Source: Deltaproteobacteria bacterium (GTDB lineage Bacteria > Desulfobacterota > Desulfomonilia > Desulfomonilales > Desulfomonilaceae). From it: a stretch of DNA of 61,371 nucleotides. Where the stretch lies: contig JAJYDQ010000014.1 in NCBI GenBank assembly GCA_021777225.1, forward strand, positions 1-61,371, in the 5' to 3' direction. Under the pieces are notes generated by a model that saw nothing but the letters and a program-made list of their open reading frames with translations, did not search any database and was not told the DNA's origin. Made by a program: the position numbers and the translations under genes. Below, one piece after another: positions 1 through 61,371 of this stretch; position 1 is the stretch's first letter, and every line of letters starts with the position of its first letter.

Positions 1-1286
1 TGGAGTCCATGACGCCAGCCCAGAAAACAATAGTCTCCGAGGCGCTGGAGGCGATGGATCAGTGGGAAAAGGAAACTGTAGAACCTTCAATTCGTTTGAA
101 ACGAGCGGTCAAAGGTAGTGAAGACTGGGACAGATTTGACCAGGCGATGAATGCTTTTGAAACTAAGGAATTTGAGGCACTGGCCCAAAGTGAGGCCGAC
201 GGTCATAGAAGCGAGTCTTTGACCGAGAGAATCATGATATTTGGAACAGCGTTCCTGGTCATCATCACCTTTCCTCTGTGTTACGTGCTTGCCAGATCTA
301 TGACGAGACCGCTCGCCCAATCTGTGAATCTTGCTGAGGGAATAGCAGGAGGCGATCTTTCGCAGACCCTTGATGTCAAGACCAAGGATGAAGTTGGGAC
401 TCTTGGAAATGCTCTGAATCATATGGTGAGTTCCCTGAGAGAACAGAACCAAAAAACAGCCGAAGGAGCGAACGTCCTTGCGTCGTCCGCCGCAGAAATC
501 TCGGCCAGTGTCGCTCAACTCGCGTCCAGCGCTACCGAGACATCCTCCGCAGTCACGGAAACAGTCTCGACTGTGGAAGAATTGCAGCAGACCGCGAAGC
601 TTTCGAGCGAAAAGGCAAGAAAAGTCGCTGAAAGCGCCCATCAGGCCGCCCAGATAGCCGATGCCGGAGATAAGGCAATCGAGGACACGATCCAGAAAAT
701 GACAACAATTAAGACCGAGATGGAATCCATCGGCGAAACAGTCCAGAGACTCAGCGAGCAGGGGCAATCAATTGAGGAAATAGTCAATTCCGTTCGTGAT
801 CTTGCGGATCAATCCAACCTGCTAGCTGTGAACGCGTCCATTGAGGCCGCCAAGGCCGGAGAGCTTGGCAAGGGTTTCGGCGTAGTGGCGGGGGAGATAA
901 AAACATTGGCCGATCGATCTCGGGAAGCTACTGAACAAATTCGATCAATATTGGAAGACACTCGAAAATGGATCGCAGCGGTGGTCATGGCTACAGAACA
1001 GGGGAATAAGGCCGTAACAAGCGGCGTCCGGCAGACCACGCTGGCCGGCGAATCAATCCGGTCCCTATGCAAGAGCGTCTTGGAATCGGCTGAATCGGCC
1101 ACTATAATTCAGGCTTCCAATGAACAGCAGGCTGTAGGGGTAGACCAAGTCTCCAATGCGATGGCATATATCGACCAAGCTGTCAGACAGAATGTGGCAG
1201 GCGCCACTCAGCTTGAGGAAGCGGCAAGACAGATATCCGAATTGGGTATCTCTCTCAAGGAATTGGTCGAGCGTTACAAAATGTGA
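1..1286 (+). CDS. Methyl-accepting chemotaxis protein, 5' end cut by window
   Basis: This is a transmembrane chemoreceptor that would signal to CheA/CheW. The frame is open back to base 3, so the ATG at 9 need not be the true start and the sensor domain is probably truncated by the window. From that ATG there are 425 residues: a short periplasmic remnant, one membrane helix at about 75-95, a HAMP linker at about 96-150, then a long coiled-coil signalling domain. The hairpin tip is recognisable from [16 protein letters not shown] followed by [18 protein letters not shown]. No che genes are nearby, so the ligand and pathway are unknown. It is convergent with the efflux pump gene that ends 68 bases downstream. 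Confidence 0.93.
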
Positions 1287-1354
1287 CACCTGGTTAAGTG
1301 ACCTGTCTTCAACGCAAGAACAAACATCAAATCCTCTCAAAATTATTTCTACCC

Positions 1355-4300
1355 CTAATCATCCGCTGCCTGGTTCGTGAAGCTGGAGCCTGATCTATCT
1401 AAGACACGGTGAAAAAGAATCGGCATAACGATTAGTATAAGTGGAATTTGGACAATGAGCCCGGAGATGATGGCAATAGCCAAGGGTCTTTGCATTGCGG
1501 CGCCTTGACCGATACCGAGAGCCAACGGTAATAACGCCACTATCGCAGCAAATGTTGTCATGGCTATTGGTCGCATCCTGTTGATACCAGCCTCTATTAG
1601 GGCATCTAGAGCATTTGTCCCTGACGTTCGCAGGTCCTGGTATTCGGAGAAATAGAAAATCGCCACTTCCGTTACAATGCCCACTACCATAGTCATACCC
1701 ATCATGGAAGTGATGTTCAACTCCGTCCCTGTCACCCAGAGGCCTATAAAAACGGCGCTGATAGCCAGAAGCGGCATGCCCATTATGGTTATTGACACAC
1801 GAAATCGTTCATAAAGAAACAGGAGCAAGAGGAAAACAAGGACTACTGCGGCAGCAAAGACCATGATCAAACCACGAAAAGCGATCCGCTGTTGCCTGTA
1901 CAGGCCACCAAGCTCGTAATAAACCCCTGATGGAATTAGCCCCGCCTTGGACAACACCTGCTGGACATCGTTAACGGTAGACCCCATGTCACGGCCGCTA
2001 ATACGGCCAGTTACCGCCAGCATTCGTTTCAGGTTGTCGCGGTTTATCTGAGGTTGTCCTGAAACTATCTTTACCAGGGCCACTCGTTTGAGTGGCAACC
2101 AATGACCATCCGCCGCCTGCAGTTTAAGTTGCGAGAAATCATCTGTCGTACTCCTCAAACCCCTTGGGACCCAAACCCTTATGCCAATGAGTTTTTCCCT
2201 TTTCTGCACTTCAGTGGCGACCAACCCAGTCAAGTAGGTACGAAGCTGCATTGTAATCATTTCCGGGTCCATATTTTCCAGCGCAGCTCGATCTCGGTCC
2301 ACTTGAATTTCTAAAGCGTCACCAGCCAACACAATACCGTTCCTCACATCTACTACACCTGGGATATGGCCAATTCTTTCAGCTATATCGGTAGCCGATT
2401 TCATGAGGATTTTGGGGTCGTCTCCATACAATTTTATCTCTATGGGTTGAGGCACGGCGGTTAGGTCCCCGATAAGGTCCTCCATGAGTTGCGCCATCTC
2501 GACTTTTAATCCTGGAATACGTTCCTCAATTTCATGACGCAAATGGTTCATGATTTCTTCGATCGAGTTTCTGGGAGGTGGCTTCAGCCTGACAAACAGG
2601 TCACCGGAATTTGATTCGGTTATTCCTCCTCCAAGCTGCGCTCCGGTACGTCGAGAATACGAAACGACTTCATGAGTAGTTCTGAGGATATTTTCCAACT
2701 GACGAACAAGACGATCCGTCTCATCCAGAGATGTCCCAGGCGCGGTACGATAGTCTATCACGAACCCCCCTTCGTCCATGGCCGGCATAAATCCAGAGCC
2801 CACATTTCGATACCCCAGGTAACCGACCAGAAGAAAAGGGACCATACCCACAACCAGGACCCAGGGTCTCTCCAAGATTGAATTCATCAAATATCGATAA
2901 CCCGAATGGAACCATCGGGTTATCTTACCAATGTCCTCGATCTCCGTTTCCCTTTTTCCAATAATATGTGAGGCGAGAATAGGAATAGCGAACCAGGCCA
3001 CAAAGAAGGAAATTACAAGAGCGCAGACCACGGTAAGCGACAACGGCTTAAAGAATGCCCCGGTTACTCCCCCCAGAAAGGCCAATGGCAGGAACACAAT
3101 CACAGTTGAAGATGATGATCCGATTAATGGTGTTGCAAATTCTCGCGCCGCCTGTCTGACAAGTTCTTGAACATCATCTGTCCCGGCCCTTAGTCGTCGC
3201 ACTATGTGCTCTATCATAATTGTAGCGTCGTCCAGGATCAGGCCTACAGCGGCAGCCATCCCTCCTAGCGTCATAATATTGAAGGTCATGCCCAACATGT
3301 AAAGAAATAGAATTGTGCTCGCCAGCACAACTGGAACAGTTATGACCGCGAGGAAGGTAACCCTCAAGTTTCTCAAAAATATGAACAGAACAACAGCGGC
3401 AAGCCCCATTCCAACTATGATTGTGTCTCTGACGCTGGCGGACGATTCCGTTATAAGCTGACTCTGGTCGTACCAATTACTTATTGTGACACCCTTCGGG
3501 AGATCCTTCTTAAAGCGCGCCAAATCTGTCTTGATGGCGTTGACTATCTGGACCGTGTTGCCTGCCGGTTGCTGGTAAATTTGTAGTAAAACAGCCTCAT
3601 GACCATTGGCGGTAATTTTTTGCCATTGGAGAACTGTAGATGGCTCCACCGTGGCCACATCCTCCAATTGCACTAACCCGTTTTCTCCACTTTTTAGAAT
3701 CGTCCTGCGTACTTCTTCCATGCTTCTCAGACTGGTGTCCGAGAGTACCAGGAATAGCTTGTAGTGGTCTTCCATACGGCCGACTACCCGTAAGACATTG
3801 CCGGCTGACAGCGCCTGGACAACGTCTTGAATCTTCAGGCCATAAGCCTCTAAATGCGCGAGATCTACTTTGACCCTGTACTCGGCTGTTTTTCCGCCCA
3901 ACACGCCGATACGAGCCACTCCGTCTATCGCAGAGAGAATCGGCGTCAACTGAAACTCGGCAATGTCTCGCAACGCTACAAGAGTATGGTCCTTAGATGT
4001 GAGGCTATAGGCGGTCACAGGAAAGACCGTGGAGTCCATGCGGCGCGCAGAAACAACAGTTCCCGTCGGCATGTTAGGGAGAATACGATTGATGGCCAGC
4101 TCTACCTGCAAAAGGGCTAGGGCCATATCCTGCCCCCAGTTGAAATTGATGGAGAGTTCCGCGCTTCCCCGACTGGTAGTGGAACGTATGCTATGTAACC
4201 CGGGAACGGAACGGACCGCCTGTTCCGCGGGGCGAGTAACAGATATGACCATTTGCTCGGCGGGTCGGTCCCCCGAATCAACGTTGACGACTATGCGTGG

Positions 4301-4426
4301 GAAATTGACATTCGGAAAAAGCGCTACCGGTAGTATCACAGCAGTAAGAGCGCCACCTATCGACAAAACCAGTAACAAGAATATTATCGATCGACGGTGC
4401 CCTGAAGCCCAATCCACAACACTCAT
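1355..4426 (-). CDS. RND family efflux pump, inner membrane subunit
   Basis: A 1023-residue proton-driven inner-membrane pump of the AcrB/CzcA superfamily, full length. It shows the expected first helix, a large periplasmic porter loop, a block of helices from about 335, a second periplasmic loop and a second helix block. The TM4 motif GLILDDATIMIEHIVRRLR carries the paired acidic residues of the proton relay and a Glu-containing pattern reminiscent of heavy-metal (HME) pumps, but that is not enough to assign a substrate. The start ATG overlaps the adaptor stop by four bases (ATGA), so the two are translationally coupled. It is the third gene of a tolC-adaptor-pump operon. Confidence 0.95.
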   Translation of the reverse strand: MSVVDWASGHRRSIIFLLLVLSIGGALTAVILPVALFPNVNFPRIVVNVDSGDRPAEQMVISVTRPAEQAVRSVPGLHSIRSTTSRGSAELSINFNWGQDMALALLQVELAINRILPNMPTGTVVSARRMDSTVFPVTAYSLTSKDHTLVALRDIAEFQLTPILSAIDGVARIGVLGGKTAEYRVKVDLAHLEAYGLKIQDVVQALSAGNVLRVVGRMEDHYKLFLVLSDTSLRSMEEVRRTILKSGENGLVQLEDVATVEPSTVLQWQKITANGHEAVLLQIYQQPAGNTVQIVNAIKTDLARFKKDLPKGVTISNWYDQSQLITESSASVRDTIIVGMGLAAVVLFIFLRNLRVTFLAVITVPVVLASTILFLYMLGMTFNIMTLGGMAAAVGLILDDATIMIEHIVRRLRAGTDDVQELVRQAAREFATPLIGSSSSTVIVFLPLAFLGGVTGAFFKPLSLTVVCALVISFFVAWFAIPILASHIIGKRETEIEDIGKITRWFHSGYRYLMNSILERPWVLVVGMVPFLLVGYLGYRNVGSGFMPAMDEGGFVIDYRTAPGTSLDETDRLVRQLENILRTTHEVVSYSRRTGAQLGGGITESNSGDLFVRLKPPPRNSIEEIMNHLRHEIEERIPGLKVEMAQLMEDLIGDLTAVPQPIEIKLYGDDPKILMKSATDIAERIGHIPGVVDVRNGIVLAGDALEIQVDRDRAALENMDPEMITMQLRTYLTGLVATEVQKREKLIGIRVWVPRGLRSTTDDFSQLKLQAADGHWLPLKRVALVKIVSGQPQINRDNLKRMLAVTGRISGRDMGSTVNDVQQVLSKAGLIPSGVYYELGGLYRQQRIAFRGLIMVFAAAVVLVFLLLLFLYERFRVSITIMGMPLLAISAVFIGLWVTGTELNITSMMGMTMVVGIVTEVAIFYFSEYQDLRTSGTNALDALIEAGINRMRPIAMTTFAAIVALLPLALGIGQGAAMQRPLAIAIISGLIVQIPLILIVMPILFHRVLDRSGSSFTNQAADD

Positions 4427-5469
4427 TGGGCCCCCTTTCTCACCGCCATGCCATCTTTCAGCTCGTAGTTACCCAGCGTTACAACTTCCTCACCCTTTGC
4501 AACCGATCCACCGACAGCAACAAACCCGTCTTGCCATCCCTTTACTTCAACCACAACTCGGTGAGCCCTGCCTTCGCTCACTACAAATATAAATGAGACC
4601 CCATGGTCCTTTAGAACAGCGTCACGTGGTACAGATAGAGACGAGAAGCTTGAAAGTATGATAACGCCTTTCATGGTTAATCCCAAAGGAAGGTCACTGG
4701 AAGACGGTAATTTAAGACTAACCAGAACTTCTACAAGTCTGGTAGAAGGATTAATCATCGCATGAACCTGATTTACCTCGGCCCTGAATTTGACGTCAGG
4801 CTCAAAAACAGGACTAAGTGTGACCAACATTCCCTTGTGAACCTTGTTCGCTTCTTCAGGTTCTACACCCAGCAGGACTACCAAAGAATCTCTTCGAGCC
4901 AATAACAGAACATTGGAGCCTGCCTGAATAAGGTCTCCCTCATTCACATTGAGCTTAATTACAACCCCGGCAAAAGGCGCCTTCAATGTTTCCGTTAATT
5001 GAGCGGTCCCTAGTTTTCTCTGAGCTTCCAGTTGCGCCTCTGCGTCAGCTAGATTTTTTCGAGCGCTTGCAACCTGTTCGCGAGTAGTTAGCTGGCTTCT
5101 AAACAATTCATCTTCTCGGTTTAATTTGCTTCGAGCGTATTCGAGCGCGGATACGGCCTTCTCATAATCCATGCTCGCGTTGGCCGAGGTCTGAAACTCC
5201 AGTAACTGGGATCCCGCTTCCACCAACTGACCTGATCGAACCCATACCTTGGTGATTACTCCAGCTCGAGGCAAATTGATACTCGTTACTGACGATGAGT
5301 CCGGCTGGGTTCGCCCATATGTGGTTATTGTAGACGCGAAAGACATCTCTTTGATTAAAGCGGTTTCGACTAGAACTGAGGGTCCGGCTTCCACAGTAAC
5401 GGACTGGAGAAAAGACAAGAGAAAGAACCCTGCGAATAGGCGCCAGCACAAGGCTAGAAATCCTCTCAT
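4423..5469 (-). CDS. RND efflux periplasmic adaptor (membrane fusion protein)
   Basis: HlyD/AcrA-type adaptor that bridges the pump and the outer-membrane channel. The N-terminus (MRGFLALCWRLFAGFFLL) is a signal or anchor helix, followed by split lipoyl/barrel-sandwich halves around an alpha-hairpin (about 95-150), a beta-barrel, and a C-terminal membrane-proximal domain. An in-frame ATG at 5505 would overlap the TolC gene by 20 bases. I prefer the ATG at 5469, which has GGT-rich pairing sequence just upstream and places the hydrophobic segment at the N-terminus, giving 348 residues. It sits between the tolC-type gene and the pump gene. Confidence 0.9.
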   Translation of the reverse strand: MRGFLALCWRLFAGFFLLSFLQSVTVEAGPSVLVETALIKEMSFASTITTYGRTQPDSSSVTSINLPRAGVITKVWVRSGQLVEAGSQLLEFQTSANASMDYEKAVSALEYARSKLNREDELFRSQLTTREQVASARKNLADAEAQLEAQRKLGTAQLTETLKAPFAGVVIKLNVNEGDLIQAGSNVLLLARRDSLVVLLGVEPEEANKVHKGMLVTLSPVFEPDVKFRAEVNQVHAMINPSTRLVEVLVSLKLPSSSDLPLGLTMKGVIILSSFSSLSVPRDAVLKDHGVSFIFVVSEGRAHRVVVEVKGWQDGFVAVGGSVAKGEEVVTLGNYELKDGMAVRKGAQ

Positions 5470-5485
5470 GTTAGACCTAACCTTT

Positions 5486-6910
5486 CTATCCTTGGTCCGA
5501 GCCAACCTGGTTGGCCAATAAGGTATCCAGGGTAATTTCCGACTCCCACAAAGCTTGAATCAGGTCGATCACTTTCAACCTCTTGTTTGCCAGTGTGTTT
5601 TCCATATTTATATACGTCAAAGAAGACATGTTTTGGGCCGCATAGGCCCTTCGAGCCTCCTCAACCATCCGGGCTAGCGTTGGGAGATGTTCTTGTAGCT
5701 CATTTAATTGCCGTCTCAGCATGATTTGATTTGTCCAAAGTAAATCTACTTGCTGTTGAGTTTGGTCGATTCGGGCCTGATACTCCTGTAGGAGTTGTTC
5801 TCTGGTAGCCTTTTCAACGGCAATCTTCCCTCGATTACCGTTAAATATGGGAACGGAGATCGTGGTGTCATGTCCGACTGTATGAACATCGGTATCGTCT
5901 CGGGCCTTTACTATTCCAACGTCCAGAGATGGAAATTGGCCAAGCACGGCTTCATAAACTTTTGCTTCCTGACTGTCATAACCGGCCTTTAGCGCCATAA
6001 GATCAGGCCGTCTGTTCGGCAACCCTGCGAGTGACTGATCTAGCCCCTGTCTGTCAAGACCTGAAGGCAGAGGGGACGGAACGAGTTTGAGTTGAGCTTC
6101 CGGCCATATTCCCAACAGAGCGTTCAGTTCATGATGTGTCTTGTTGACTAAGAGTTCAGCATCCCTTACCTGAGTGTCAGCGTCAATTTTTGCTGTCAGG
6201 TCGGTTCCAGTTACGTCGAGCGTCAGGTTACCTTCCTGAAGCGCCCTGGATGAACGGGAATACCTTTTGTCGTACAAACCCCGAATCTGCTTTAGGATAT
6301 CCAGTTTCCGGCGCTCGGAAATCAGCCTCGCAAAGAGGATTCGCGATCTTTGCATTACCTGCCATTCCTGCCAAATAACATCCAGGTCCACCTGACGCAC
6401 TGCTTTGGTGGCAGAGTCAATTGCGGCGCGACGGGTCACAAAATAATTGAGATTGTAGTTCACCCCAATCTCGTATCCTGTTACCAATATAGGGTTCTTT
6501 GTCTGGTCTGGTTTGTCGGTTGGATAGGTCATTTTCACGGAAACCTTGGGGTCAGGCAATAGGCCCACAGAAAATAACTGCGCCCTGGCAATTCCCTGTT
6601 TGGTTCTCAACGCCCTCAGATCAGGGTTGTTGATGACAGCGAACGTGGCGATTGCCGTCATATCCAGCCCATCTTCAGCGTCAAATCGCCGCGGTTTGAG
6701 ACTTTTTAACGAGAAACGAGAGCGGTCAACAGTCAATTTTGGCACATTCGGGGCAAGATCTGGATTGGACGGCAATTGTTTAGGTTTGTAAGTCGCACAA
6801 CCATTGAGAAAAAGAATAATGGCTAGGGAAAAAATCAAAGGCGCAACTGAAATGCCCAAACAAGGTGTAACCCTAACTGCATTGAGTCGGTATTTTTTCG
6901 CAGCAAGCAT
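5486..6910 (-). CDS. TolC family outer membrane efflux lipoprotein
   Basis: A 474-residue outer-membrane channel protein of the OprM/TolC family, with the two repeated helical-hairpin halves typical of the fold. The N-terminus has a hydrophobic signal ending in FLNGC, a lipobox, so Cys38 is probably lipidated after cleavage by signal peptidase II. Conserved features include the NPDLRALR segment and the repeated Gln/Glu-rich coiled coils around 190 and 380. It is the first gene of the three-gene efflux operon. No strong ribosome binding site precedes the ATG, so the start is less certain than the family call. Confidence 0.92.
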   Translation of the reverse strand: MLAAKKYRLNAVRVTPCLGISVAPLIFSLAIILFLNGCATYKPKQLPSNPDLAPNVPKLTVDRSRFSLKSLKPRRFDAEDGLDMTAIATFAVINNPDLRALRTKQGIARAQLFSVGLLPDPKVSVKMTYPTDKPDQTKNPILVTGYEIGVNYNLNYFVTRRAAIDSATKAVRQVDLDVIWQEWQVMQRSRILFARLISERRKLDILKQIRGLYDKRYSRSSRALQEGNLTLDVTGTDLTAKIDADTQVRDAELLVNKTHHELNALLGIWPEAQLKLVPSPLPSGLDRQGLDQSLAGLPNRRPDLMALKAGYDSQEAKVYEAVLGQFPSLDVGIVKARDDTDVHTVGHDTTISVPIFNGNRGKIAVEKATREQLLQEYQARIDQTQQQVDLLWTNQIMLRRQLNELQEHLPTLARMVEEARRAYAAQNMSSLTYINMENTLANKRLKVIDLIQALWESEITLDTLLANQVGSDQG

Positions 6911-7042
6911 TTTAATCCCAGGGCCTGTCTTCCAACCTGCGCCCAGTATGTAAAATGGCTATCTGGTCCGAAAGCGGCGGCCCTAAGGACACCTAATCGG
7001 GACATGGTGAAGGGTATCGCAATTTGCGCAGAATTATGCCGT

Positions 7043-7072
7043 AGTATAGATAAGTGGCGATAGTTTTGGCAA
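7043..7072 (-). promoter_or_regulatory. Candidate sigma70 promoter of the efflux operon
   Basis: Read on the minus strand, TTGCCA (7072-7067) and TATACT (7048-7043) are separated by 18 bases, each matching the consensus at five of six positions. It lies about 130 bases upstream of the tolC-type start. The surrounding 6911-7210 interval holds no convincing gene; I saw no clear operator palindrome in it. Confidence 0.45.
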
Positions 7073-7210
7073 CTTGAAATTCATTGGGGGAAGTCAAAGC
7101 AACATGATTTAGGACAAAAAACATTGGAGTGAAGCCAACACTATCAAGAAAGTCCATTGGTAACCAAGGGCGCTGACGAGCGGCTTGAGTTTGAATCATT
7201 TTAGAACGGA

Positions 7211-7909
7211 CTATACGAGCAGATACTTTCTCATCACCTCTTCATTTTCTTGTAAATCTTTTATCGCTCCTTGGTACCTTATGACGCCGTTATCCAGGAT
7301 ATAACCTCGATCACTTAGGCCCAAGGCTGTTTTCTGGTTCTGTTCCGCCAGGAGAATGGTTAGACCAGCGTCTCTGAGCGCCCGGATACGATGTTCCAGC
7401 ATATCGACAATCATCGGGGCCAGTCCTTCGGTGGGTTCGTCCAATAAAAGCAGTTCAGGGTTGGTGACCAGGGCCCTGGCTATAGTAAGCATTTGCTGCT
7501 CGCCGCCACTGAGCAGGCCAGCTTTGCGGGATCTGATGTGTTTAAGTGGTTGAAAAAAATCATACACACGGTCCCTATTCCAGGAATCAGATTTTTCAAT
7601 CCGTCTCTCCGATATCTCAAGATTTTCATCGACAGTAAGATCAAAGAAAACCCGTCTATCGTCCGGAACAAATCCCATGCCCATCCTTGCGATAAGATAA
7701 GGTTTCTGTCCTGTGATGTTTTCATCCTTGAATCTTATGGATCCCTGGCGGGGCGGAACCAATCCCATAATACTCTTCATAGTGGTGCTTTTACCTGCGC
7801 CATTACGTCCAAGCAGGCAAACTATCTCTCCCCTGTTTACGGTGAGTGATAACCCAAATAGAATATGGCTTGATCCATAAAAAGATTGGATTCCGTCAAC
7901 CTGAAGCAT
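7211..7909 (-). CDS. livF: Branched-chain amino acid-type ABC transporter ATPase (LivF-like)
   Basis: One of two cytoplasmic ATPases of a Liv-type importer, 232 residues, normal for LivF. Walker A is GRNGAGKST near residue 35, the signature is LSGGEQQ, and Walker B is LLLLDEPTEGLAP, the Glu-Gly-Leu form typical of LivF. It is the last gene of the operon livK-H-M-G-F, starting 3 bases after livG ends. The substrate could be amino acids, amides or aromatic/short acids; sequence alone does not decide. Confidence 0.94.
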   Translation of the reverse strand: MLQVDGIQSFYGSSHILFGLSLTVNRGEIVCLLGRNGAGKSTTMKSIMGLVPPRQGSIRFKDENITGQKPYLIARMGMGFVPDDRRVFFDLTVDENLEISERRIEKSDSWNRDRVYDFFQPLKHIRSRKAGLLSGGEQQMLTIARALVTNPELLLLDEPTEGLAPMIVDMLEHRIRALRDAGLTILLAEQNQKTALGLSDRGYILDNGVIRYQGAIKDLQENEEVMRKYLLV

Positions 7910-7912
7910 CGC

Positions 7913-8647
7913 TTAGCTCCCACCCAAATAGGCTTCCCGCACTTGTTCGTTGTCCTTGACCTCTTGAGGGGTCCCCTGGACAATGGATACACCTTGCCGC
8001 ATGACCATTACCCTGTTAGCAAACGAAAAGACCAGTTCAATGTCATGTTCGCAAAACAGGATGGTAAGCCCGAGATCAGAGTTTAGATATTCAAGCAATT
8101 TGATTGTGGAAGCTGTTTCATCCGGCGCCATTCCCGCCGTGGGCTCATCCAAAATGAGAAGCTCAGGATTAGCGCCAAGCGCAATGGCTATCTCCAGGAC
8201 TTTTCGCTCTCCGTGTGACAGAGAACCACTTGCTCTATTTTCCACATTTGACAGTCCCACACTCTTGAGTATTTCTCTCGTTTCTTCAACTGCGACGCGT
8301 TTGGAAGGCGTGATTAGGTCAAACGCTCGTCTTAACCGGGAAAGAACAGACACCTGAACGTTTTCAAACACTGTCAATCGATTGAAGACATTAACGATCT
8401 GAAAAGACATGCTTAAGCCGCGTCTACAAATTAGATATGACGCCAGACCTCCAATATCTTTCCCTTTGAAAATGATCCGGCCTTTATCAGGCGCCAGGCG
8501 TCCCGCTATCAGTCCAAACAGTGTGCTCTTTCCAGCTCCATTCGGGCCAATTACGGCGACGATCTCGCCACGTTCTACTTCCAGGTTGGCATTCTTTACC
8601 GCCAGGAACCGATCGAAGGATTTCTGAACGTCTTTAACGCTTAACAT
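7913..8647 (-). CDS. livG: Branched-chain amino acid-type ABC transporter ATPase (LivG-like)
   Basis: Second ATPase of the Liv-type importer, 244 residues. Walker A is GPNGAGKSTLFGL, the signature reads LSHGERK (the LSHGE form seen in many LivG-like proteins) and Walker B is LLILDEPTAGMAP. A clear AGGAGGA lies seven bases before the ATG. It abuts livM upstream with no spacer and livF downstream with a 3-base gap, consistent with one polycistronic message. Confidence 0.94.
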   Translation of the reverse strand: MLSVKDVQKSFDRFLAVKNANLEVERGEIVAVIGPNGAGKSTLFGLIAGRLAPDKGRIIFKGKDIGGLASYLICRRGLSMSFQIVNVFNRLTVFENVQVSVLSRLRRAFDLITPSKRVAVEETREILKSVGLSNVENRASGSLSHGERKVLEIAIALGANPELLILDEPTAGMAPDETASTIKLLEYLNSDLGLTILFCEHDIELVFSFANRVMVMRQGVSIVQGTPQEVKDNEQVREAYLGGS

Positions 8648-9607
8648 TCATCTATCCTCCTCTGTCGATACGTCTGGTCTCTTGAAAAACCCTTCTAGAT
8701 AACCAATTACACCTTCGGGCAAGAAAAAGATCAACAGCATGAGTATTATCGCCAATACTGTCGTCCAGTATTCCGTGTAAACGCCCACCATGGTCCTCAA
8801 AGACACAATTATCGCCGCCCCCAGCATAGGTCCAAGGAAAGTAAACCAACCACCGAGCAGACACATGATAAGAAATTCAAGTGACAGGGTCCACGACATC
8901 AGGTCCGGGAAGGCGGAACCCTCTACAGTCACAAAAAGGACTCCGGCCACACCGGCGAAAAAACCAGCTATTACTTGTGTCACCAGTTGATGCGCCCTAA
9001 CATGAACCCCTATGGTTTCGCTTCTCTCAGGGTTATCGCGAATAGCCTGAAGGATTTGACCGAATGGAGAATTAAGGATGACATACATCAATCCTAAAGA
9101 AACTACCGAAACTATTAATGTAAAATAGAATGACCCGCTAACTGAACTGATTAACGAAGGTATTGGGACCCCGTGTAGTCCGTCATCGCCACCAGTGAAT
9201 GAATACCATCTGTATACGACGACCCAAACAAGTGAACCTAGCGAGAGCTGCAACATTCCAAAGTACAGTTTTGACAAACGAACACAGATAAAACCCATTA
9301 CAAGAGCCAAAACAGCCGACGCGAATGGCGCTGTGAAAAAACACAACGCAATGGGCAGGTTTGTTTTTATAAGCATTAAGGAAACGCTATAGGCCCCTAC
9401 CCCATAAAACACAGCGTGGTGGAATTGATACATGCCCCCGAAACCAAGGGCCACGTTCAGGCTCGTAGCCATAAGCCCGGTAATCAGAATCAAAGCTAAC
9501 AAATACGTAAAAAACCGTGGCAGGAACTGCGGGCACAAAGCAAGAACAATTAGAACGGCCATGCCGAGAGTAAACCATTTCAGTCGGGATAATCCGTCAG
9601 GCGGCAC
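8648..9607 (-). CDS. livM: Branched-chain amino acid-type ABC transporter permease (LivM-like)
   Basis: Inner-membrane permease of the importer, with about nine hydrophobic helices and the LivM-family segment GFGGMYQFHHAVFYGVGAYS. The longest reading frame begins at a TTG (9625) inside the livH 3' end with no ribosome binding site. A GTG at 9607 has GAGGGG six bases upstream and keeps the first helix, so I chose that start (319 residues). It pairs with LivH to form the heterodimeric channel. Confidence 0.92.
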   Translation of the reverse strand: MPPDGLSRLKWFTLGMAVLIVLALCPQFLPRFFTYLLALILITGLMATSLNVALGFGGMYQFHHAVFYGVGAYSVSLMLIKTNLPIALCFFTAPFASAVLALVMGFICVRLSKLYFGMLQLSLGSLVWVVVYRWYSFTGGDDGLHGVPIPSLISSVSGSFYFTLIVSVVSLGLMYVILNSPFGQILQAIRDNPERSETIGVHVRAHQLVTQVIAGFFAGVAGVLFVTVEGSAFPDLMSWTLSLEFLIMCLLGGWFTFLGPMLGAAIIVSLRTMVGVYTEYWTTVLAIILMLLIFFLPEGVIGYLEGFFKRPDVSTEEDR

Positions 9608-9618
9608 AGTCAACCCCT

Positions 9619-10515
9619 CTACCAAGTCGCTCTAAGCAGCCCTTTAGGCCGAAAGATAAGGACAATCACAACAGCGGCGTAAGGGAATACTATTGAAAAC
9701 TGTGGCAAGATCATTATCCCCATCGAGTCCGTGAGTCCGAAAATAAGGGCCCCAAGCAATGCCCCCCAAACGTTGCCTAAGCCGCCGATAATCACTATCA
9801 GAAAGGCCTCCATGATAATGGTATGATCCATACCCTGGGTTATGTTCTGTGTGGGAGCGACTAGGGCCCCGCCAAGCCCTGCTAGAAAACAGCCAATAAC
9901 AAACACGGATGCGAAGACCCAACTCACGTTAATTCCCACAGCGCCTACCATGTCGCGGTCAACAGCGGCAGCCCGCGCTATCTTGCCAATTTTCGTGCGC
10001 TGAGTAAGAAACCACAAACCAACAGCCACAATCGGGCCGATACTCAGCAGGAAAAGATTGTATTTTGGGAAAGGCATACCGAGTATTGGTAGAGATCCCT
10101 GAAAAATCACGGGTGGAGTCAGGGAGCGATACTCTGAGCCCCATATCAATTTTACAGCATCGTGGAAAATCAGCATCAAGGCGAATGTAAACAGAAGAAG
10201 CATAAGGTGTTCTCTGTCATATAAATGACAGAAAAGCCCTCGCTCCGTCGCCAGGCTGATAATGGCCACGCCTATAGGAGCGAGCAATATGGCGAACCAA
10301 AACCCGATAGGACTATTCCCGAAAAGCGTCGCAACGGAATAACACAGAAAAGCTCCAAGCATGTAAAGCGATCCGTGAGCGACATTCGGGATCCTGAGCA
10401 CTCCAAGGACTAAGCTCAATCCCGATGAGACAATGAAAAGTATAGTCGTCCGGCTAAGCCCCACGATGAATTGCTGAATAAGACCATTAAATGTGATCGT
10501 CGTCGAAAAATCCAT
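9619..10515 (-). CDS. livH: Branched-chain amino acid-type ABC transporter permease (LivH-like)
   Basis: A 298-residue inner-membrane permease, about eight helices, with LivH-typical motifs: the N-terminal GLSLVLGVLRIPNVAHGSLY and the later VIIGGLGNVWGALLGALIFG loop that contacts the ATPases. It follows the binding-protein gene after 18 bases, and its stop codon lies about 12 bases from the likely livM start. Confidence 0.94.
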   Translation of the reverse strand: MDFSTTITFNGLIQQFIVGLSRTTILFIVSSGLSLVLGVLRIPNVAHGSLYMLGAFLCYSVATLFGNSPIGFWFAILLAPIGVAIISLATERGLFCHLYDREHLMLLLFTFALMLIFHDAVKLIWGSEYRSLTPPVIFQGSLPILGMPFPKYNLFLLSIGPIVAVGLWFLTQRTKIGKIARAAAVDRDMVGAVGINVSWVFASVFVIGCFLAGLGGALVAPTQNITQGMDHTIIMEAFLIVIIGGLGNVWGALLGALIFGLTDSMGIMILPQFSIVFPYAAVVIVLIFRPKGLLRATW

Positions 10516-10533
10516 ATCGATAATCTTGGGTAA

Positions 10534-11754
10534 CTAATCCTGTGATCTAGCTTTTTTGATGTCTTCTATGGAAGGCATAATTTCTTCCGCTGGGATGGTC
10601 ACTATATCTGTCGCTATAAGAAAATCATAACCAGGGACCTTTTTGGTGACGCCCATGAACATGGGAAGCATTAACTGGTTGTCAAACTGCCTTACAGTCA
10701 ACTTCCCTATGGGACTGTCAATGGTCATTCCGGACAGTGCGTCAGCAAATTTCTCAGGGTCTACTTTGCCCGCCTTTTCATACGCCTTGGCAATAAAGTT
10801 CGCAGTATACCAGCCTATGAGGCTTCCAAACGAGGGGTAGCGGCTGTAAGCCTTCTTGAATTCCTCGACGAAGACCTTGTTTTCAGGAGTTTCCGGGTAA
10901 TAGAAATAATAGTTAGCTGTGCCAATGACTCCCTGCGGGGCGTCAAGTCCCAGTGGTCGCAGAGTGGACAATTCGGTGGCCGTATGCATGTAGATTGCGA
11001 CCTTCCTATTGAAGCCGGTGTTTTTGGCGGCCTTTAGAAACGGAATACAGCCGGCGCCGCCAGTAGCCACGATCACGGCATCTGGTTTCGCTGAAAGGAT
11101 CGAAGTAATATAAGGTGTGAAATCAGGTTCACCCACTTTCCACCATGACTGCCCGACCAACTTTACGTCAGGTTTGATTTTTTTGAGATGGTTCCAGACT
11201 GCGTCTGCTATAGCGTGTCCGTACTCGTAGTCATCACCCGCAATCCAGTATTTTACAAATGGACGTTTCGCCAGACCGATTGCCGCGGCTTTTCCGATCA
11301 TCTCGGTATTTTCATTCATCGAGAAAACAAACTTGTGGCCCTTGGAGCCGGTAATATTGGAACTCTTTCCGTATGTCACAATAAACGGGATTTTTTCCTT
11401 TTTGGCAAGATCGGAAACCGCCAAAGAGACTGCGCTATTGATGGTACCTAGCAAAAGGTTGACGTTTTCTCTCATTATTAACTCTTTAGCTTCGGTCAGT
11501 CCCAAATCAACCTTGAATTTGTCATCTCTGGTGACAAAGGTGATCTTTTTCCCAAGGACACCGCCATTGGCGTTAATTTTGTTCAAAGCCAACTTGAATC
11601 CATCCAGGACGTCTAATCCGTAAGAACTCGGAGGACCGCTATATGTGTCTATGATCCCAACCTTGATGTCGCTTGCGGCAAATGTTAGAGTACTTGAGCC
11701 GATCATGCTGGCCAGCAAACATACAAACATCATGTAAGAAACGATCCTTCTCAT
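10534..11754 (-). CDS. Liv-type ABC transporter substrate-binding protein
   Basis: Periplasmic binding protein of the Leu/Ile/Val (peripla_BP_6) family, 406 residues with a Sec signal peptide ending near LTFAAS. The mature start DIKVGIIDTYSGPPSSYG is the classical first strand and ligand loop. It is the first gene of the operon, behind an excellent GGAGGT six bases from the ATG. The family binds aliphatic amino acids, amides, urea and aromatic or short carboxylic acids; I cannot tell which. It is a distant paralogue of the binding protein at 56904. Confidence 0.93.
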   Translation of the reverse strand: MRRIVSYMMFVCLLASMIGSSTLTFAASDIKVGIIDTYSGPPSSYGLDVLDGFKLALNKINANGGVLGKKITFVTRDDKFKVDLGLTEAKELIMRENVNLLLGTINSAVSLAVSDLAKKEKIPFIVTYGKSSNITGSKGHKFVFSMNENTEMIGKAAAIGLAKRPFVKYWIAGDDYEYGHAIADAVWNHLKKIKPDVKLVGQSWWKVGEPDFTPYITSILSAKPDAVIVATGGAGCIPFLKAAKNTGFNRKVAIYMHTATELSTLRPLGLDAPQGVIGTANYYFYYPETPENKVFVEEFKKAYSRYPSFGSLIGWYTANFIAKAYEKAGKVDPEKFADALSGMTIDSPIGKLTVRQFDNQLMLPMFMGVTKKVPGYDFLIATDIVTIPAEEIMPSIEDIKKARSQD

Positions 11755-11893
11755 GACGAATACCTCCCTATTCTTTCGGTCTAACTGGTTGAGAAATTAA
11801 GTCTGAGGAATTATGGTCCTCTTGGAAGTGAGTATAGTAGAGCAGTGTGAATTTTTCCAGTAAACAATGCAGGAATAGGCGTCAACAACCAAA

Positions 11894-13285
11894 ATGAAAC
11901 CGATCCATTCAAAGCGAGCGCTATTTAACAAAGGCGCAGCTCTAGGAGAATTGCTCCTGACCCCATTTAACAGGTTTGCTTCAATGGAGGCCGCTGGCGG
12001 CGTTCTTTTAGTTCTTTTGACCGCAATCGCGTTGTTTTGGTCAAATTCTGATTTCGCCGGTTCCTATGAATGGCTTCAGCATTTGCGTTTTGAGGTGCGA
12101 ATCGGCGCATACTCACTCGATAAACCTTTGCATTTTTGGATCAATGACGGCCTGATGACTTTTTTCTTCTTTATGGTTGGGTTGGAAATAAAACGTGAGG
12201 TCCTTGTAGGTGAACTTACGTCCTTGAGACGAGCTTCGTTGCCACTATTTGGCGCTCTAGGAGGAATGATCGCTCCTGCTGTAATCTACTACATGCTGAA
12301 TGCTCAAACGCCCTCTGAACAAGGTTGGGCGATTCCAATGGCTACGGATATAGCATTCACATTGGCTGCGCTTACACTCCTTGGCTCAAAGGCGCCGCAT
12401 TCGCTCCGGATATTCGTTACCGCTCTGGCCATCGTAGACGACATAGGGGCTGTAGTCGTAATAGCCACTTACTACAGTTCAGACCTAGCAATAAATTATT
12501 TGTTTTTTGCCTCATTTTTCATTGTAGTGTTGATTTTTTTCAACATACTGGGTTTTCGAAGACCCCTACCATACATAGTTGTTGGTTCCCTGGTATGGTG
12601 GTCGGTTTACATGTCAGGTGTCCATTCGACAATTGCGGGAATTTTGGTAGCATTCACCATACCTGCCCGCTCTCGTCGTGACATGCCACAGTTCAGGGAC
12701 CATTTAATCAGGATGGTCGATCGTTTGGGACGTCTGGACCAGTCAAGAGATGAGCCAAACACCGAAGAGAACAGTCAAACTGTAATCAGGAAAATTGAAG
12801 ATCTTTGTGAGGATGCTCAAACCCCCTTGCAACGTATGGAGCAGTATTTACATCCCTGGGTAGTTTATTGGATCGTCCCTTTATTCGCTCTGGCGAATGC
12901 AGGGGTTTCCGTCCAATGGGGCCGAATGATTGATATCCTGACCACTCCGGTTTCGTTAGGAGTGACACTAGGCCTACTCGTCGGAAAGCAACTAGGCATA
13001 TTTGTCGCATGTTGGGTCGCAATAAGGATGCGATTTGCGATGATGCCTTCAGATGTGACGTTTTCACAAATCTACGGAGCGTCAATACTTTGCGGCATAG
13101 GGTTTACCATGTCAATTTTTGTGGCTGATCTGGCTTTTGGCGCATCGACCAACCTGGACTATGCGAAAATCAGCATACTGGTTGGATCCTTGTTGTCTTT
13201 TTTCACTGGATTACTAGTGTTGAGTATCGCTTCGCCGACTAAAACTCGCCTGGATGAGGACGAACCCGATTCAATTAGAAAATAA
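11894..13285 (+). CDS. nhaA: Na+/H+ antiporter NhaA
   Basis: Electrogenic sodium/proton antiporter of the inner membrane. The catalytic aspartates are visible in MATDIAFTLAALTLLG and in ALAIVDDIGAVVVIATYY, the latter holding the paired Asp of helix V. At 463 residues it is about 75 longer than the E. coli protein. Most of the excess is a charged cytoplasmic loop at about residues 260-315 and a polar tail. That loop form is known in many non-enteric NhaA proteins. It is divergent from the Liv operon across 139 bases, in which I found no convincing promoter. Confidence 0.95.
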   Translation: MKPIHSKRALFNKGAALGELLLTPFNRFASMEAAGGVLLVLLTAIALFWSNSDFAGSYEWLQHLRFEVRIGAYSLDKPLHFWINDGLMTFFFFMVGLEIKREVLVGELTSLRRASLPLFGALGGMIAPAVIYYMLNAQTPSEQGWAIPMATDIAFTLAALTLLGSKAPHSLRIFVTALAIVDDIGAVVVIATYYSSDLAINYLFFASFFIVVLIFFNILGFRRPLPYIVVGSLVWWSVYMSGVHSTIAGILVAFTIPARSRRDMPQFRDHLIRMVDRLGRLDQSRDEPNTEENSQTVIRKIEDLCEDAQTPLQRMEQYLHPWVVYWIVPLFALANAGVSVQWGRMIDILTTPVSLGVTLGLLVGKQLGIFVACWVAIRMRFAMMPSDVTFSQIYGASILCGIGFTMSIFVADLAFGASTNLDYAKISILVGSLLSFFTGLLVLSIASPTKTRLDEDEPDSIRK

Positions 13286-13346
13286 CCTTACGCGACACGT
13301 AGTAACTAAAAAACTACTTTAGCGCCAAAAGGCCTGGCAGAAGTCA

Positions 13347-13973
13347 TTAGTCTGTTTTCTCCTCGACCACTCTTTTTCTGCGGAGGTGAGTAGCTACAGC
13401 CCATGCTCCTAGCGCCACGATGGCGAGCCCTCCTACTACCATATCGAGTTCGTGAGAGTACTGTTGCACAAGTGTCCAGTTTTGTCGAAGCTTGTAACCG
13501 CAGAAAAGAAGAAACGAGTTCCACATGGTAGCCCCGACGATGGTAAAGATACAGAAATGGCTCAAATTCATACACCCGAGGCCGGCGGGAATAGAAATTA
13601 GGTGACGAACAACCGGGATAAAACGGCTGATGAAGATTGTCCATGAACCATGCTTGTCGAACCAGCGTTCCGTCCATTCCAGGTGTTCGTGGTTTAGGAA
13701 GAAGTAACGTCCCGCCTTGAGCACTAGAGGCCGACCACCCCAAAGGCCCAGAAAATAGGATATCAAAGACCCAATCAAGGAACCAAAGGATGTGACGATT
13801 ATTGCGGTGGGGATTGAGAATTTATCTTCTGCCGCCAAGAACCCCACAAATGGCATAACGAGTTCACTGGGAACAGGGGCGATCATGCTTTCGAGGGCCA
13901 TCAGAAAGCCAGCCCCCCAATATCCCAATTGTTCAATTATATAGGTAAAATATACTGTTAGCTGCGCTACCAT
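13347..13973 (-). CDS. DedA family membrane protein
   Basis: A 208-residue integral membrane protein of the DedA/SNARE-associated (VTT) family. The hallmarks are the early Glu-rich helix break ALESMIAPVPSELVMPF, the G-SLIGSLISYFLG helix, and the FISRFIPVVRHLISIPAG motif with its essential arginines. DedA proteins act in envelope homeostasis and undecaprenyl-phosphate or phospholipid flipping. It is convergent with nhaA, 61 bases apart, and divergent from the binding-protein lipoprotein downstream. Confidence 0.93.
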   Translation of the reverse strand: MVAQLTVYFTYIIEQLGYWGAGFLMALESMIAPVPSELVMPFVGFLAAEDKFSIPTAIIVTSFGSLIGSLISYFLGLWGGRPLVLKAGRYFFLNHEHLEWTERWFDKHGSWTIFISRFIPVVRHLISIPAGLGCMNLSHFCIFTIVGATMWNSFLLFCGYKLRQNWTLVQQYSHELDMVVGGLAIVALGAWAVATHLRRKRVVEEKTD

Positions 13974-14235
13974 GCATCCGACCTTTCTTGGACTTTAAAT
14001 TCCGTGACAAATGATCTGGTTGCGGAACCACAAAAGTGGGATAATATCATGAAAACTCACGCGGCTCAACAATGTCGTCGGTTCCGTTGAGACGCCTAAT
14101 TTATGCCGACAGGGTTAAAATAATCCAATGTTCGAACCCTATCTTGTGTCAGATGACCTCTTTAGGACATAAAGGAAGCGTTAAACTGGAGTCAAAGCTC
14201 CTTTCTCATTCTTGCTCTGTACTGGGAAAAGACTA

Positions 14236-15270
14236 GTGAAGAAATCAACTCGAATATTTCTAGGCTCATTGTCGCTTATAGTGTTTATTTTGGCTCTTAC
14301 CGACTGCAATTCAAAACAGGGTGAGCAAACAAAATCGACCCCGATCCCTGAACAAAAATTCAAAATAGCCACACTCGTTAAAGTGGATGGCATCCCCTGG
14401 TTTGCAAGAATGCGGGTTGGGGTGGAGAAATTCGCTCGAGAAACCGGTCAGGACAGTTTTACACTTGGACCAGCGAGAGCCGATGGCGCTCTGCAAGCTC
14501 AAATGGTCGACGAACTGATCGAACAGGGTGTGAACGCTATTTGTATTGTGCCTTTTTCTGTTCCCGCAGTAAAACCTGCCCTCAAAAGGGCTAAAGAAAA
14601 AGGAGTTGTCATCGTGGCCCAGGAAGCTTGCAGACTCGATAGCGCTAATGTCATCATCGAACCATTTGATAACAAGGCGTGGGGTCGGCATCTTATGGAC
14701 GAACTCGCATCGAGTATGAATCAACAAGGTGATTACGCGATTATTTTGGGCAGTTACGATAGTCAGTCCCACATGGCATGGCGTGATGCGGCCGTTTCTC
14801 ACCAACTTGAGCAATATCCCGAGATGACGCTGGTAACAGACGCGGTCGAAGATCATGACAATGCCGCACGCTCTTATGCACAAGCGAAAGACCTTCTTAC
14901 CAGATTTCCTAACATAAAGGGAATATTGGGACTAACCATGGTTTCATGCCCCTCTTCCGCTCTCGCCACAGAAACTCTGGGGCTCCGGAACAAGGTTAGT
15001 GTGGTGGGGGTGTCTCTTGTTTCAGGTTGCAAATCCTATCTGGAAACAGGCTCAATCAAAACTATCAGCTTCTGGGATCCTGCGGAAGCGGGATATGCGA
15101 TGAATGAGGCAGCCCTTAAATTGCTTCAGGGGAAGAAGATTCACACCGGAACAAACCTTAAGGCAAAAGGATACCATAATCTGAGGCATGATAAGCTCAA
15201 ACACAACCTATTTTTCGGGCAAGGATGGATAGATGTAACCAAAAAAAATATGGCCAATTATCCCTATTAA
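14236..15270 (+). CDS. Periplasmic sugar-type binding lipoprotein (Peripla_BP_4)
   Basis: A 344-residue periplasmic binding protein of the ribose/AI-2 type. The reading frame extends to a TTG at 14212, but a GTG at 14236 has GGGAAAAG just upstream and gives a normal lipoprotein signal ending ALTDC, so I use it. The mature part shows two Rossmann-like lobes: FKIATLVKVDGIPWFARM at the N-terminus, VNAICIVPFSVPAVKPAL, and AIILGSYDSQSH. No sugar ABC permease or ATPase lies nearby. Instead a receptor cyclase starts 31 bases downstream, so this protein may be a ligand sensor subunit rather than a transport component (inference). Confidence 0.85.
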   Translation: MKKSTRIFLGSLSLIVFILALTDCNSKQGEQTKSTPIPEQKFKIATLVKVDGIPWFARMRVGVEKFARETGQDSFTLGPARADGALQAQMVDELIEQGVNAICIVPFSVPAVKPALKRAKEKGVVIVAQEACRLDSANVIIEPFDNKAWGRHLMDELASSMNQQGDYAIILGSYDSQSHMAWRDAAVSHQLEQYPEMTLVTDAVEDHDNAARSYAQAKDLLTRFPNIKGILGLTMVSCPSSALATETLGLRNKVSVVGVSLVSGCKSYLETGSIKTISFWDPAEAGYAMNEAALKLLQGKKIHTGTNLKAKGYHNLRHDKLKHNLFFGQGWIDVTKKNMANYPY

Positions 15271-15301
15271 ACTAAAGCAATGACGCAAACTGTCTGAATC
15301 G

Positions 15302-17059
15302 ATGAAAACACCAACCGGACTAAAGAAGCTTAACATAAAGTTGACCGTAATCCTGGGTTTTGTGCTGATGCTCGCGTTAATCATCATAATCGCTGCAATG
15401 GGATACCTAGCTCTTAGAGAGGCAATCCGAGACGCTACCCTTTATAGCGCCCTATCCCGTGACACTAATCTGGCTCATGATATCGGCAACAGTATGCTTA
15501 TTCTTAATGGAGCGCTGGACAGCTACCTGGCAAACCGTGACGTTCAGTCGGTCTGGGACGTTGATTATCGGTTGGCATTAACCAGACGCATGGCGAAAAT
15601 GGCCCACAAATCCAACCTTAATCCTGAAATTCGCGATATTCTGGTCCGAGTTGACGATATTTTGGCCACATTCAATCAAAAATTTAACCAATTAACTGAG
15701 TTAGATGCTAACTTGATTCAAGTTCAGCGGACAACACCGAGTAATATAACTGAGATTAAAGAATTATCCAAACAGAGACAAGCTCTTCAAAACCTTTTCC
15801 AGATAGCCGCCATTAAGGTTTCCCACAATGTTGAAAGCGCCCGAGACGCCATAAAGGTGCAACAGGAATCAATAGACACGAGGATTCAGAATTCATTTCG
15901 AACAACAATGCTTGTCGCCGTTTTGACGGTTGCAGCAGCTATTGTTATCGCCCTGGTCGTTGCGCTTCTTTTTGTAAGGCTTATCACAAAGCCGGTCGGC
16001 GTCCTCGAACAGATAGTTAGGCGCAGTCCATCAATTGCTTTCAGATTTAGCGCAGCGCCTGGCCGGCCAGTCGAATACGTATCTGAAAATGTTATCGAAT
16101 TTGGTTACTCCGCCGATGATTTTTACTCAGGTCGTGTCAAGCTTGTTGATGTCCTCCATCCTGAAGATAGAGAAATTGTAGCCACTAAATTACACGACCT
16201 TACTACCGCTAAAAGTTCCGACAGGGAATTCAACCAGGAATACCGGATAATTACTGGTGCAGGGGCAACCTGCTGGCTCGATGAAAGAATGTGGGTTGTC
16301 CTCAACGATAAAGGCGATATTACTCATTACGAGGGTATCGTTATTGATATCACCAAGCGTAAACTTGCTGAGGAGCGGCTCGAAAGAGAACAAGCAAGGA
16401 GGGTCTTCGTTCTTGAAACCTTTGGGTCATATCTTAGCGATGAAATTGTTGCCGAAATTCTTGAATCACCTGGTGGTATCAACCTTGGCGGAGAGTTACG
16501 TGAAATCGCTATACTGGTGTCTGACCTTCGAGGATTTACCAAAATTACAGAATCAATGGACTCCAGGAAGGTTTTGAAAATCCTGAATCGATATCTGGAG
16601 GTTATGACCGACATTATCCTTCGGTATAGTGGAACAATCGATGAATTTACAGGAGACGGGATACTGGTTTTCTTTGGAGCGCCAAGACAATTTGCTGACC
16701 ACGCGCGCAGGGCGGTCCTCTGCGCAATTGAGATGCAGAAAGCCATGGGACTATTAAATGAGGACAACGTCAAGCTTGGTTTACCAGAACTTAGCATGGG
16801 AATAGGAATTAATTGCGGAGAACTAGTCGTAGGAAACATCGGATCTAATAAGCGGAAAAAATATGGAGCTGTCGGCAGCCCGATTAACGTGGCTTTTCGG
16901 GTGCAAACCCAGACAACCGGAGGAGACATCCTTGTGACGGCCCCTGTCTACGAACGGGTCTCCTCCGATGTTGTCACCGGACCTGTTAGGAAGGTTGAGC
17001 TAAAAGGCATAGAGGGGCTTGTTACAATACATCAGGTAATAGGGCTCAGTAATACTTGA
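15302..17059 (+). CDS. Transmembrane receptor class III nucleotide cyclase with PAS domain
   Basis: A 585-residue membrane receptor. Helix 1 is at about 15-37, followed by a helical extracytoplasmic domain (about 40-195), helix 2 at about 202-227, a PAS domain at about 245-355 ending in the DITKRK linker, and a class III cyclase domain at about 395-580. Metal-binding Asp408 and Asp452 and the catalytic Asn529 and Arg533 are present. The two residues that normally select adenine (Lys/Asp) are Glu448 and Gly522, so whether it makes cAMP, cGMP or something else is open. It is probably co-transcribed with the binding lipoprotein immediately upstream. Confidence 0.88.
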   Translation: MKTPTGLKKLNIKLTVILGFVLMLALIIIIAAMGYLALREAIRDATLYSALSRDTNLAHDIGNSMLILNGALDSYLANRDVQSVWDVDYRLALTRRMAKMAHKSNLNPEIRDILVRVDDILATFNQKFNQLTELDANLIQVQRTTPSNITEIKELSKQRQALQNLFQIAAIKVSHNVESARDAIKVQQESIDTRIQNSFRTTMLVAVLTVAAAIVIALVVALLFVRLITKPVGVLEQIVRRSPSIAFRFSAAPGRPVEYVSENVIEFGYSADDFYSGRVKLVDVLHPEDREIVATKLHDLTTAKSSDREFNQEYRIITGAGATCWLDERMWVVLNDKGDITHYEGIVIDITKRKLAEERLEREQARRVFVLETFGSYLSDEIVAEILESPGGINLGGELREIAILVSDLRGFTKITESMDSRKVLKILNRYLEVMTDIILRYSGTIDEFTGDGILVFFGAPRQFADHARRAVLCAIEMQKAMGLLNEDNVKLGLPELSMGIGINCGELVVGNIGSNKRKKYGAVGSPINVAFRVQTQTTGGDILVTAPVYERVSSDVVTGPVRKVELKGIEGLVTIHQVIGLSNT

Positions 17060-17156
17060 GCCGAATTATTGAGGTTTCTTTTTAAGGAGTTTAGCGATGA
17101 CAAATCTTTCCCTGTCCGCTATATATTTCCCTCTACCGGTCCAAATGACGCCCATC

Positions 17157-18230
17157 TTATATCCACCTAAGATAAGGAGCGGGCACAATACTCTTTAGAT
17201 CATGGTTGAGAACCTTGGCCGCATGCTGAGGCCAATAAGGATCTTTGAGCATTTGTCGCGCAAGCAGAACAATGTCCGCCTTGCCATCAGAGATTATGCC
17301 GTCAGCCTGAACAGGATCAGTTATTAGCCCTACTGCGGAAGTTGCTATCTTCACCTCTTTACGGATAGCCTCAGAGAAGTGGACCTGCCACCCTGGCCCG
17401 AATGGGTACTTCTTGTGGTCAGGGCTTCCAAAACCTGAACTGCAATCAATTAGGTCCGCTCCAACTTCTTTCAGCTTTCTTGCCAGTTCAATACTGTCTT
17501 CGATTGTCCATCCGCCATCTACCCAATCGGAACAGGACAATCGTACGGCTAAAGGCAAATTCTCAGGCCAGACGGCTCGCATACGTTCAAGTGTCTCGAC
17601 AGTAAAGCGAGTCCTGTTCTCAAAACTGCCACCGTATTCGTCGGTCCGCTTATTGGAAAGTGGGGAATAGAAACTGTGGCATAGGTATCCATGAGCAGCA
17701 TGCAATTCCAGCCACTTGTATCCGGCTTCTATAGCTCTTTTGGTTGCGGTGACAAATGCGTTCTGAACATCCTTAATGTCCTGACTAGTCATCTCTTTAG
17801 GGACCCGCCAAAGTTTATCCCCAAAAGCCAGAGCGCTCGGCCCGATTGTTTCCCAGCCACCTTCTTCGTCCTTGAGGGAATGGTCCCCTTCCCACGGACG
17901 AGACGCCGAGCCTTTTCGACCGGCATGCGCCAACTGAATTCCCGGGACCGCTCCGTGATCCTTGATGAATCTGGTGATGCGTTCCAGTGGGCCGATGTGC
18001 TCCTCAGACCACAGGCCTGCGTCTCTTGGAGAGATCCTGCCGCAAGGCTCAACGGCCGTAGCCTCGGCTATTATCAAACCAGCTCCGCCAATGGCGCGAG
18101 AACCGAGATGGACTAGGTGCCAGTTGCTCGCCATCCCGTTGTTGGAAACGTATTGGCACATTGGAGAAACACCGATCCTGTTTCGAAGAGCGACGGATTT
18201 TATGGTAAATGTGTCAAAAAGCCTGGGCAT
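17157..18230 (-). CDS. NADH:flavin oxidoreductase, Old Yellow Enzyme (YqjM-type)
   Basis: FMN-dependent ene-reductase of 357 residues, a TIM barrel. SPMCQY near residue 25 supplies the Cys25/Tyr27 pair diagnostic of the thermophilic-like/YqjM class. LHAAHGYLCHSFYSPLSNKR carries the substrate-anion-binding His pair and FMN contacts. It reduces activated C=C bonds of enones using NAD(P)H. A good AGGAGG precedes the ATG. The quinone-reductase-like gene lies 13 bases upstream on the same strand, so the two are likely an operon. Confidence 0.94.
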   Translation of the reverse strand: MPRLFDTFTIKSVALRNRIGVSPMCQYVSNNGMASNWHLVHLGSRAIGGAGLIIAEATAVEPCGRISPRDAGLWSEEHIGPLERITRFIKDHGAVPGIQLAHAGRKGSASRPWEGDHSLKDEEGGWETIGPSALAFGDKLWRVPKEMTSQDIKDVQNAFVTATKRAIEAGYKWLELHAAHGYLCHSFYSPLSNKRTDEYGGSFENRTRFTVETLERMRAVWPENLPLAVRLSCSDWVDGGWTIEDSIELARKLKEVGADLIDCSSGFGSPDHKKYPFGPGWQVHFSEAIRKEVKIATSAVGLITDPVQADGIISDGKADIVLLARQMLKDPYWPQHAAKVLNHDLKSIVPAPYLRWI

Positions 18231-18243
18231 GTGAACCTCCTGT

Positions 18244-19206
18244 TCAGGGAATCAAAATCATTTTGCCATGTGCGCTCGAATTCATCAACGCTTTGTGAGC
18301 CAGGGATGCCTCGATCAGTGGAAACTTTTGCCCTATCACCGGTTTTAGTGTCCCATTTTCCAATCCTGCCCCCAGAGCGGCGTGTATACTCTTCAGTTTC
18401 TCATTAGAAGCGTTGAAAAGTAATGCCCCCAAAATGGAAGCGTCCCTGGACATGGCGTCACGTGCGTCAATTTCTACGGGCCCCCGGCTTCCAATCACAA
18501 CTACTCGACCACCTTTTGTTAAGATTTTGAGATCTCTTCCAAGATTGGTGTGAGCGGCTAATTCGAGGACCAGGTCAACGCCAACACCGTTGGTGTTTGA
18601 CATGATCTGTTCGAAATGATCCTCACTTCGGTGGTTGATGGCGTAGTGAACGCCCTGGGTAGCCAGGAATTTTAAGCCTTTGTCTGAGCCTGCGGTCGCT
18701 ATTATATACATCCCATGGGAACGAGCCAACTGGATGGCCGCTACCCCTACCCCGCCTGTTCCACCGTGAATCAGAACAGTCTCTCCGGGTTGAGCCAAGG
18801 CCCTTTGGAACAGCGCTTTGTAAGCGATACCATATGGAACACCAATCGATGCCCCCTGTTCAAATGAAACTTGATTGGGCAACGCATGAATGGTCGATTC
18901 TAGGCACAGGGCATATTCAGCGTACGTTCCGCTGACGCTGCCTGCAATGTATACTCGGTCTCCAACACAGAAACGCTTTACTCCCGGTCCAACTGCTTCA
19001 ACCGTCCCTGCTCCATCCATACCGGGTGTATAAGGTAGTTTAGGCTTTTTGGCGTACTGGCCGGATCGTATATAGGTGTCTACAGGATTGGTTCCCGCTG
19101 CTTTCACAGCCACAAGAGCCTCTTCGCCCCGAGGTTGCGGCAAAGGAACGTCCTCGATCTTCATCACATCCGGTTCACCGAATTGCCGAACAACTATCGC
19201 CTTCAT
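18244..19206 (-). CDS. Zinc-independent NADPH:quinone reductase-like MDR protein
   Basis: Medium-chain dehydrogenase/reductase of the quinone oxidoreductase type, 320 residues from the ATG at 19206, which has AGGGGG just upstream. The frame also opens at 19251, but that position falls inside the tRNA terminator. The GroES-like N-terminal domain (KAIVVRQFGEPDVMKIEDVP) lacks the structural-zinc Cys cluster, and the nucleotide loop is GGTGGVGVAAIQLA. It probably reduces quinones or enones with NADPH. It pairs with the Old Yellow Enzyme downstream. Confidence 0.92.
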   Translation of the reverse strand: MKAIVVRQFGEPDVMKIEDVPLPQPRGEEALVAVKAAGTNPVDTYIRSGQYAKKPKLPYTPGMDGAGTVEAVGPGVKRFCVGDRVYIAGSVSGTYAEYALCLESTIHALPNQVSFEQGASIGVPYGIAYKALFQRALAQPGETVLIHGGTGGVGVAAIQLARSHGMYIIATAGSDKGLKFLATQGVHYAINHRSEDHFEQIMSNTNGVGVDLVLELAAHTNLGRDLKILTKGGRVVVIGSRGPVEIDARDAMSRDASILGALLFNASNEKLKSIHAALGAGLENGTLKPVIGQKFPLIEASLAHKALMNSSAHGKMILIP

Positions 19207-19230
19207 TGGAACCCCCTGTTCGCAAGCCTC

Positions 19231-19276
19231 AAAATAAAATTGGAGACCCAATTAGTTAGCTAATCTGAGTCTCCAA
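19231..19276 (-). terminator. Rho-independent terminator of the tRNA-Gly gene
   Basis: On the minus strand an 8-bp perfect stem (TTGGAGAC at 19276-19269 with GTCTCCAA at 19247-19240) encloses a 21-base loop that can fold further. It is followed at once by TTTTATTTT. It lies 20 bases past the encoded CCA of the tRNA, separating it from the quinone-reductase gene. Confidence 0.8.
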
Positions 19277-19296
19277 CATAAATAATGACATCGTTT

Positions 19297-19371
<75 letters not shown>

Positions 19372-19436
19372 ATGAATTCTTAGTATACAAATACCCGTTT
19401 CGTTATGTCAATAAGAAATTCATTCACAAATGGTCT

Positions 19437-19913
19437 TTACTCTTCAAGTTCAAGATCATCTCCAGTTTTTACAGCGCCGCCCTCAATAACCTTTGCGAAA
19501 ACACCCTGTTCGGGCATTATGCACTCGCCAATCTTGTTGTAGATGGCGCATCGGGTATGACATTCCTTGCCGATCTGGGTAACTTCCACGATAGCCGTTT
19601 CCCCGATTTTCAAGCGTGCGCCCACAGAGATGGAACCCAGATCAAAACCTTCAGTGCAAATGTTTTCAGCAAAGCTTCCTGGTCCGACATCAAAACCTTT
19701 GCCCTTCATGGTCTCGATCTGCTCAATTGCGAGCAGGGAAACCTGTCGATGCCAGTCGCCACCGTGAGCGTCACCTTTAAGACCAAATCCTACTTCCAGG
19801 ACACCTTCAGTCACATCGGCCTTGGGTGTTCCCTTCTTTTCGCTCGAACAAACTGCGATCACACGTCCGTGGGTTCTAGACAAGGCTGATGTTGAACCAG
19901 ATTTCGTAGTCAC
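19437..19913 (-). CDS. MOSC domain protein
   Basis: A 158-residue stand-alone MOSC domain, the sulfur-carrier domain found at the C-terminus of molybdenum cofactor sulfurases. The conserved pattern is visible: GLKGDAHGGDWHRQVSLL, the GSFAENI strand, and a Cys in IGKECHTRCAIY. In short stand-alone proteins of this kind the role is usually linked to Moco or metal-sulfur chemistry. The GTG start shares one base with the EF-G-like stop (TAGTG), so it is translationally coupled to that gene. No moa or mob genes are in the window. Confidence 0.9.
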   Translation of the reverse strand: MTTKSGSTSALSRTHGRVIAVCSSEKKGTPKADVTEGVLEVGFGLKGDAHGGDWHRQVSLLAIEQIETMKGKGFDVGPGSFAENICTEGFDLGSISVGARLKIGETAIVEVTQIGKECHTRCAIYNKIGECIMPEQGVFAKVIEGGAVKTGDDLELEE

Positions 19914-21997
19914 TAATCTTCTTCCTCTGCAGTTTTACCGGAAGCTTCTATGATTTTTTCAGCGATGTTCGCAGGCACCTCTTCATAATGGGAGAACTCC
20001 ATGGAGAAGATACCACGCCCAGACGTCATTGAAGTAAGATCCGATGCGTATTTCAAGACTTCAGACATGGGTACCAGAGCCTTAACCACCTGGTTGCCAC
20101 CCTTGGCGTCCATGCCGCTTATCCTGCCGCGTCGAGAGTTTAAATCGCCCATGACGTCGCCCATGCAATCTTCAGGGACAACTATTTCCATGTTCATGAC
20201 CGGTTCCAAAAGTACCGGATTGGCCTGAAGCACCCCTTTTTTGAAGCCTTTTGAGGCTGCAATTTTAAAGGCCTGTTCTGATGAGTCAACATCGTGATAC
20301 TTTCCATCGAATACCTTTACACGGACATCTATGACTGGATGTCCTGCTAAAGCGCCGGCGGCCATTGCTTCTACCACACCCTTCTCGACTGCCGGTATAT
20401 ACTGCCGGGGGATGACACCACCAACGATTTTGTCGACAAATTCAAACCCCTTCCCCCTTTCCATGGGTTCCAGTTCCAGCCAGGCTACAGCGAATTGGCC
20501 CCTGCCGCCTGTCTGCTTTTTGAGCTTGCCTTCCACTTTAGCTTTGCCCTTAATAGTCTCCTTATATGGAACTTTGGGCGTCTTGAGATTTACATCAACC
20601 CCAAATTTCCTTTTCAATTTTTCTACTACCACTTCAATGTGGACCTGACCCATTCCGGAAATGAGAAATTCGTTAGTCCGAGCGTCTCTGTTCACGGTCA
20701 AAGTCGGATCTTCTTCGCCCAGTCGCGCTAGGCTCTGTGTGATCTTTTCTTCGTCTCCCTTGGCTTTTGGCTCAATGGCAAATGATATTACCGCTTGAGG
20801 ACTAGCGGGTTTCGGGAGAATTATCGGAGCTTTCTCGTCGCACAGTGTGTCTCCGGTCAATGTTTCCTTTAGTTTGGCAACGGCAACGATATCACCCGCC
20901 TGAGCGCCATCAATCGATTTCTGGGATTTGCCACGCATTATGAATAACTGACCAAACCTCTCTTTGGATTGTCCTGTAGAGTTATAAAAGTTTGAATCAG
21001 GGACGAGTTTTCCGGAAAAAATCCTGAATACGCTCAGCCGTCCGGCATACGGGTCGGCAAGGGTTTTAAAAACTCGAGCACAAAAGGGCGCATCAGCGGA
21101 CGGTTTTCTTGAAACTTCCTCGCCAGAAGCCGTCGACCCAACAACGGGTTTCATGTCCGCAGGTGAAGGACAGGCTTCAGCGATTAAATCCAGAAGTGGT
21201 TGAATCCCTTTGTTTGTCAGACCCGAAGAAACCATCACAGGCATAAAAACACGATTCAGAATACCGCCACGCAAAGCGTTGAACAACTCATCCGCTCCAA
21301 GTTCCTCACCTTCAAGATATCGTTCCATCAATCCATCGTCGACTTCGGCCAGGTCTTCTATCAATACATCCCTGCGGGTCGTGGCTTCTTCCTTGAGATC
21401 ATCAGGTATGTCCAGCCTGGTGAAATTCTTGCCATCGCCTTCAAAAATCAGGGCTTTCATGGACAGGAGGTCCACAACACCTTTGAAGTTGGCTTCTTTA
21501 CCAATGGGTATCTGAAGTGTGACCGGTTTCACCTTCAAAGCCCTCTTTACATCGGCGACCACTTTGTCAAAATTTGCCCGTTCCCGGTCCATTTTCGTCA
21601 CTACCAGGACCCTGGGCAGCTCAGCTTCTTCTATTGCCGACCAGACCTTTTCAGTTAGTGGCTTGACAGAGTCAACGGCGTCTACCACAAGCAAAGCCAC
21701 GTCAACGGCTGTAAGAGCGAACATCATTTCAGCCCCAAAATTGGGGTCACCAGGCGTGTCGATTATGTTAATTTTCTTTTTCTTCCATTCCACCGAAAAG
21801 AGAGCCGAACCAATTGAAATACCACGCTTGACTTCTTCAGGCTCAAAGTCAAAATTGGAAGAACCGTCAGTAACTTTTCCCAGACGATCCACCGCCCCTG
21901 AATCAAGAAGCATGGCCTCACATAAGGTCGTCTTTCCCGAACCCGCGTGGGAGACGACTGCCGCATTTCGAATGTCTTCAGTCTTGAATTGCTTCAT
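19913..21997 (-). CDS. Elongation factor G-like translational GTPase (paralogue)
   Basis: A 694-residue protein with the complete five-domain EF-G architecture and the C-terminal EFSHYEEVP motif. It belongs to the EF-G-like branch rather than the canonical fusA lineage. The P-loop is SHAGSGKTT. The G3 motif is DTPGDPNF, so the GTPase catalytic His (normally DTPGH) is Asp84. The G4 motif is TKMD (134-137) instead of NKMD. It is not in an str operon (no rpsL, rpsG or tuf), and its co-transcribed partner is a MOSC protein. The genome should also carry a standard fusA. A role other than routine translocation, such as recycling or stress, is an inference. Confidence 0.9.
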   Translation of the reverse strand: MKQFKTEDIRNAAVVSHAGSGKTTLCEAMLLDSGAVDRLGKVTDGSSNFDFEPEEVKRGISIGSALFSVEWKKKKINIIDTPGDPNFGAEMMFALTAVDVALLVVDAVDSVKPLTEKVWSAIEEAELPRVLVVTKMDRERANFDKVVADVKRALKVKPVTLQIPIGKEANFKGVVDLLSMKALIFEGDGKNFTRLDIPDDLKEEATTRRDVLIEDLAEVDDGLMERYLEGEELGADELFNALRGGILNRVFMPVMVSSGLTNKGIQPLLDLIAEACPSPADMKPVVGSTASGEEVSRKPSADAPFCARVFKTLADPYAGRLSVFRIFSGKLVPDSNFYNSTGQSKERFGQLFIMRGKSQKSIDGAQAGDIVAVAKLKETLTGDTLCDEKAPIILPKPASPQAVISFAIEPKAKGDEEKITQSLARLGEEDPTLTVNRDARTNEFLISGMGQVHIEVVVEKLKRKFGVDVNLKTPKVPYKETIKGKAKVEGKLKKQTGGRGQFAVAWLELEPMERGKGFEFVDKIVGGVIPRQYIPAVEKGVVEAMAAGALAGHPVIDVRVKVFDGKYHDVDSSEQAFKIAASKGFKKGVLQANPVLLEPVMNMEIVVPEDCMGDVMGDLNSRRGRISGMDAKGGNQVVKALVPMSEVLKYASDLTSMTSGRGIFSMEFSHYEEVPANIAEKIIEASGKTAEEED

Positions 21998-22190
21998 AGG
22001 CGCCCCTTCGGAAGCGAGCTACCGATTGATTATTTCGGCGCTCAAACTTAAATGTAAAACTTGAATAAACCACAACCGAGGCTTGTTCGTCAAGGATTGG
22101 ATAGAAAGACATGAAATTTCTCCACCGTTATTTTTAACTTCTCTTAAACTAAAGCGATAACATGATCTTCTATCTCAAAGCCGGCCTCGT

Positions 22191-23264
22191 TCAGGTCCAG
22201 TTCGTCAATTTCTTGATTTCTTCAAAAGCTCTTTCCGCTGGAATCTCATTCATACAGCGCTTATCGTTACATACCGACTTTCTGCATCCGAGGCAGAACA
22301 GGCCCTCAACCCGAATTATTGAGTGTCCATGGCCGTAAGGGCCGACTTTAGCGGGATCGGTCGGTCCAAAAATCGCCACAACCGGTTTTCCCAAAATCGC
22401 AGCAATATGCATTGGACCTGAATCCACGCCAACGTAAACATTTGAGTTCGCTATGAGCGCGGCAGCGCCTATCGGACTGAGGCGTCCAGCGGCTATGACT
22501 GGTTTTTGAGTCATTAATGAAACAATTCGATTCACATAGTGTAACTCGGTGGAAGCTCCACCAAAAATTACCAACGACTCTAATTCCAAAATAAGCTTGT
22601 CCGCAAGTTGAGCCCAAGCGCGTTCATTCCAGAACTTGGTAGCCCATCTTGTCGCAGGGTTTGCATAAACCAGTCTCTTTTTGGTAGACGCTCCACTCTG
22701 CTCCAGAAACGAGGAAGCCTCATGCTGAGCTTCCGGTCCCAGGAATAATTGAAAATCTGTCGGCTCAACATTTATTTTAAGATACTTTGCGAAGCTCAAA
22801 TTCTTATCGACAGCGTGAAGGATGTTCGACGCGCAATGTACAAGTTTAGACTGAAAAAATGTGTTCAATTCCTTTGCTTCCGCAAATCCTAATCTGACCC
22901 CTCCCGGATTCATGCTGCCTACTAGTCCGCTCCGAAAAGAAGCGTGCAGATCCAGGACCAGGTCATATGGATGGTCTGCGAATTGTGATCTCAGCGTCCT
23001 GAGGCAGGTGACAGTCTTAGACAAGGCGCTCACGTAAGTTCTTAACGTGGCAGAGGGTTCCGACGTTGAAGGTATGTCAATGGGGTAAGTTCGGTCAATA
23101 TTTGGGTCAGCTTCGAGTAGGCTAACGAGGCCTTTCTGTATCACCCAACCAACGTAACATGAGGGATAATTGCGCTTCAACGCGTGTATTAAGGGGAGAG
23201 AATGAACAACATCTCCCATCGAGCTTGGCTTAATTATGAGGACGCTTTTATTGGTGAGATCCAT
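22191..23264 (-). CDS. Glycosyltransferase family 9 (LPS heptosyltransferase-like)
   Basis: Cytoplasmic-face transferase of 357 residues, GT-B fold, resembling WaaC/WaaF/RfaQ. The N-terminal motif is VLIIKPSSMGDVVHSLPL, and the C-terminal donor-binding stretch is VGVDSGPMHIAAILGKPVVA followed by FGPTDPAKVGPYG. A short Cys-rich insert (CLGCRKSVCNDKRC) occurs near the C-terminus, a form seen in many family members. It would add heptose to the inner core. The start overlaps the lpxK stop by 17 bases, placing it last in the envelope run. Confidence 0.9.
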   Translation of the reverse strand: MDLTNKSVLIIKPSSMGDVVHSLPLIHALKRNYPSCYVGWVIQKGLVSLLEADPNIDRTYPIDIPSTSEPSATLRTYVSALSKTVTCLRTLRSQFADHPYDLVLDLHASFRSGLVGSMNPGGVRLGFAEAKELNTFFQSKLVHCASNILHAVDKNLSFAKYLKINVEPTDFQLFLGPEAQHEASSFLEQSGASTKKRLVYANPATRWATKFWNERAWAQLADKLILELESLVIFGGASTELHYVNRIVSLMTQKPVIAAGRLSPIGAAALIANSNVYVGVDSGPMHIAAILGKPVVAIFGPTDPAKVGPYGHGHSIIRVEGLFCLGCRKSVCNDKRCMNEIPAERAFEEIKKLTNWT

Positions 23265-24312
23265 TCATGCCCAGCTTGTCGAGAATTCTTTTTAAAAACA
23301 CTTCGGGTCCGTCAACCTTCAATCTGATATTCAGGAAAAATACATCGGGTCTCTGTTGGAATACCGGCGCCAGTTTTACCCAGTCCTTTTCTGTGAATAC
23401 AACCGTAGCGCCTCCGGCCTTTTTAAGTATAAAGGTGAGATCAGCCGGACTATAATCATGGTGGTCCCTGTAGACAAGATGGTTCACAACTCGCCATTCC
23501 AGCGACTCGGCCATTTTCCGAAATCTATTGGGATTAGCTATCGCTGAGACCAGCAGCACATCCATTCCCTTGAGATCATTGATATTTATGGTGTGGTCAA
23601 CATCCGAGTTCCGCAATGCCGCCGCATAGCTCTTAAAGGTGTGATGTTCGTGACATGACAGAAAATCACGAAGCCTTTTTGAAATGACTTCCTGATTGGA
23701 GTCAAGGACTATTATATCCGCTCTACTCAAAGTGGATACAGGTTCCCGAAGGACGCCGAGTGGGAACATATGGTCTTCTCTCCCTGAGAGAAGGACTACA
23801 TCTATATCCCGCTTTAATTTAAGATGCTGGAAACCATCATCGAGGATTGCGACGTCGCAATTGAATTTCTCATGGGCAAACTCAATACATGTAATCCTAT
23901 CCCGTCCCACCATTACCGGCGCTTTGTTCACGAGGTTGTTAGCCATGAGAAAAGGTTCGTCACCAACGAGTCTTGGGTCTACTTGAGCGCCAAGTGAAAC
24001 TCCATCACTCACCACTACGTGATCAGTAACGTACATTCCCCGATAGCCACGACTTATAACGCATGGTTTTAGACCTTGATCCAGAAGAAGTTCGACAAGG
24101 TACATTACGAAAGGTGTTTTTCCTGTCCCCCCAATGGCTATGTTGCCGACCGAGATCACAGGGATTGGGGCCTGATAACTTTTGGCCCATTGCATTTCAT
24201 GAGATTTACGCCAAGCCGACTGAATCAGAAAATATACCGCTGCCGAAATACCCAGGAACGGTAGGGCCGGTAAACGCGACAGTCCTGACATGGGAACAAT
24301 ATCATGAGACAT
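23248..24312 (-). CDS. lpxK: Tetraacyldisaccharide 4'-kinase
   Basis: Phosphorylates the 4' position of the lipid A disaccharide at the inner membrane. Its 354 residues match the family. It has an N-terminal hydrophobic segment, the Walker A VGNIAIGGTGKTP, the following SRGYRG motif, and the DDGFQH segment (residues of the catalytic centre). It abuts msbA, which ends one base before it on the message, and overlaps the glycosyltransferase gene. Confidence 0.95.
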   Translation of the reverse strand: MSHDIVPMSGLSRLPALPFLGISAAVYFLIQSAWRKSHEMQWAKSYQAPIPVISVGNIAIGGTGKTPFVMYLVELLLDQGLKPCVISRGYRGMYVTDHVVVSDGVSLGAQVDPRLVGDEPFLMANNLVNKAPVMVGRDRITCIEFAHEKFNCDVAILDDGFQHLKLKRDIDVVLLSGREDHMFPLGVLREPVSTLSRADIIVLDSNQEVISKRLRDFLSCHEHHTFKSYAAALRNSDVDHTININDLKGMDVLLVSAIANPNRFRKMAESLEWRVVNHLVYRDHHDYSPADLTFILKKAGGATVVFTEKDWVKLAPVFQQRPDVFFLNIRLKVDGPEVFLKRILDKLGMNGSHQ

Positions 24313-26052
24313 CTATCTTGAGATCTCTCTATCGGGGCGCGTAAATTGAAGGTTATAAAGCCTCGCAAATTCGCCGTTCAAAGCCAGCAGTTCATTCTGA
24401 GACCCTTGCTCAACAATCCTCCCCCGGGCTATAACATATATGCGATCCACATTCTGAATTGTTGAAAGGCGATGAGCCACGACCAGGGTCGCCCTACCTT
24501 TCATGAGTTCCTCCAAGGCTGCCTGGACCGACTTCTCGGAATCGGAATCGAGATTGGAAGTAGCTTCGTCCAAAATGAGAATTGGTGGGTTTTTGAGTAG
24601 CGCTCTGGCAATCGCTATTCTCTGACGCTCCCCACCAGAGAGTTTGATCCCGTTCTCACCGATAATACTGTCATAACCTTCAGGTTGAGCAATTATGAAG
24701 TCGTGGGCATGGGCCGCTTCGGCAGCCTGCATTACCAGTTCCAGCGGCAAGTCCGGTCTACCATAGGCTATGTTGTTCCTAATGGTGTCATCAAAAAGAA
24801 TTGTCTGTTGAGTTACAATACCAATCTTCTCGCGAAGCGACCTTTGAGAGACTTTACGAACATCAATTCCATCAATCAGAATTTGTCCTTCAGAAGGGTC
24901 ATAAAACCTGGGAACAAGGTCCAGTAAACTACTCTTTCCAACTCCGCTTTCACCAACTATTGCAATTACTTCTCCAGGGTTAACATGGAGGTTAATATCC
25001 TTGAGAACATTGACGGAATCATAAGCAAAACTAACGTTTTGAAACTCGACTTTGCCCGCTATTTCACTGAGCACGATAGCGTCGGGAGCGTCCTTGACAT
25101 CAGGTTCCGTGTCGAGGAGACTAAAGATCCGTTCCCCTGCGCTTAATCCTTCCTGGAGCGAGTTGTTAACTTCACTAATTCTTTTTATGGGTTCGTATAA
25201 CATGATCAAAGCAGCCATGAATGAAAAGAAGGTCCCCTGAGTGGATTCTCCTTTGATGACCTGGTATCCGCCATATGTCACAATAGCGCATACACCGAAC
25301 CCGCCCAGGGCCTCCATTATTGGATTTGACATAGCCCTGACCTTGAACCTTCGCATGAATGCGTTGAAAAGAGTTTCGTTGACCACTTCGAACCTTTCCC
25401 GTTCATAATCTTCCATAGCGAAGGCCTTTACGATCCTGATTCCTGTAATAGTTTCATTCAACCTGTCAGTGATATCCTCGAGCGATACGAGCATCCTGCG
25501 TGAATAACGCTTCATTCTCCTTCCGAAATTTATGAGCGGATAAATCGCAAGCGGAAAGACGACCATTGCGATAAAAGCTAGTTTGAAATCTCTAACAAAA
25601 ACGACAGCCACCAGAGAAATTACGGTCAATGTGTCGCGTACAACGCCGGTTATTACGCTCGTTAGCGCCCCCTGAACCAGAGCAACATCGTTGTTCATTC
25701 TTGATAACAGTTGCCCGGTTGAATGTTTAACGAAAAAACCGACCGACATTGATTCAATCTTTAGGAACATCTCGTATCGCAGATCACGTATGATACTTTG
25801 ACCAACAAACGCCATCAGGTAATATTGACCAAAATCGCAAATTCCTTTCAGGACGTATACTGACGCTACCACTATTGGTATCAGCATGAGCATCCTAAGG
25901 TTTTTCTGGAAGAAGATGTCATCAAGCGCTGGTTTCACAAGATAAGCGAGGGAAGCGGTAAGCAACGCCACGCCAAACATGCACAAACCCGCCAGACACA
26001 ATTTCCCGATATATGGGGCCAAGTATTTTAAAAGTCTCTTGTAAACCGCCAC
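24313..26052 (-). CDS. msbA: Lipid A export ABC transporter MsbA
   Basis: A 579-residue half-transporter with a six-helix membrane domain fused to an ATPase, flipping core-lipid A across the inner membrane. Walker A is GESGVGKSSLLDLV, the signature is LSGGERQRIAIARALL, and Walker B is ILILDEATSNLD with the H-loop AHRLST. The position directly upstream of lpxK is the classical msbA-lpxK arrangement, supporting the lipid A role over general drug export. Confidence 0.94.
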   Translation of the reverse strand: MAVYKRLLKYLAPYIGKLCLAGLCMFGVALLTASLAYLVKPALDDIFFQKNLRMLMLIPIVVASVYVLKGICDFGQYYLMAFVGQSIIRDLRYEMFLKIESMSVGFFVKHSTGQLLSRMNNDVALVQGALTSVITGVVRDTLTVISLVAVVFVRDFKLAFIAMVVFPLAIYPLINFGRRMKRYSRRMLVSLEDITDRLNETITGIRIVKAFAMEDYERERFEVVNETLFNAFMRRFKVRAMSNPIMEALGGFGVCAIVTYGGYQVIKGESTQGTFFSFMAALIMLYEPIKRISEVNNSLQEGLSAGERIFSLLDTEPDVKDAPDAIVLSEIAGKVEFQNVSFAYDSVNVLKDINLHVNPGEVIAIVGESGVGKSSLLDLVPRFYDPSEGQILIDGIDVRKVSQRSLREKIGIVTQQTILFDDTIRNNIAYGRPDLPLELVMQAAEAAHAHDFIIAQPEGYDSIIGENGIKLSGGERQRIAIARALLKNPPILILDEATSNLDSDSEKSVQAALEELMKGRATLVVAHRLSTIQNVDRIYVIARGRIVEQGSQNELLALNGEFARLYNLQFTRPDREISR

Positions 26053-26160
26053 TTTGTTAGCCTCAATAAATCCGAATCAAGTAGGAATTGATAGAATTGC
26101 AAACGATCAAGTTCAAGGGAGCCAAGGCAATTGCCGGCGCTCGAAGGGGGCGGCGTTTTG

Positions 26161-26988
26161 TTAAATTATGGGCCCGGAGGCTGGTATCCCGATCACACAG
26201 ATTTTTGCCCTGTCGGCCAGATTGATGGTTTCTTCATGATTGGCGATCATTGTCTTGCCTGTCTCAATTGCTAAAACACGGGCTCCAGCTACCATCATGT
26301 TTTTAATTGTAGAGGGACCAACCCCAGGCACATCGAAGCGCATGTCCTGTTTTGGTTTTGCCATCTTGACTACCACTGAATTGGGGATGTTTAATTCTCC
26401 AGCCCGCAGGATGGCCTTATCAGTTCCTTCTATCGCTTCGACCACCAGTACGGCCCGGTTTTTTACAACTACAGTCTGGCCTATATCTAAAGCGCCTATT
26501 GCAAGGGCCATTTCTCTGCCGAAACCAATATCTTCAATTTGATGCTTTGTGGGATCTTTTCTGGTTAAAATACCCTGGCGCGCCATGAGTCCAGACGCCC
26601 ATAACGTTATGTTGTCAATCTTGATACCTTCTATTGCAAGTTCATCAGCTATCCCCGCAAGCACCGTATCGTCCCGCCAGTCAGCCAGTCTCCGGATGAC
26701 TCCAAGGGCCCGGCGATCCGGACGCAGTCGCCACAATTGGAGCAAGTTACTTTTGTCGATTTTCCCCGCCATGACCACGCGAGTAATTCCGTTTTCTTTA
26801 AGGCAATCAATCGCCTTGCCAAGTTGCCCCAATTTTAGCCAATAGACCCTGGCGCCGGTTTTCTCAATCTCAAGGCTGGTAAATCCCTCAAAAGCAAGCG
26901 CAATTGTTTCATATCCCTGTTCAGTAACATCTCTAACAACCCGAATGGGCAGATCGCCAGTACCTGCGATGACACCTATACTAGCCAC
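26161..26988 (-). CDS. lpxI: UDP-2,3-diacylglucosamine pyrophosphatase LpxI
   Basis: A 275-residue protein of the LpxI (DUF1009) family, which hydrolyses UDP-2,3-diacylglucosamine to lipid X in bacteria that lack LpxH. It has the N-terminal IGVIAGTGDLPIRV strand and the C-terminal DVPGVGPSTIKNMMVAGARV and Glu-rich region. It lies two bases after lpxA. The next gene, msbA, starts 108 bases on; lpxB, its usual pathway successor, is absent here. Confidence 0.93.
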   Translation of the reverse strand: MASIGVIAGTGDLPIRVVRDVTEQGYETIALAFEGFTSLEIEKTGARVYWLKLGQLGKAIDCLKENGITRVVMAGKIDKSNLLQLWRLRPDRRALGVIRRLADWRDDTVLAGIADELAIEGIKIDNITLWASGLMARQGILTRKDPTKHQIEDIGFGREMALAIGALDIGQTVVVKNRAVLVVEAIEGTDKAILRAGELNIPNSVVVKMAKPKQDMRFDVPGVGPSTIKNMMVAGARVLAIETGKTMIANHEETINLADRAKICVIGIPASGPII

Positions 26989-26990
26989 TG

Positions 26991-27794
26991 TCAGTTTGTC
27001 CTAAAAGCGTGGCGGCTCAGAGAGACCCTGGCCGGTCCTCTTTTTGATGTGGCGAGGAAATCGGCGAATATTAGCGCTTCCGGCGTGTCCGCCATTTCTT
27101 CACGGATCTTTTCAACAGCGTCGTGAACCCTCAAAGACGAGCGCATAGCGATTTTGAAGGCGCGTTTGAGGGTGCGGATCGTCTGGGGGGAGAAACCGTT
27201 ACGTCTGAGCCCAACCTCATTTAAACCGTAAAGATAAATCCTGGAGCCGGAAGCGAGGGTATAGGGGGGCACGTCTTTAGCGACCCCTGAGACGCCTCCA
27301 ACAAGGGCGTATTCACCAACCCTTACGAACTGATGAACGGCTACAATACCGCCAAGAATGGCCTTTTTGCCAATTTCTATGTGGCCGCCAAGATGTGCGG
27401 AATTGGCCATGATCACGCCTTCCCCAAGGTCACAATCATGAGCTACATGGCAATAGGCCATGAGATAACATCCGGGGCCTATTGTCGTAGCGCCCTTTCC
27501 TCGAACCGTCCCTCTGTGAATGGTGACGTATTCACGTATCAGGCAATTCTCGCCAATCTCAACTCGAGTGTCTTCACCTCTGTAAGACAGGTCCTGGGGG
27601 GGAGCGCCAATTGACGCAAACTGGCATATCTGCGTATTTGCGCCGATCATAGTGTTTCCGTCTATGATTACATGGGGGCCAATATTTACTCCGGCGCCTA
27701 TTTGAGCTTTTGGACCTACAATAGAAAAGGCCCCGACCGACGCTGTTGGGTCAACCATGGCGCCAGGTTCAATTATGGCTGTGGGATGGATCAT
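26991..27794 (-). CDS. lpxA: UDP-N-acetylglucosamine acyltransferase
   Basis: First enzyme of lipid A synthesis, transferring a 3-hydroxyacyl chain from ACP to UDP-GlcNAc. It has 267 residues with the left-handed beta-helix hexapeptide repeats and the catalytic His in MAYCHVAHDCDLG, then a helical C-terminal domain. The ATG overlaps the lpxD stop by four bases. In many genomes fabZ separates the two genes; here it does not. Confidence 0.96.
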   Translation of the reverse strand: MIHPTAIIEPGAMVDPTASVGAFSIVGPKAQIGAGVNIGPHVIIDGNTMIGANTQICQFASIGAPPQDLSYRGEDTRVEIGENCLIREYVTIHRGTVRGKGATTIGPGCYLMAYCHVAHDCDLGEGVIMANSAHLGGHIEIGKKAILGGIVAVHQFVRVGEYALVGGVSGVAKDVPPYTLASGSRIYLYGLNEVGLRRNGFSPQTIRTLKRAFKIAMRSSLRVHDAVEKIREEMADTPEALIFADFLATSKRGPARVSLSRHAFRTN

Positions 27795-28843
27795 AGTCTG
27801 TCCTTACTCTTTTGCAGCACAATTCGTTCCAAATTTCTAATTCGTTCCAACATTTCCGGCAAGCGCTTAAATAACGACTGTACCCTTAAAAACAATTTAT
27901 GAGGCATAGCCGGTATCGAACCTGCCATCACGGAACCATCCGGAACGTTGCGGTATATTCCTGCACGGGTCGCCAGGATAACGCCATTCCCAACCGACAC
28001 GTGGTCTCTAACACCAACCTGCCCGGCCACCATTCCAAAGGATCCAACGGATGAACTTCCCGCGATTCCAACCTGCGAGGCTATTACAGTTCCCTGACCA
28101 ATAGTGACGTTGTGGGCAATCTGGACCAGATTGTCGATCTTGGCGCCTCGGCAAATTCTTGTGACACCACTGAGCGCCCGATCTATAGCCGTTAACGCTC
28201 CGATTTCAACGTCATCCTCAATTTCCACAGTCCCGCTGTGAAACTTCTTGACGTTCACCGGAAGGCCTGAACTATCAACGTCACGAGCATAACCAAACCC
28301 ATCAGAACCAATAACCGCGCCGGCGTGAATTATGACGCGGGAACCGATTTTTACTCGCGGGTAAATCGTGACGTTAGGGAAAATAGTCGTATCATCACCA
28401 ATAATGACTCTTTCCCCAATTACTGCATGAGAACCAATTGAAGAACCTGAGCCGACAACGCAGTCTTTCCCAATCACGGCGAACGGGTCTATTGAAACTC
28501 GTTCTCCGATCTTAGCTGAAGGATCCGCCAGACAATGTCCAGATACAGCGGGATCAGTTCGGCCTACGTAACCGTAGAAAAGCTTTGTCAACCTGGCAAA
28601 GTCGGCTTCAGGGTTCGTGCATTGGATGAAAGGCCTACCACCAGGAATCGACATGCCTTGCGGAACCAGCGCAGCGCCGGCCTTGCTGGTTTCGAACGAC
28701 GGCAGAAATTTAGCCTCTCCAATGTATGTCACATCCTTTTCTGTAGCAAATTCAAGAGGCTTCACTCCAGAAATTAGCGGTCCGGGGGTCTCTGACGATT
28801 CCCGGCCAAGAAACTCTGCTATTTCAGTTAGATTAAGGATCAT
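27791..28843 (-). CDS. lpxD: UDP-3-O-acylglucosamine N-acyltransferase
   Basis: Adds the N-linked hydroxyacyl chain in the third step of lipid A synthesis. The 350 residues comprise an N-terminal uridine-binding domain (about 1-100), a hexapeptide-repeat beta-helix with the catalytic His in LVQIAHNVTIG, and a C-terminal helix. It starts 15 bases after skp and is translationally coupled to lpxA. Confidence 0.96.
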   Translation of the reverse strand: MILNLTEIAEFLGRESSETPGPLISGVKPLEFATEKDVTYIGEAKFLPSFETSKAGAALVPQGMSIPGGRPFIQCTNPEADFARLTKLFYGYVGRTDPAVSGHCLADPSAKIGERVSIDPFAVIGKDCVVGSGSSIGSHAVIGERVIIGDDTTIFPNVTIYPRVKIGSRVIIHAGAVIGSDGFGYARDVDSSGLPVNVKKFHSGTVEIEDDVEIGALTAIDRALSGVTRICRGAKIDNLVQIAHNVTIGQGTVIASQVGIAGSSSVGSFGMVAGQVGVRDHVSVGNGVILATRAGIYRNVPDGSVMAGSIPAMPHKLFLRVQSLFKRLPEMLERIRNLERIVLQKSKDRL

Positions 28844-28858
28844 TAACTACATGCGACC

Positions 28859-29458
28859 CTATTTAGGCTTCGGTTTCGGATGCTGAACCGCCGGTGGAGT
28901 GGCTGGTTTACCTTTTTCCGCAGCGGGTTTTGATCCTGCGCTGGAGTCATAGAGTTTTGCAACTTCTTCTGTAATATCGAGTGAATCATCCGCGGATAGA
29001 ATGGCGCTCGTGGAGTTTAAAATAAGCGAGAGGTTCTTTTGTTTTCTCAAGGCGCCGATTATTTTTATGAGGTCCCGCATCATTGACTCATCAAGGGCCC
29101 TGGCTTCATTTTGCAGCTCGCTTTCCGCCTGCTTCTGAGCCAGTTTCAATTCCATTTCTTTCATCCCAAGTTCTTTTATCTTCTCATTGCGCGTTTCTTC
29201 CTTCAGCATCGGTCCCTGTTTTTGAAGCTGATCGGAAAGGGATTTCAGTTCATTCTGCTTCTTTTCAAGGCCGGTCCTCTTAATGTTGTTTAGTTCAGAG
29301 AAGCGTTTTTGCATCTCCTGGATACGCTTAGATTTTGCCTGAAACTGCTGAAGGTCCACATAAGCTATGGTTAGTGGATTCTGGGCAAAGCTCGTTCCAA
29401 AAGCAAAAACGAGGAGCAAGGTGGTTGATAAAAAGATTAAAGCGCTGCGGCGAGTCAT
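28859..29458 (-). CDS. skp: Periplasmic chaperone Skp/OmpH
   Basis: A periplasmic holdase for unfolded outer-membrane proteins. The 199 residues include a signal peptide ending near TSFAQN, the family opening IAYVDLQQF, and a long Lys/Glu/Gln-rich coiled coil (about 45-125) forming the tentacles. A Pro/Lys-rich tail (about 170-199) makes it longer than E. coli Skp. AAAGGAG lies seven bases before the ATG. It sits between bamA and lpxD, the common arrangement. Confidence 0.93.
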   Translation of the reverse strand: MTRRSALIFLSTTLLLVFAFGTSFAQNPLTIAYVDLQQFQAKSKRIQEMQKRFSELNNIKRTGLEKKQNELKSLSDQLQKQGPMLKEETRNEKIKELGMKEMELKLAQKQAESELQNEARALDESMMRDLIKIIGALRKQKNLSLILNSTSAILSADDSLDITEEVAKLYDSSAGSKPAAEKGKPATPPAVQHPKPKPK

Positions 29459-29552
29459 GGATTAAACTCCTTTCAGATTTGTCCTGATTAATTGGTTTCA
29501 ATGGTTGAGAGACGAATCACTAAACCGGTTTGACGCTAGGTGTGATTTTCTA

Positions 29553-32222
29553 TCAGAATAATTGGCCCATAGCAAAGGCAAAAGCGCCAGGGTCTTCTCC
29601 TCTTTCAGGATTAAGTTTCCAGCCATATTCGATTCTCAAAGGCCCCATGGGTGATATCCATCTTACACCCAAACCGATCCCGGCCTTGACATCCGTCATA
29701 AAAGGACTGTCGGCGGCATTCCATGCATTACCTATGTCAAAGAATGTCACACCATTAAGTTTTAAGCTATCCACCAAAGGAAAGAGACACTCCACGTTGG
29801 TAAACATTGCACGGTCTCCACCCATAACACTACCGAACCTATCGCGAGGACCTATGTCTCCGACCTTGTAGCCCCTGATGCTTTGAATCCCTCCGAGCAA
29901 TATTCGTCTATCAAAAGGTATGGGATCTCCATTTGACTCCATTAGCATTGAAGCGTTTGCCCTAAGTTTTAGGACAGCTCTCCAATAGAGGGATTTATAA
30001 TAGATACCTTCCGTATAAAAACTTGAAAAAGCTACATCGCCCCCAAAACCGGAGATTCTGCCGCCAAATGCAAGTTTGGTCCCTGCGGTCGGGATTACGG
30101 AATTATTTCTTGTGTCTCTACCAATGTTGATAGAAACGGAGTTCTCTGAGATATTTAAAAATCTTCTAGCGTTAGTGTTATATTTGGCGTAATAGGCCAC
30201 GACAGACCGGGCAAACATCTGCTGAAAACCTGATAATTTGCTGGAATCCCGAGCAATTCCTGTGGACATGGACCATAATCCGTACAAGGGATATGACAAA
30301 TATAGACTGCCGCCATTGCTGTCACGGACGTACTGTAGTTCTCCCTGAATAGACTTGTAGCCTCTAATGCTAGCTGTTACGGGGTAGTCCAAAAGCCATG
30401 GATAGGTCAGTGATCCCTCATAATTGCTCCGACGGGCAGACAGATTCGCCTTGGCGTTTGCCACGATGCCCATTCCAAAAAGATTTCTTTCTTTCAGGTC
30501 AACGTTTCCCATAGCCCCGTCCTGCGAAGAATAGCCAAGACCAGCGGCTAAAGATCCTGTCTTTTTTTCTATAACTTCTACAGTTACATTCATCGTATCG
30601 GGACGAGAACCCGGCGAGGTTTTAAGCTTCACAGCTTCAAAGAAATCCATACCTTCGAGGTTATTTTTAGTGGCTTCAAAACTGTCGGCGTTATAAATGT
30701 CACCCTCGGCTATGGTGAGGGCGCGCCTGATTATCTTATCCCGGGTCCTGTCGTTGCCTGTAATGTCCACGCGCTCAATAGTAATTTTCTCGCCTTTGCT
30801 TATCTTGAAAATCAGATCAATAAAATCGTGTTTTTCGTTGATTTTCTGTATAGGTTCAACGTCAGCGTAGGCGTAACCAAGATTATTATAAAGTTTTGTT
30901 ATGGTTTTAATGTCGTCGGCCAGGGCAGATCGTTTGAACCATGTATGAGGTTTTGACTCCAGCTTTCCTGTTAACTGTTCAGCAGGAACTACCAGATCGC
31001 CTTCAACGTCGACTTTTCTGATCTGAAATCTGTCCCCTTCCCTGATGGGATAAGTGACCTTGACTCTGTTTCCCTCGATGGAAAGTTTTGGGGCGCCTAC
31101 CTGAACATTAATGAAACCGTGTTCCAAATAGTAGGCGATAATGCGCATGCGGTTTTCTTCCAGCTTTTCCCTTGTAAATGTGCCTGATTCATCCAAAAAC
31201 CAGAACCAGCTTTTCTCCTTTACTGTCATTATTTTTTTGATGTCTTTTGCAGATAGCTTGGACCGTCCATCGAGATCTATGTCTGTAAGGTAGCTCTTGT
31301 TGCCTTCACTGATCTTGAAGGTTAGAGTCGCTTCGTTAGGAGACAGTTCCTTGAGATCATAATCAATAGTCGGTTGATAGTAGCCTTCCTTTTCATACAT
31401 CTGTTTAATTTTGGCCACATCATCTCGAATTTTTTGAAGACTTGCGACAGTAAATGACTTGGTCGTCAGAGCGTCGAGGATTTCGTCCTTGGAAAAAACC
31501 TTGTTTCCTTCTATGTCAATTGTCTTTATGGAAGGTCTTTCTTTTAAAGTTATAATGAGGTCCATTTCCCCTTTGGAATTCTCTTCGGCTTTGATCTGGA
31601 CATCATCAAAATAGCCCATCGAATAAATTTCCCGAATGTCGTCACTCAAGGCGCTTTTGCTAAAAGGGGAGCCGGTTTTCATTTCGAGTTTATTAAGAAT
31701 AGCTTCCCGTTGAATTCTTTTGTTGCCCTCTATCTTGATTTCTCCAACTTTCGGCCTATTTAGAACAGTGCCGCCAATATCGTTAGCGACTTCTTTCATT
31801 TTAGCGGCAAGGTCCTTAAAATCTTTACCAGTAGTGGAGAAGAACTTCGGTTTTGCCCCCTGTTCCGCGAGAAGAACATAGATTTCGGCTGAAAGTCCGT
31901 CTTCCAGTTGCGTTACATCGCCCCAAATGGCCGCTTGAGCGCCAGCCTTTTCGGCTATCCTGATCAAACGTTGTGGATCGACTTTCTTTTCCTGGACCGC
32001 TGACACAAAGGGCATGCCAGGGATTACTTCAATGTCTCCGTCGCGTGACAGCTCCGCCGCCAGGGCGCTCGCCATTTCATTACTGAACTCCTGCGCCTTG
32101 AGCCCCTTAGTTATCATCTTGAAAGGGAAGACAATGATCTTGTCGATTTTTTTTGCGTGAGAATCTGTTGAGATGGCTATGAGCGAGACGATAATACCGC
32201 ACACCAAGAGGACCTTGTTCAT
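29553..32222 (-). CDS. bamA: Outer membrane assembly factor BamA with extra N-terminal domain
   Basis: The central insertase for outer-membrane proteins, 889 residues from the ATG at 32222 (GAGGAG five bases upstream, four-base overlap with the lolD stop). A signal peptide ends near DSHAKK. Residues about 24-155 form an additional alpha/beta domain (KKIDKIIVFPFK, later AAIWGDVTQLE) before the POTRA repeats begin at VGEIKIEGNKRI (about 159). It resembles the TolB-N/CsgG type of periplasmic domain. Five POTRA repeats follow, then a C-terminal 16-strand barrel with IRGY and ending MGQLF. Typical BamA proteins are around 800 residues. Confidence 0.94.
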   Translation of the reverse strand: MNKVLLVCGIIVSLIAISTDSHAKKIDKIIVFPFKMITKGLKAQEFSNEMASALAAELSRDGDIEVIPGMPFVSAVQEKKVDPQRLIRIAEKAGAQAAIWGDVTQLEDGLSAEIYVLLAEQGAKPKFFSTTGKDFKDLAAKMKEVANDIGGTVLNRPKVGEIKIEGNKRIQREAILNKLEMKTGSPFSKSALSDDIREIYSMGYFDDVQIKAEENSKGEMDLIITLKERPSIKTIDIEGNKVFSKDEILDALTTKSFTVASLQKIRDDVAKIKQMYEKEGYYQPTIDYDLKELSPNEATLTFKISEGNKSYLTDIDLDGRSKLSAKDIKKIMTVKEKSWFWFLDESGTFTREKLEENRMRIIAYYLEHGFINVQVGAPKLSIEGNRVKVTYPIREGDRFQIRKVDVEGDLVVPAEQLTGKLESKPHTWFKRSALADDIKTITKLYNNLGYAYADVEPIQKINEKHDFIDLIFKISKGEKITIERVDITGNDRTRDKIIRRALTIAEGDIYNADSFEATKNNLEGMDFFEAVKLKTSPGSRPDTMNVTVEVIEKKTGSLAAGLGYSSQDGAMGNVDLKERNLFGMGIVANAKANLSARRSNYEGSLTYPWLLDYPVTASIRGYKSIQGELQYVRDSNGGSLYLSYPLYGLWSMSTGIARDSSKLSGFQQMFARSVVAYYAKYNTNARRFLNISENSVSINIGRDTRNNSVIPTAGTKLAFGGRISGFGGDVAFSSFYTEGIYYKSLYWRAVLKLRANASMLMESNGDPIPFDRRILLGGIQSIRGYKVGDIGPRDRFGSVMGGDRAMFTNVECLFPLVDSLKLNGVTFFDIGNAWNAADSPFMTDVKAGIGLGVRWISPMGPLRIEYGWKLNPERGEDPGAFAFAMGQLF

Positions 32223-32905
32223 TGAAGCTCCTCTATTCTGCCGGCGCAAAGTGTTACGCGCCTGTCCATGGTTTTCGCCAACGCTTCCTTGTGAGTAACT
32301 ACTATCAATAACGTTTTCCTGTTGTGATTGAGGTCCCGGAGAATTTTTTCTATTTCAGCCCCTGATTCCGGGTCAAGATTGCCGGTAGGTTCGTCGGCAA
32401 GGATAACATCCGGGTCCATAACCAATGCACGGGCAATGGCCACACGCTGTTGTTCACCACCTGAAAGCTCGCCCGGGCGATGGCTCAATCTGTGAACGAG
32501 GCCAACATCGACCAGAAGCTGCTCAGATTTCAACCGCAATTCCTTGATGTCATGGCCCGCGATGAGACCTGGCATGGAAACATTCTCCAGGGCAGAGAAT
32601 TCCGGAAGCAACTGGAAGAATTGGAACACAAAACCAATTCGCTGATTCCTAATTCTAGCCTTCTCTTTTTCCCCCAGATCTCGAATATTTACACCATCCA
32701 GGCGGATCATGCCTGAGGAAGGTTCATCCAATAAACCAAGCACATGTAACAAGGTGGTTTTTCCAACCCCTGAAGGTCCGGTGACAGCTACACTCTCTCC
32801 ATGGCGCACCAATAAACTGACACCCTTAAGGACTTCGAGTTCCCCAACAGGATGATGGTAAGCTTTACGTAACTCAGAGATTTGGTAAATGTAATCATCA
32901 TTCAT
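32219..32905 (-). CDS. lolD: Lipoprotein-releasing ABC transporter ATPase
   Basis: ATPase of the LolCDE-type complex that releases lipoproteins from the inner membrane to LolA. It has 228 residues with Walker [16 protein letters not shown], signature [15 protein letters not shown] and Walker [14 protein letters not shown], typical of the MacB/LolD group. Its start overlaps lolC by eight bases and its stop overlaps bamA by four, so the whole stretch is tightly coupled. Confidence 0.95.
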
Positions 32906-34133
32906 ATCTGAGCGCCTCCGCCGGTTCCAGACGAGCCGCTCTATAGGCAGGATATAAAGTAGCCAGGAAACATATCGTCAACGCTACTACGCAAATGATA
33001 ACAACATCCCAGGGATATATTGCAATTGGAAGCGTAGAGATCGTGTAAATTTCCTCGGGTAGTTCAATGAAAGGGTATTTAGCCAGAAGCGCCCCTCCCG
33101 CCAAGCCGGCCGCGGCGCCCAACAATGTTCCTGCGGAACCTACAATCATACCCTGTGCTACAAATATTCTCATTATACGATCCGATGTGGCGCCTAGGGA
33201 TTTCAATATGGCGATATCCCGACTCTTTTCTATGACCAGCATAATTAGGGAAATTATGATGTTAAAAGCCGCCACCAGGACAATGAAGGTCAGGATGATG
33301 AACATGGCAATTTTCTCAAGTTTCAGCGCGCTGAACAAATTCCTGTACATATCCCTCCAAGTCCTTGTCCAGTAAGGAGAACCGAGAATAGATTCGATCC
33401 TGGCGGCAATTTTTGGAGCATCATAGATATTTCTTAAATTTACCTCAATTCCCGATACCCCGGAGCCCATTTCAAAGAACTGTTGAGCTTCGGTCAAACC
33501 CATGTAGACCAGGTTGGAATCAAATTCGTACATGCCGGATTTGAAAATTCCGACCACCCTGAAATTCTGAACTCTTGGGATGGCCCCTATGGGTGTCCTT
33601 TTTCCTTGAGGGGAAATTAGCTGTACAGTGTCTCCGACCCTAAGAGCATTTGCAGCGGCAAGTTCCTTCCCTATTATCACACCGTTGTCGGTTTTGTTCG
33701 TTGTGCCCAGGTCTTGAAGCGAGCCCTTTTCCAAATATTTTGAGATCGAAATGACTTGTGAAGCCGATTTTGGATCAATGCCCCTGACAATCACTCCTCT
33801 GACTCTACCTTTGGTCGACAGCATGGCCTGGCCGTAGATGTAGGGAGTCACTGCGTTGATTCCATTTAAAGACCTAATTCGATCCATCAATTGGGTCCAG
33901 TCAGCGATGGATCTGGTTGAGTTGTTCATCACAACAATATGCGAAACGGTCCCAAGGATTTTGTCCTTGAGATCGCGTTCAAATCCGTTCATCACACCAA
34001 GTACGATTATCAGGGTCATCACACCGAGCATGACCCCAAGAACACCGAAAGCGCTAATGACGGAAATAAAAGCCTGCTTGCGTTTGGCCCTGATATAGCG
34101 AAGGCCGACCCATAATTCCAGTGGCAGCTTCAT
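32898..34133 (-). CDS. Lipoprotein-releasing ABC transporter permease (LolC/LolE)
   Basis: A 411-residue inner-membrane permease with the family topology: an N-terminal helix, a large periplasmic domain, then three C-terminal helices. The opening ELWVGLRYIRAKRKQAF and the end [12 protein letters not shown] are characteristic. Only one permease gene accompanies lolD, so it may work as a homodimer, as LolF does in bacteria that lack separate LolC and LolE. The start overlaps the lysS stop by four bases. Confidence 0.93.
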   Translation of the reverse strand: MKLPLELWVGLRYIRAKRKQAFISVISAFGVLGVMLGVMTLIIVLGVMNGFERDLKDKILGTVSHIVVMNNSTRSIADWTQLMDRIRSLNGINAVTPYIYGQAMLSTKGRVRGVIVRGIDPKSASQVISISKYLEKGSLQDLGTTNKTDNGVIIGKELAAANALRVGDTVQLISPQGKRTPIGAIPRVQNFRVVGIFKSGMYEFDSNLVYMGLTEAQQFFEMGSGVSGIEVNLRNIYDAPKIAARIESILGSPYWTRTWRDMYRNLFSALKLEKIAMFIILTFIVLVAAFNIIISLIMLVIEKSRDIAILKSLGATSDRIMRIFVAQGMIVGSAGTLLGAAAGLAGGALLAKYPFIELPEEIYTISTLPIAIYPWDVVIICVVALTICFLATLYPAYRAARLEPAEALRYE

Positions 34134-35641
34134 TCAAGCCCTTTTTCAGGTCGCATATGAGGAAACAATATCACTTCCCGAATTGACTGGGCATTCGTCA
34201 ACAGCATTACCAGGCGGTCAATACCGAGACCTTCGCCGGCAGCGGGCGGCATCCCGTATTCGAGTGCCCGCAGGAAATCTTCGTCCAAGAAATGGGCTTC
34301 TTCGTCGCCCGCCTGACGCGCCCTTACCTGTTCTTCAAACCTGTTTCGCTGGTCCGCAGGGTCTGTCAATTCGGTAAAAGCGTTAGCCAGCTCCCGCCCG
34401 CATATATACAGTTCGAACCTATCTGTGGCGGTAGGGTCTTCCTCATTTCGCCTGGCTAATGGAGAAACATCTACAGGATATTGATGCACAAACACCGGTC
34501 CCCAAAGATTGTTTTCCACGACCTCATCGAATACCGCCATAAGAAGCTTGCCCAGAGAATCTGTTTTGTTAACTGATATTCCCATCTCCATAGCTTTGAC
34601 AAACAAGGCGTTCCTGTCTTGAATTTCATGAGGCTTCAGGGCTCCGCTTTTCACGAGAGATTCCTTGACGGTAATTCTGGGCCATGGGGGGGTCAGATCG
34701 ACTTCTCTATCACCGTAGGTCAACTTTAAAGATCCAACTATCTCCAGGGCCAGACTGGAAAGCATTTCCTCTGTCAGCTTGATCAGGTCTTCATACGTCC
34801 TGTAAGCCTGATAAAACTCCAGCATTGTAAATTCGGGATTATGTTGGGTTGAAATTCCCTCGTTCCGGAAGTTGCGGTTTATCTCAAAGACCTTGTCAAA
34901 ACCTCCCACTAAAAGCCTTTTCAGATAGAGTTCAGGGGCTATCCTCAAGTAGAGCTGTCGGTTGAGAGCGTGGTGATAAGTTTCAAACGGTCTGGCGGTA
35001 GCGCCTCCGGGGATGGTTTGCATCATTGGGGTTTCAACTTCCAGAAAACCACGAGTTGCAAGAAAGTTCCTGAGGAATGACACTATACGGCTACGGGTAA
35101 CGACGATTTCGCGAGACGCCTGGTTAACCATCAGATCAAGATATCGCTGCCTGTAACGAATCTCGACGTCGGAAAGGCCATGCCACTTCTCCGGGAGAGG
35201 CCTAACTGACTTGGTCAGGAGAACCAGTTCTTTCACGAGCACGGTAATTTCACCGGTTTTAGTTTTAAACGGTGTTCCGCTGACACCGATGATGTCCCCA
35301 ATGTCAAGTTTTTTAAACCGGCTATAGTCCTCTGAACCAAGGATATCCCTGCCCAAATAAATCTGGAAGTCACCGGAAACATCGTGAACACGCATAAAGG
35401 AAGCCTTGCCCAAAATACGAATGGCCATTATTCTTCCGGCTAGGCGTACAATATCACTTGTCTCTTCGGTTTCTGAGATCCCTGAATACTTTGACTTTAG
35501 TTCCGCAGAATGGATGTCCGGACTGAAGCCTGATGTATAGGGCTGAATTCCCGATTCGACCAGTTCTTCGAGTTTTTTTAGACGAACATCCACCAAAGAT
35601 GACGAGGAGCGCTTCTGTGAATTCGACGAAGGTTCCGACAC
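34130..35641 (-). CDS. lysS: Lysyl-tRNA synthetase, class II
   Basis: Charges tRNA-Lys. The 503 residues comprise an N-terminal OB-fold anticodon-binding domain and a class II core. Motif 2 appears as FEINRNFRNEGIS followed by HNPEFTMLEFYQAY, and motif 3 as GEGLGIDRLVMLLT. It is the first gene of the long envelope-biogenesis run, coupled to lolC by a four-base overlap. A lysS-lolC-lolD order is common in deltaproteobacteria. Confidence 0.96.
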   Translation of the reverse strand: MSEPSSNSQKRSSSSLVDVRLKKLEELVESGIQPYTSGFSPDIHSAELKSKYSGISETEETSDIVRLAGRIMAIRILGKASFMRVHDVSGDFQIYLGRDILGSEDYSRFKKLDIGDIIGVSGTPFKTKTGEITVLVKELVLLTKSVRPLPEKWHGLSDVEIRYRQRYLDLMVNQASREIVVTRSRIVSFLRNFLATRGFLEVETPMMQTIPGGATARPFETYHHALNRQLYLRIAPELYLKRLLVGGFDKVFEINRNFRNEGISTQHNPEFTMLEFYQAYRTYEDLIKLTEEMLSSLALEIVGSLKLTYGDREVDLTPPWPRITVKESLVKSGALKPHEIQDRNALFVKAMEMGISVNKTDSLGKLLMAVFDEVVENNLWGPVFVHQYPVDVSPLARRNEEDPTATDRFELYICGRELANAFTELTDPADQRNRFEEQVRARQAGDEEAHFLDEDFLRALEYGMPPAAGEGLGIDRLVMLLTNAQSIREVILFPHMRPEKGLE

Positions 35642-35682
35642 CTGAGATAGTCTCCTGACTGTTTTCCTATAATTGAATCGGT

Positions 35683-35711
35683 TTTGTATACTTTTGTTAA
35701 GAAAATGTCAA
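35683..35711 (-). promoter_or_regulatory. Sigma70-type promoter for lysS and the envelope run
   Basis: On the minus strand a perfect TTGACA (35711-35706) is followed after 17 bases by TACAAA (35688-35683). An overlapping TATACA gives a 15-base alternative. It lies about 42 bases upstream of the lysS ATG and probably drives at least lysS-lolC-lolD. Confidence 0.6.
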
Positions 35712-35858
35712 GTTTATGCGTCCTTAGCTCAAAAAGATCCCATGCCAATAGATTGGAATTATGGTAGTTTTTAAAATACTCTGTTTTTTAAAGCCAAAAT
35801 AAGTGAAAATGTCCGGGAATTTCAAATAATGGCCATATCGATCAAAGGGAGTTTGAAT

Positions 35859-36977
35859 ATGATTTCAGTGGTTTATATGATAGATCTTTCGGCGTCATGG
35901 AAGAAAAGTGTGCCGTCCAAGGTCACTGACCTATTTAATTCGCTAAACCCCGTTGAGATGTTCAAACCAAAAGATCTTGTCGCAGTAAAGATCCACTTTG
36001 GTGAAGCGGGCAACACTGCCCACATAAGGCCGCAATTCGTCCGGCAAATCGTTGACATTCTCAAAGGTCTCAAGGCTAAACCCTTCCTAACGGATACAAA
36101 TACACTCTATGTGGGGTCCCGCACGGAGGCGTGGTCTCATTTATGCACAGCCTTTGATAATGGTTTCACGCGTGAGGTTACCGGCGCCCCTGTGATAATC
36201 GCCGACGGACTTAGAGGCAACAGTGATGTAGAAATTCCCCTGAATGGAGCCCATATAAAGGACGCATATATTGGAGCCGATATCCACTATGCCGATGGCC
36301 TGGTTGTTATGACTCACTTCAAAGGCCATGAACTCTCCGGTTTTGGTGGAACAATCAAAAATCTTGGGATGGGATGCGCGTCGAGAAAGGGCAAGCTGGA
36401 TCAACATTCCAATATTTCTCCCAAGGTGAATATCAAGAAATGCGTTGGTTGCGGTGAATGTGTAATTTGGTGCAGAGGGCGCGCAATTTCCCTAACCGGA
36501 GAAAAAAAGACTCGAAAGGCTCATATTGATCCCGAACGCTGTGTGGGCTGCGCCGAGTGCATTTTAACATGCAGGCAGGGAGCTATTGCAATCCAGTGGA
36601 ACGAGTCTATCCCAACCTTCATGGAAAAAATGGCGGAGTACGCGAAGGCCGTTTTGTGCCAAAAAACAGGCAAATCCATCTTCATGTCCTTTGTTACTGA
36701 TGTTTCGCCTCTTTGCGACTGTAACCCCTTTTCCGATCGTTCCATTGTCCCGAGTATCGGGATACTGGCGTCTACGGACCCGGTAGCAATTGACCAGGCG
36801 GCAGCCGACCTCGTGAATCAGGCCCCGGGCAATCCCATGTCAAATCTTGAAAGTGGCTTGGAGCCGGGTTCTGATAAATTCAGGGCGATGTTTCCAAACA
36901 TTGACTGGGAACATCTGCTTGACTATGCGGCAAACATCGGTATCGGCTCAAGAAAATATGAACTGGTAAAGCTCTAG
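35859..36977 (+). CDS. DUF362 protein with two [4Fe-4S] ferredoxin clusters
   Basis: A 372-residue DUF362-family protein with a dicluster ferredoxin insert. The cluster motifs are CVGCGECVIWC and CVGCAECILTC at about 200-245, each CxxCxxCxxxC but followed by Arg rather than the usual Pro. The surrounding DUF362 core has VAVKIHFGE and THFKGHELSGFGGTIKNLG. The function is unknown; the family is widespread in anaerobes and probably redox-linked. The frame is open from 35829, but the ATG at 35859 has GGGAG upstream and begins with the family's first strand. I saw no signal peptide. It is monocistronic. Confidence 0.9.
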   Translation: MISVVYMIDLSASWKKSVPSKVTDLFNSLNPVEMFKPKDLVAVKIHFGEAGNTAHIRPQFVRQIVDILKGLKAKPFLTDTNTLYVGSRTEAWSHLCTAFDNGFTREVTGAPVIIADGLRGNSDVEIPLNGAHIKDAYIGADIHYADGLVVMTHFKGHELSGFGGTIKNLGMGCASRKGKLDQHSNISPKVNIKKCVGCGECVIWCRGRAISLTGEKKTRKAHIDPERCVGCAECILTCRQGAIAIQWNESIPTFMEKMAEYAKAVLCQKTGKSIFMSFVTDVSPLCDCNPFSDRSIVPSIGILASTDPVAIDQAAADLVNQAPGNPMSNLESGLEPGSDKFRAMFPNIDWEHLLDYAANIGIGSRKYELVKL

Positions 36978-37080
36978 CCGCATTACGATCAGATCCTGGA
37001 ATATTTTTTGTTAAAAACGTTTCCCTTTTATCTTTTACGCGTAATAGTCCAGACTTGCGACCCGAACCTAATCCGCCGCG

Positions 37081-37109
37081 TTGACAGAAAGCTCGTAATA
37101 TTGTAAAAT
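37081..37109 (+). promoter_or_regulatory. Near-consensus sigma70 promoter
   Basis: TTGACA at 37081-37086, a 17-base spacer, and TAAAAT at 37104-37109: a perfect -35 and five of six at -10. It is the best promoter in the window. It lies 82 bases before the start of the Pro/Gln-rich exported protein, suggesting high constitutive expression. Confidence 0.75.
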
Positions 37110-37191
37110 ATTAATGTAGATGGATCAGTATATGGTTTTGAATCTTCCGATAATCTTCTTGAACCGTCAGAAAGGCGCCAGGAGAAACAAG

Positions 37192-37971
37192 ATGCCAAAA
37201 ATAGCGCTGATTACAATACTTGCAATACTAATACCGGCCGTATGCTTTGGGCAGGGTATTCTGGAGTCGGTTCTCGGGCCGGGAGGTCTCGGCGTCTGGA
37301 ATGGAGTCGGCGCCAATCAGTTCAATTATCAGCAGTTTCAAGGACAGCAGCCGAACCAGCCTATGCAACAGGGTTATGAACAAGGACAAAACCCTTATGC
37401 TCAACCAAACCAGGGCTACGCCCCTCCTCCGGCTTACCCAAATTACAACCAGCAAGGAGTATATTCCGACTGGCAGAATTATCAACAACCCAGCAACGCT
37501 CCACAGGGCCCTCCGCCTGTAAGCTATACCGCTCCTCCTCAGCAGGGCCCTCCTCCGAACCAGAACCAGGTCCCGGTAGCGCAAGGCCGGCAGCCTCAGC
37601 CGCCGCCTGGTCAGTATCCTTCTTACCCTCAATCCCAACAGTTCGATGAGAATTTGCCTGCCGGTGCGGTCCGCATAACCACACAAACCCCGGACGGAAC
37701 CACCGTCCAATATTACCCGCCACAAGGCGAAGATATGGAAAACCAGCCGATTTCGGCTAGAAAACCAAAACAACGTCGTGGGCAAGTTGCTCCAACGCCG
37801 GCAAGAGTCAAGAAACCGGCTCAAGAACAACGGACATCAGCTGGGGCCCATGAGGGCCAGGGAACGTCAATCGCGATGCCTCACCCGGTCGAAATTCCCC
37901 AGGGGCAGGATCCCCGGTCCGGCTGGAATTCATTTAATAGAGGGGCCCCGACTGCTCCTCCGGCTCAATGA
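37192..37971 (+). CDS. Exported proline/glutamine-rich low-complexity protein
   Basis: I do not recognise a family. The ATG at 37192 has AGGAGA eight bases upstream and begins a clean signal peptide (MPKIALITILAILIPAVCFG). Upstream in-frame ATGs from 37120 lack this. The mature 240 residues are low complexity: Gln/Asn/Pro/Tyr-rich with repeated QQP, PPP and NYQQ units up to about residue 160, then a short ordered-looking patch (VRITTQTPDGTTVQYYPP), then a basic Lys/Arg stretch and a Pro-rich end. It is probably periplasmic or surface-exposed and intrinsically disordered. It has its own strong promoter and terminator, so it is a free-standing, probably abundant protein. Confidence 0.8.
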   Translation: MPKIALITILAILIPAVCFGQGILESVLGPGGLGVWNGVGANQFNYQQFQGQQPNQPMQQGYEQGQNPYAQPNQGYAPPPAYPNYNQQGVYSDWQNYQQPSNAPQGPPPVSYTAPPQQGPPPNQNQVPVAQGRQPQPPPGQYPSYPQSQQFDENLPAGAVRITTQTPDGTTVQYYPPQGEDMENQPISARKPKQRRGQVAPTPARVKKPAQEQRTSAGAHEGQGTSIAMPHPVEIPQGQDPRSGWNSFNRGAPTAPPAQ

Positions 37972-38068
37972 CTATTCTTTTTCTAAAGAATTCATCGAGA
38001 CCTTTAACCATTCTGTAGTGTTAGTATTCCTGACTTCAACTCACCGAATTTACGACTTTTTATTATAC

Positions 38069-38104
38069 AATAGGGCCTTAGATTTGACAGGGCCCTATTT
38101 CTTT
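38069..38104 (+). terminator. Rho-independent terminator of the Pro/Gln-rich protein gene
   Basis: A nine-base perfect stem (AATAGGGCC at 38069-38077, GGCCCTATT at 38091-38099) with a 13-base loop, followed by TCTTTA. It lies about 100 bases past the stop codon. The rest of 37972-38213 shows no other gene. Confidence 0.6.
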
Positions 38105-38213
38105 ATCACTGATCTCTCGAGTTATTAAGCTCTGTGCCGGTTGACGCTGCCCCAGACCTGGAGTAATTTGTATTCAACACTGGCATGGCCTGTTTGAATC
38201 GGAGTTCTAATTC

Positions 38214-39638
38214 ATGTTTGACACCCCCTCGAAGAAAGAGGCTTGCGGAATCTTTGGCATATACGGGGTTGATGACCCCGCTAAACACATTTATCTGGGA
38301 TTGTACGCATTGCAGCATCGCGGCCAGGAATCGGCCGGGATAGTTGTTTCCGACGGTGTTACCGTTTCAACCAAGAAGGGGATGGGACTGGTCCCGGACG
38401 TCTTCAGGAACGGGGAACTTGAAGAGCTGAAAGGAAACATGGGCATTGGGCATGTGCGTTATTCTACCACCGGCAGTTCAATGTTGAGAAATGCACAGCC
38501 CTTTCTGGTTGAACAAATAGACAGGTTTTTCGCACTTGGGCACAATGGAAACATTGTCAACATTTCCAAACTAAGGCGCAAACTTGAGTCGGCGGGAGCA
38601 ATATTCCAGACTTCCACTGACTCGGAATTGATCGCCCATCTAATCTTGCACAAAAAGGGCCCCCTGGAAGAAAGACTTGTAAAGGTCTTCCAGGAACTCA
38701 AAGGCGCCTGGTCCCTCGTGTTTCTCAGTTCAAACGGAATATATGCCGCAAGAGATCCTTTTGGATTCAGGCCCTTGTGTATTGGGCGTAAAGGAGACGC
38801 AATAATTTTCGCGTCCGAAACCTGCGCTCTGGACATAATCGAAGCAGACTACGTTAGGGACGTTGAACCGGGTGAAATCGTAGTCGCTGACAAAAACGGC
38901 CTACGCTCTATAAAAGCCCCTCAACGCAAAAATCTCGCAATGTGCATCTTCGAGTACATCTATTTTTCCCGTCCTGATTCCTCGATCTTTGGGCATGGTG
39001 TTTACAAGATAAGAAAGTCTCTCGGGGTCCAGGTAGCTCTTGAGAGTCCAGTGCCGGAAGCGGACTTCGTGGCCCCTATGCCAGCCTCGGGTAACTATGC
39101 GGCGCTTGGTTACGCTCAGGGTAGCGGGTTGCCCTTTGAATTCGGGGTAATACGTAACCATTACGTCGGACGAACATTTATTCAGCCTTCACCAGCCATA
39201 CGAAACCTTGGGGTGAGGCTTAAACTTAATCCTGTCAGGGAGATCCTCAAAGACAAAAGTGTAGTTGTGGTTGACGATTCAATAGTACGGGGAACTACCA
39301 GCAAATTGCGCACAAGAGCTTTGCGGGAAGCCGGAGCCAGGGAAATTCACATGAGAATAAGTTGCCCTCCCATACGCTTTCCATGTTTTTTCGGCATTGA
39401 TTTTTCGAGTAAGGGAGAACTCATAGCTTGTTCCAAATCGGTACAGCAGATTTGTGACTTTATAGAAGCGGATTCTTTGGCTTATCTGAGTCTGGAAGGT
39501 ATGTTAAGAGCGATGCCCATTCCGGCGAAAGATTTTTGCACGGCCTGTTTTACGGGCAAATATCCCATTCAGATCACTGATGATTCCACCAAGATGTGTC
39601 TGGAAATGAATACGGCCGGACCAAGTATATGGCCTTAG
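38214..39638 (+). CDS. purF: Amidophosphoribosyltransferase, Fe-S type
   Basis: Commits PRPP and glutamine to purine synthesis. It has 474 residues with an N-terminal nucleophile glutaminase domain: the short propeptide MFDTPSKKEA precedes the catalytic Cys11 in CGIFGIYG. A phosphoribosyltransferase domain follows with the PRPP loop VVVVDDSIVRGTTS. Cys residues in AMCIFEY, RFPCFFG and FCTACF match the four ligands of the [4Fe-4S] cluster of the Bacillus-type enzyme, so it is likely oxygen-sensitive. It is isolated from other pur genes and convergent with ispD, three bases apart. Confidence 0.96.
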   Translation: MFDTPSKKEACGIFGIYGVDDPAKHIYLGLYALQHRGQESAGIVVSDGVTVSTKKGMGLVPDVFRNGELEELKGNMGIGHVRYSTTGSSMLRNAQPFLVEQIDRFFALGHNGNIVNISKLRRKLESAGAIFQTSTDSELIAHLILHKKGPLEERLVKVFQELKGAWSLVFLSSNGIYAARDPFGFRPLCIGRKGDAIIFASETCALDIIEADYVRDVEPGEIVVADKNGLRSIKAPQRKNLAMCIFEYIYFSRPDSSIFGHGVYKIRKSLGVQVALESPVPEADFVAPMPASGNYAALGYAQGSGLPFEFGVIRNHYVGRTFIQPSPAIRNLGVRLKLNPVREILKDKSVVVVDDSIVRGTTSKLRTRALREAGAREIHMRISCPPIRFPCFFGIDFSSKGELIACSKSVQQICDFIEADSLAYLSLEGMLRAMPIPAKDFCTACFTGKYPIQITDDSTKMCLEMNTAGPSIWP

Positions 39639-39641
39639 CGG

Positions 39642-40325
39642 TCAGGATTTTCTAAGAACGAGAAGCTTTTCAGCAACTGATAGATCCTCTGGAGAAGTTA
39701 TTTTAATATTGTAATCGCTGTCAGGCACAATAGCGACTTTCAGCCCCAAACGTTCTACAAGTGAAGCGTCATCTGTCCCTAGAAAACCATCAGCGACGGC
39801 CTTTTCGTGCGCATCCAGAATCAGGGACGTTTTAAATGTCTGGGGAGTGTGCGCTAACCACAGATCTTCCCGTGGCAATGTGCCTAAAATGAATCCATTG
39901 GCTTTCTTTACCGTATCTTTTACAGCGCTAGCCGCTATGGCTGATCCGTACAACATTGCGCTTTCTATCGACATGGAAATTACCGAAGCCCCAACCAACG
40001 GTCTCACACCATCGTGAATCACCACAAAATCGCTGTCCTCAGCATGCCTAAGACCGTTCAAAACAGAAGCCTGTCTAGTGTCCCCGCCCTGAGTTATATT
40101 TCTAACTTTTCGGAAACCATGACACCTGACAATTTCGGAGAAGCAGAAATCGACCTGTTCCCTGGGAGTTGTCACTACTATGAAATCAATTTCCGAATGC
40201 TCCTCAAAAATACTAATGGTCCTGGCCAGTATGGGAACGCCCGCCAAACCAAGATACTGCTTTGGCATATCGGCCCCCATTCTGGTTCCAACGCCCCCGG
40301 CCGTAACTATAGCTGCGCATATCAT
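39642..40325 (-). CDS. ispD: 2-C-methyl-D-erythritol 4-phosphate cytidylyltransferase
   Basis: Third step of the non-mevalonate isoprenoid pathway, joining CTP to MEP. The 227 residues match the family. The nucleotide loop is AAIVTAGGVGTRMG with the MPKQYLGL lysine, and HDGVRPLV and the C-terminal NIKITSPEDL are conserved. No ispF follows, though the two genes are often adjacent. The ATG is 95 bases from the divergent wHTH gene. Confidence 0.95.
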   Translation of the reverse strand: MICAAIVTAGGVGTRMGADMPKQYLGLAGVPILARTISIFEEHSEIDFIVVTTPREQVDFCFSEIVRCHGFRKVRNITQGGDTRQASVLNGLRHAEDSDFVVIHDGVRPLVGASVISMSIESAMLYGSAIAASAVKDTVKKANGFILGTLPREDLWLAHTPQTFKTSLILDAHEKAVADGFLGTDDASLVERLGLKVAIVPDSDYNIKITSPEDLSVAEKLLVLRKS

Positions 40326-40420
40326 AACAGTTCTCAGACTTCTTGTGGAATTTTGCAGTCGGTTGAACTATCTTACGGTCGAACCTGATTTCAGGTCAAG
40401 TGAGCATGGAGGAAAGTTAA

Positions 40421-40702
40421 GTGGAATTGGATATCGAACAGAAAATATTGGATCGCATTAAAAATCCCGGTTGGGTAACAACACGAGGAATACTGCTTGA
40501 TCCCGCCAGCCCTGCTGATTCGGAAGAAAGCATTAAAATTCAGGCAGTGATGCGTTCACTTTCCGATAAAGGCATGGTAGCGCTTTGGCGTCTTGTTATT
40601 GAAGCCGACGGAACGGAGTTGATGGCGGCGGCGCGGCCCGATCTTGAACTGGATAAAGACCTTGAACGTCGCGGCGCATGGGCTAAAGCGGTACGATATT
40701 AA
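40421..40702 (+). CDS. Small predicted winged-helix protein
   Basis: A 93-residue soluble protein starting at a GTG with a strong GGAGGA seven bases upstream, so I believe it is translated. The sequence pattern (EQKILDRIKNPGWVTTRGIL, then IQAVMRSLSDKGMVALWRL) looks like the helices and wing of a small DNA-binding wHTH domain. I do not recognise a named family. The downstream single-HKD gene begins 56 bases after its stop in a different frame. The two could be one operon, or pieces of a fusion split by a frameshift, since the HKD frame stays open back to 40644. Confidence 0.6.
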   Translation: MELDIEQKILDRIKNPGWVTTRGILLDPASPADSEESIKIQAVMRSLSDKGMVALWRLVIEADGTELMAAARPDLELDKDLERRGAWAKAVRY

Positions 40703-40757
40703 CAAGTTATCTTGCAATGATTTCCTTGCGCCAGGCCAGGAAAGCGCCACTCGTTAT

Positions 40758-41282
40758 ATGAAAACATTATGGGACAGGGACATTCTAGAGAAATTCTCGC
40801 AGGAGCATCTTGTCAATGCGAAACGTTTCGTGTGGATAGCTACCGCAAATATCAAGATGACCTTTTTGAGATACAAATCAAAATTCGTGTCTTTCCCCGA
40901 CCTCATGGCAATACTCATAAATAGTGGCGTTTCGTTCAGAATCATACATTCTGAAGCTCCATCAAAACCTTTCAGGGATCGTTACGAAAGGATTGACACC
41001 AAAGGCGGACTTAGCGCAGGGGTTGAGTTTCTACAATGCCCAAGAATGCATGCCAAGATCTTCATTGTGGACGGTTCTTCAGCTCTGGTAGGTAGCGCCA
41101 ATTTGACAGGAGCTGGTATCGGAGCTAAGAGTTCCAGGAATAGAAATTTCGAGGTAGGATTTTTCTTGGAGGGTCAGAATGCTGTCGAGCCTTTTATGAA
41201 TTATTTCGATTTTATATGGATGGGCGGCCATTGCCGACAGTGCGGGCACAGACAGATATGCCCCTGCCCTGCGGATTCATGA
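40758..41282 (+). CDS. Single-HKD phospholipase D-like (Nuc-type) protein with Cys-rich tail
   Basis: A 174-residue protein, the size of one-HKD Nuc-type endonucleases that act as dimers. The catalytic motif is MHAKIFIVDGSSALVGSANL: His98, Lys100, Asp105, then the GSxN that completes the HKD signature. No signal peptide is visible, unlike secreted Nuc, so it probably acts inside the cell. The C-terminus HCRQCGHRQICPC (Cys159, 162, 168, 170) could bind zinc. The ATG at 40758 has only a weak, distant AGGAAAG. The open frame further upstream overlaps the wHTH gene. Nuclease activity is inferred from the family; a phospholipase role is possible. Confidence 0.75.
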   Translation: MKTLWDRDILEKFSQEHLVNAKRFVWIATANIKMTFLRYKSKFVSFPDLMAILINSGVSFRIIHSEAPSKPFRDRYERIDTKGGLSAGVEFLQCPRMHAKIFIVDGSSALVGSANLTGAGIGAKSSRNRNFEVGFFLEGQNAVEPFMNYFDFIWMGGHCRQCGHRQICPCPADS

Positions 41283-41366
41283 TTTAACTCATACTGGAAA
41301 GCCCCCACGATAGAATTTCGATCATGTCACGACTCAAATTGCTACTATGAAATTACAAGTTTTCGC

Positions 41367-43604
41367 ATGAAATCCACCGAATCCTTAATGGTAGACGTTT
41401 GTTTTCCTCTTCCTGTTGACGGGCCTTACACCTATGAGGTCCCGATTCGGCTCAGGAATGAGGCTTGCTTTGGGCGACGGGTCCTTGCTCCATTTGGAAA
41501 AAAAATACGGGCGGGTTTCATTGTTGGGCTTAACCCTGAGGGTCACATTGACGGTCCCCTCAAGGAAATCCTTGAAATCCCCCAGGAACATCAGTGTTTC
41601 GATCACCCATGGTGGGACTTTATAAAATGGGTTTCGAATTACTACATGTCTCCAGCCGGACTGGTGTTGAAAACCGCCATACCTGTAGGGTTTGAAAGAC
41701 GTTCCGAGCCATGGGTCAACTTCACCCCTGAAGGCAAGACCTGGCTTGGAGACCTATCGCTTCCGGAAGGTGGACCGGTTGAACTTAAGTTGTCGAAACA
41801 TGGTTCAATATCTCGCAGACGATTAGTCTCGCTAATCGGCAAAAAGCAGCTTGACGCCGCCATTCGCCTGGGTTTTGTAACGGCCGAAGAACATTTGGCA
41901 CGAATCAGGCCTGAAAAGATTGAAAAAAGCTGGGTCTTACAGGATGCCGACGCTGAAATTGATGATAATTGGAGCTTAGGGCTAAAACTGACGCCCGATC
42001 AGGATCGTGCCTGCGCTACTATCGGCGAATCCATACTCAACGGAGGTTTTGCGCCTTACCTCCTTTTTGGTGTGACAGGCTCAGGTAAAACTGAAGTCTA
42101 TTTAAAGAACATTCAGGAAACCCTTAAACGGGGTAAAAGGGCTTTAATGCTGGTTCCAGAGATTGCGCTTACACCTCAGTCAGCGCAACGTATAGTGTCC
42201 AGATTCGGCAATAACATGTCAATCTTTCATAGCGGAATAACAAACGCTCAGAAGACCGCCGAGTGGCGCAGAATAATGAGAGGGGACACAAAGGTCGTCG
42301 TTGCGACGCGGTCCGGAATTTTCACTCCAATTCCCGACCTTGGATTGATAATTGTGGATGAAGAGCATGACTCGTCTTACAAACAGGAAGAAGGATGCCC
42401 TTACAACGCACGGGATTTGGCGCTTGCAAGAGGCAAACTTCAGGGGATTTGTGTTGTGCTCGGGAGCGCCACCCCGTCCTTTGAAACTTTTGTTAATGCC
42501 ACCAATGGCAAACTGAAAAGAATAGACCTTCCTACGCGTCATCATGGGGGCGAGTTACCTTTGGTCCAGCTCGTCAATCTCAAGGAAAACGGGAAAGACA
42601 AGAACGCGTCCAAATGCTTCCTAACCCAGCATCTACTGGAAGCCGTCAAGGATTCTCTAAGGAAAGGAAGTCAGGTTGTCCTTTTCCTAAACCGTAGAGG
42701 ATTTGACACTTTCGCCCAGTGCCGTGAATGTGGACACATATTCAGGTGTCCTAATTGCGATGTTAGTCTTATACATCATAAGAGCGCCGGAGATTTGCGA
42801 TGCCACTTGTGTGGTTTCTCCCAGTCAGCGCCTCCACTGTGCCCGAAGTGTACAAGTTCTAAACTCTATTTTGCGGGAGTCGGTTCCCAAAAGGTACAGG
42901 ATGAACTGATAAAACTTTTTCCGGACGCAAAAATTGAGCGTTTTGACAGGGATTCGACGAGAAAAAAGAATGAACTGAATGAGATCTTGACACGTTTCAG
43001 GAACAGGGAGATCGACATACTTGTAGGTACCCAGATGATTGTGAAGGGTCATGATTTCCCTGGAATATCATTGGTCGGAATACTGTTTGGAGACGCGTCC
43101 CTCAATTTTCCGGACTTTAGGGCAGCCGAGAAAACTTTTCAGTTGTTGACTCAGGTAGCCGGGAGGACTGGCCGTGACACTGAACGTGGGCTGGTAATCC
43201 TTCAAACTTTTGACACTGGGCATGAAGTAATACGCCTGGCGGCCAGGCACGCGTATGAAGAGTTCTTTCAAATGGAATCCGAGTTGCGCAGAGAGCTTTG
43301 TTATCCGCCTTATGGTCACCTCATACTTTTGAAGGCGGAAGGGACAAATGAAAACAGGGTTCAGGAGAAGGCCCTGAAAATTGCTCGTGAAGCCAGGTTT
43401 CTCAAAAATGAGATTCCCAATGTCATGATATTGGGTCCAGCCCCCTGTCCCCGCAGTAAAATGGTCGGAAAATTCCGCTGGCGTGTAATTCTAAAGGGCC
43501 CTGACCGGTCTGCTGTGCGCAAAATGGCTGGTATGTTAATTGATCAAGGACTGCTCAAAGAGCACGGGGTTACGATGGATATAGATCCGGTTGATTTGAT
43601 GTAG
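41367..43604 (+). CDS. priA: Primosomal protein N' (replication restart helicase)
   Basis: A 3'-5' helicase that reloads the replisome at stalled forks. The 745 residues comprise an N-terminal 3'BD domain (about 1-105), a winged-helix part, helicase lobe 1 with Walker A GVTGSGKTEVY and the DEEH box in VDEEHDSSYKQEEG, an inserted zinc module with eight Cys (CRECGHIFRCPNC and CHLCGFSQSAPPLCPKC), and lobe 2 with QVAGRTGRD. All catalytic features are intact. Confidence 0.96.
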   Translation: MKSTESLMVDVCFPLPVDGPYTYEVPIRLRNEACFGRRVLAPFGKKIRAGFIVGLNPEGHIDGPLKEILEIPQEHQCFDHPWWDFIKWVSNYYMSPAGLVLKTAIPVGFERRSEPWVNFTPEGKTWLGDLSLPEGGPVELKLSKHGSISRRRLVSLIGKKQLDAAIRLGFVTAEEHLARIRPEKIEKSWVLQDADAEIDDNWSLGLKLTPDQDRACATIGESILNGGFAPYLLFGVTGSGKTEVYLKNIQETLKRGKRALMLVPEIALTPQSAQRIVSRFGNNMSIFHSGITNAQKTAEWRRIMRGDTKVVVATRSGIFTPIPDLGLIIVDEEHDSSYKQEEGCPYNARDLALARGKLQGICVVLGSATPSFETFVNATNGKLKRIDLPTRHHGGELPLVQLVNLKENGKDKNASKCFLTQHLLEAVKDSLRKGSQVVLFLNRRGFDTFAQCRECGHIFRCPNCDVSLIHHKSAGDLRCHLCGFSQSAPPLCPKCTSSKLYFAGVGSQKVQDELIKLFPDAKIERFDRDSTRKKNELNEILTRFRNREIDILVGTQMIVKGHDFPGISLVGILFGDASLNFPDFRAAEKTFQLLTQVAGRTGRDTERGLVILQTFDTGHEVIRLAARHAYEEFFQMESELRRELCYPPYGHLILLKAEGTNENRVQEKALKIAREARFLKNEIPNVMILGPAPCPRSKMVGKFRWRVILKGPDRSAVRKMAGMLIDQGLLKEHGVTMDIDPVDLM

Positions 43605-43609
43605 CGAAG

Positions 43610-43635
43610 CGTCCTGTTTCTGCTACAGAAGGACG
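43610..43635 (+). terminator. Hairpin after priA
   Basis: CGTCCT (43610-43615) pairs with AGGACG (43630-43635), with an inner TTCTG/CAGAA extension around a CTA loop. It starts five bases after the stop. No T-run follows, so it could be an RNA-stabilising stem rather than an intrinsic terminator. Confidence 0.3.
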
Positions 43636-43811
43636 GGGAACTACAATTATTCGGAGAATACTATAACTATAACATAAAAGATGTATTACAATGATGATTG
43701 TGATTACGAAAATTCATCCATCGCCAGTTTTGTCATATGACGTCGCTCATGTTGGGGCGCTGCACCGAATTCTGTCGGAACTGGGACCGGATTTGCCAAA
43801 TTGGAGGCATC

Positions 43812-44279
43812 ATGAAAAATATTCGAATACTCGTCATATCCATAGCTGTAGGTCTTTTGTTAGTTGGTGGGATACTCATGTGGTCGGCGCACAGGAGCGG
43901 GTATTCGTTGGCCAAACTGGCCGGCGGAAAGACAGTGGAAAAGAGCGAGTCATCGGACATCAAGCATATCACCGACGACAATTTTGAGACTGAAGTTGTA
44001 GAAGCTTCAAAAACCAAGCCAATTCTCATAGATTTCTACGCAGACTGGTGTTTCCCTTGCCGCATGCTTGATCCAATTCTTGAAGAACTTGCGAAAGACA
44101 TGCGAGGCAAAGCCATAGTTGGTAGAGTAAACACAGACAAGAACCTCATAGCGAGAAGATTCGGCATCACTAAAATTCCGGCTGTTTTCATCATCCGTGA
44201 CGGAGAAATCAAGGGGTCTTTTTTTGGCGTTGTTCCAAAAGAAACCATGGCCAAAGCTTTGCTCCAATCCGGATCATGA
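43812..44279 (+). CDS. Membrane-anchored thioredoxin-like protein
   Basis: A 155-residue protein with one N-terminal membrane helix (about 5-27) and a periplasm-facing thioredoxin domain. The active site is DFYADWCFPCRMLDP and the cis-Pro loop is KIPAVFIIRDG. The CFPC pair is unusual compared with CGPC and resembles DsbD/DipZ C-terminal or cytochrome-biogenesis type domains, so a reductant or disulfide-handling role in the envelope is likely. The ATG at 43812 has TGGAGG upstream; the longer open frame from 43691 is not supported. The next gene has its own promoter. Confidence 0.88.
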   Translation: MKNIRILVISIAVGLLLVGGILMWSAHRSGYSLAKLAGGKTVEKSESSDIKHITDDNFETEVVEASKTKPILIDFYADWCFPCRMLDPILEELAKDMRGKAIVGRVNTDKNLIARRFGITKIPAVFIIRDGEIKGSFFGVVPKETMAKALLQSGS

Positions 44280-44384
44280 TTGGCGTAACTGACATTTGAG
44301 GTCCAATTTTGAATATCTGCTTGAATCTACTTCATAAATTTATCATCTTCTTTCTATTTAATAGGTAGTTATGGCGGTTTAGCC

Positions 44385-44413
44385 TTGAAACTTTTTGCAT
44401 TTTAGGTTATCAT
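44385..44413 (+). promoter_or_regulatory. Sigma70-type promoter for the glycosidase-like/TPR pair
   Basis: TTGAAA at 44385-44390 and TATCAT at 44408-44413 with a 17-base spacer; five of six matches at each box. It lies 64 bases upstream of the chosen TTG start at 44477. Confidence 0.6.
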
Positions 44414-44476
44414 TTGGACAACTGATTCAAATTTACGAAGTACATTTTGACAAATTATTTCAAGAGGGTTTCAGAA

Positions 44477-45715
44477 TTGTCAAAACTATTTACGGCATGG
44501 AATCTGTTGGCTATCTGTTTTCTTTCGGCTTCACTCGCTTTCGCAGAATTACCCAGCCAATACCAACGTGTATTAATAGCTAAAAAGGGATCTCACGGTT
44601 CCGTCACTCAAACAATTTCCAGTAGCGCAAGTAGTAAATCTTCAGATCAGCCAACTACGGCTAATCAGTCGCCTGACGATACGAAAAACGCCACGGTAGC
44701 CGATGATACGGTCATCTTGCCGGAACGTGGAGAATTTAATCTACTGACTCGTGACCCACTGGATATGCTGAAACTGGACAACATCAAACCCCTTTACACT
44801 TCACCAGCGCTTCAGGGAGAGGGGATATGGGAGTCTTCCGGTTCCCCCCGGGACCCTCGCGGCAAACCTCTCATTTACAAGACTTTCTACAGGCCCAGTG
44901 TGGACTTCCCCAATGCCGTCGTTTATATGATGGTCGTCGACATGAGCATGGCGTCAATGCGTTATTACGTGGGATCTCAGGAACCAGCGGCAGCCAAAGG
45001 AAACTCGGAAGTAGAGCCGGACATGCGTTCCAAGATAATGGCGGTTACAAACGCGATGTGGATGCAACGACATTCAAAGGGCGCGGGCGCAATTTTCCGC
45101 GGGAAGACAATGTATCCTATGGTAAATGGTGCTGCCACCCTCATCGTTTACAAAGACGGTTCAGTGGATATAAGGGAGTGGACACCCGATATTCCCCTAG
45201 AACTCGTGCAGGACGCCAGGCAGCTCAGACACTTGATTGTAAAAGACGGGATGGTAGTCCAGTCAGTACTCCGCAAGGGAAAGGTCGAAGACTCGGAAAT
45301 CGGATTGGGGTTTCTCCTGGGCGGAGGAGGCAAAGATCTTGACGGTAAACACGCATGGTTCGTGGCTCATCGAAGCGCGTTCGGCATCAGGAAAGACGGG
45401 AACCTTGTATTTGCTATAGGACACCATATTGGCAGTAAGGACCTCGCCAGGGCGCTAGTCCTTGCCGGATGCGAGAGAGGACTCCATGGGGACGCCAATC
45501 CGGACAATATAGTAGCTAACCTTTATATAAGGGACATATTCGGCAACATGGTGCGAAAGGCCAAGCTATCTCCTGAACAGGCAAATTATACCCTAAATAG
45601 GTACGACGATCGTTACTCAAAAGATTTCTTCGCCTTCTTCCTTAGAGAGCCCTCTCATGCGACCAATTCGGCTTTGACCCGCAACGCGGGCCCTACAATA
45701 AAAACAAAGCAGTAA
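44477..45715 (+). CDS. Exported phosphodiester glycosidase-like (NAGPA/DUF2233-type) protein
   Basis: A 412-residue exported protein. The frame opens at a TTG (44447), but the TTG at 44477 has AAGAGGG eight bases upstream and begins a normal signal peptide ending SLAFAEL. After a Ser/Thr-rich linker (about 30-90), the second half has the layout of the NAGPA/DUF2233 fold: a strand MRYYVGSQEP, VTNAMWMQ and GKTMYPMVNG, then RSAFGIRKDGNLVFAIG and a helix ARALVLAGCERGLHGDANPD. The usual LDGGGS active-site loop is replaced by LHGDAN, so activity is uncertain. It may cut sugar-phosphodiester bonds in envelope polymers. A TPR gene follows after six bases. Confidence 0.6.
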   Translation: MSKLFTAWNLLAICFLSASLAFAELPSQYQRVLIAKKGSHGSVTQTISSSASSKSSDQPTTANQSPDDTKNATVADDTVILPERGEFNLLTRDPLDMLKLDNIKPLYTSPALQGEGIWESSGSPRDPRGKPLIYKTFYRPSVDFPNAVVYMMVVDMSMASMRYYVGSQEPAAAKGNSEVEPDMRSKIMAVTNAMWMQRHSKGAGAIFRGKTMYPMVNGAATLIVYKDGSVDIREWTPDIPLELVQDARQLRHLIVKDGMVVQSVLRKGKVEDSEIGLGFLLGGGGKDLDGKHAWFVAHRSAFGIRKDGNLVFAIGHHIGSKDLARALVLAGCERGLHGDANPDNIVANLYIRDIFGNMVRKAKLSPEQANYTLNRYDDRYSKDFFAFFLREPSHATNSALTRNAGPTIKTKQ

Positions 45716-45721
45716 ATCATC

Positions 45722-46507
45722 ATGAACTATTTCAGGCTGTTAACATCGTGTCTATTGTCAGTTGTTTTGTTCACCTGTCCGGTTTATGCAGTAAAGAAAA
45801 ACCAGGGTTCCGGTGGGAGTGAAACGAGATCATCAGAACTTTGCAGGCAGGCCATCGAAAAAGCTAACAGCAAGGCCTATGATCAGGCGCTGTCGTTGTT
45901 TGACTCTTCAATAAGGGCGTCAGGCAAGAACTCCTCTGCTTTTTACAATCGTGGCAAGGTCCTTATGATTATGGGCAAATACAACAAGGCTATAGGCGAT
46001 TTTGATCGTGCGGCGAAGCTGAATCCCGACATGACCTCAGTTTATGTCGCAAGAGGAATGGCCTTCCGGCTTATTGGTGATTTCGCCCGCGCGGTTAAAG
46101 ATTTCACCAAAGCTGTCACGGTAGACCCTACAAACACCAACGCTCTAATTCATCGAGCCGCACTCTACTTTGACATGGGTGAACATGAGGGGGCTTTGCA
46201 GGACCTGGATAGAATTCTGACTTTAAACCCAAAAATGTTCAACGCCTTGGGCAACCGGGCATATATTTTGGAACAAATGGGTAGATATGACGAAGCGGTT
46301 AAGGATTTGGGCGCAATAGTCGCCATGGACGAAAATAACGTAATGGCTCTTAAACATCTCGGGTACATCGCAAGACAAAGTGGAGAATTTGACAAGGCTC
46401 TGCGTTGGTATCGCATGGCGCTCGAACTCGAGCCCTCACCAAAAGCCCAAACGCGAATACAGGAAGAAATTTCCGATCTGGAAAAAAAGGTTGCTCCTAA
46501 ACAATGA
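45722..46507 (+). CDS. Exported TPR-repeat protein
   Basis: A 261-residue protein with a signal peptide (MNYFRLLTSCLLSVVLFTCP, cleavage near VYA) and about five tetratricopeptide repeats from residue 40 to 250. Typical units are AFYNRGKVLMIMGKYNKAIG, ALGNRAYILEQMGRYDEAVK and LGYIARQSGEFDKALRWYRM. TPRs are protein-binding scaffolds, here in the periplasm. The six-base gap after the glycosidase-like gene makes them an operon and suggests a physical or functional partnership. Confidence 0.88.
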   Translation: MNYFRLLTSCLLSVVLFTCPVYAVKKNQGSGGSETRSSELCRQAIEKANSKAYDQALSLFDSSIRASGKNSSAFYNRGKVLMIMGKYNKAIGDFDRAAKLNPDMTSVYVARGMAFRLIGDFARAVKDFTKAVTVDPTNTNALIHRAALYFDMGEHEGALQDLDRILTLNPKMFNALGNRAYILEQMGRYDEAVKDLGAIVAMDENNVMALKHLGYIARQSGEFDKALRWYRMALELEPSPKAQTRIQEEISDLEKKVAPKQ

Positions 46508-46672
46508 CACCGTTAATAACGGCCCCAATTTGAAATACGCAATTGTGAGTTCTACTGCAGCAATCCGGTACATTCCCCATTGAGACTCCATAAAGCCCGC
46601 ATTCTTGTTTGAACCCATTTCAAACAGAGCGTATTTCCGATCAATTGTCGATCTCGCGCCCTTTTCTCTCCA

Positions 46673-46700
46673 TAAAAATTGATTTGTGAATCAATTTTTA
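46673..46700. promoter_or_regulatory. Perfect 12-bp AT-rich palindrome upstream of etfBA
   Basis: TAAAAATTGATT (46673-46684) and AATCAATTTTTA (46689-46700) are exact inverted repeats around TGTG. The site ends 10 bases before the -35 box of the etfBA promoter, a typical position for an activator or an upstream repressor site. The core TTGAT-N6-ATCAA resembles an FNR box but has six rather than four central bases. An alternative is a terminator stem of the upstream TPR gene, since the right arm ends in T5. Confidence 0.5.
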
Positions 46701-46710
46701 TCAATTTAAC

Positions 46711-46740
46711 TTGACTCTCCTATTCATTCTTCTTTAATAT
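46711..46740 (+). promoter_or_regulatory. Sigma70-type promoter of etfBA
   Basis: TTGACT at 46711-46716, an 18-base spacer, and TAATAT at 46735-46740. It lies 74 bases before the GTG start of etfB. The 306-base gap between the TPR gene and etfB is otherwise without a gene. Confidence 0.55.
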
Positions 46741-46813
46741 TATTAAGTTCATAAGTCATAGGAAATTTGATACCCTCAAATAGCTGTAAGACTAATTAAA
46801 AGGAGAGCAAGAA

Positions 46814-47593
46814 GTGAAATCTCTGGTATGTCTTAAACAGGTCCCTGATACGGAGACACAGATCAAGGTTAACGCTGATGGGTCAGGGATTGTGACGGAC
46901 GGCATAAAATATGTCATCAATCCATACGATGAATTTAGTGTAGAAGAAGCGCTACGACTAAAGGAGAAATTTAAGGCCGGCGAGGTCGTAATACTCAGCA
47001 TAGGACCGGATAGATGCATGGAAGCTATACGAACAGCTCTCGCAATGGGAGCGGACCGTGGTGTTCACGTCTGCGATGACGCCGTGAACAGCGCTGATCC
47101 TTTCGTGATGGCTCAAACTCTGGCCGCAGTCGCTTCGAATCAGGAATTCGACATAATATTTTGCGGACATCGCGCTATTGATGACGACTTCGCAGAAACA
47201 GGGGCCATGTTGTCAGAATTGTTAAAGATCCCCCAAATCACCTTGGTGACCAAAATCAATGTTTCTGCTGACAAGAAATCAGTAATTTGCGAACGTGACA
47301 TAGAAGGTGGCAAAGAAACGGTAGAATCTCCCCTTCCCTGCGTCGTAACGTCTCAAAAGGGTCTTAATGAACCCAGATACGCTTCCCTCCCCGGGATTAT
47401 GAAAGCCAAGAAAAAACCGGTCGAGAAGAAATCACTTTCTGATCTTGGGTTCTCCCCGGAAACTAAACTTCAAGCCAAAAATTACTCCATGCCATCCGCT
47501 CGTCAGGCGGGCAAGAAATATGAAGGTATGGAGCCTCAGGATGCCGCCAAAACAGTGGTTCAGGCCCTACGATCCGAGGCTAAAGTAATTTAA
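46814..47593 (+). CDS. etfB: Electron transfer flavoprotein subunit beta
   Basis: Small subunit of ETF, which accepts electrons from acyl-CoA dehydrogenases. The 259 residues match the family, opening KSLVCLKQVPDTETQIKV, with the AMP/FAD-binding motif in GHRAIDDDFAETGAMLSELL and the later VTSQKGLNEPRYASLPGIMK recognition loop. The start is GTG with AGGAGA eight bases upstream. etfA follows after 51 bases. A possible electron donor, an acyl-CoA dehydrogenase, is only present as a relic at 60.3 kb. Confidence 0.95.
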   Translation: MKSLVCLKQVPDTETQIKVNADGSGIVTDGIKYVINPYDEFSVEEALRLKEKFKAGEVVILSIGPDRCMEAIRTALAMGADRGVHVCDDAVNSADPFVMAQTLAAVASNQEFDIIFCGHRAIDDDFAETGAMLSELLKIPQITLVTKINVSADKKSVICERDIEGGKETVESPLPCVVTSQKGLNEPRYASLPGIMKAKKKPVEKKSLSDLGFSPETKLQAKNYSMPSARQAGKKYEGMEPQDAAKTVVQALRSEAKVI

Positions 47594-47644
47594 ACATCGG
47601 CTACGATTTATCGATTGGTTTATTCGACATGGAGGCTTTATAAG

Positions 47645-48625
47645 ATGGCTAATGTATTGATATACGCCGAAATCAAGGCAGGTAAAATAAAGAAATCAGC
47701 GTTTGAACTTGCAAGTGAGGGCAGAAAGCTCGCCGACAAAATGGGAGGAGAGCTGACTGCGGCGCTCATAGGCCCTGGTCTGGAATCCTTCGCTCCTGAG
47801 TTGGCCAAATTTGGAGTTGACACCGTATACACAGTGGAGTCCCCAGAATTGGAAGGCTACAACTCCGAATATTTCGCTCAGGCTCTCGCTCATTTGATCT
47901 CAGAAACCAAACCTGAAGTCGTACTGATGAGTCATACAATGCAGGGCAAGGACCTTGCTCCCAGAACGGCAGCCAAACTTGGAGTTGGCGTAATGGCCGA
48001 CTGCGTTTCATTTTCTCTCGATGGTTCAACCCTAATTGGTAAACGTCCCATGTATGCTGGAAAATGTTTCGCCGAGTGGTCGGCGGCCAGTGCGCCTCAA
48101 ATCGCTACAGCCCGTCCCAACGTTCTGGAAACAGCGGAAACACCGAAGGCAGGGACTGTGTCCAGGATGGCTTTTACCGTTGACACAAGTAGGGTTACTT
48201 ATACCACTAAGGAACTTAACCTGGACACGAGCGGCAAGGTTGACCTTACAGAAGCTGAAATAATTGTTTCCGGCGGAAGAGGCATGGGTGGCCCCGATTA
48301 CACTCTGCTGGAGGAAATGTCCGCTATATTTGGATCAAGGGCTACAGTGGGAGCGTCCCGAGCTGCTGTCGACGCCGGCTGGAGGAAGCACTCGGATCAG
48401 GTAGGACAGACAGGCAAGACGGTAACGCCTAATCTTTACATCGCTTGTGGGATTTCCGGATCAATTCAGCATTTGGCAGGTATGGGCTCATCCAAGGTCA
48501 TCGTTGCAATAAACAAGGATACAGAAGCCCCAATTTTCACAAAGGCCGATTATGGAATAGTCGGCGATCTCTTTAAAGTGATCCCCGAGTTTAATAAAGA
48601 ACTAAAGGCCATTCTGGCTGAATAA
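47645..48625 (+). CDS. etfA: Electron transfer flavoprotein subunit alpha
   Basis: FAD-carrying subunit, 326 residues from the ATG at 47645 (GGAGG nine bases upstream; an upstream in-frame start at 47615 is unsupported). The C-terminal FAD domain shows SGGRGMGGPDYTLLEEMS, GASRAAVDAGW, QVGQTGKTVTPNLYIACGIS and SIQHLAGM, all family signatures. It has no ferredoxin extension, so it is the ordinary rather than the ferredoxin-fused form. Confidence 0.96.
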   Translation: MANVLIYAEIKAGKIKKSAFELASEGRKLADKMGGELTAALIGPGLESFAPELAKFGVDTVYTVESPELEGYNSEYFAQALAHLISETKPEVVLMSHTMQGKDLAPRTAAKLGVGVMADCVSFSLDGSTLIGKRPMYAGKCFAEWSAASAPQIATARPNVLETAETPKAGTVSRMAFTVDTSRVTYTTKELNLDTSGKVDLTEAEIIVSGGRGMGGPDYTLLEEMSAIFGSRATVGASRAAVDAGWRKHSDQVGQTGKTVTPNLYIACGISGSIQHLAGMGSSKVIVAINKDTEAPIFTKADYGIVGDLFKVIPEFNKELKAILAE

Positions 48626-48640
48626 TTCAAACTGATACAT

Positions 48641-48676
48641 AACTGGAGTGAGACAATTTGGGCTCTCACTCCAGTT
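48641..48676. terminator. Strong hairpin between etfA and cinA
   Basis: A perfect 13-bp stem (AACTGGAGTGAGA at 48641-48653 with TCTCACTCCAGTT at 48664-48676) and a 10-base loop, 16 bases after the etfA stop. The T-run is poor on both strands. It sits between convergent genes and probably limits transcription in both directions. Confidence 0.6.
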
Positions 48677-48726
48677 TAACCGCATTCCAAAGACATAGCC
48701 GTACATTTGTGAGGGCAAAAGGCTGA

Positions 48727-50004
48727 TCACAACTCCGTGCCGTGAAGGCTGATCCCGGTTAGTGATCTTCTAAGTGTGTCTAGCGCCTGAGTTGCAGCCA
48801 GAGTCTTTACCCAGTCCCGAGGACCGGGAAGGAGAAATCCTCTGCTCAAAACGCCATCAGCAGTCGCCATACCAACGTAAAATGTCCCGACCGGCTTTTG
48901 GGGGGTCCCGCCATCAGGTCCGGCGATCCCGGTCACTGAAAGGCCTATGTCGGCAAAACCCACAGATCGTGCGCCAATGGCCATCTCACGAGCGCACTGA
49001 TGTGAAACGGCCCCATGTTCCCGCAAAGTCTGTTCGGAAACCTTCAAAAGACTGGTCTTCATGTCGTTGGAATAACTCACAATTGATCCCTTGAAACATT
49101 GTGATGATCCAGGCACGCGGGTAACCAGTTCCCCGATCATACCCCCTGTGATTGATTCGGCCAAAGCAAGAGTAACGTTTCGCTCACGCAAGATGCCCAC
49201 CGTGACCTGTTCTATGCTTTGACCATCTGTAGAAATCACGTTCTTACCGATTCTATTCAGGATTATACCCAGCTTCTGAGCCAAAACATCCTCGACCGCT
49301 CGGGCGTCATCCCCTGAAACATCCAACCTCAACCGGATGACCGGAAATCTTGGCAGGAAGGCCAGATGAAATCCAGGCTCATCTATCGCCACGTCCTGTA
49401 ATATTTCAGCCAGCTTCGACTCAGATAACCCGTAGACCATGACCGTTTGCGAGCGGAAAATACTCTTGGGTTGACCAAACGTGCGAAATATCCTCGGTAT
49501 CCCCTGCTCCTTTAGCATGCGACCTAATTCCCTTGGAACTCCTGGGTAGAACATCGCTATTGAACCGTTTCGGTGGATCATGAATCCAGGGGCTGTGCCG
49601 TAATCATTAGGAATGGGGTCTGATCCCACGGGCAGCAACGCCTGCTTTCGGTTACTCTCCGCCATCGGTCTACCCCATTGGAGAAAACGGTCCTTGATTC
49701 GTTTGAACTGTAATTCATTCAAAGTTAATTCAACACCCAGCAGTCCGGCGACCGCTTCAGATGTTTTGTCATCTTCAGTGGGGCCCAAGCCACCAGAAAC
49801 CACAACCACCTTCGACATTCTCATCGCCCTGTCAATTTCATGGATCATTGCGGGAATATCATCTCCCACAGATGACATACCCCTTATTGATATCCCTACT
49901 GATCTGAGTTCCCTTGAAATTGTCTCACGGTTAGTGTCGGTTATGACGCCGTTAATGATTTCATTACCGATTGTAAGTATCCAAGCCTCTATAATCATGT
50001 TCAT
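48727..50004 (-). CDS. cinA: CinA family protein (MoaB-like domain plus nicotinamide-nucleotide amidase)
   Basis: A 425-residue two-domain protein. The N-terminal MoCF/MoaB-like domain (about 1-170: AWILTIGNEIINGVITDTN, SGGLGPTEDD) is associated with ADP-ribose hydrolysis. The C-terminal CinA/PncC domain (about 265-415: LALAESITGGMIGELVTRVP, SVTGIAGPDGGTPQKPVG) deamidates NMN to salvage pyridine nucleotides. Both signature regions are intact. No recA or competence genes are beside it; polA starts its message just upstream. Confidence 0.94.
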   Translation of the reverse strand: MNMIIEAWILTIGNEIINGVITDTNRETISRELRSVGISIRGMSSVGDDIPAMIHEIDRAMRMSKVVVVSGGLGPTEDDKTSEAVAGLLGVELTLNELQFKRIKDRFLQWGRPMAESNRKQALLPVGSDPIPNDYGTAPGFMIHRNGSIAMFYPGVPRELGRMLKEQGIPRIFRTFGQPKSIFRSQTVMVYGLSESKLAEILQDVAIDEPGFHLAFLPRFPVIRLRLDVSGDDARAVEDVLAQKLGIILNRIGKNVISTDGQSIEQVTVGILRERNVTLALAESITGGMIGELVTRVPGSSQCFKGSIVSYSNDMKTSLLKVSEQTLREHGAVSHQCAREMAIGARSVGFADIGLSVTGIAGPDGGTPQKPVGTFYVGMATADGVLSRGFLLPGPRDWVKTLAATQALDTLRRSLTGISLHGTEL

Positions 50005-50091
50005 GACAAGCCCTGATCTTTCTAAATAGATTACCTAATCATTTGTCGAGAAATTTAACTCATTTCCTGGGAATCAACTCCAATCAAGGGA

Positions 50092-52758
50092 TTAATGAGC
50101 TTCATCCCAATTATTGCCAACAGAAACATCTACAACAAGTGGAACTGACAATTCGTAAGCATGTTCCATCTCAAACCTTAAGAGATTGATCGCTGCGTCC
50201 ACATGATTCTCGTGAGCCTCCAGAACCAGCTCGTCGTGGACCTGAAGAATCAATTTTACGGGCAGGTTTTCGGCCTCCAGACGTTTGTGGACATTTATCA
50301 TTGCGACTTTCATCAAATCTGCGGCGCTACCCTGCATGGTGGTGTTTATTGCTATTCGCCTGGCGGCCTGCTGCGCCACCTTGTTAGGGTTTGTCAGGTC
50401 AGGCAGAAACCTTTTACGTCCAAGGATGGTTGTAACAAACCCGACACGGCTCGCCTCGTCCGGGACTTCTTCCATGTACTTCTTTACACCGGCATAGGTA
50501 AGGTAATAGTCCTCCAGATATTGTCTTGCAACCTTTAGACTGACACCGATCTGGTTTGACAATTTAAAAGCGCCCATTCCATAGATAATGCCAAAATTGA
50601 TTTCTTTTGCTTTTCTCCTCATTTCCGGCGTCACCAGTGACAAGGGCAGACCAAAAACGCTAGCGGCCGTTATCGAGTGAATGTCCTCGCCTGAATCAAA
50701 TGCTTCCAACAGCCTTTTGTCCTGCGACAAGTGGGCCATTATTCGAAGTTCTATCTGGGAATAATCCGCCGCTATAAAAACGTGGTCTTTATCTGGGACA
50801 AAAGCCTTGCGAATTTTACGTCCCTCCGGTGTTCGTATGGGAATGTTCTGTAAATTTGGATCAGAAGAGGAAAGCCTGCCGGTAGCGGCCACCGCCTGGT
50901 TGTAAGAAGTGTGAATGCGACCAGTCCTTGGGTTCACCAGGTTTATCAGGGAATCCGCATAGGTGGATTTAAGTTTAAAAATAGACCGGTATTCGAGAAT
51001 TTTCTTGGGCAGTTCGTGCTGAAACGCCAATTCTTCCAGTACAGCCAGTGAAGTGGATAGGCCGGTCTTGGTCTTTTTTGTCCCCTTGAGTCCCAATTTG
51101 TTGAACAAAATCTCGCCTACCTGCTGAGTCGAATTTATATTAAATTTTTCTCCCGCCAGATCATATATATCCTGTTCGATTTTCTTCAGATTTTCCCCGA
51201 ACTCTATTGACAATTTTTTTAAATAGTCCGAATCAATTCGCACTCCTGTCAATTCCATATCTGTCAGTACGGAGATAACCGGTAATTCTACATTCAGGAA
51301 AAGGTCTTCCAGTCCCGCTTCCAAAAGTCTTGGGGTCATTATCATAGACAGCCGGAAAGTGACGTCCGCGTCTTCGCACGAATATTCACTTGCCTGATCG
51401 ATGTCGACTTCCGCAAAGGATATCTGTTTCTTCCCTGTCCCAATCAAATCAGTTATAGGGATCATTTTATGCTCAAGATAAAATTCAGCCAGATCGTCCA
51501 GCGAATGACCCCTGCGAGAAGGGTCAAGCAAATAGGACGACAACATTGTGTCGCATACGACACCCCGGAGGTTCACACCTTCATTCTTTAATACGATCAT
51601 GTCGTACTTGATGTTTTGCCCTATTTTTTTTATCGCCGGATCTTCGAGGATAGGTTTAAGCATCATCAATGTTTCGCTCTTCGATAATTGAGGACCTTTG
51701 ATGTGACCTACTGGAAGATAATAAGCTTCACCCTCTTTGGCGCAAAGTGAAATTCCGACGAGTTCAGCCCAAACCGGAGCAATTGAAGTCGTTTCGAGAT
51801 CGACCGCAAAAAGCCCCCGAGTCCTGATTTCAGATATGATTGCGGGTAATTCCTGCAGGGTCATGACTGTTTTATAGCCTGAGAAATCGAGGTTTTTCAC
51901 CGCAGGCAGATCGTCGAGTAAGCGTTTAAATTCAAATTCCCTGAACATTTCCCTCAGAAGTTCCTGATTCGGTTCCAGCATGACCAGGTTTTCAATATCC
52001 ACATCAATTGGAACATCTTCATCAAGTTTAGCCAGGTCGTGACTAAGGAAAGCTTTGTCCCTGTTTGTAACGAGAGATTCACGGAGCTTTGGCTTGGTGA
52101 TCCTGTCCATCTGGTCATATATCTGCTGAAGAGATCCAAAGTCCTGAATCAGATTGGCGGCGGTTTTAGGGCCTACCCCTCTAACTCCGGGGATGTTATC
52201 CGATGAATCTCCCACCAGGGATAAATAATCCAGAATTTGTTCGGGAAGCACCCCAAATTTGTCTTTGACTCCCTTTGCATCATACAGGGCATCCTTCTGT
52301 GGGTCCCACATCGCTACCCCATCGCAAACAAGCTGCGTCAGATCTTTGTCGGCTGAAACAATCACCACCCCCCAGTTCAGCGATCTCGCCTTTTGAGTGA
52401 GCGTCGCGATAATATCGTCGGCTTCGTAGCCTGCAATACTCAGCATAGGCAATCTATACGCCTGGACCAGTTCCAGAATTTTGGGGATTTGAACAATCAG
52501 ATCCTGGGGAGCTTCGGGTCTGTTAGCCTTATATAAAGGATACATTTCATGACGAAAGGTTGGGCCCGGGGCGTCAAAGATCACTGCTATCCTGGCCGGG
52601 CTTTTGTCTTTAAGCGTTTTCATGATCATGTTGGTGAATCCAAAGATGGCTCCCGTCGGGAAACCCTTTGAATTGGAAAGACCACCCATCGCATGATAAG
52701 CGCGAAAGATGTAAGCGCTCCCATCAATCAAGTAGATTTCCTCGTTAGTTTTGCCCAT
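50092..52758 (-). CDS. polA: DNA polymerase I
   Basis: A repair and Okazaki-fragment polymerase, 888 residues from the ATG at 52758 (GAGAGG six bases upstream; the frame opens at 52839 with no such site). The 5'-3' nuclease domain (about 1-290) opens YLIDGSAYIFRAYHAMGG. The 3'-5' exonuclease domain keeps all acidic motifs (FAVDLETTS, NIKYD, YSCEDAD), so proofreading should be active. The polymerase domain has YSQIELRIMAHLS, RRKAKEINFGIIYGMGAF and LQVHDELVLE. Confidence 0.96.
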   Translation of the reverse strand: MGKTNEEIYLIDGSAYIFRAYHAMGGLSNSKGFPTGAIFGFTNMIMKTLKDKSPARIAVIFDAPGPTFRHEMYPLYKANRPEAPQDLIVQIPKILELVQAYRLPMLSIAGYEADDIIATLTQKARSLNWGVVIVSADKDLTQLVCDGVAMWDPQKDALYDAKGVKDKFGVLPEQILDYLSLVGDSSDNIPGVRGVGPKTAANLIQDFGSLQQIYDQMDRITKPKLRESLVTNRDKAFLSHDLAKLDEDVPIDVDIENLVMLEPNQELLREMFREFEFKRLLDDLPAVKNLDFSGYKTVMTLQELPAIISEIRTRGLFAVDLETTSIAPVWAELVGISLCAKEGEAYYLPVGHIKGPQLSKSETLMMLKPILEDPAIKKIGQNIKYDMIVLKNEGVNLRGVVCDTMLSSYLLDPSRRGHSLDDLAEFYLEHKMIPITDLIGTGKKQISFAEVDIDQASEYSCEDADVTFRLSMIMTPRLLEAGLEDLFLNVELPVISVLTDMELTGVRIDSDYLKKLSIEFGENLKKIEQDIYDLAGEKFNINSTQQVGEILFNKLGLKGTKKTKTGLSTSLAVLEELAFQHELPKKILEYRSIFKLKSTYADSLINLVNPRTGRIHTSYNQAVAATGRLSSSDPNLQNIPIRTPEGRKIRKAFVPDKDHVFIAADYSQIELRIMAHLSQDKRLLEAFDSGEDIHSITAASVFGLPLSLVTPEMRRKAKEINFGIIYGMGAFKLSNQIGVSLKVARQYLEDYYLTYAGVKKYMEEVPDEASRVGFVTTILGRKRFLPDLTNPNKVAQQAARRIAINTTMQGSAADLMKVAMINVHKRLEAENLPVKLILQVHDELVLEAHENHVDAAINLLRFEMEHAYELSVPLVVDVSVGNNWDEAH

Positions 52759-52859
52759 CATTAGCCTCTCGGAGTCGTCGAAACATTTCCCGCATCTGCG
52801 GCGCAATCGAATAAGACCTTGAATTGACCATATTATCACAGTATGGTAATTCCTTATAG

Positions 52860-52888
52860 TTGAAGTTGAGCTTCGTCCGTTTTATGTT
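52860..52888 (+). promoter_or_regulatory. Weak candidate promoter of the ferredoxin gene
   Basis: TTGAAG at 52860-52865 and TATGTT at 52883-52888, 17 bases apart, about 48 bases before the ferredoxin ATG. Only four of six bases match at each box. Confidence 0.3.
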
Positions 52889-52935
52889 AAACCGACCTGG
52901 TTCAAAAAAATTCTCACTAAAATGGAAGGTGTTTT

Positions 52936-53121
52936 ATGTTCGTGCCAAAGATTAATGACGAAAAATGCAAGCAGTGTGGTGAATGTATAGACGTTTGTCC
53001 CGCAGATGTTTTAGCCGCCAATGACTCCAAGACAGTCGTAGCAAACGCCGAGGACTGCCTCGGTTGCGAATCGTGCGTGTCTGTTTGTCCTGAAGAGGCC
53101 ATACAGGTCGATGAAGTTTGA
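52936..53121 (+). CDS. Small 2[4Fe-4S] ferredoxin
   Basis: A 61-residue clostridial-type bacterial ferredoxin with two complete cluster motifs, CKQCGECIDVCP at about 13-24 and CLGCESCVSVCP at about 43-54, and almost nothing else. It is a soluble low-potential electron carrier. GGAAGGT lies upstream of the ATG. It stands alone, divergent from polA, so its partner enzyme cannot be deduced from context. Confidence 0.95.
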   Translation: MFVPKINDEKCKQCGECIDVCPADVLAANDSKTVVANAEDCLGCESCVSVCPEEAIQVDEV

Positions 53122-53238
53122 GTCGTATTTTTGAATTAACCTGTAACTGAGTGGATGAGCTTGACTTTTAAATTTGAAAAATCGGCCAGGTTCATCCCCT
53201 CTTGACGAATATCCTGGAGTAATTTCTAGTGGAAGCCA

Positions 53239-53793
53239 ATGAACACTGCGCTCATATTGATCGACATCCAGAATGATTATTTCCCCGGCGGAAAGATGGA
53301 ACTCGAAGGAAGCATTGAAGCAAGCCTGTGCGCTAAAAGATTGTTACAATTCTTTAGGGACTCGAATCTCCCCATAGTCCACATTCAACACGTCAGTGTT
53401 CGGCCGGGAGCGACTTTCTTCATTCCAGACACAAAAGGGATCGAATTTCACGAAAACGTTGCGCCTCTGCCGCACGAAACCGTTATTCGAAAGAATTACC
53501 CGAACAGCTTCCGGGAAACATCCCTGTTGGATCATCTCGAAAAGGAATCAATAAAACGTCTTGTCATCACCGGAATGATGACTCACATGTGCGTGGACGC
53601 CACCGCCCGGGCTGCCTTTGATTATCGTTTTAAATGCGCTGTAGTCGCTGACGCCTGCGCGACAAAGTCACTCTCTTTTGAGAATGAGCTTATTCCTGGG
53701 GCGCATGTGCATGGGGCTTTTTTGGCGGCCCTCAATAACGTTTACGCAGACGTGATTACAACAGGGGATTTTCTTTCAAGGAATCTTGTATAG
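53239..53793 (+). CDS. Isochorismatase-family cysteine hydrolase
   Basis: A 184-residue alpha/beta hydrolase of the isochorismatase/nicotinamidase superfamily. The catalytic triad is visible: Asp in ALILIDIQNDYF, Lys in VIRKNYPNSF, and Cys in GMMTHMCVDATAR. The pre-Cys cis-peptide segment is GMMTH. The substrate is not predictable; amides, ureides and isochorismate are known in the family. It is a single gene, convergent with the permease gene. Confidence 0.9.
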   Translation: MNTALILIDIQNDYFPGGKMELEGSIEASLCAKRLLQFFRDSNLPIVHIQHVSVRPGATFFIPDTKGIEFHENVAPLPHETVIRKNYPNSFRETSLLDHLEKESIKRLVITGMMTHMCVDATARAAFDYRFKCAVVADACATKSLSFENELIPGAHVHGAFLAALNNVYADVITTGDFLSRNLV

Positions 53794-53865
53794 AAAATGA
53801 CTGGAAAATGTGCTTAATTGACTTACCGGGTCGAAACGCACATGATTGTCTTCATGATTCAATAG

Positions 53866-55056
53866 CTATTCATGGGACTTGTCGGCATGCTGTCCCTGAA
53901 GCGACGACCGGCTACAGCCTTCGGAACAGGAACACTTATGCCCATGATCGCTAACGCAAGAGCCGTCTCCTGATACCGAGCCCACATATGGCCTCAAGTG
54001 GTTCTTCCACAACGATCTCAGGATCAGTCCTCCCAGAATTAGCGCTGCGGCCCACTCGGACCATTCCCAAAAGGCCCCTCCTGTTGAGGCAAACCCTGTG
54101 CTAGCCATGGCGGAGATGCCCATTACACGGTAGATCAAGTCGGTTACAAACGCCATAAACAAAGAGCAAACGACTATTGATCCTATATAAATGCCAAGGG
54201 ATCGCTTACCAAGTATACCGACAACCATCGAGATAGTAGTCACATTTGTAGCTGGACCGGCCATGAGCATCACAAGCGCTGCCCCGGGGCTCATTCCCTT
54301 CATGACGAGAGCGGCCGCCACCGGAGTAGACAAAGTTGCGCACACATACATAGGACCACTAATAACTATGGCTAGCAGATATGAGCCAAGCCCTCCGCCC
54401 ATGACCCCTTTTACGAAAGAATCCGGTATAATTACGGTTATGATTCCGGCAAGCGCTATTCCAATCACGAACCACACAGCCAGGTCTTCCATGAGGTCGT
54501 CGAACGCGAATCTCATTCCAGCCCGAAGCCTCTCCAGAAAAGTGTGATGTCGGGCATGAAGCCAGGGATCACAACCGATGCCATCACAGCAAGCGTCGAC
54601 AATACAAGTCCGGTCTACAACGATGTCGCCACTCTCAATATATGACTTGCCTGTGAAATTCTCGATCAATCCTGCGCTCATTGCGCTGAAAAATGCAGTA
54701 ATCGGCCTCATTAAAGTCAGGACGGGGCCTAAAAGTGAATATGTCAGAGCTATGGAATCAATACCAGTCTCAGGTGTGGAAGTTAAAAAGGAAAGACACG
54801 CTCCATTATTCGCACCCTGTCTTTTGAGGCCCGCGACAGCGGGAACTACCCCACAGGAGCACAAAGGTATGGGAATGCCCAGCAACGAAGCATAAAGCAC
54901 TGACCTGAATCTACCCCGCTGCAAGTAGTTTGCGACTGAATCCACACTGATATATACGCGAATGATCCCCGCGATCAAAAAGCCGAAAAGGAGGTACAGA
55001 GAGGCTGCCTCCAGGATCCTCCATGATGACGCGAGAGATTGAAATATGATGTTCAT
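53866..55056 (-). CDS. SO_0444-type permease, putative metal efflux transporter
   Basis: A 396-residue membrane protein of the DUF318/ArsP-like permease family in its SO_0444 (Cu/Zn efflux) branch. Two halves of helices carry the motif GIPIPLCSCGVVPAVAGLKR and its partner SGPMYVCATLSTPVAAALV. Between them is a Cys/His-rich cytoplasmic loop (CIVDACCDGIGCDPWLHARH). The C-terminus is another Cys/His-rich tail with CVSDHGHKCSCSEGC. Both look like soft-metal-binding sites. The substrate metal is not decided by sequence; arsenic, copper or zinc are candidates. Confidence 0.87.
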   Translation of the reverse strand: MNIIFQSLASSWRILEAASLYLLFGFLIAGIIRVYISVDSVANYLQRGRFRSVLYASLLGIPIPLCSCGVVPAVAGLKRQGANNGACLSFLTSTPETGIDSIALTYSLLGPVLTLMRPITAFFSAMSAGLIENFTGKSYIESGDIVVDRTCIVDACCDGIGCDPWLHARHHTFLERLRAGMRFAFDDLMEDLAVWFVIGIALAGIITVIIPDSFVKGVMGGGLGSYLLAIVISGPMYVCATLSTPVAAALVMKGMSPGAALVMLMAGPATNVTTISMVVGILGKRSLGIYIGSIVVCSLFMAFVTDLIYRVMGISAMASTGFASTGGAFWEWSEWAAALILGGLILRSLWKNHLRPYVGSVSGDGSCVSDHGHKCSCSEGCSRSSLQGQHADKSHE

Positions 55057-55158
55057 AAATCCAATGTTCGGCAGTTATCTTCTCCTGTCAATGGGTTTAC
55101 ATCAATATGACGCCGGGGAAACTCAGCCAATGATTTCCGTCTCCTATCGACAGCAGGT

Positions 55159-56823
55159 TCAGAAATTAATTTTTTGCATGTTTTCCCTGATCATTTTTTT
55201 ATTTAACTTACCAACGCTAGTTTTGGGGATTTCTTCCACAATATGAAAACGATCCGGCACAGCCCACTTTGATATGATGCTCTGCTTTACAAACTCCATC
55301 ATAAATGCCCGGAGATCGTCCTCGGAAACCTTGTCATTAAAATCGGGATTCAGGATAACAAGCGCAACGGGCCGCTCACCCCATTTTTCGTCCGGGGCCC
55401 CTACTATTGCGGATTCGGAAACCGCTTCGTGACGACTCAGCAGGCTCTCCAGTTCTAGAGAGGAAATCCATTCTCCACCAGTTTTAATGGCGTCCTTTAG
55501 ACGATCCTTGATTTGGACATATCCTTCCGGGTCCATATCAGCCACATCACCGGTATGCAGCCGCCCACCCTGCCACAGTTCCTCCGACTTGTCCTGATTT
55601 TTGAAATACCCCTGAGTACACCAGGGCGTTCGCACCGTTATTTCACCCTGCGAACCGCCATCCATTGGCAGAAAAGCCCCGTCCTGATCGGTGATCTTAA
55701 GATCTACCAAAGGAATCGGAAAACCGGTTTTGGTCCTGACATCCAATTGGCGTTCCATGTCCCAGTCCATCATGTGAGGCTTCATGTTGGCGAGCGTGAG
55801 AATCGGGCAAGTTTCAGACATGCCATATCCGTGGAAAAGCTCAATACCCATCTCCAGAGCTGTCTTGGCTAAACCTCTAGGCAATGCCATTCCCCCGGTG
55901 TTGACCTTCAAGGATCGCAGGTCCATTTCTTTGGCCAGAGGATGATTGATCAACATGTGCAGGATTGTCGCCACGCAATGCGAGAAAGTAACTTTCTCCC
56001 TTTTGATCAGTTCCAAAATTCGTTCCGGAACGAACCTTCCCGGATATACCTGTTTGGCCCCCAGTAGTGTCGCTACATAGGGAAAACCCCAGGCATGCAC
56101 ATGAAACATGGGTGTAATGGGCATATAGACATCGCCGGATTGAAATCGTCCCGGCGCTGTCAAACCTGCTGTGGCGACTGATACCGCCAAGGTGTGCAAA
56201 ACAAGCTGGCGATGGCTGAAATAAACCCCTTTGGGGTCTCCAGTCGTGCCCGTTGTATAAAAAGTTGTGGCCTGAGCATTCTCGTCAAAATCAGGGAAAT
56301 CAAAGTTCTCGTCAGCTCCCAGCAACAATTTTTCATACTCGCTGGAAATTGGTAGACTTGTCGAAGGGGCATCCTTACCGTCTTCGATTAATACGTAAGA
56401 ATGGACTGTTTGCAAGCGGCCTGCAATCTCTTCCAGCATAGGAATAAAATCCCCGTGCGCCAGGACCACATCGTCTTCAGCGTGCTTCATGGTAAAGAGA
56501 ATCTGCTCTGGTGAAAGCCGAACATTCACGGTATGCAAAATAGCGCCCATCATTGGAACAGCGAAGAAACATTCCAGGTAGCGATGGGAATCCCAATCCA
56601 GCACAGCAACCGTGTCGCCAGGTTTGACCCCAAGAGATTTGAGCCCGGAAGCCAGTCGATGTATGCGCTTGTAGAATTCTCTGTATGTGAGTCTGACCTT
56701 GTCCTGATAAACTATTTCCTGATCTGGCGCATACAGGATTGGTGTAAGAAGCAGTTGCTTTATAAGTAACGGGTAAGAATATGCGGAAGGCGCTTTACTA
56801 ATCTTTCGAATCCCCTGAACCAT
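55159..56823 (-). CDS. Acyl-CoA synthetase (AMP-forming), fatty acid ligase type
   Basis: Activates a carboxylic acid to its CoA thioester, 554 residues from the ATG at 56823 (AGGAG nine bases upstream). The frame also begins at a TTG one codon earlier. The adenylation motifs are TTFYTTGTTGDPKGVYFSHR (A3), HGYGMSETCP (A5), LHTGDVADMDPEGYVQIKDR (A7-A8) and the C-terminal KTSVGKLNKK with the catalytic Lys. It groups with medium/long-chain FadD-like enzymes. The neighbouring binding protein at 56904 suggests uptake plus activation of the same acid, which is an inference. Confidence 0.93.
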   Translation of the reverse strand: MVQGIRKISKAPSAYSYPLLIKQLLLTPILYAPDQEIVYQDKVRLTYREFYKRIHRLASGLKSLGVKPGDTVAVLDWDSHRYLECFFAVPMMGAILHTVNVRLSPEQILFTMKHAEDDVVLAHGDFIPMLEEIAGRLQTVHSYVLIEDGKDAPSTSLPISSEYEKLLLGADENFDFPDFDENAQATTFYTTGTTGDPKGVYFSHRQLVLHTLAVSVATAGLTAPGRFQSGDVYMPITPMFHVHAWGFPYVATLLGAKQVYPGRFVPERILELIKREKVTFSHCVATILHMLINHPLAKEMDLRSLKVNTGGMALPRGLAKTALEMGIELFHGYGMSETCPILTLANMKPHMMDWDMERQLDVRTKTGFPIPLVDLKITDQDGAFLPMDGGSQGEITVRTPWCTQGYFKNQDKSEELWQGGRLHTGDVADMDPEGYVQIKDRLKDAIKTGGEWISSLELESLLSRHEAVSESAIVGAPDEKWGERPVALVILNPDFNDKVSEDDLRAFMMEFVKQSIISKWAVPDRFHIVEEIPKTSVGKLNKKMIRENMQKINF

Positions 56824-56903
56824 CAAACAAACTCCTGGTGTATCTCTTTTTGCCTAAACTCACCGAGCCAGAACTAAAAGGCCACTAATCCTGGTAATTT
56901 ACA

Positions 56904-58103
56904 TTACCTCTGTGACCATGGAGGAATAGGGTATACATAAGGTTTACTCGCATATTCCCTGGGCCACACCAATTCAAATTTCTCTTTCTGCCATTGGCCC
57001 ATATAGCTGGGAAGAAGGTTTTGCTGAGATTTTTTGCCATATGATATAAATTTTATATGTCCATACATGGAATCCATGTCGGTCTTTGTCAGGGCCTCCC
57101 GGACACTTTCCCGTGAAAGTTCGGACGCTCGCCTGAGAGCATCGGCAATCACATACAAAGCTACATACGCTTGAGCGGCGACAAATTGAGGCGGACCATC
57201 AAACCGTTTCCTGTAATTATCGTAATACTCCTTTGCGCCGGGAAACGGTAAGCTCTCGGACCAGAGTGTCGCGGAATATATATAGTCAGCAGCCTTCCCC
57301 GCGTTCTTGACAAACTCTGGTAGAGCAAATCCACCACCGCCGCCTACAAACAGTTTGGGGGTAAAATTCAACTCTTTGGACTGCCTGACTATAAGGCCCG
57401 CGTCCATCACGTAACAGATAGCATAAACAAGATCAGGATTGGCGCCTTTGAGCTTGGTAAGCAAAGGCTTGAAATCAACGGATCCCGATTCAAATCCCTC
57501 TTTTAAAATTACCTTACATCCCAATCCTTCACAAGCCTTGGCAAAGCTTTTACCCTGGGACTGTCCAAAAAGAGTGTTCTCGAAAATGACAGCCGCGGTT
57601 TGTGGTTTTGCCACATCTTTCAAAAAGGACAGCACCCCCTTGAAATACTCACTTGACGCCTGATTAACTCGGAAAACGTAATCCCATCCCATCTCGGTTA
57701 TGTTATCCGCCGCGCCGGTATGTGTCACATAGGGGACCTTGAAATTTTGAGCTACTCCCGCGATCGCATAGGTAACTGAAGATGAGTAACCACCTGTGAG
57801 AACGAGAATTTTATCTTTGGATATCAGTTTTTCCACCGCCGAACGGCCAACTTCCGGTCTACCTGTGTCATCTTCGACAAGAAGCTCAAGCTTCCTTCCC
57901 CTTATTCCGCCGGCTTTGTTAATTTCGTCCAAGGCAAGCTCATAAGAGTGTTTCTGCATTTCTCCAAACTTGGCCAGCTCTCCAGTTAGAGGAATCACAG
58001 CCCCAATAACAATTGGACCACTGTCTCCGCCTCCTGCCAGCGCCATTGAAGCGCAGGACAGGATGCAGCAAACCGCTACCACGAATAACGACACCTTTTT
58101 CAT
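56904..58103 (-). CDS. Liv-type ABC transporter substrate-binding protein (orphan)
   Basis: A 399-residue periplasmic binding protein of the peripla_BP_6 family. A signal peptide ends near ASMALAGG, and the mature start is PIVIGAVIPLTGELAKFGEM. GAGAGG is five bases from the ATG. No permease or ATPase genes accompany it, so it may share the Liv channel at 7.2-10.5 kb or another elsewhere. It lies directly upstream of the acyl-CoA ligase on the same strand (80 bases), which hints at an organic-acid ligand. Confidence 0.9.
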   Translation of the reverse strand: MKKVSLFVVAVCCILSCASMALAGGGDSGPIVIGAVIPLTGELAKFGEMQKHSYELALDEINKAGGIRGRKLELLVEDDTGRPEVGRSAVEKLISKDKILVLTGGYSSSVTYAIAGVAQNFKVPYVTHTGAADNITEMGWDYVFRVNQASSEYFKGVLSFLKDVAKPQTAAVIFENTLFGQSQGKSFAKACEGLGCKVILKEGFESGSVDFKPLLTKLKGANPDLVYAICYVMDAGLIVRQSKELNFTPKLFVGGGGGFALPEFVKNAGKAADYIYSATLWSESLPFPGAKEYYDNYRKRFDGPPQFVAAQAYVALYVIADALRRASELSRESVREALTKTDMDSMYGHIKFISYGKKSQQNLLPSYMGQWQKEKFELVWPREYASKPYVYPIPPWSQR

Positions 58104-58198
58104 ATTGGCCTCTCTTTGGCAACCATGATAAGGAACAAACAGAACTTGACTAATTCAATAGACTTTTGTCCCGGAACGTTTTACCCCAACAACCGGGG

Positions 58199-58249
58199 AG
58201 ACGCAAAAGAATTGACGTTTTAACCAATTCTATTGAGGTTTCCGCGTCT
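58199..58249. terminator. Nested inverted repeats downstream of nifS
   Basis: AGACGC (58199-58204) pairs with GCGTCT (58244-58249) around an inner GAATTG (58209-58214)/CAATTC (58225-58230) pair. It begins 14 bases after the nifS stop on the minus strand. No clean T-run follows, so it is a possible terminator or a regulatory site for the binding-protein gene. Confidence 0.35.
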
Positions 58250-58262
58250 TTAAAAGTCCAAT

Positions 58263-59408
58263 TCAGTCCCTTTTCGCGTTGATTAGTCCAGTCGAAAAAA
58301 TTTGTATCACTTGATCAATCTCAGACTCGCTTGTAAATTTACCTACAGAAAACCTGACCGTCCCCATTGCCCATTCGGGGTCAACTTTCATTGCCTGAAG
58401 TACGGGAGAAAAGCAAATCTGTTCAGAGGAATGGCAAGCGGAACCCACCGAAACCGCCACTTTATCTTCAATCCCGGCAAGGAATTCATTCGCGTTGACG
58501 CCCCTAAAACTGACATTGAAAGTGTTCGGTAATCTATCTACCGGATGCCCATTGAGCTGAATGTCCGTTATTGTTTCTTTGAGGCCTGAATGGAGTTTAT
58601 CTCTCATTTGTTTCATATGCTTAATATTTTTTACTATGTCCCGAGCGGCAATCTCGCACGCTTTTCCAAGTCCGACTATCTCGAGAACATTTTCGGTGCC
58701 GGGCCGCCTTCCACTCTCGTGGCCCGCTCCGTGCAAAAATTTTTCGAGGCAGACCCCTTTCCGGACATAAAGCGCTCCCACGCCCTTCGGCGCATACAGT
58801 TTATGTCCAGCCACGGAGAGAAGATCCACCCCTAGTTCATTGACGTCGATGGGAATTTTCCCAACCGATTGCGCAGCGTCCGTATGGAATATAACTCCGT
58901 GTTCTCCAGCGCTATCTGAAATCTGTTCGATTGGCTGGATTGTCCCAACTTCGTTATTAGCGTGCATAATTGTTATCAGAATGGTTCTGGGGGTTATGGC
59001 CTTTTCAACGTCCGAAACCTTCACCATGCCGAACTGGTCCACAGGCAAATACGAGACCTCAAAACCATGTTCCTCCAGGAATTTACAGACTTCGATAACC
59101 GCCGGATGTTCAATCTGGGATGTTATTATATGGTTTCCCTTATCCCTTTGACTGAACGCGATCCCTTTAATCGCATAATTATTCGATTCCGTTCCCCCGC
59201 TGGTAAAAACAATCTCATTCGGAACGCATTTGAGTAGAGACGCAACTTGCTCTCGAGCCCTATCGACAGCGTTTTTTGTTTGGGCTCCATACCAATGGGA
59301 ACTGGAAGGATTCCCAAAATAGTCAGTTAGAAATGGCCTCATAGCCTCAATCACTTCAGGGTCATGGGGCGTTGTAGCGTTGTAGTCCAGGTAAATTGGC
59401 GGGTTCAT
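58263..59408 (-). CDS. Cysteine desulfurase (NifS/IscS type)
   Basis: A PLP enzyme that takes sulfur from cysteine for Fe-S clusters or thiolation. The 381 residues open IYLDYNATTPHDPEV. The PLP-binding Lys is in SVAGHKLYAPKGVGALY, and the persulfide-forming Cys is in VSVGSACHSSEQICFSPVL. No nifU/iscU scaffold is adjacent, so the assignment to Nif, Isc or tRNA-thiolation service is open. It is divergent from the ArsR-type regulator across 448 bases. Confidence 0.94.
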   Translation of the reverse strand: MNPPIYLDYNATTPHDPEVIEAMRPFLTDYFGNPSSSHWYGAQTKNAVDRAREQVASLLKCVPNEIVFTSGGTESNNYAIKGIAFSQRDKGNHIITSQIEHPAVIEVCKFLEEHGFEVSYLPVDQFGMVKVSDVEKAITPRTILITIMHANNEVGTIQPIEQISDSAGEHGVIFHTDAAQSVGKIPIDVNELGVDLLSVAGHKLYAPKGVGALYVRKGVCLEKFLHGAGHESGRRPGTENVLEIVGLGKACEIAARDIVKNIKHMKQMRDKLHSGLKETITDIQLNGHPVDRLPNTFNVSFRGVNANEFLAGIEDKVAVSVGSACHSSEQICFSPVLQAMKVDPEWAMGTVRFSVGKFTSESEIDQVIQIFSTGLINAKRD

Positions 59409-59774
59409 GACTGTGGTTTAACCCTTTCTGAGTGGAAATTTTTCAATTGCGGGGTAATATCTCCAAGACAACGGAATTCGAACCATCGACTTTTTGGGAA
59501 AATATGAGAAGGAAAATCGATGACCAAAATGTGCCATACACTTTCGAAATTGACAAGGTCCTCTGGAATAATTCTTGGGCGTAAGTGACATTGAAAATGT
59601 TTTTGAAATGGGATTTTGGAAATGGTATGCCCCGAATCTGAAATCAGACTAGGCTGATCAATCATCAGTTTGTAGTTTGATTTCCGCTGATTGACGAATG
59701 TAATTCGTCGCGAACGGTCTAGGGCGCTAGTCTTGCCTAGAAAGAACTTCCCGTTGAACATAGGTTGAGAAATA
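59409..59774. other. Long non-coding stretch upstream of nifS
   Basis: About 370 bases with no convincing gene. A minus-strand frame of 133 codons (59405-59806) overlaps the nifS start by four bases, but it lacks a ribosome binding site, starts inside a short tandem repeat and has no recognisable family. I found no RNA gene or clear nifS promoter. It may be decayed sequence or an untranslated leader. Confidence 0.4.
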
Positions 59775-59798
59775 CTGCTGAAAAAGCTGCTGAAAAAG
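59775..59798. repeat. Tandem 12-base direct repeat
   Basis: Two exact copies of CTGCTGAAAAAG, at 59775-59786 and 59787-59798, ending one base before the -35 box of the arsR-type gene. It may be slipped-strand duplication or a protein-binding tandem site. Confidence 0.6.
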
Positions 59799-59799
59799 C

Positions 59800-59828
59800 T
59801 TGACATGCAACCAAGAGCGTATTAGTAT
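59800..59828 (+). promoter_or_regulatory. Promoter of the ArsR-family gene
   Basis: A perfect TTGACA (59800-59805), a 17-base spacer, and TAGTAT (59823-59828). The predicted transcription start near 59835 falls inside the putative operator. Confidence 0.65.
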
Positions 59829-59846
59829 TTAAATAGATACTTAAAT
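59827..59846. promoter_or_regulatory. Putative ArsR-type operator
   Basis: The inverted repeat ATTTAA (59827-59832) and TTAAAT (59841-59846) surrounds ATAGATAC. An overlapping AGTAT (59824-59828)/ATACT (59837-59841) pair is also present. It overlaps the -10 box and the start of transcription, the usual place for autorepression by ArsR/SmtB proteins. Inference from position and symmetry. Confidence 0.5.
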
Positions 59847-59856
59847 GGAGTTAACT

Positions 59857-60285
59857 GTGTGCCGTAAAGAAGCCGAACTATTCAAAGTTCTTGGTGTAGG
59901 ATCTAGAATCAGGATTATTGATCTCTTGAAGCAAAAGGGGCCTTTGTATGTGAATGAGATGGCTCGGACATTGGGCATTTCAGCCTCTGCGTTGTCCCAG
60001 CATCTCAAGATTCTTAGACATGCTGGCTTGGTTCAAAATCAACGAAAAGGTTTCTGGATAGCCTACGATGTGGACCCTGTTGCGTTGGAGCAGTGTAGGA
60101 AAGTTATTTCTGAGGTTTGTCAGTGCGGCTGTGAAGAAAGTTGCCGGGTGACAGACCTGGTGGGGTGTAGAGAAATTAGTCCAGGCGAGAGGGAACTGGC
60201 AAACTTGACAAAACGGGAGAAAGAACTTGAGGAGGAGTTGCAGAAGGTGAGGGTCCGACTGAAGAAGGTGAAAGAAGAGACATAA
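59857..60285 (+). CDS. ArsR family regulator with Cys cluster and coiled-coil tail
   Basis: A winged-helix repressor, 142 residues from the GTG at 59857, which has GGAG six bases upstream. The frame also has an ATG at 59845 inside the operator. The HTH core is VNEMARTLGISASALSQHLK, followed by the HAGLVQNQRKGFWIAYDV wing. After the core come a Cys cluster (CQCGCEESC, with two more Cys in CR and GCRE nearby) and a charged coiled coil (about 105-142). The Cys cluster is a plausible metal, Fe-S or thiol sensor. It probably represses itself and the genes downstream. Confidence 0.88.
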   Translation: MCRKEAELFKVLGVGSRIRIIDLLKQKGPLYVNEMARTLGISASALSQHLKILRHAGLVQNQRKGFWIAYDVDPVALEQCRKVISEVCQCGCEESCRVTDLVGCREISPGERELANLTKREKELEEELQKVRVRLKKVKEET

Positions 60286-60338
60286 TTTTTTTCAGTCATA
60301 TTTCAGTATCTGCTTAATTACTAATAATGTGAAGGAGG

Positions 60339-60886
60339 TTGCAATGGAAGAGAAAGCGTATTTCGTCGTACATAGTGAACGGTTCCAAAATCTTCGTTAC
60401 CTCAGCCGGAGAAGCCGACATTTACATGGTTCTTGTCAGGACGGATCATGAAAAGGGTCCGCAGGGAATGAGCTTGTTGATTATTGAAAGAGACACTGCA
60501 GGTCTTTCCTTCGGACGTCCCGAAGATCGGATGGCCTTACGAAGCGCCTCATCAAGAAAAGTGTTCTTAAGCGACTGTCCAGTTTATGATCACAGATATG
60601 ATCCTCGGAACAGAATCTGCCGAAGCATTCCTCCGTAGCTGTGCCGCCAGAGCCGACTCTTCGCCAGATACGGCCTGTCATCAACGGCTTGAAGGCAAAA
60701 CTTCTTGCCTCTGAGGCTGCCACAGATGTGAGTGACAAAGCAATCCAGACATCAGGTGGTCACGGATATTGCCACGACTTTGTTGTCGAAAGACTGTTCC
60801 GTGATGCACGAAGATTGACGCTTCACTTCAAGACATCCGAGTTACTCCAGCAAGATATTGTTAAGGCAGCATTGGGATTGCGATGA
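60339..60886 (+). pseudogene. Acyl-CoA dehydrogenase remnant
   Basis: Two pieces of one acyl-CoA dehydrogenase in different frames. The first (60339-60638) carries the middle beta-domain: YIVNGSKIFVTSAGEADIYM and GPQGMSLLIIERDTAGLSFG. The second (60641-60886) carries the C-terminal end, KAIQTSGGHGYCHDFVVERL followed by FRDARR. The N-terminal roughly 120 residues and about 100 residues between the pieces, which would include the catalytic base and FAD contacts, are missing, so no working enzyme can be made. A good AAGGAGG still lies before the old frame. Confidence 0.85.
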
Positions 60887-60970
60887 GACTATTTGATAGG
60901 GCGGTCGCGTTGCATATAACTGCCCTAGAGACACAGCGCACCGGCCCAAACAGAAAGGAGGTGATAGAGA

Positions 60971-61171
60971 ATGTGTCAACCAAGATCAGGGCACGGGTTT
61001 TCAAACACAGAAGTATGCGCTTGTGGCTGCTGCGATTGCGGATGCGCCACTTCGTTCCGTCGCTTCTTCTCCACAAAGGAGGAAGAGGAATGTTTGAAAA
61101 ACTACCGGGACCAATTAAGAAGGGAACTGGCTGGACTGGAAGAGCGCCTGAAGAAATATGAACAGGCGTAA
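60971..61171 (+). CDS. Tiny Cys-rich protein with coiled-coil tail
   Basis: A 66-residue protein with one of the strongest ribosome binding sites in the window (AGGAGGTGAT, spacing six), which selects this frame over a longer overlapping frame (60883-61161). The N-terminal third contains a CACGCCDCGC cluster. The rest is a charged amphipathic helix starting RRFFSTKEEEECLKNYRDQL and ending LEERLKKYEQA. The layout resembles small metal-linked proteins of the DUF5320 kind, but I cannot assign a name or activity. It follows the acyl-CoA dehydrogenase remnant and shares its layout with the tail of the ArsR-type regulator. Confidence 0.72.
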   Translation: MCQPRSGHGFSNTEVCACGCCDCGCATSFRRFFSTKEEEECLKNYRDQLRRELAGLEERLKKYEQA

Positions 61172-61271
61172 AACCATAGTTTCGCCCTTTGGGTATCGAT
61201 TTATAATGGGGCGGACAGACAATTTTTGAAAAAGATGGCGTTCCGCTCAAACCCGTTCTTTGGAAACAAAC

Positions 61272-61371
61272 GGAGGCTGTAAAATCTTTTGTGTAAATGG
61301 CCAAATTGGGTTTAAATCCGACACAAAGGAGTAAGAAGATGGCCATTACCGAGGAACTACTTGATGAACTG
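61272..61371 (+). mobile_element. Left end of a probable IS256-like insertion sequence, cut by window edge
   Basis: A terminal-repeat-like GGAGGCTGTAAAATCTTTTG begins at 61272 and is followed by GTGTAAAT, similar to ends I associate with IS256-family elements. A reading frame with a good ribosome binding site starts 67 bases inside. Only the left end is present, so no second repeat or target duplication can be checked here. Confidence 0.4.
61339..61371 (+). CDS. Start of a probable IS256-family transposase, partial
   Basis: The ATG at 61339 follows AAAGGAG at a spacing of seven and encodes MAITEELLDEL up to the window edge. This opening resembles the N-terminus of IS256-type transposases, but eleven residues cannot prove it. 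Its position inside the putative insertion-sequence end supports the call. Confidence 0.4.
   Translation, partial: MAITEELLDEL

Follow-up and report, generated by a model that had tools for sequence, protein, structure and literature searches.

A solute-binding lipoprotein and a transmembrane class III cyclase as a candidate two-part receptor in Desulfobacterota

Overview of the pair

In a 61,371-nt stretch of a draft deltaproteobacterial genome (the stretch is hereafter called the window and is contig 134 of genome G000, 4.04 Mb, 97.6% complete), we identified a gene for a Peripla_BP_4 solute-binding lipoprotein that is followed closely, on the same strand, by a gene for a receptor with two transmembrane segments, a PAS domain and a class III cyclase domain (Table 1). 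We lean, with modest confidence, towards the view that the two products form a two-part receptor in which the binding protein gates the enzyme, probably a guanylyl cyclase; the docking, the ligand class, the nucleotide product and the direction of the switch are the parts of this proposal that we infer. The first-pass annotation had described the gene arrangement, and profile matches and hydropathy bore the description out. It had also placed an extracytoplasmic helical domain of about 155 residues in the receptor, and this domain came to about 165 residues in our analysis.

In the proposed mechanism, the ligand, a small sugar or deoxysugar, would be captured by the lipoprotein on the outer side of the inner membrane. 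In either its ligand-loaded or its unloaded form, the lipoprotein would dock on the sensor bundle of the cyclase. As the binding protein opens or closes, the sensor helices would shift, and the second transmembrane helix, followed by the PAS domain, would relay this shift to the geometry of the class III cyclase dimer. The enzyme would then probably make cGMP (cAMP, or both, could also be made), and the signal would be read by cNMP-binding effector proteins encoded elsewhere in the genome, where we counted eight cNMP-binding domains that could serve in this way.

Table 1. Positions in the window of the paired genes, their domains and the nearby Liv-type genes
Feature	Position	Strand	Evidence
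Two Liv-type ATPases	7211-8647	-	
Two Liv-type permeases	8648-10515	-	
Peripla_BP_6 binding protein of Liv operon	10534-11754	-	
Peripla_BP_4 solute-binding lipoprotein, 344 aa	14236..15270	+	PF13407 E=1.6e-55
Lipobox-like LTDC, residues 21-24 (Cys24)	14296..14307	+	orthologue comparison
Intergenic gap, 31 bases (48-52 in three orthologous loci)	15271..15301	+	
Transmembrane receptor cyclase, 585 aa	15302..17059	+	
First transmembrane segment, about residues 13-36	15338..15409	+	hydropathy
Extracytoplasmic helical sensor, residues 39-203	15416..15910	+	four helices in model
Second transmembrane segment, about residues 204-227	15911..15982	+	hydropathy
PAS_3 domain, residues 259-347	16076..16342	+	PF08447 E=1.4e-13
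Class III cyclase domain (Guanylate_cyc), residues 400-577	16499..17032	+	PF00211 E=2.4e-19

The lipoprotein and its putative ligand

The PF13407 profile spanned its whole length (1-258 of 258) on the lipoprotein, with a score of 188.9 bits against a cut-off of 35.1. The gene starts with GTG, and an alternative in-frame TTG at 14212 is possible. A signal peptide is present, and Cys24 was invariant in six orthologues, where the motif reads LTDC, FTDC, LTAC or VAAC; the Asp that precedes the Cys in LTDC is atypical for a lipobox, and orthologues with LTAC and VAAC exist. The closest solved structure was 5bra from Ochrobactrum (285 bits), and XylFII was also recovered as a sequence relative (E = 3.5e-6). 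The viral contigs that we searched contained no relatives of the binding protein. The NCBIfam LsrB model scored 95.6 bits, below its cut-off of 384. The TorT family was absent among the NCBIfam matches, and on that ground we rejected an identification of the lipoprotein as TorT.

Outside the genus, the closest relatives were alphaproteobacterial ABC binding proteins with 41-48% identity. In all five of the plasmid loci inspected, the binding protein was encoded with a DeoR regulator, a CUT2 ATPase, two permeases, and deoC and/or a ribokinase, which together make a deoxyribose-type operon. The lipoprotein and these deoxyribose-type relatives have an N-lobe pocket motif in common (VKVDGI.WF, and EA at 130-131), whereas the C-lobe pocket differed consistently between the two groups (T234, V259, S260 and H179 versus P, T, G and Q). 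From these sequence comparisons, a small sugar or deoxysugar is the likely ligand, and to name deoxyribose itself would be a guess.

Two further candidate ligands were not favoured. The first-pass annotation had suggested AI-2, and we set this aside because two of the four residues that we take to be the AI-2 contacts of LsrB (K35, D116, D166 and Q167) are changed in the lipoprotein, and because its nearest relatives belong to deoxyribose-type operons. At these positions the K is kept and D116 is replaced conservatively by E, with D166 changed to S and Q167 to H. Ribose fared no better, as none of the positions equivalent to R90, R141, N190, D215 and Q235 of E. coli RbsB was kept.

Transporter context

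According to the first-pass annotation, no ABC permease or ATPase lies nearby. This held for the CUT2 family, of which we found neither a permease nor an ATPase gene near the pair, but not for ABC genes at large, as a complete Liv/HAAT operon occupies positions 7211-11754 of the minus strand, 2.5-7 kb upstream of the pair, from which it is separated by nhaA and a DedA-family gene. Since this operon belongs to a different transporter family and has its own binding protein, we regard these ABC genes as unrelated to the pair.

We also considered that the lipoprotein might be an orphan transport protein that feeds the CUT2 transporter encoded on contig 68, or some other permease, in which case its adjacency to the cyclase would reflect operonic bystanding or co-regulation, and the cyclase would sense another signal through its own helical domain. 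This would agree with the fact that the nearest relatives outside the genus all serve CUT2 ABC operons, where inspected, and with the behaviour of McpS-type helical domains, which bind small organic acids directly, McpS being the top structural match of the sensor. However, the contig-68 permease (34% identical to a deoxyribose-type permease) is the only CUT2 permease in the genome, and its operon includes a double ATPase and a Peripla_BP_4 protein of its own (about 25% identity to the lipoprotein), which leaves the lipoprotein without an evident transporter. The first-pass annotation had named a confident match of the lipoprotein to an ABC operon elsewhere in the genome as a refutation of the pairing; this check did not refute it, as there was no ABC operon without a binding protein that could claim the lipoprotein. 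Furthermore, no catabolic genes accompany the pair, which is kept together while its neighbours change (see below), and the lack of deoC in the genome agrees with a role in sensing. We consider it rather unlikely that the lipoprotein serves transport, and prefer to see it as the ligand-binding half of the receptor.

A third Peripla_BP_4 match in this genome (contig 136, L055:6047-6811) covered profile positions 141-256 only; the ORF, of 254 aa, is without much of the first lobe, and could be what is left of a gene or a gene with a frameshift.

The receptor and its predicted product

Hydropathy placed the hydrophobic stretches of the cyclase at residues 9-43 and 198-236. The extracytoplasmic region between them was modelled as helices, and no Cache or PAS match was found between the transmembrane segments. 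The structure model, built from four sequences only, was poor overall (pLDDT 52), with values of 65-87 in the sensor part. McpS was the top structural match of the sensor model (Z 18.1). The model also matched the LytS sensor from XylFII-LytS (Z 16.3 and rmsd 1.7 Å over 122/122 residues) and TorS of TorS-TorT (Z 13.7), each of which is a site where a binding protein docks, but because a designed helical bundle reached Z 16.0 in the same list and four-helix bundles are common, the fold match to LytS and TorS is suggestive only. When the sequence profile of the sensor was compared with the PDB, nothing credible was retrieved, and neither LytS nor TorS was found. The weak profile relatives of the sensor were 4HB/HBM chemoreceptors (E about 1e-9), alongside which we saw no binding-protein gene.

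Aligned to Cya2 (2w01), a guanylyl cyclase of Synechocystis, the catalytic domain shows the metal residues D408 and D452 and the transition-state residues N529 and R533. The class III catalytic residues are thus present. The first-pass annotation had spoken of a cyclic nucleotide output, and the specificity residues point more narrowly to cGMP. These residues, E448 and G522, match those of Cya2, in which the E-G pair is the mark of a guanylyl cyclase (PMC4215837), and were identical in all five orthologues read; the same E/G pair was common to all cyclase paralogues aligned from the family. Cya2 was also the best natural PDB match of the domain, at 181 bits compared with 107 for the cAMP-forming CyaB. 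A Phe here replaces the Tyr that adjoins the catalytic Arg in Cya2, where the Tyr enhances guanylyl cyclase activity. Because the catalytic domain carries the Cya2 E/G pair, we predict that cGMP is the likelier product. Phage records contained generic cyclase domains only, at about 34%.

Most bacterial class III cyclases make cAMP, and it is conceivable that the lipoprotein docks on the cyclase as proposed, with an enzyme that mainly makes cAMP. That engineered and natural E/G enzymes can retain affinity for both nucleotides (PMC4215837) would also allow for this. However, at the specificity positions the enzyme has the E and G of Cya2 instead of K and D/T, and the bit scores given above favour Cya2 over CyaB; a mainly cAMP-forming enzyme seems to us improbable, and we retain a binding-protein-gated guanylyl cyclase as the preferred reading.

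Conservation of the pair

As the first-pass annotation had suggested, we examined whether the adjacency is conserved, and found that the pair is kept within the genus. The binding protein was present in six of seven same-genus genomes (65-100% identity), and the cyclase lay downstream of it in each of the five whose contig continues. The complete pair, on one strand with 31-52 bases between the genes, was found in the window, G001, G003 and G004; the G006 contig breaks off after the start of the cyclase gene, which is no more than about 65 bases from the binding protein. Only 200 bases follow the binding-protein gene on the G002 contig, and the 3′ end of the cyclase gene lies at one end of a different contig. 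Neither the binding protein nor the sensor of this receptor was present in G005, a genome that is 82% complete. Upstream neighbours varied by subgroup, with a DedA gene in the window, G002 and G003, and other genes in G001 and G004. Across the phylum (approximately 395 genomes), orthologues of the binding protein were confined to this genus and sensor matches elsewhere were weak at most, the co-occurrence of this orthologue with the sensor being limited to one genus.

Both genes were under purifying selection (dN/dS 0.10-0.18), which argues that neither is a chance ORF, and dS within the genus was about 1.4-1.5, near saturation. A chance joining of the two genes in the genus ancestor, with no separation since, would suit the restriction of the pair to one genus, but we consider this very unlikely, as the pair has been kept with low dN/dS while dS approached saturation and the upstream order changed, and as a second, unrelated pair has the same arrangement (see below).

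When the window was compared with G003, DNA identity at about 15150-16350 was 61-77%, versus about 85-95% for most of the flanking coding DNA. This block opens in the 3′-terminal part of the binding-protein gene, spans the sensor and stops where the PAS domain stops, which suggests that part of the receptor was exchanged or has evolved faster, and that most of the binding protein did not share this change. It looks as if one allele of the sensor had replaced another. The block, the restriction of the pair to one genus, the generic fold of the sensor, the poor model of the whole cyclase and the Phe in place of the Cya2 Tyr weigh against the proposed two-part receptor. Neither promoter nor terminator signals exceeded chance.

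Comparison with known systems

Control of receptors by binding proteins is already established, as solute-binding proteins drive chemoreceptors, sensor kinases, c-di-GMP enzymes and Ser/Thr kinases (PMC9602780; PMC6321045). In the literature on binding proteins with adenylate or guanylate cyclases, largely open-access, we found no described case, and a class III cyclase as the target would be new with respect to the literature found.

The D-xylose sensor XylFII-LytS of Clostridium (5xsj, 5xsd) consists of a Peripla_BP_4-type sugar-binding protein and an all-helical sensor. Both of its partners resemble those of the pair, the binding protein by sequence and the sensor by model, and docking is known for XylFII-LytS; its output is a histidine kinase, whereas that of the pair is a PAS-linked class III cyclase. 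TorT-TorS also combines a type I fold binding protein with a helical periplasmic sensor, to which our model matched as described above, but its ligand is TMAO, its output is a histidine kinase, and the lipoprotein has no TorT family match. The first-pass annotation had likened the pair to LuxP-LuxQ, and there a ribose-binding-protein-like ligand sensor does gate a membrane receptor, as we propose for the pair. However, the LuxQ sensor has a PAS/Cache-type fold and a kinase/phosphatase output, whereas the sensor of the pair was modelled as four helices, and the LsrB-type AI-2 contacts are not all kept in the lipoprotein. Because the sensor models as an all-helical bundle, XylFII-LytS and TorT-TorS are the nearer analogues.

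In systems of the NspS-MbaA type, a binding protein controls a second-messenger enzyme. The output of these c-di-GMP receptors, a class listed in PMC9602780, is GGDEF/EAL, in contrast to the class III cyclase found here. Synechocystis Cya2, although nearest in its catalytic domain and alike in its E-G pair, has a different sensor input and the Tyr that is Phe in the cyclase of the pair. Animal natriuretic-peptide receptor guanylyl cyclases and trypanosome receptor adenylyl cyclases have a Venus flytrap outside and a class III cyclase inside (PMC6027212), but their flytrap is fused in one chain, whereas here it is a lipoprotein of its own, which a further, modelled helical bundle would receive. 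Finally, the deoxyribose-type CUT2 binding proteins (5bra), the closest relatives of the lipoprotein and alike in the N-lobe pocket motifs, have ABC permeases and an ATPase, which the lipoprotein lacks, and differ from it in the C-lobe pocket. If the proposal is true, bacterial cGMP signalling, the inputs of which are mostly unknown, would gain defined extracellular ligands, and the pair would be a two-piece bacterial parallel to the Venus-flytrap-plus-cyclase logic of animal hormone receptors.

A second binding-protein/cyclase pair

On contig 104 of the same genome (L076:2161-5285), a gene for an NMT1-type binding protein overlaps a dCache-HAMP-cyclase gene by four bases (ATGA), and this unit was intact in 11 genomes from five genera of the family. 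Relatives of the NMT1 protein were found in 81 of 395 phylum genomes, and a homologous dCache receptor was encoded directly downstream in 18 of the 20 loci fetched. The output was a class III cyclase in three of these 18 receptors; the remaining 15, of 641-665 aa, had no cyclase match, and SpoIIE was confirmed by Pfam in all three of those tested; in other families of the phylum, a SpoIIE-type phosphatase seems to be the usual output of the homologous units. The NMT1 binding protein travels with the sensor and not with the output, as would be expected of a protein that has the sensor as its target, and the existence of a second, unrelated binding-protein/cyclase pair makes the general idea of gating more credible.

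More broadly, it may be that receptor guanylyl cyclases in Desulfobacterota sense their ligands through separable solute-binding proteins, with the layout of the animal natriuretic-peptide receptor split over two chains. This arrangement would have originated on two or more occasions (a helical sensor with Peripla_BP_4, and dCache with NMT1), in modules that swap SpoIIE and cyclase outputs while the binding protein and the sensor stay joined. We see the case for this generalization as evenly balanced. With their exchanged outputs, the NMT1 units lend themselves to a comparative test of the coupling between binding proteins and sensors.

HAMP-only, CHASE2 and other cyclase paralogues had unrelated genes upstream, which indicates that such pairing is not general to the cyclases of the family. 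In three loci (L074 and L075 of G017 and G010, and L068 of G011), a HAMP-type cyclase paralogue lay directly downstream of a gene that looks like a glycerate-2-kinase type, an adjacency that recurs in several family genomes. In two others (L072 and L073, of G011 and G013), the gene for a secreted protein precedes a CHASE2-cyclase gene; the secreted protein of L072 matches DUF4384, and the upstream gene of L073 is alike in start and size.
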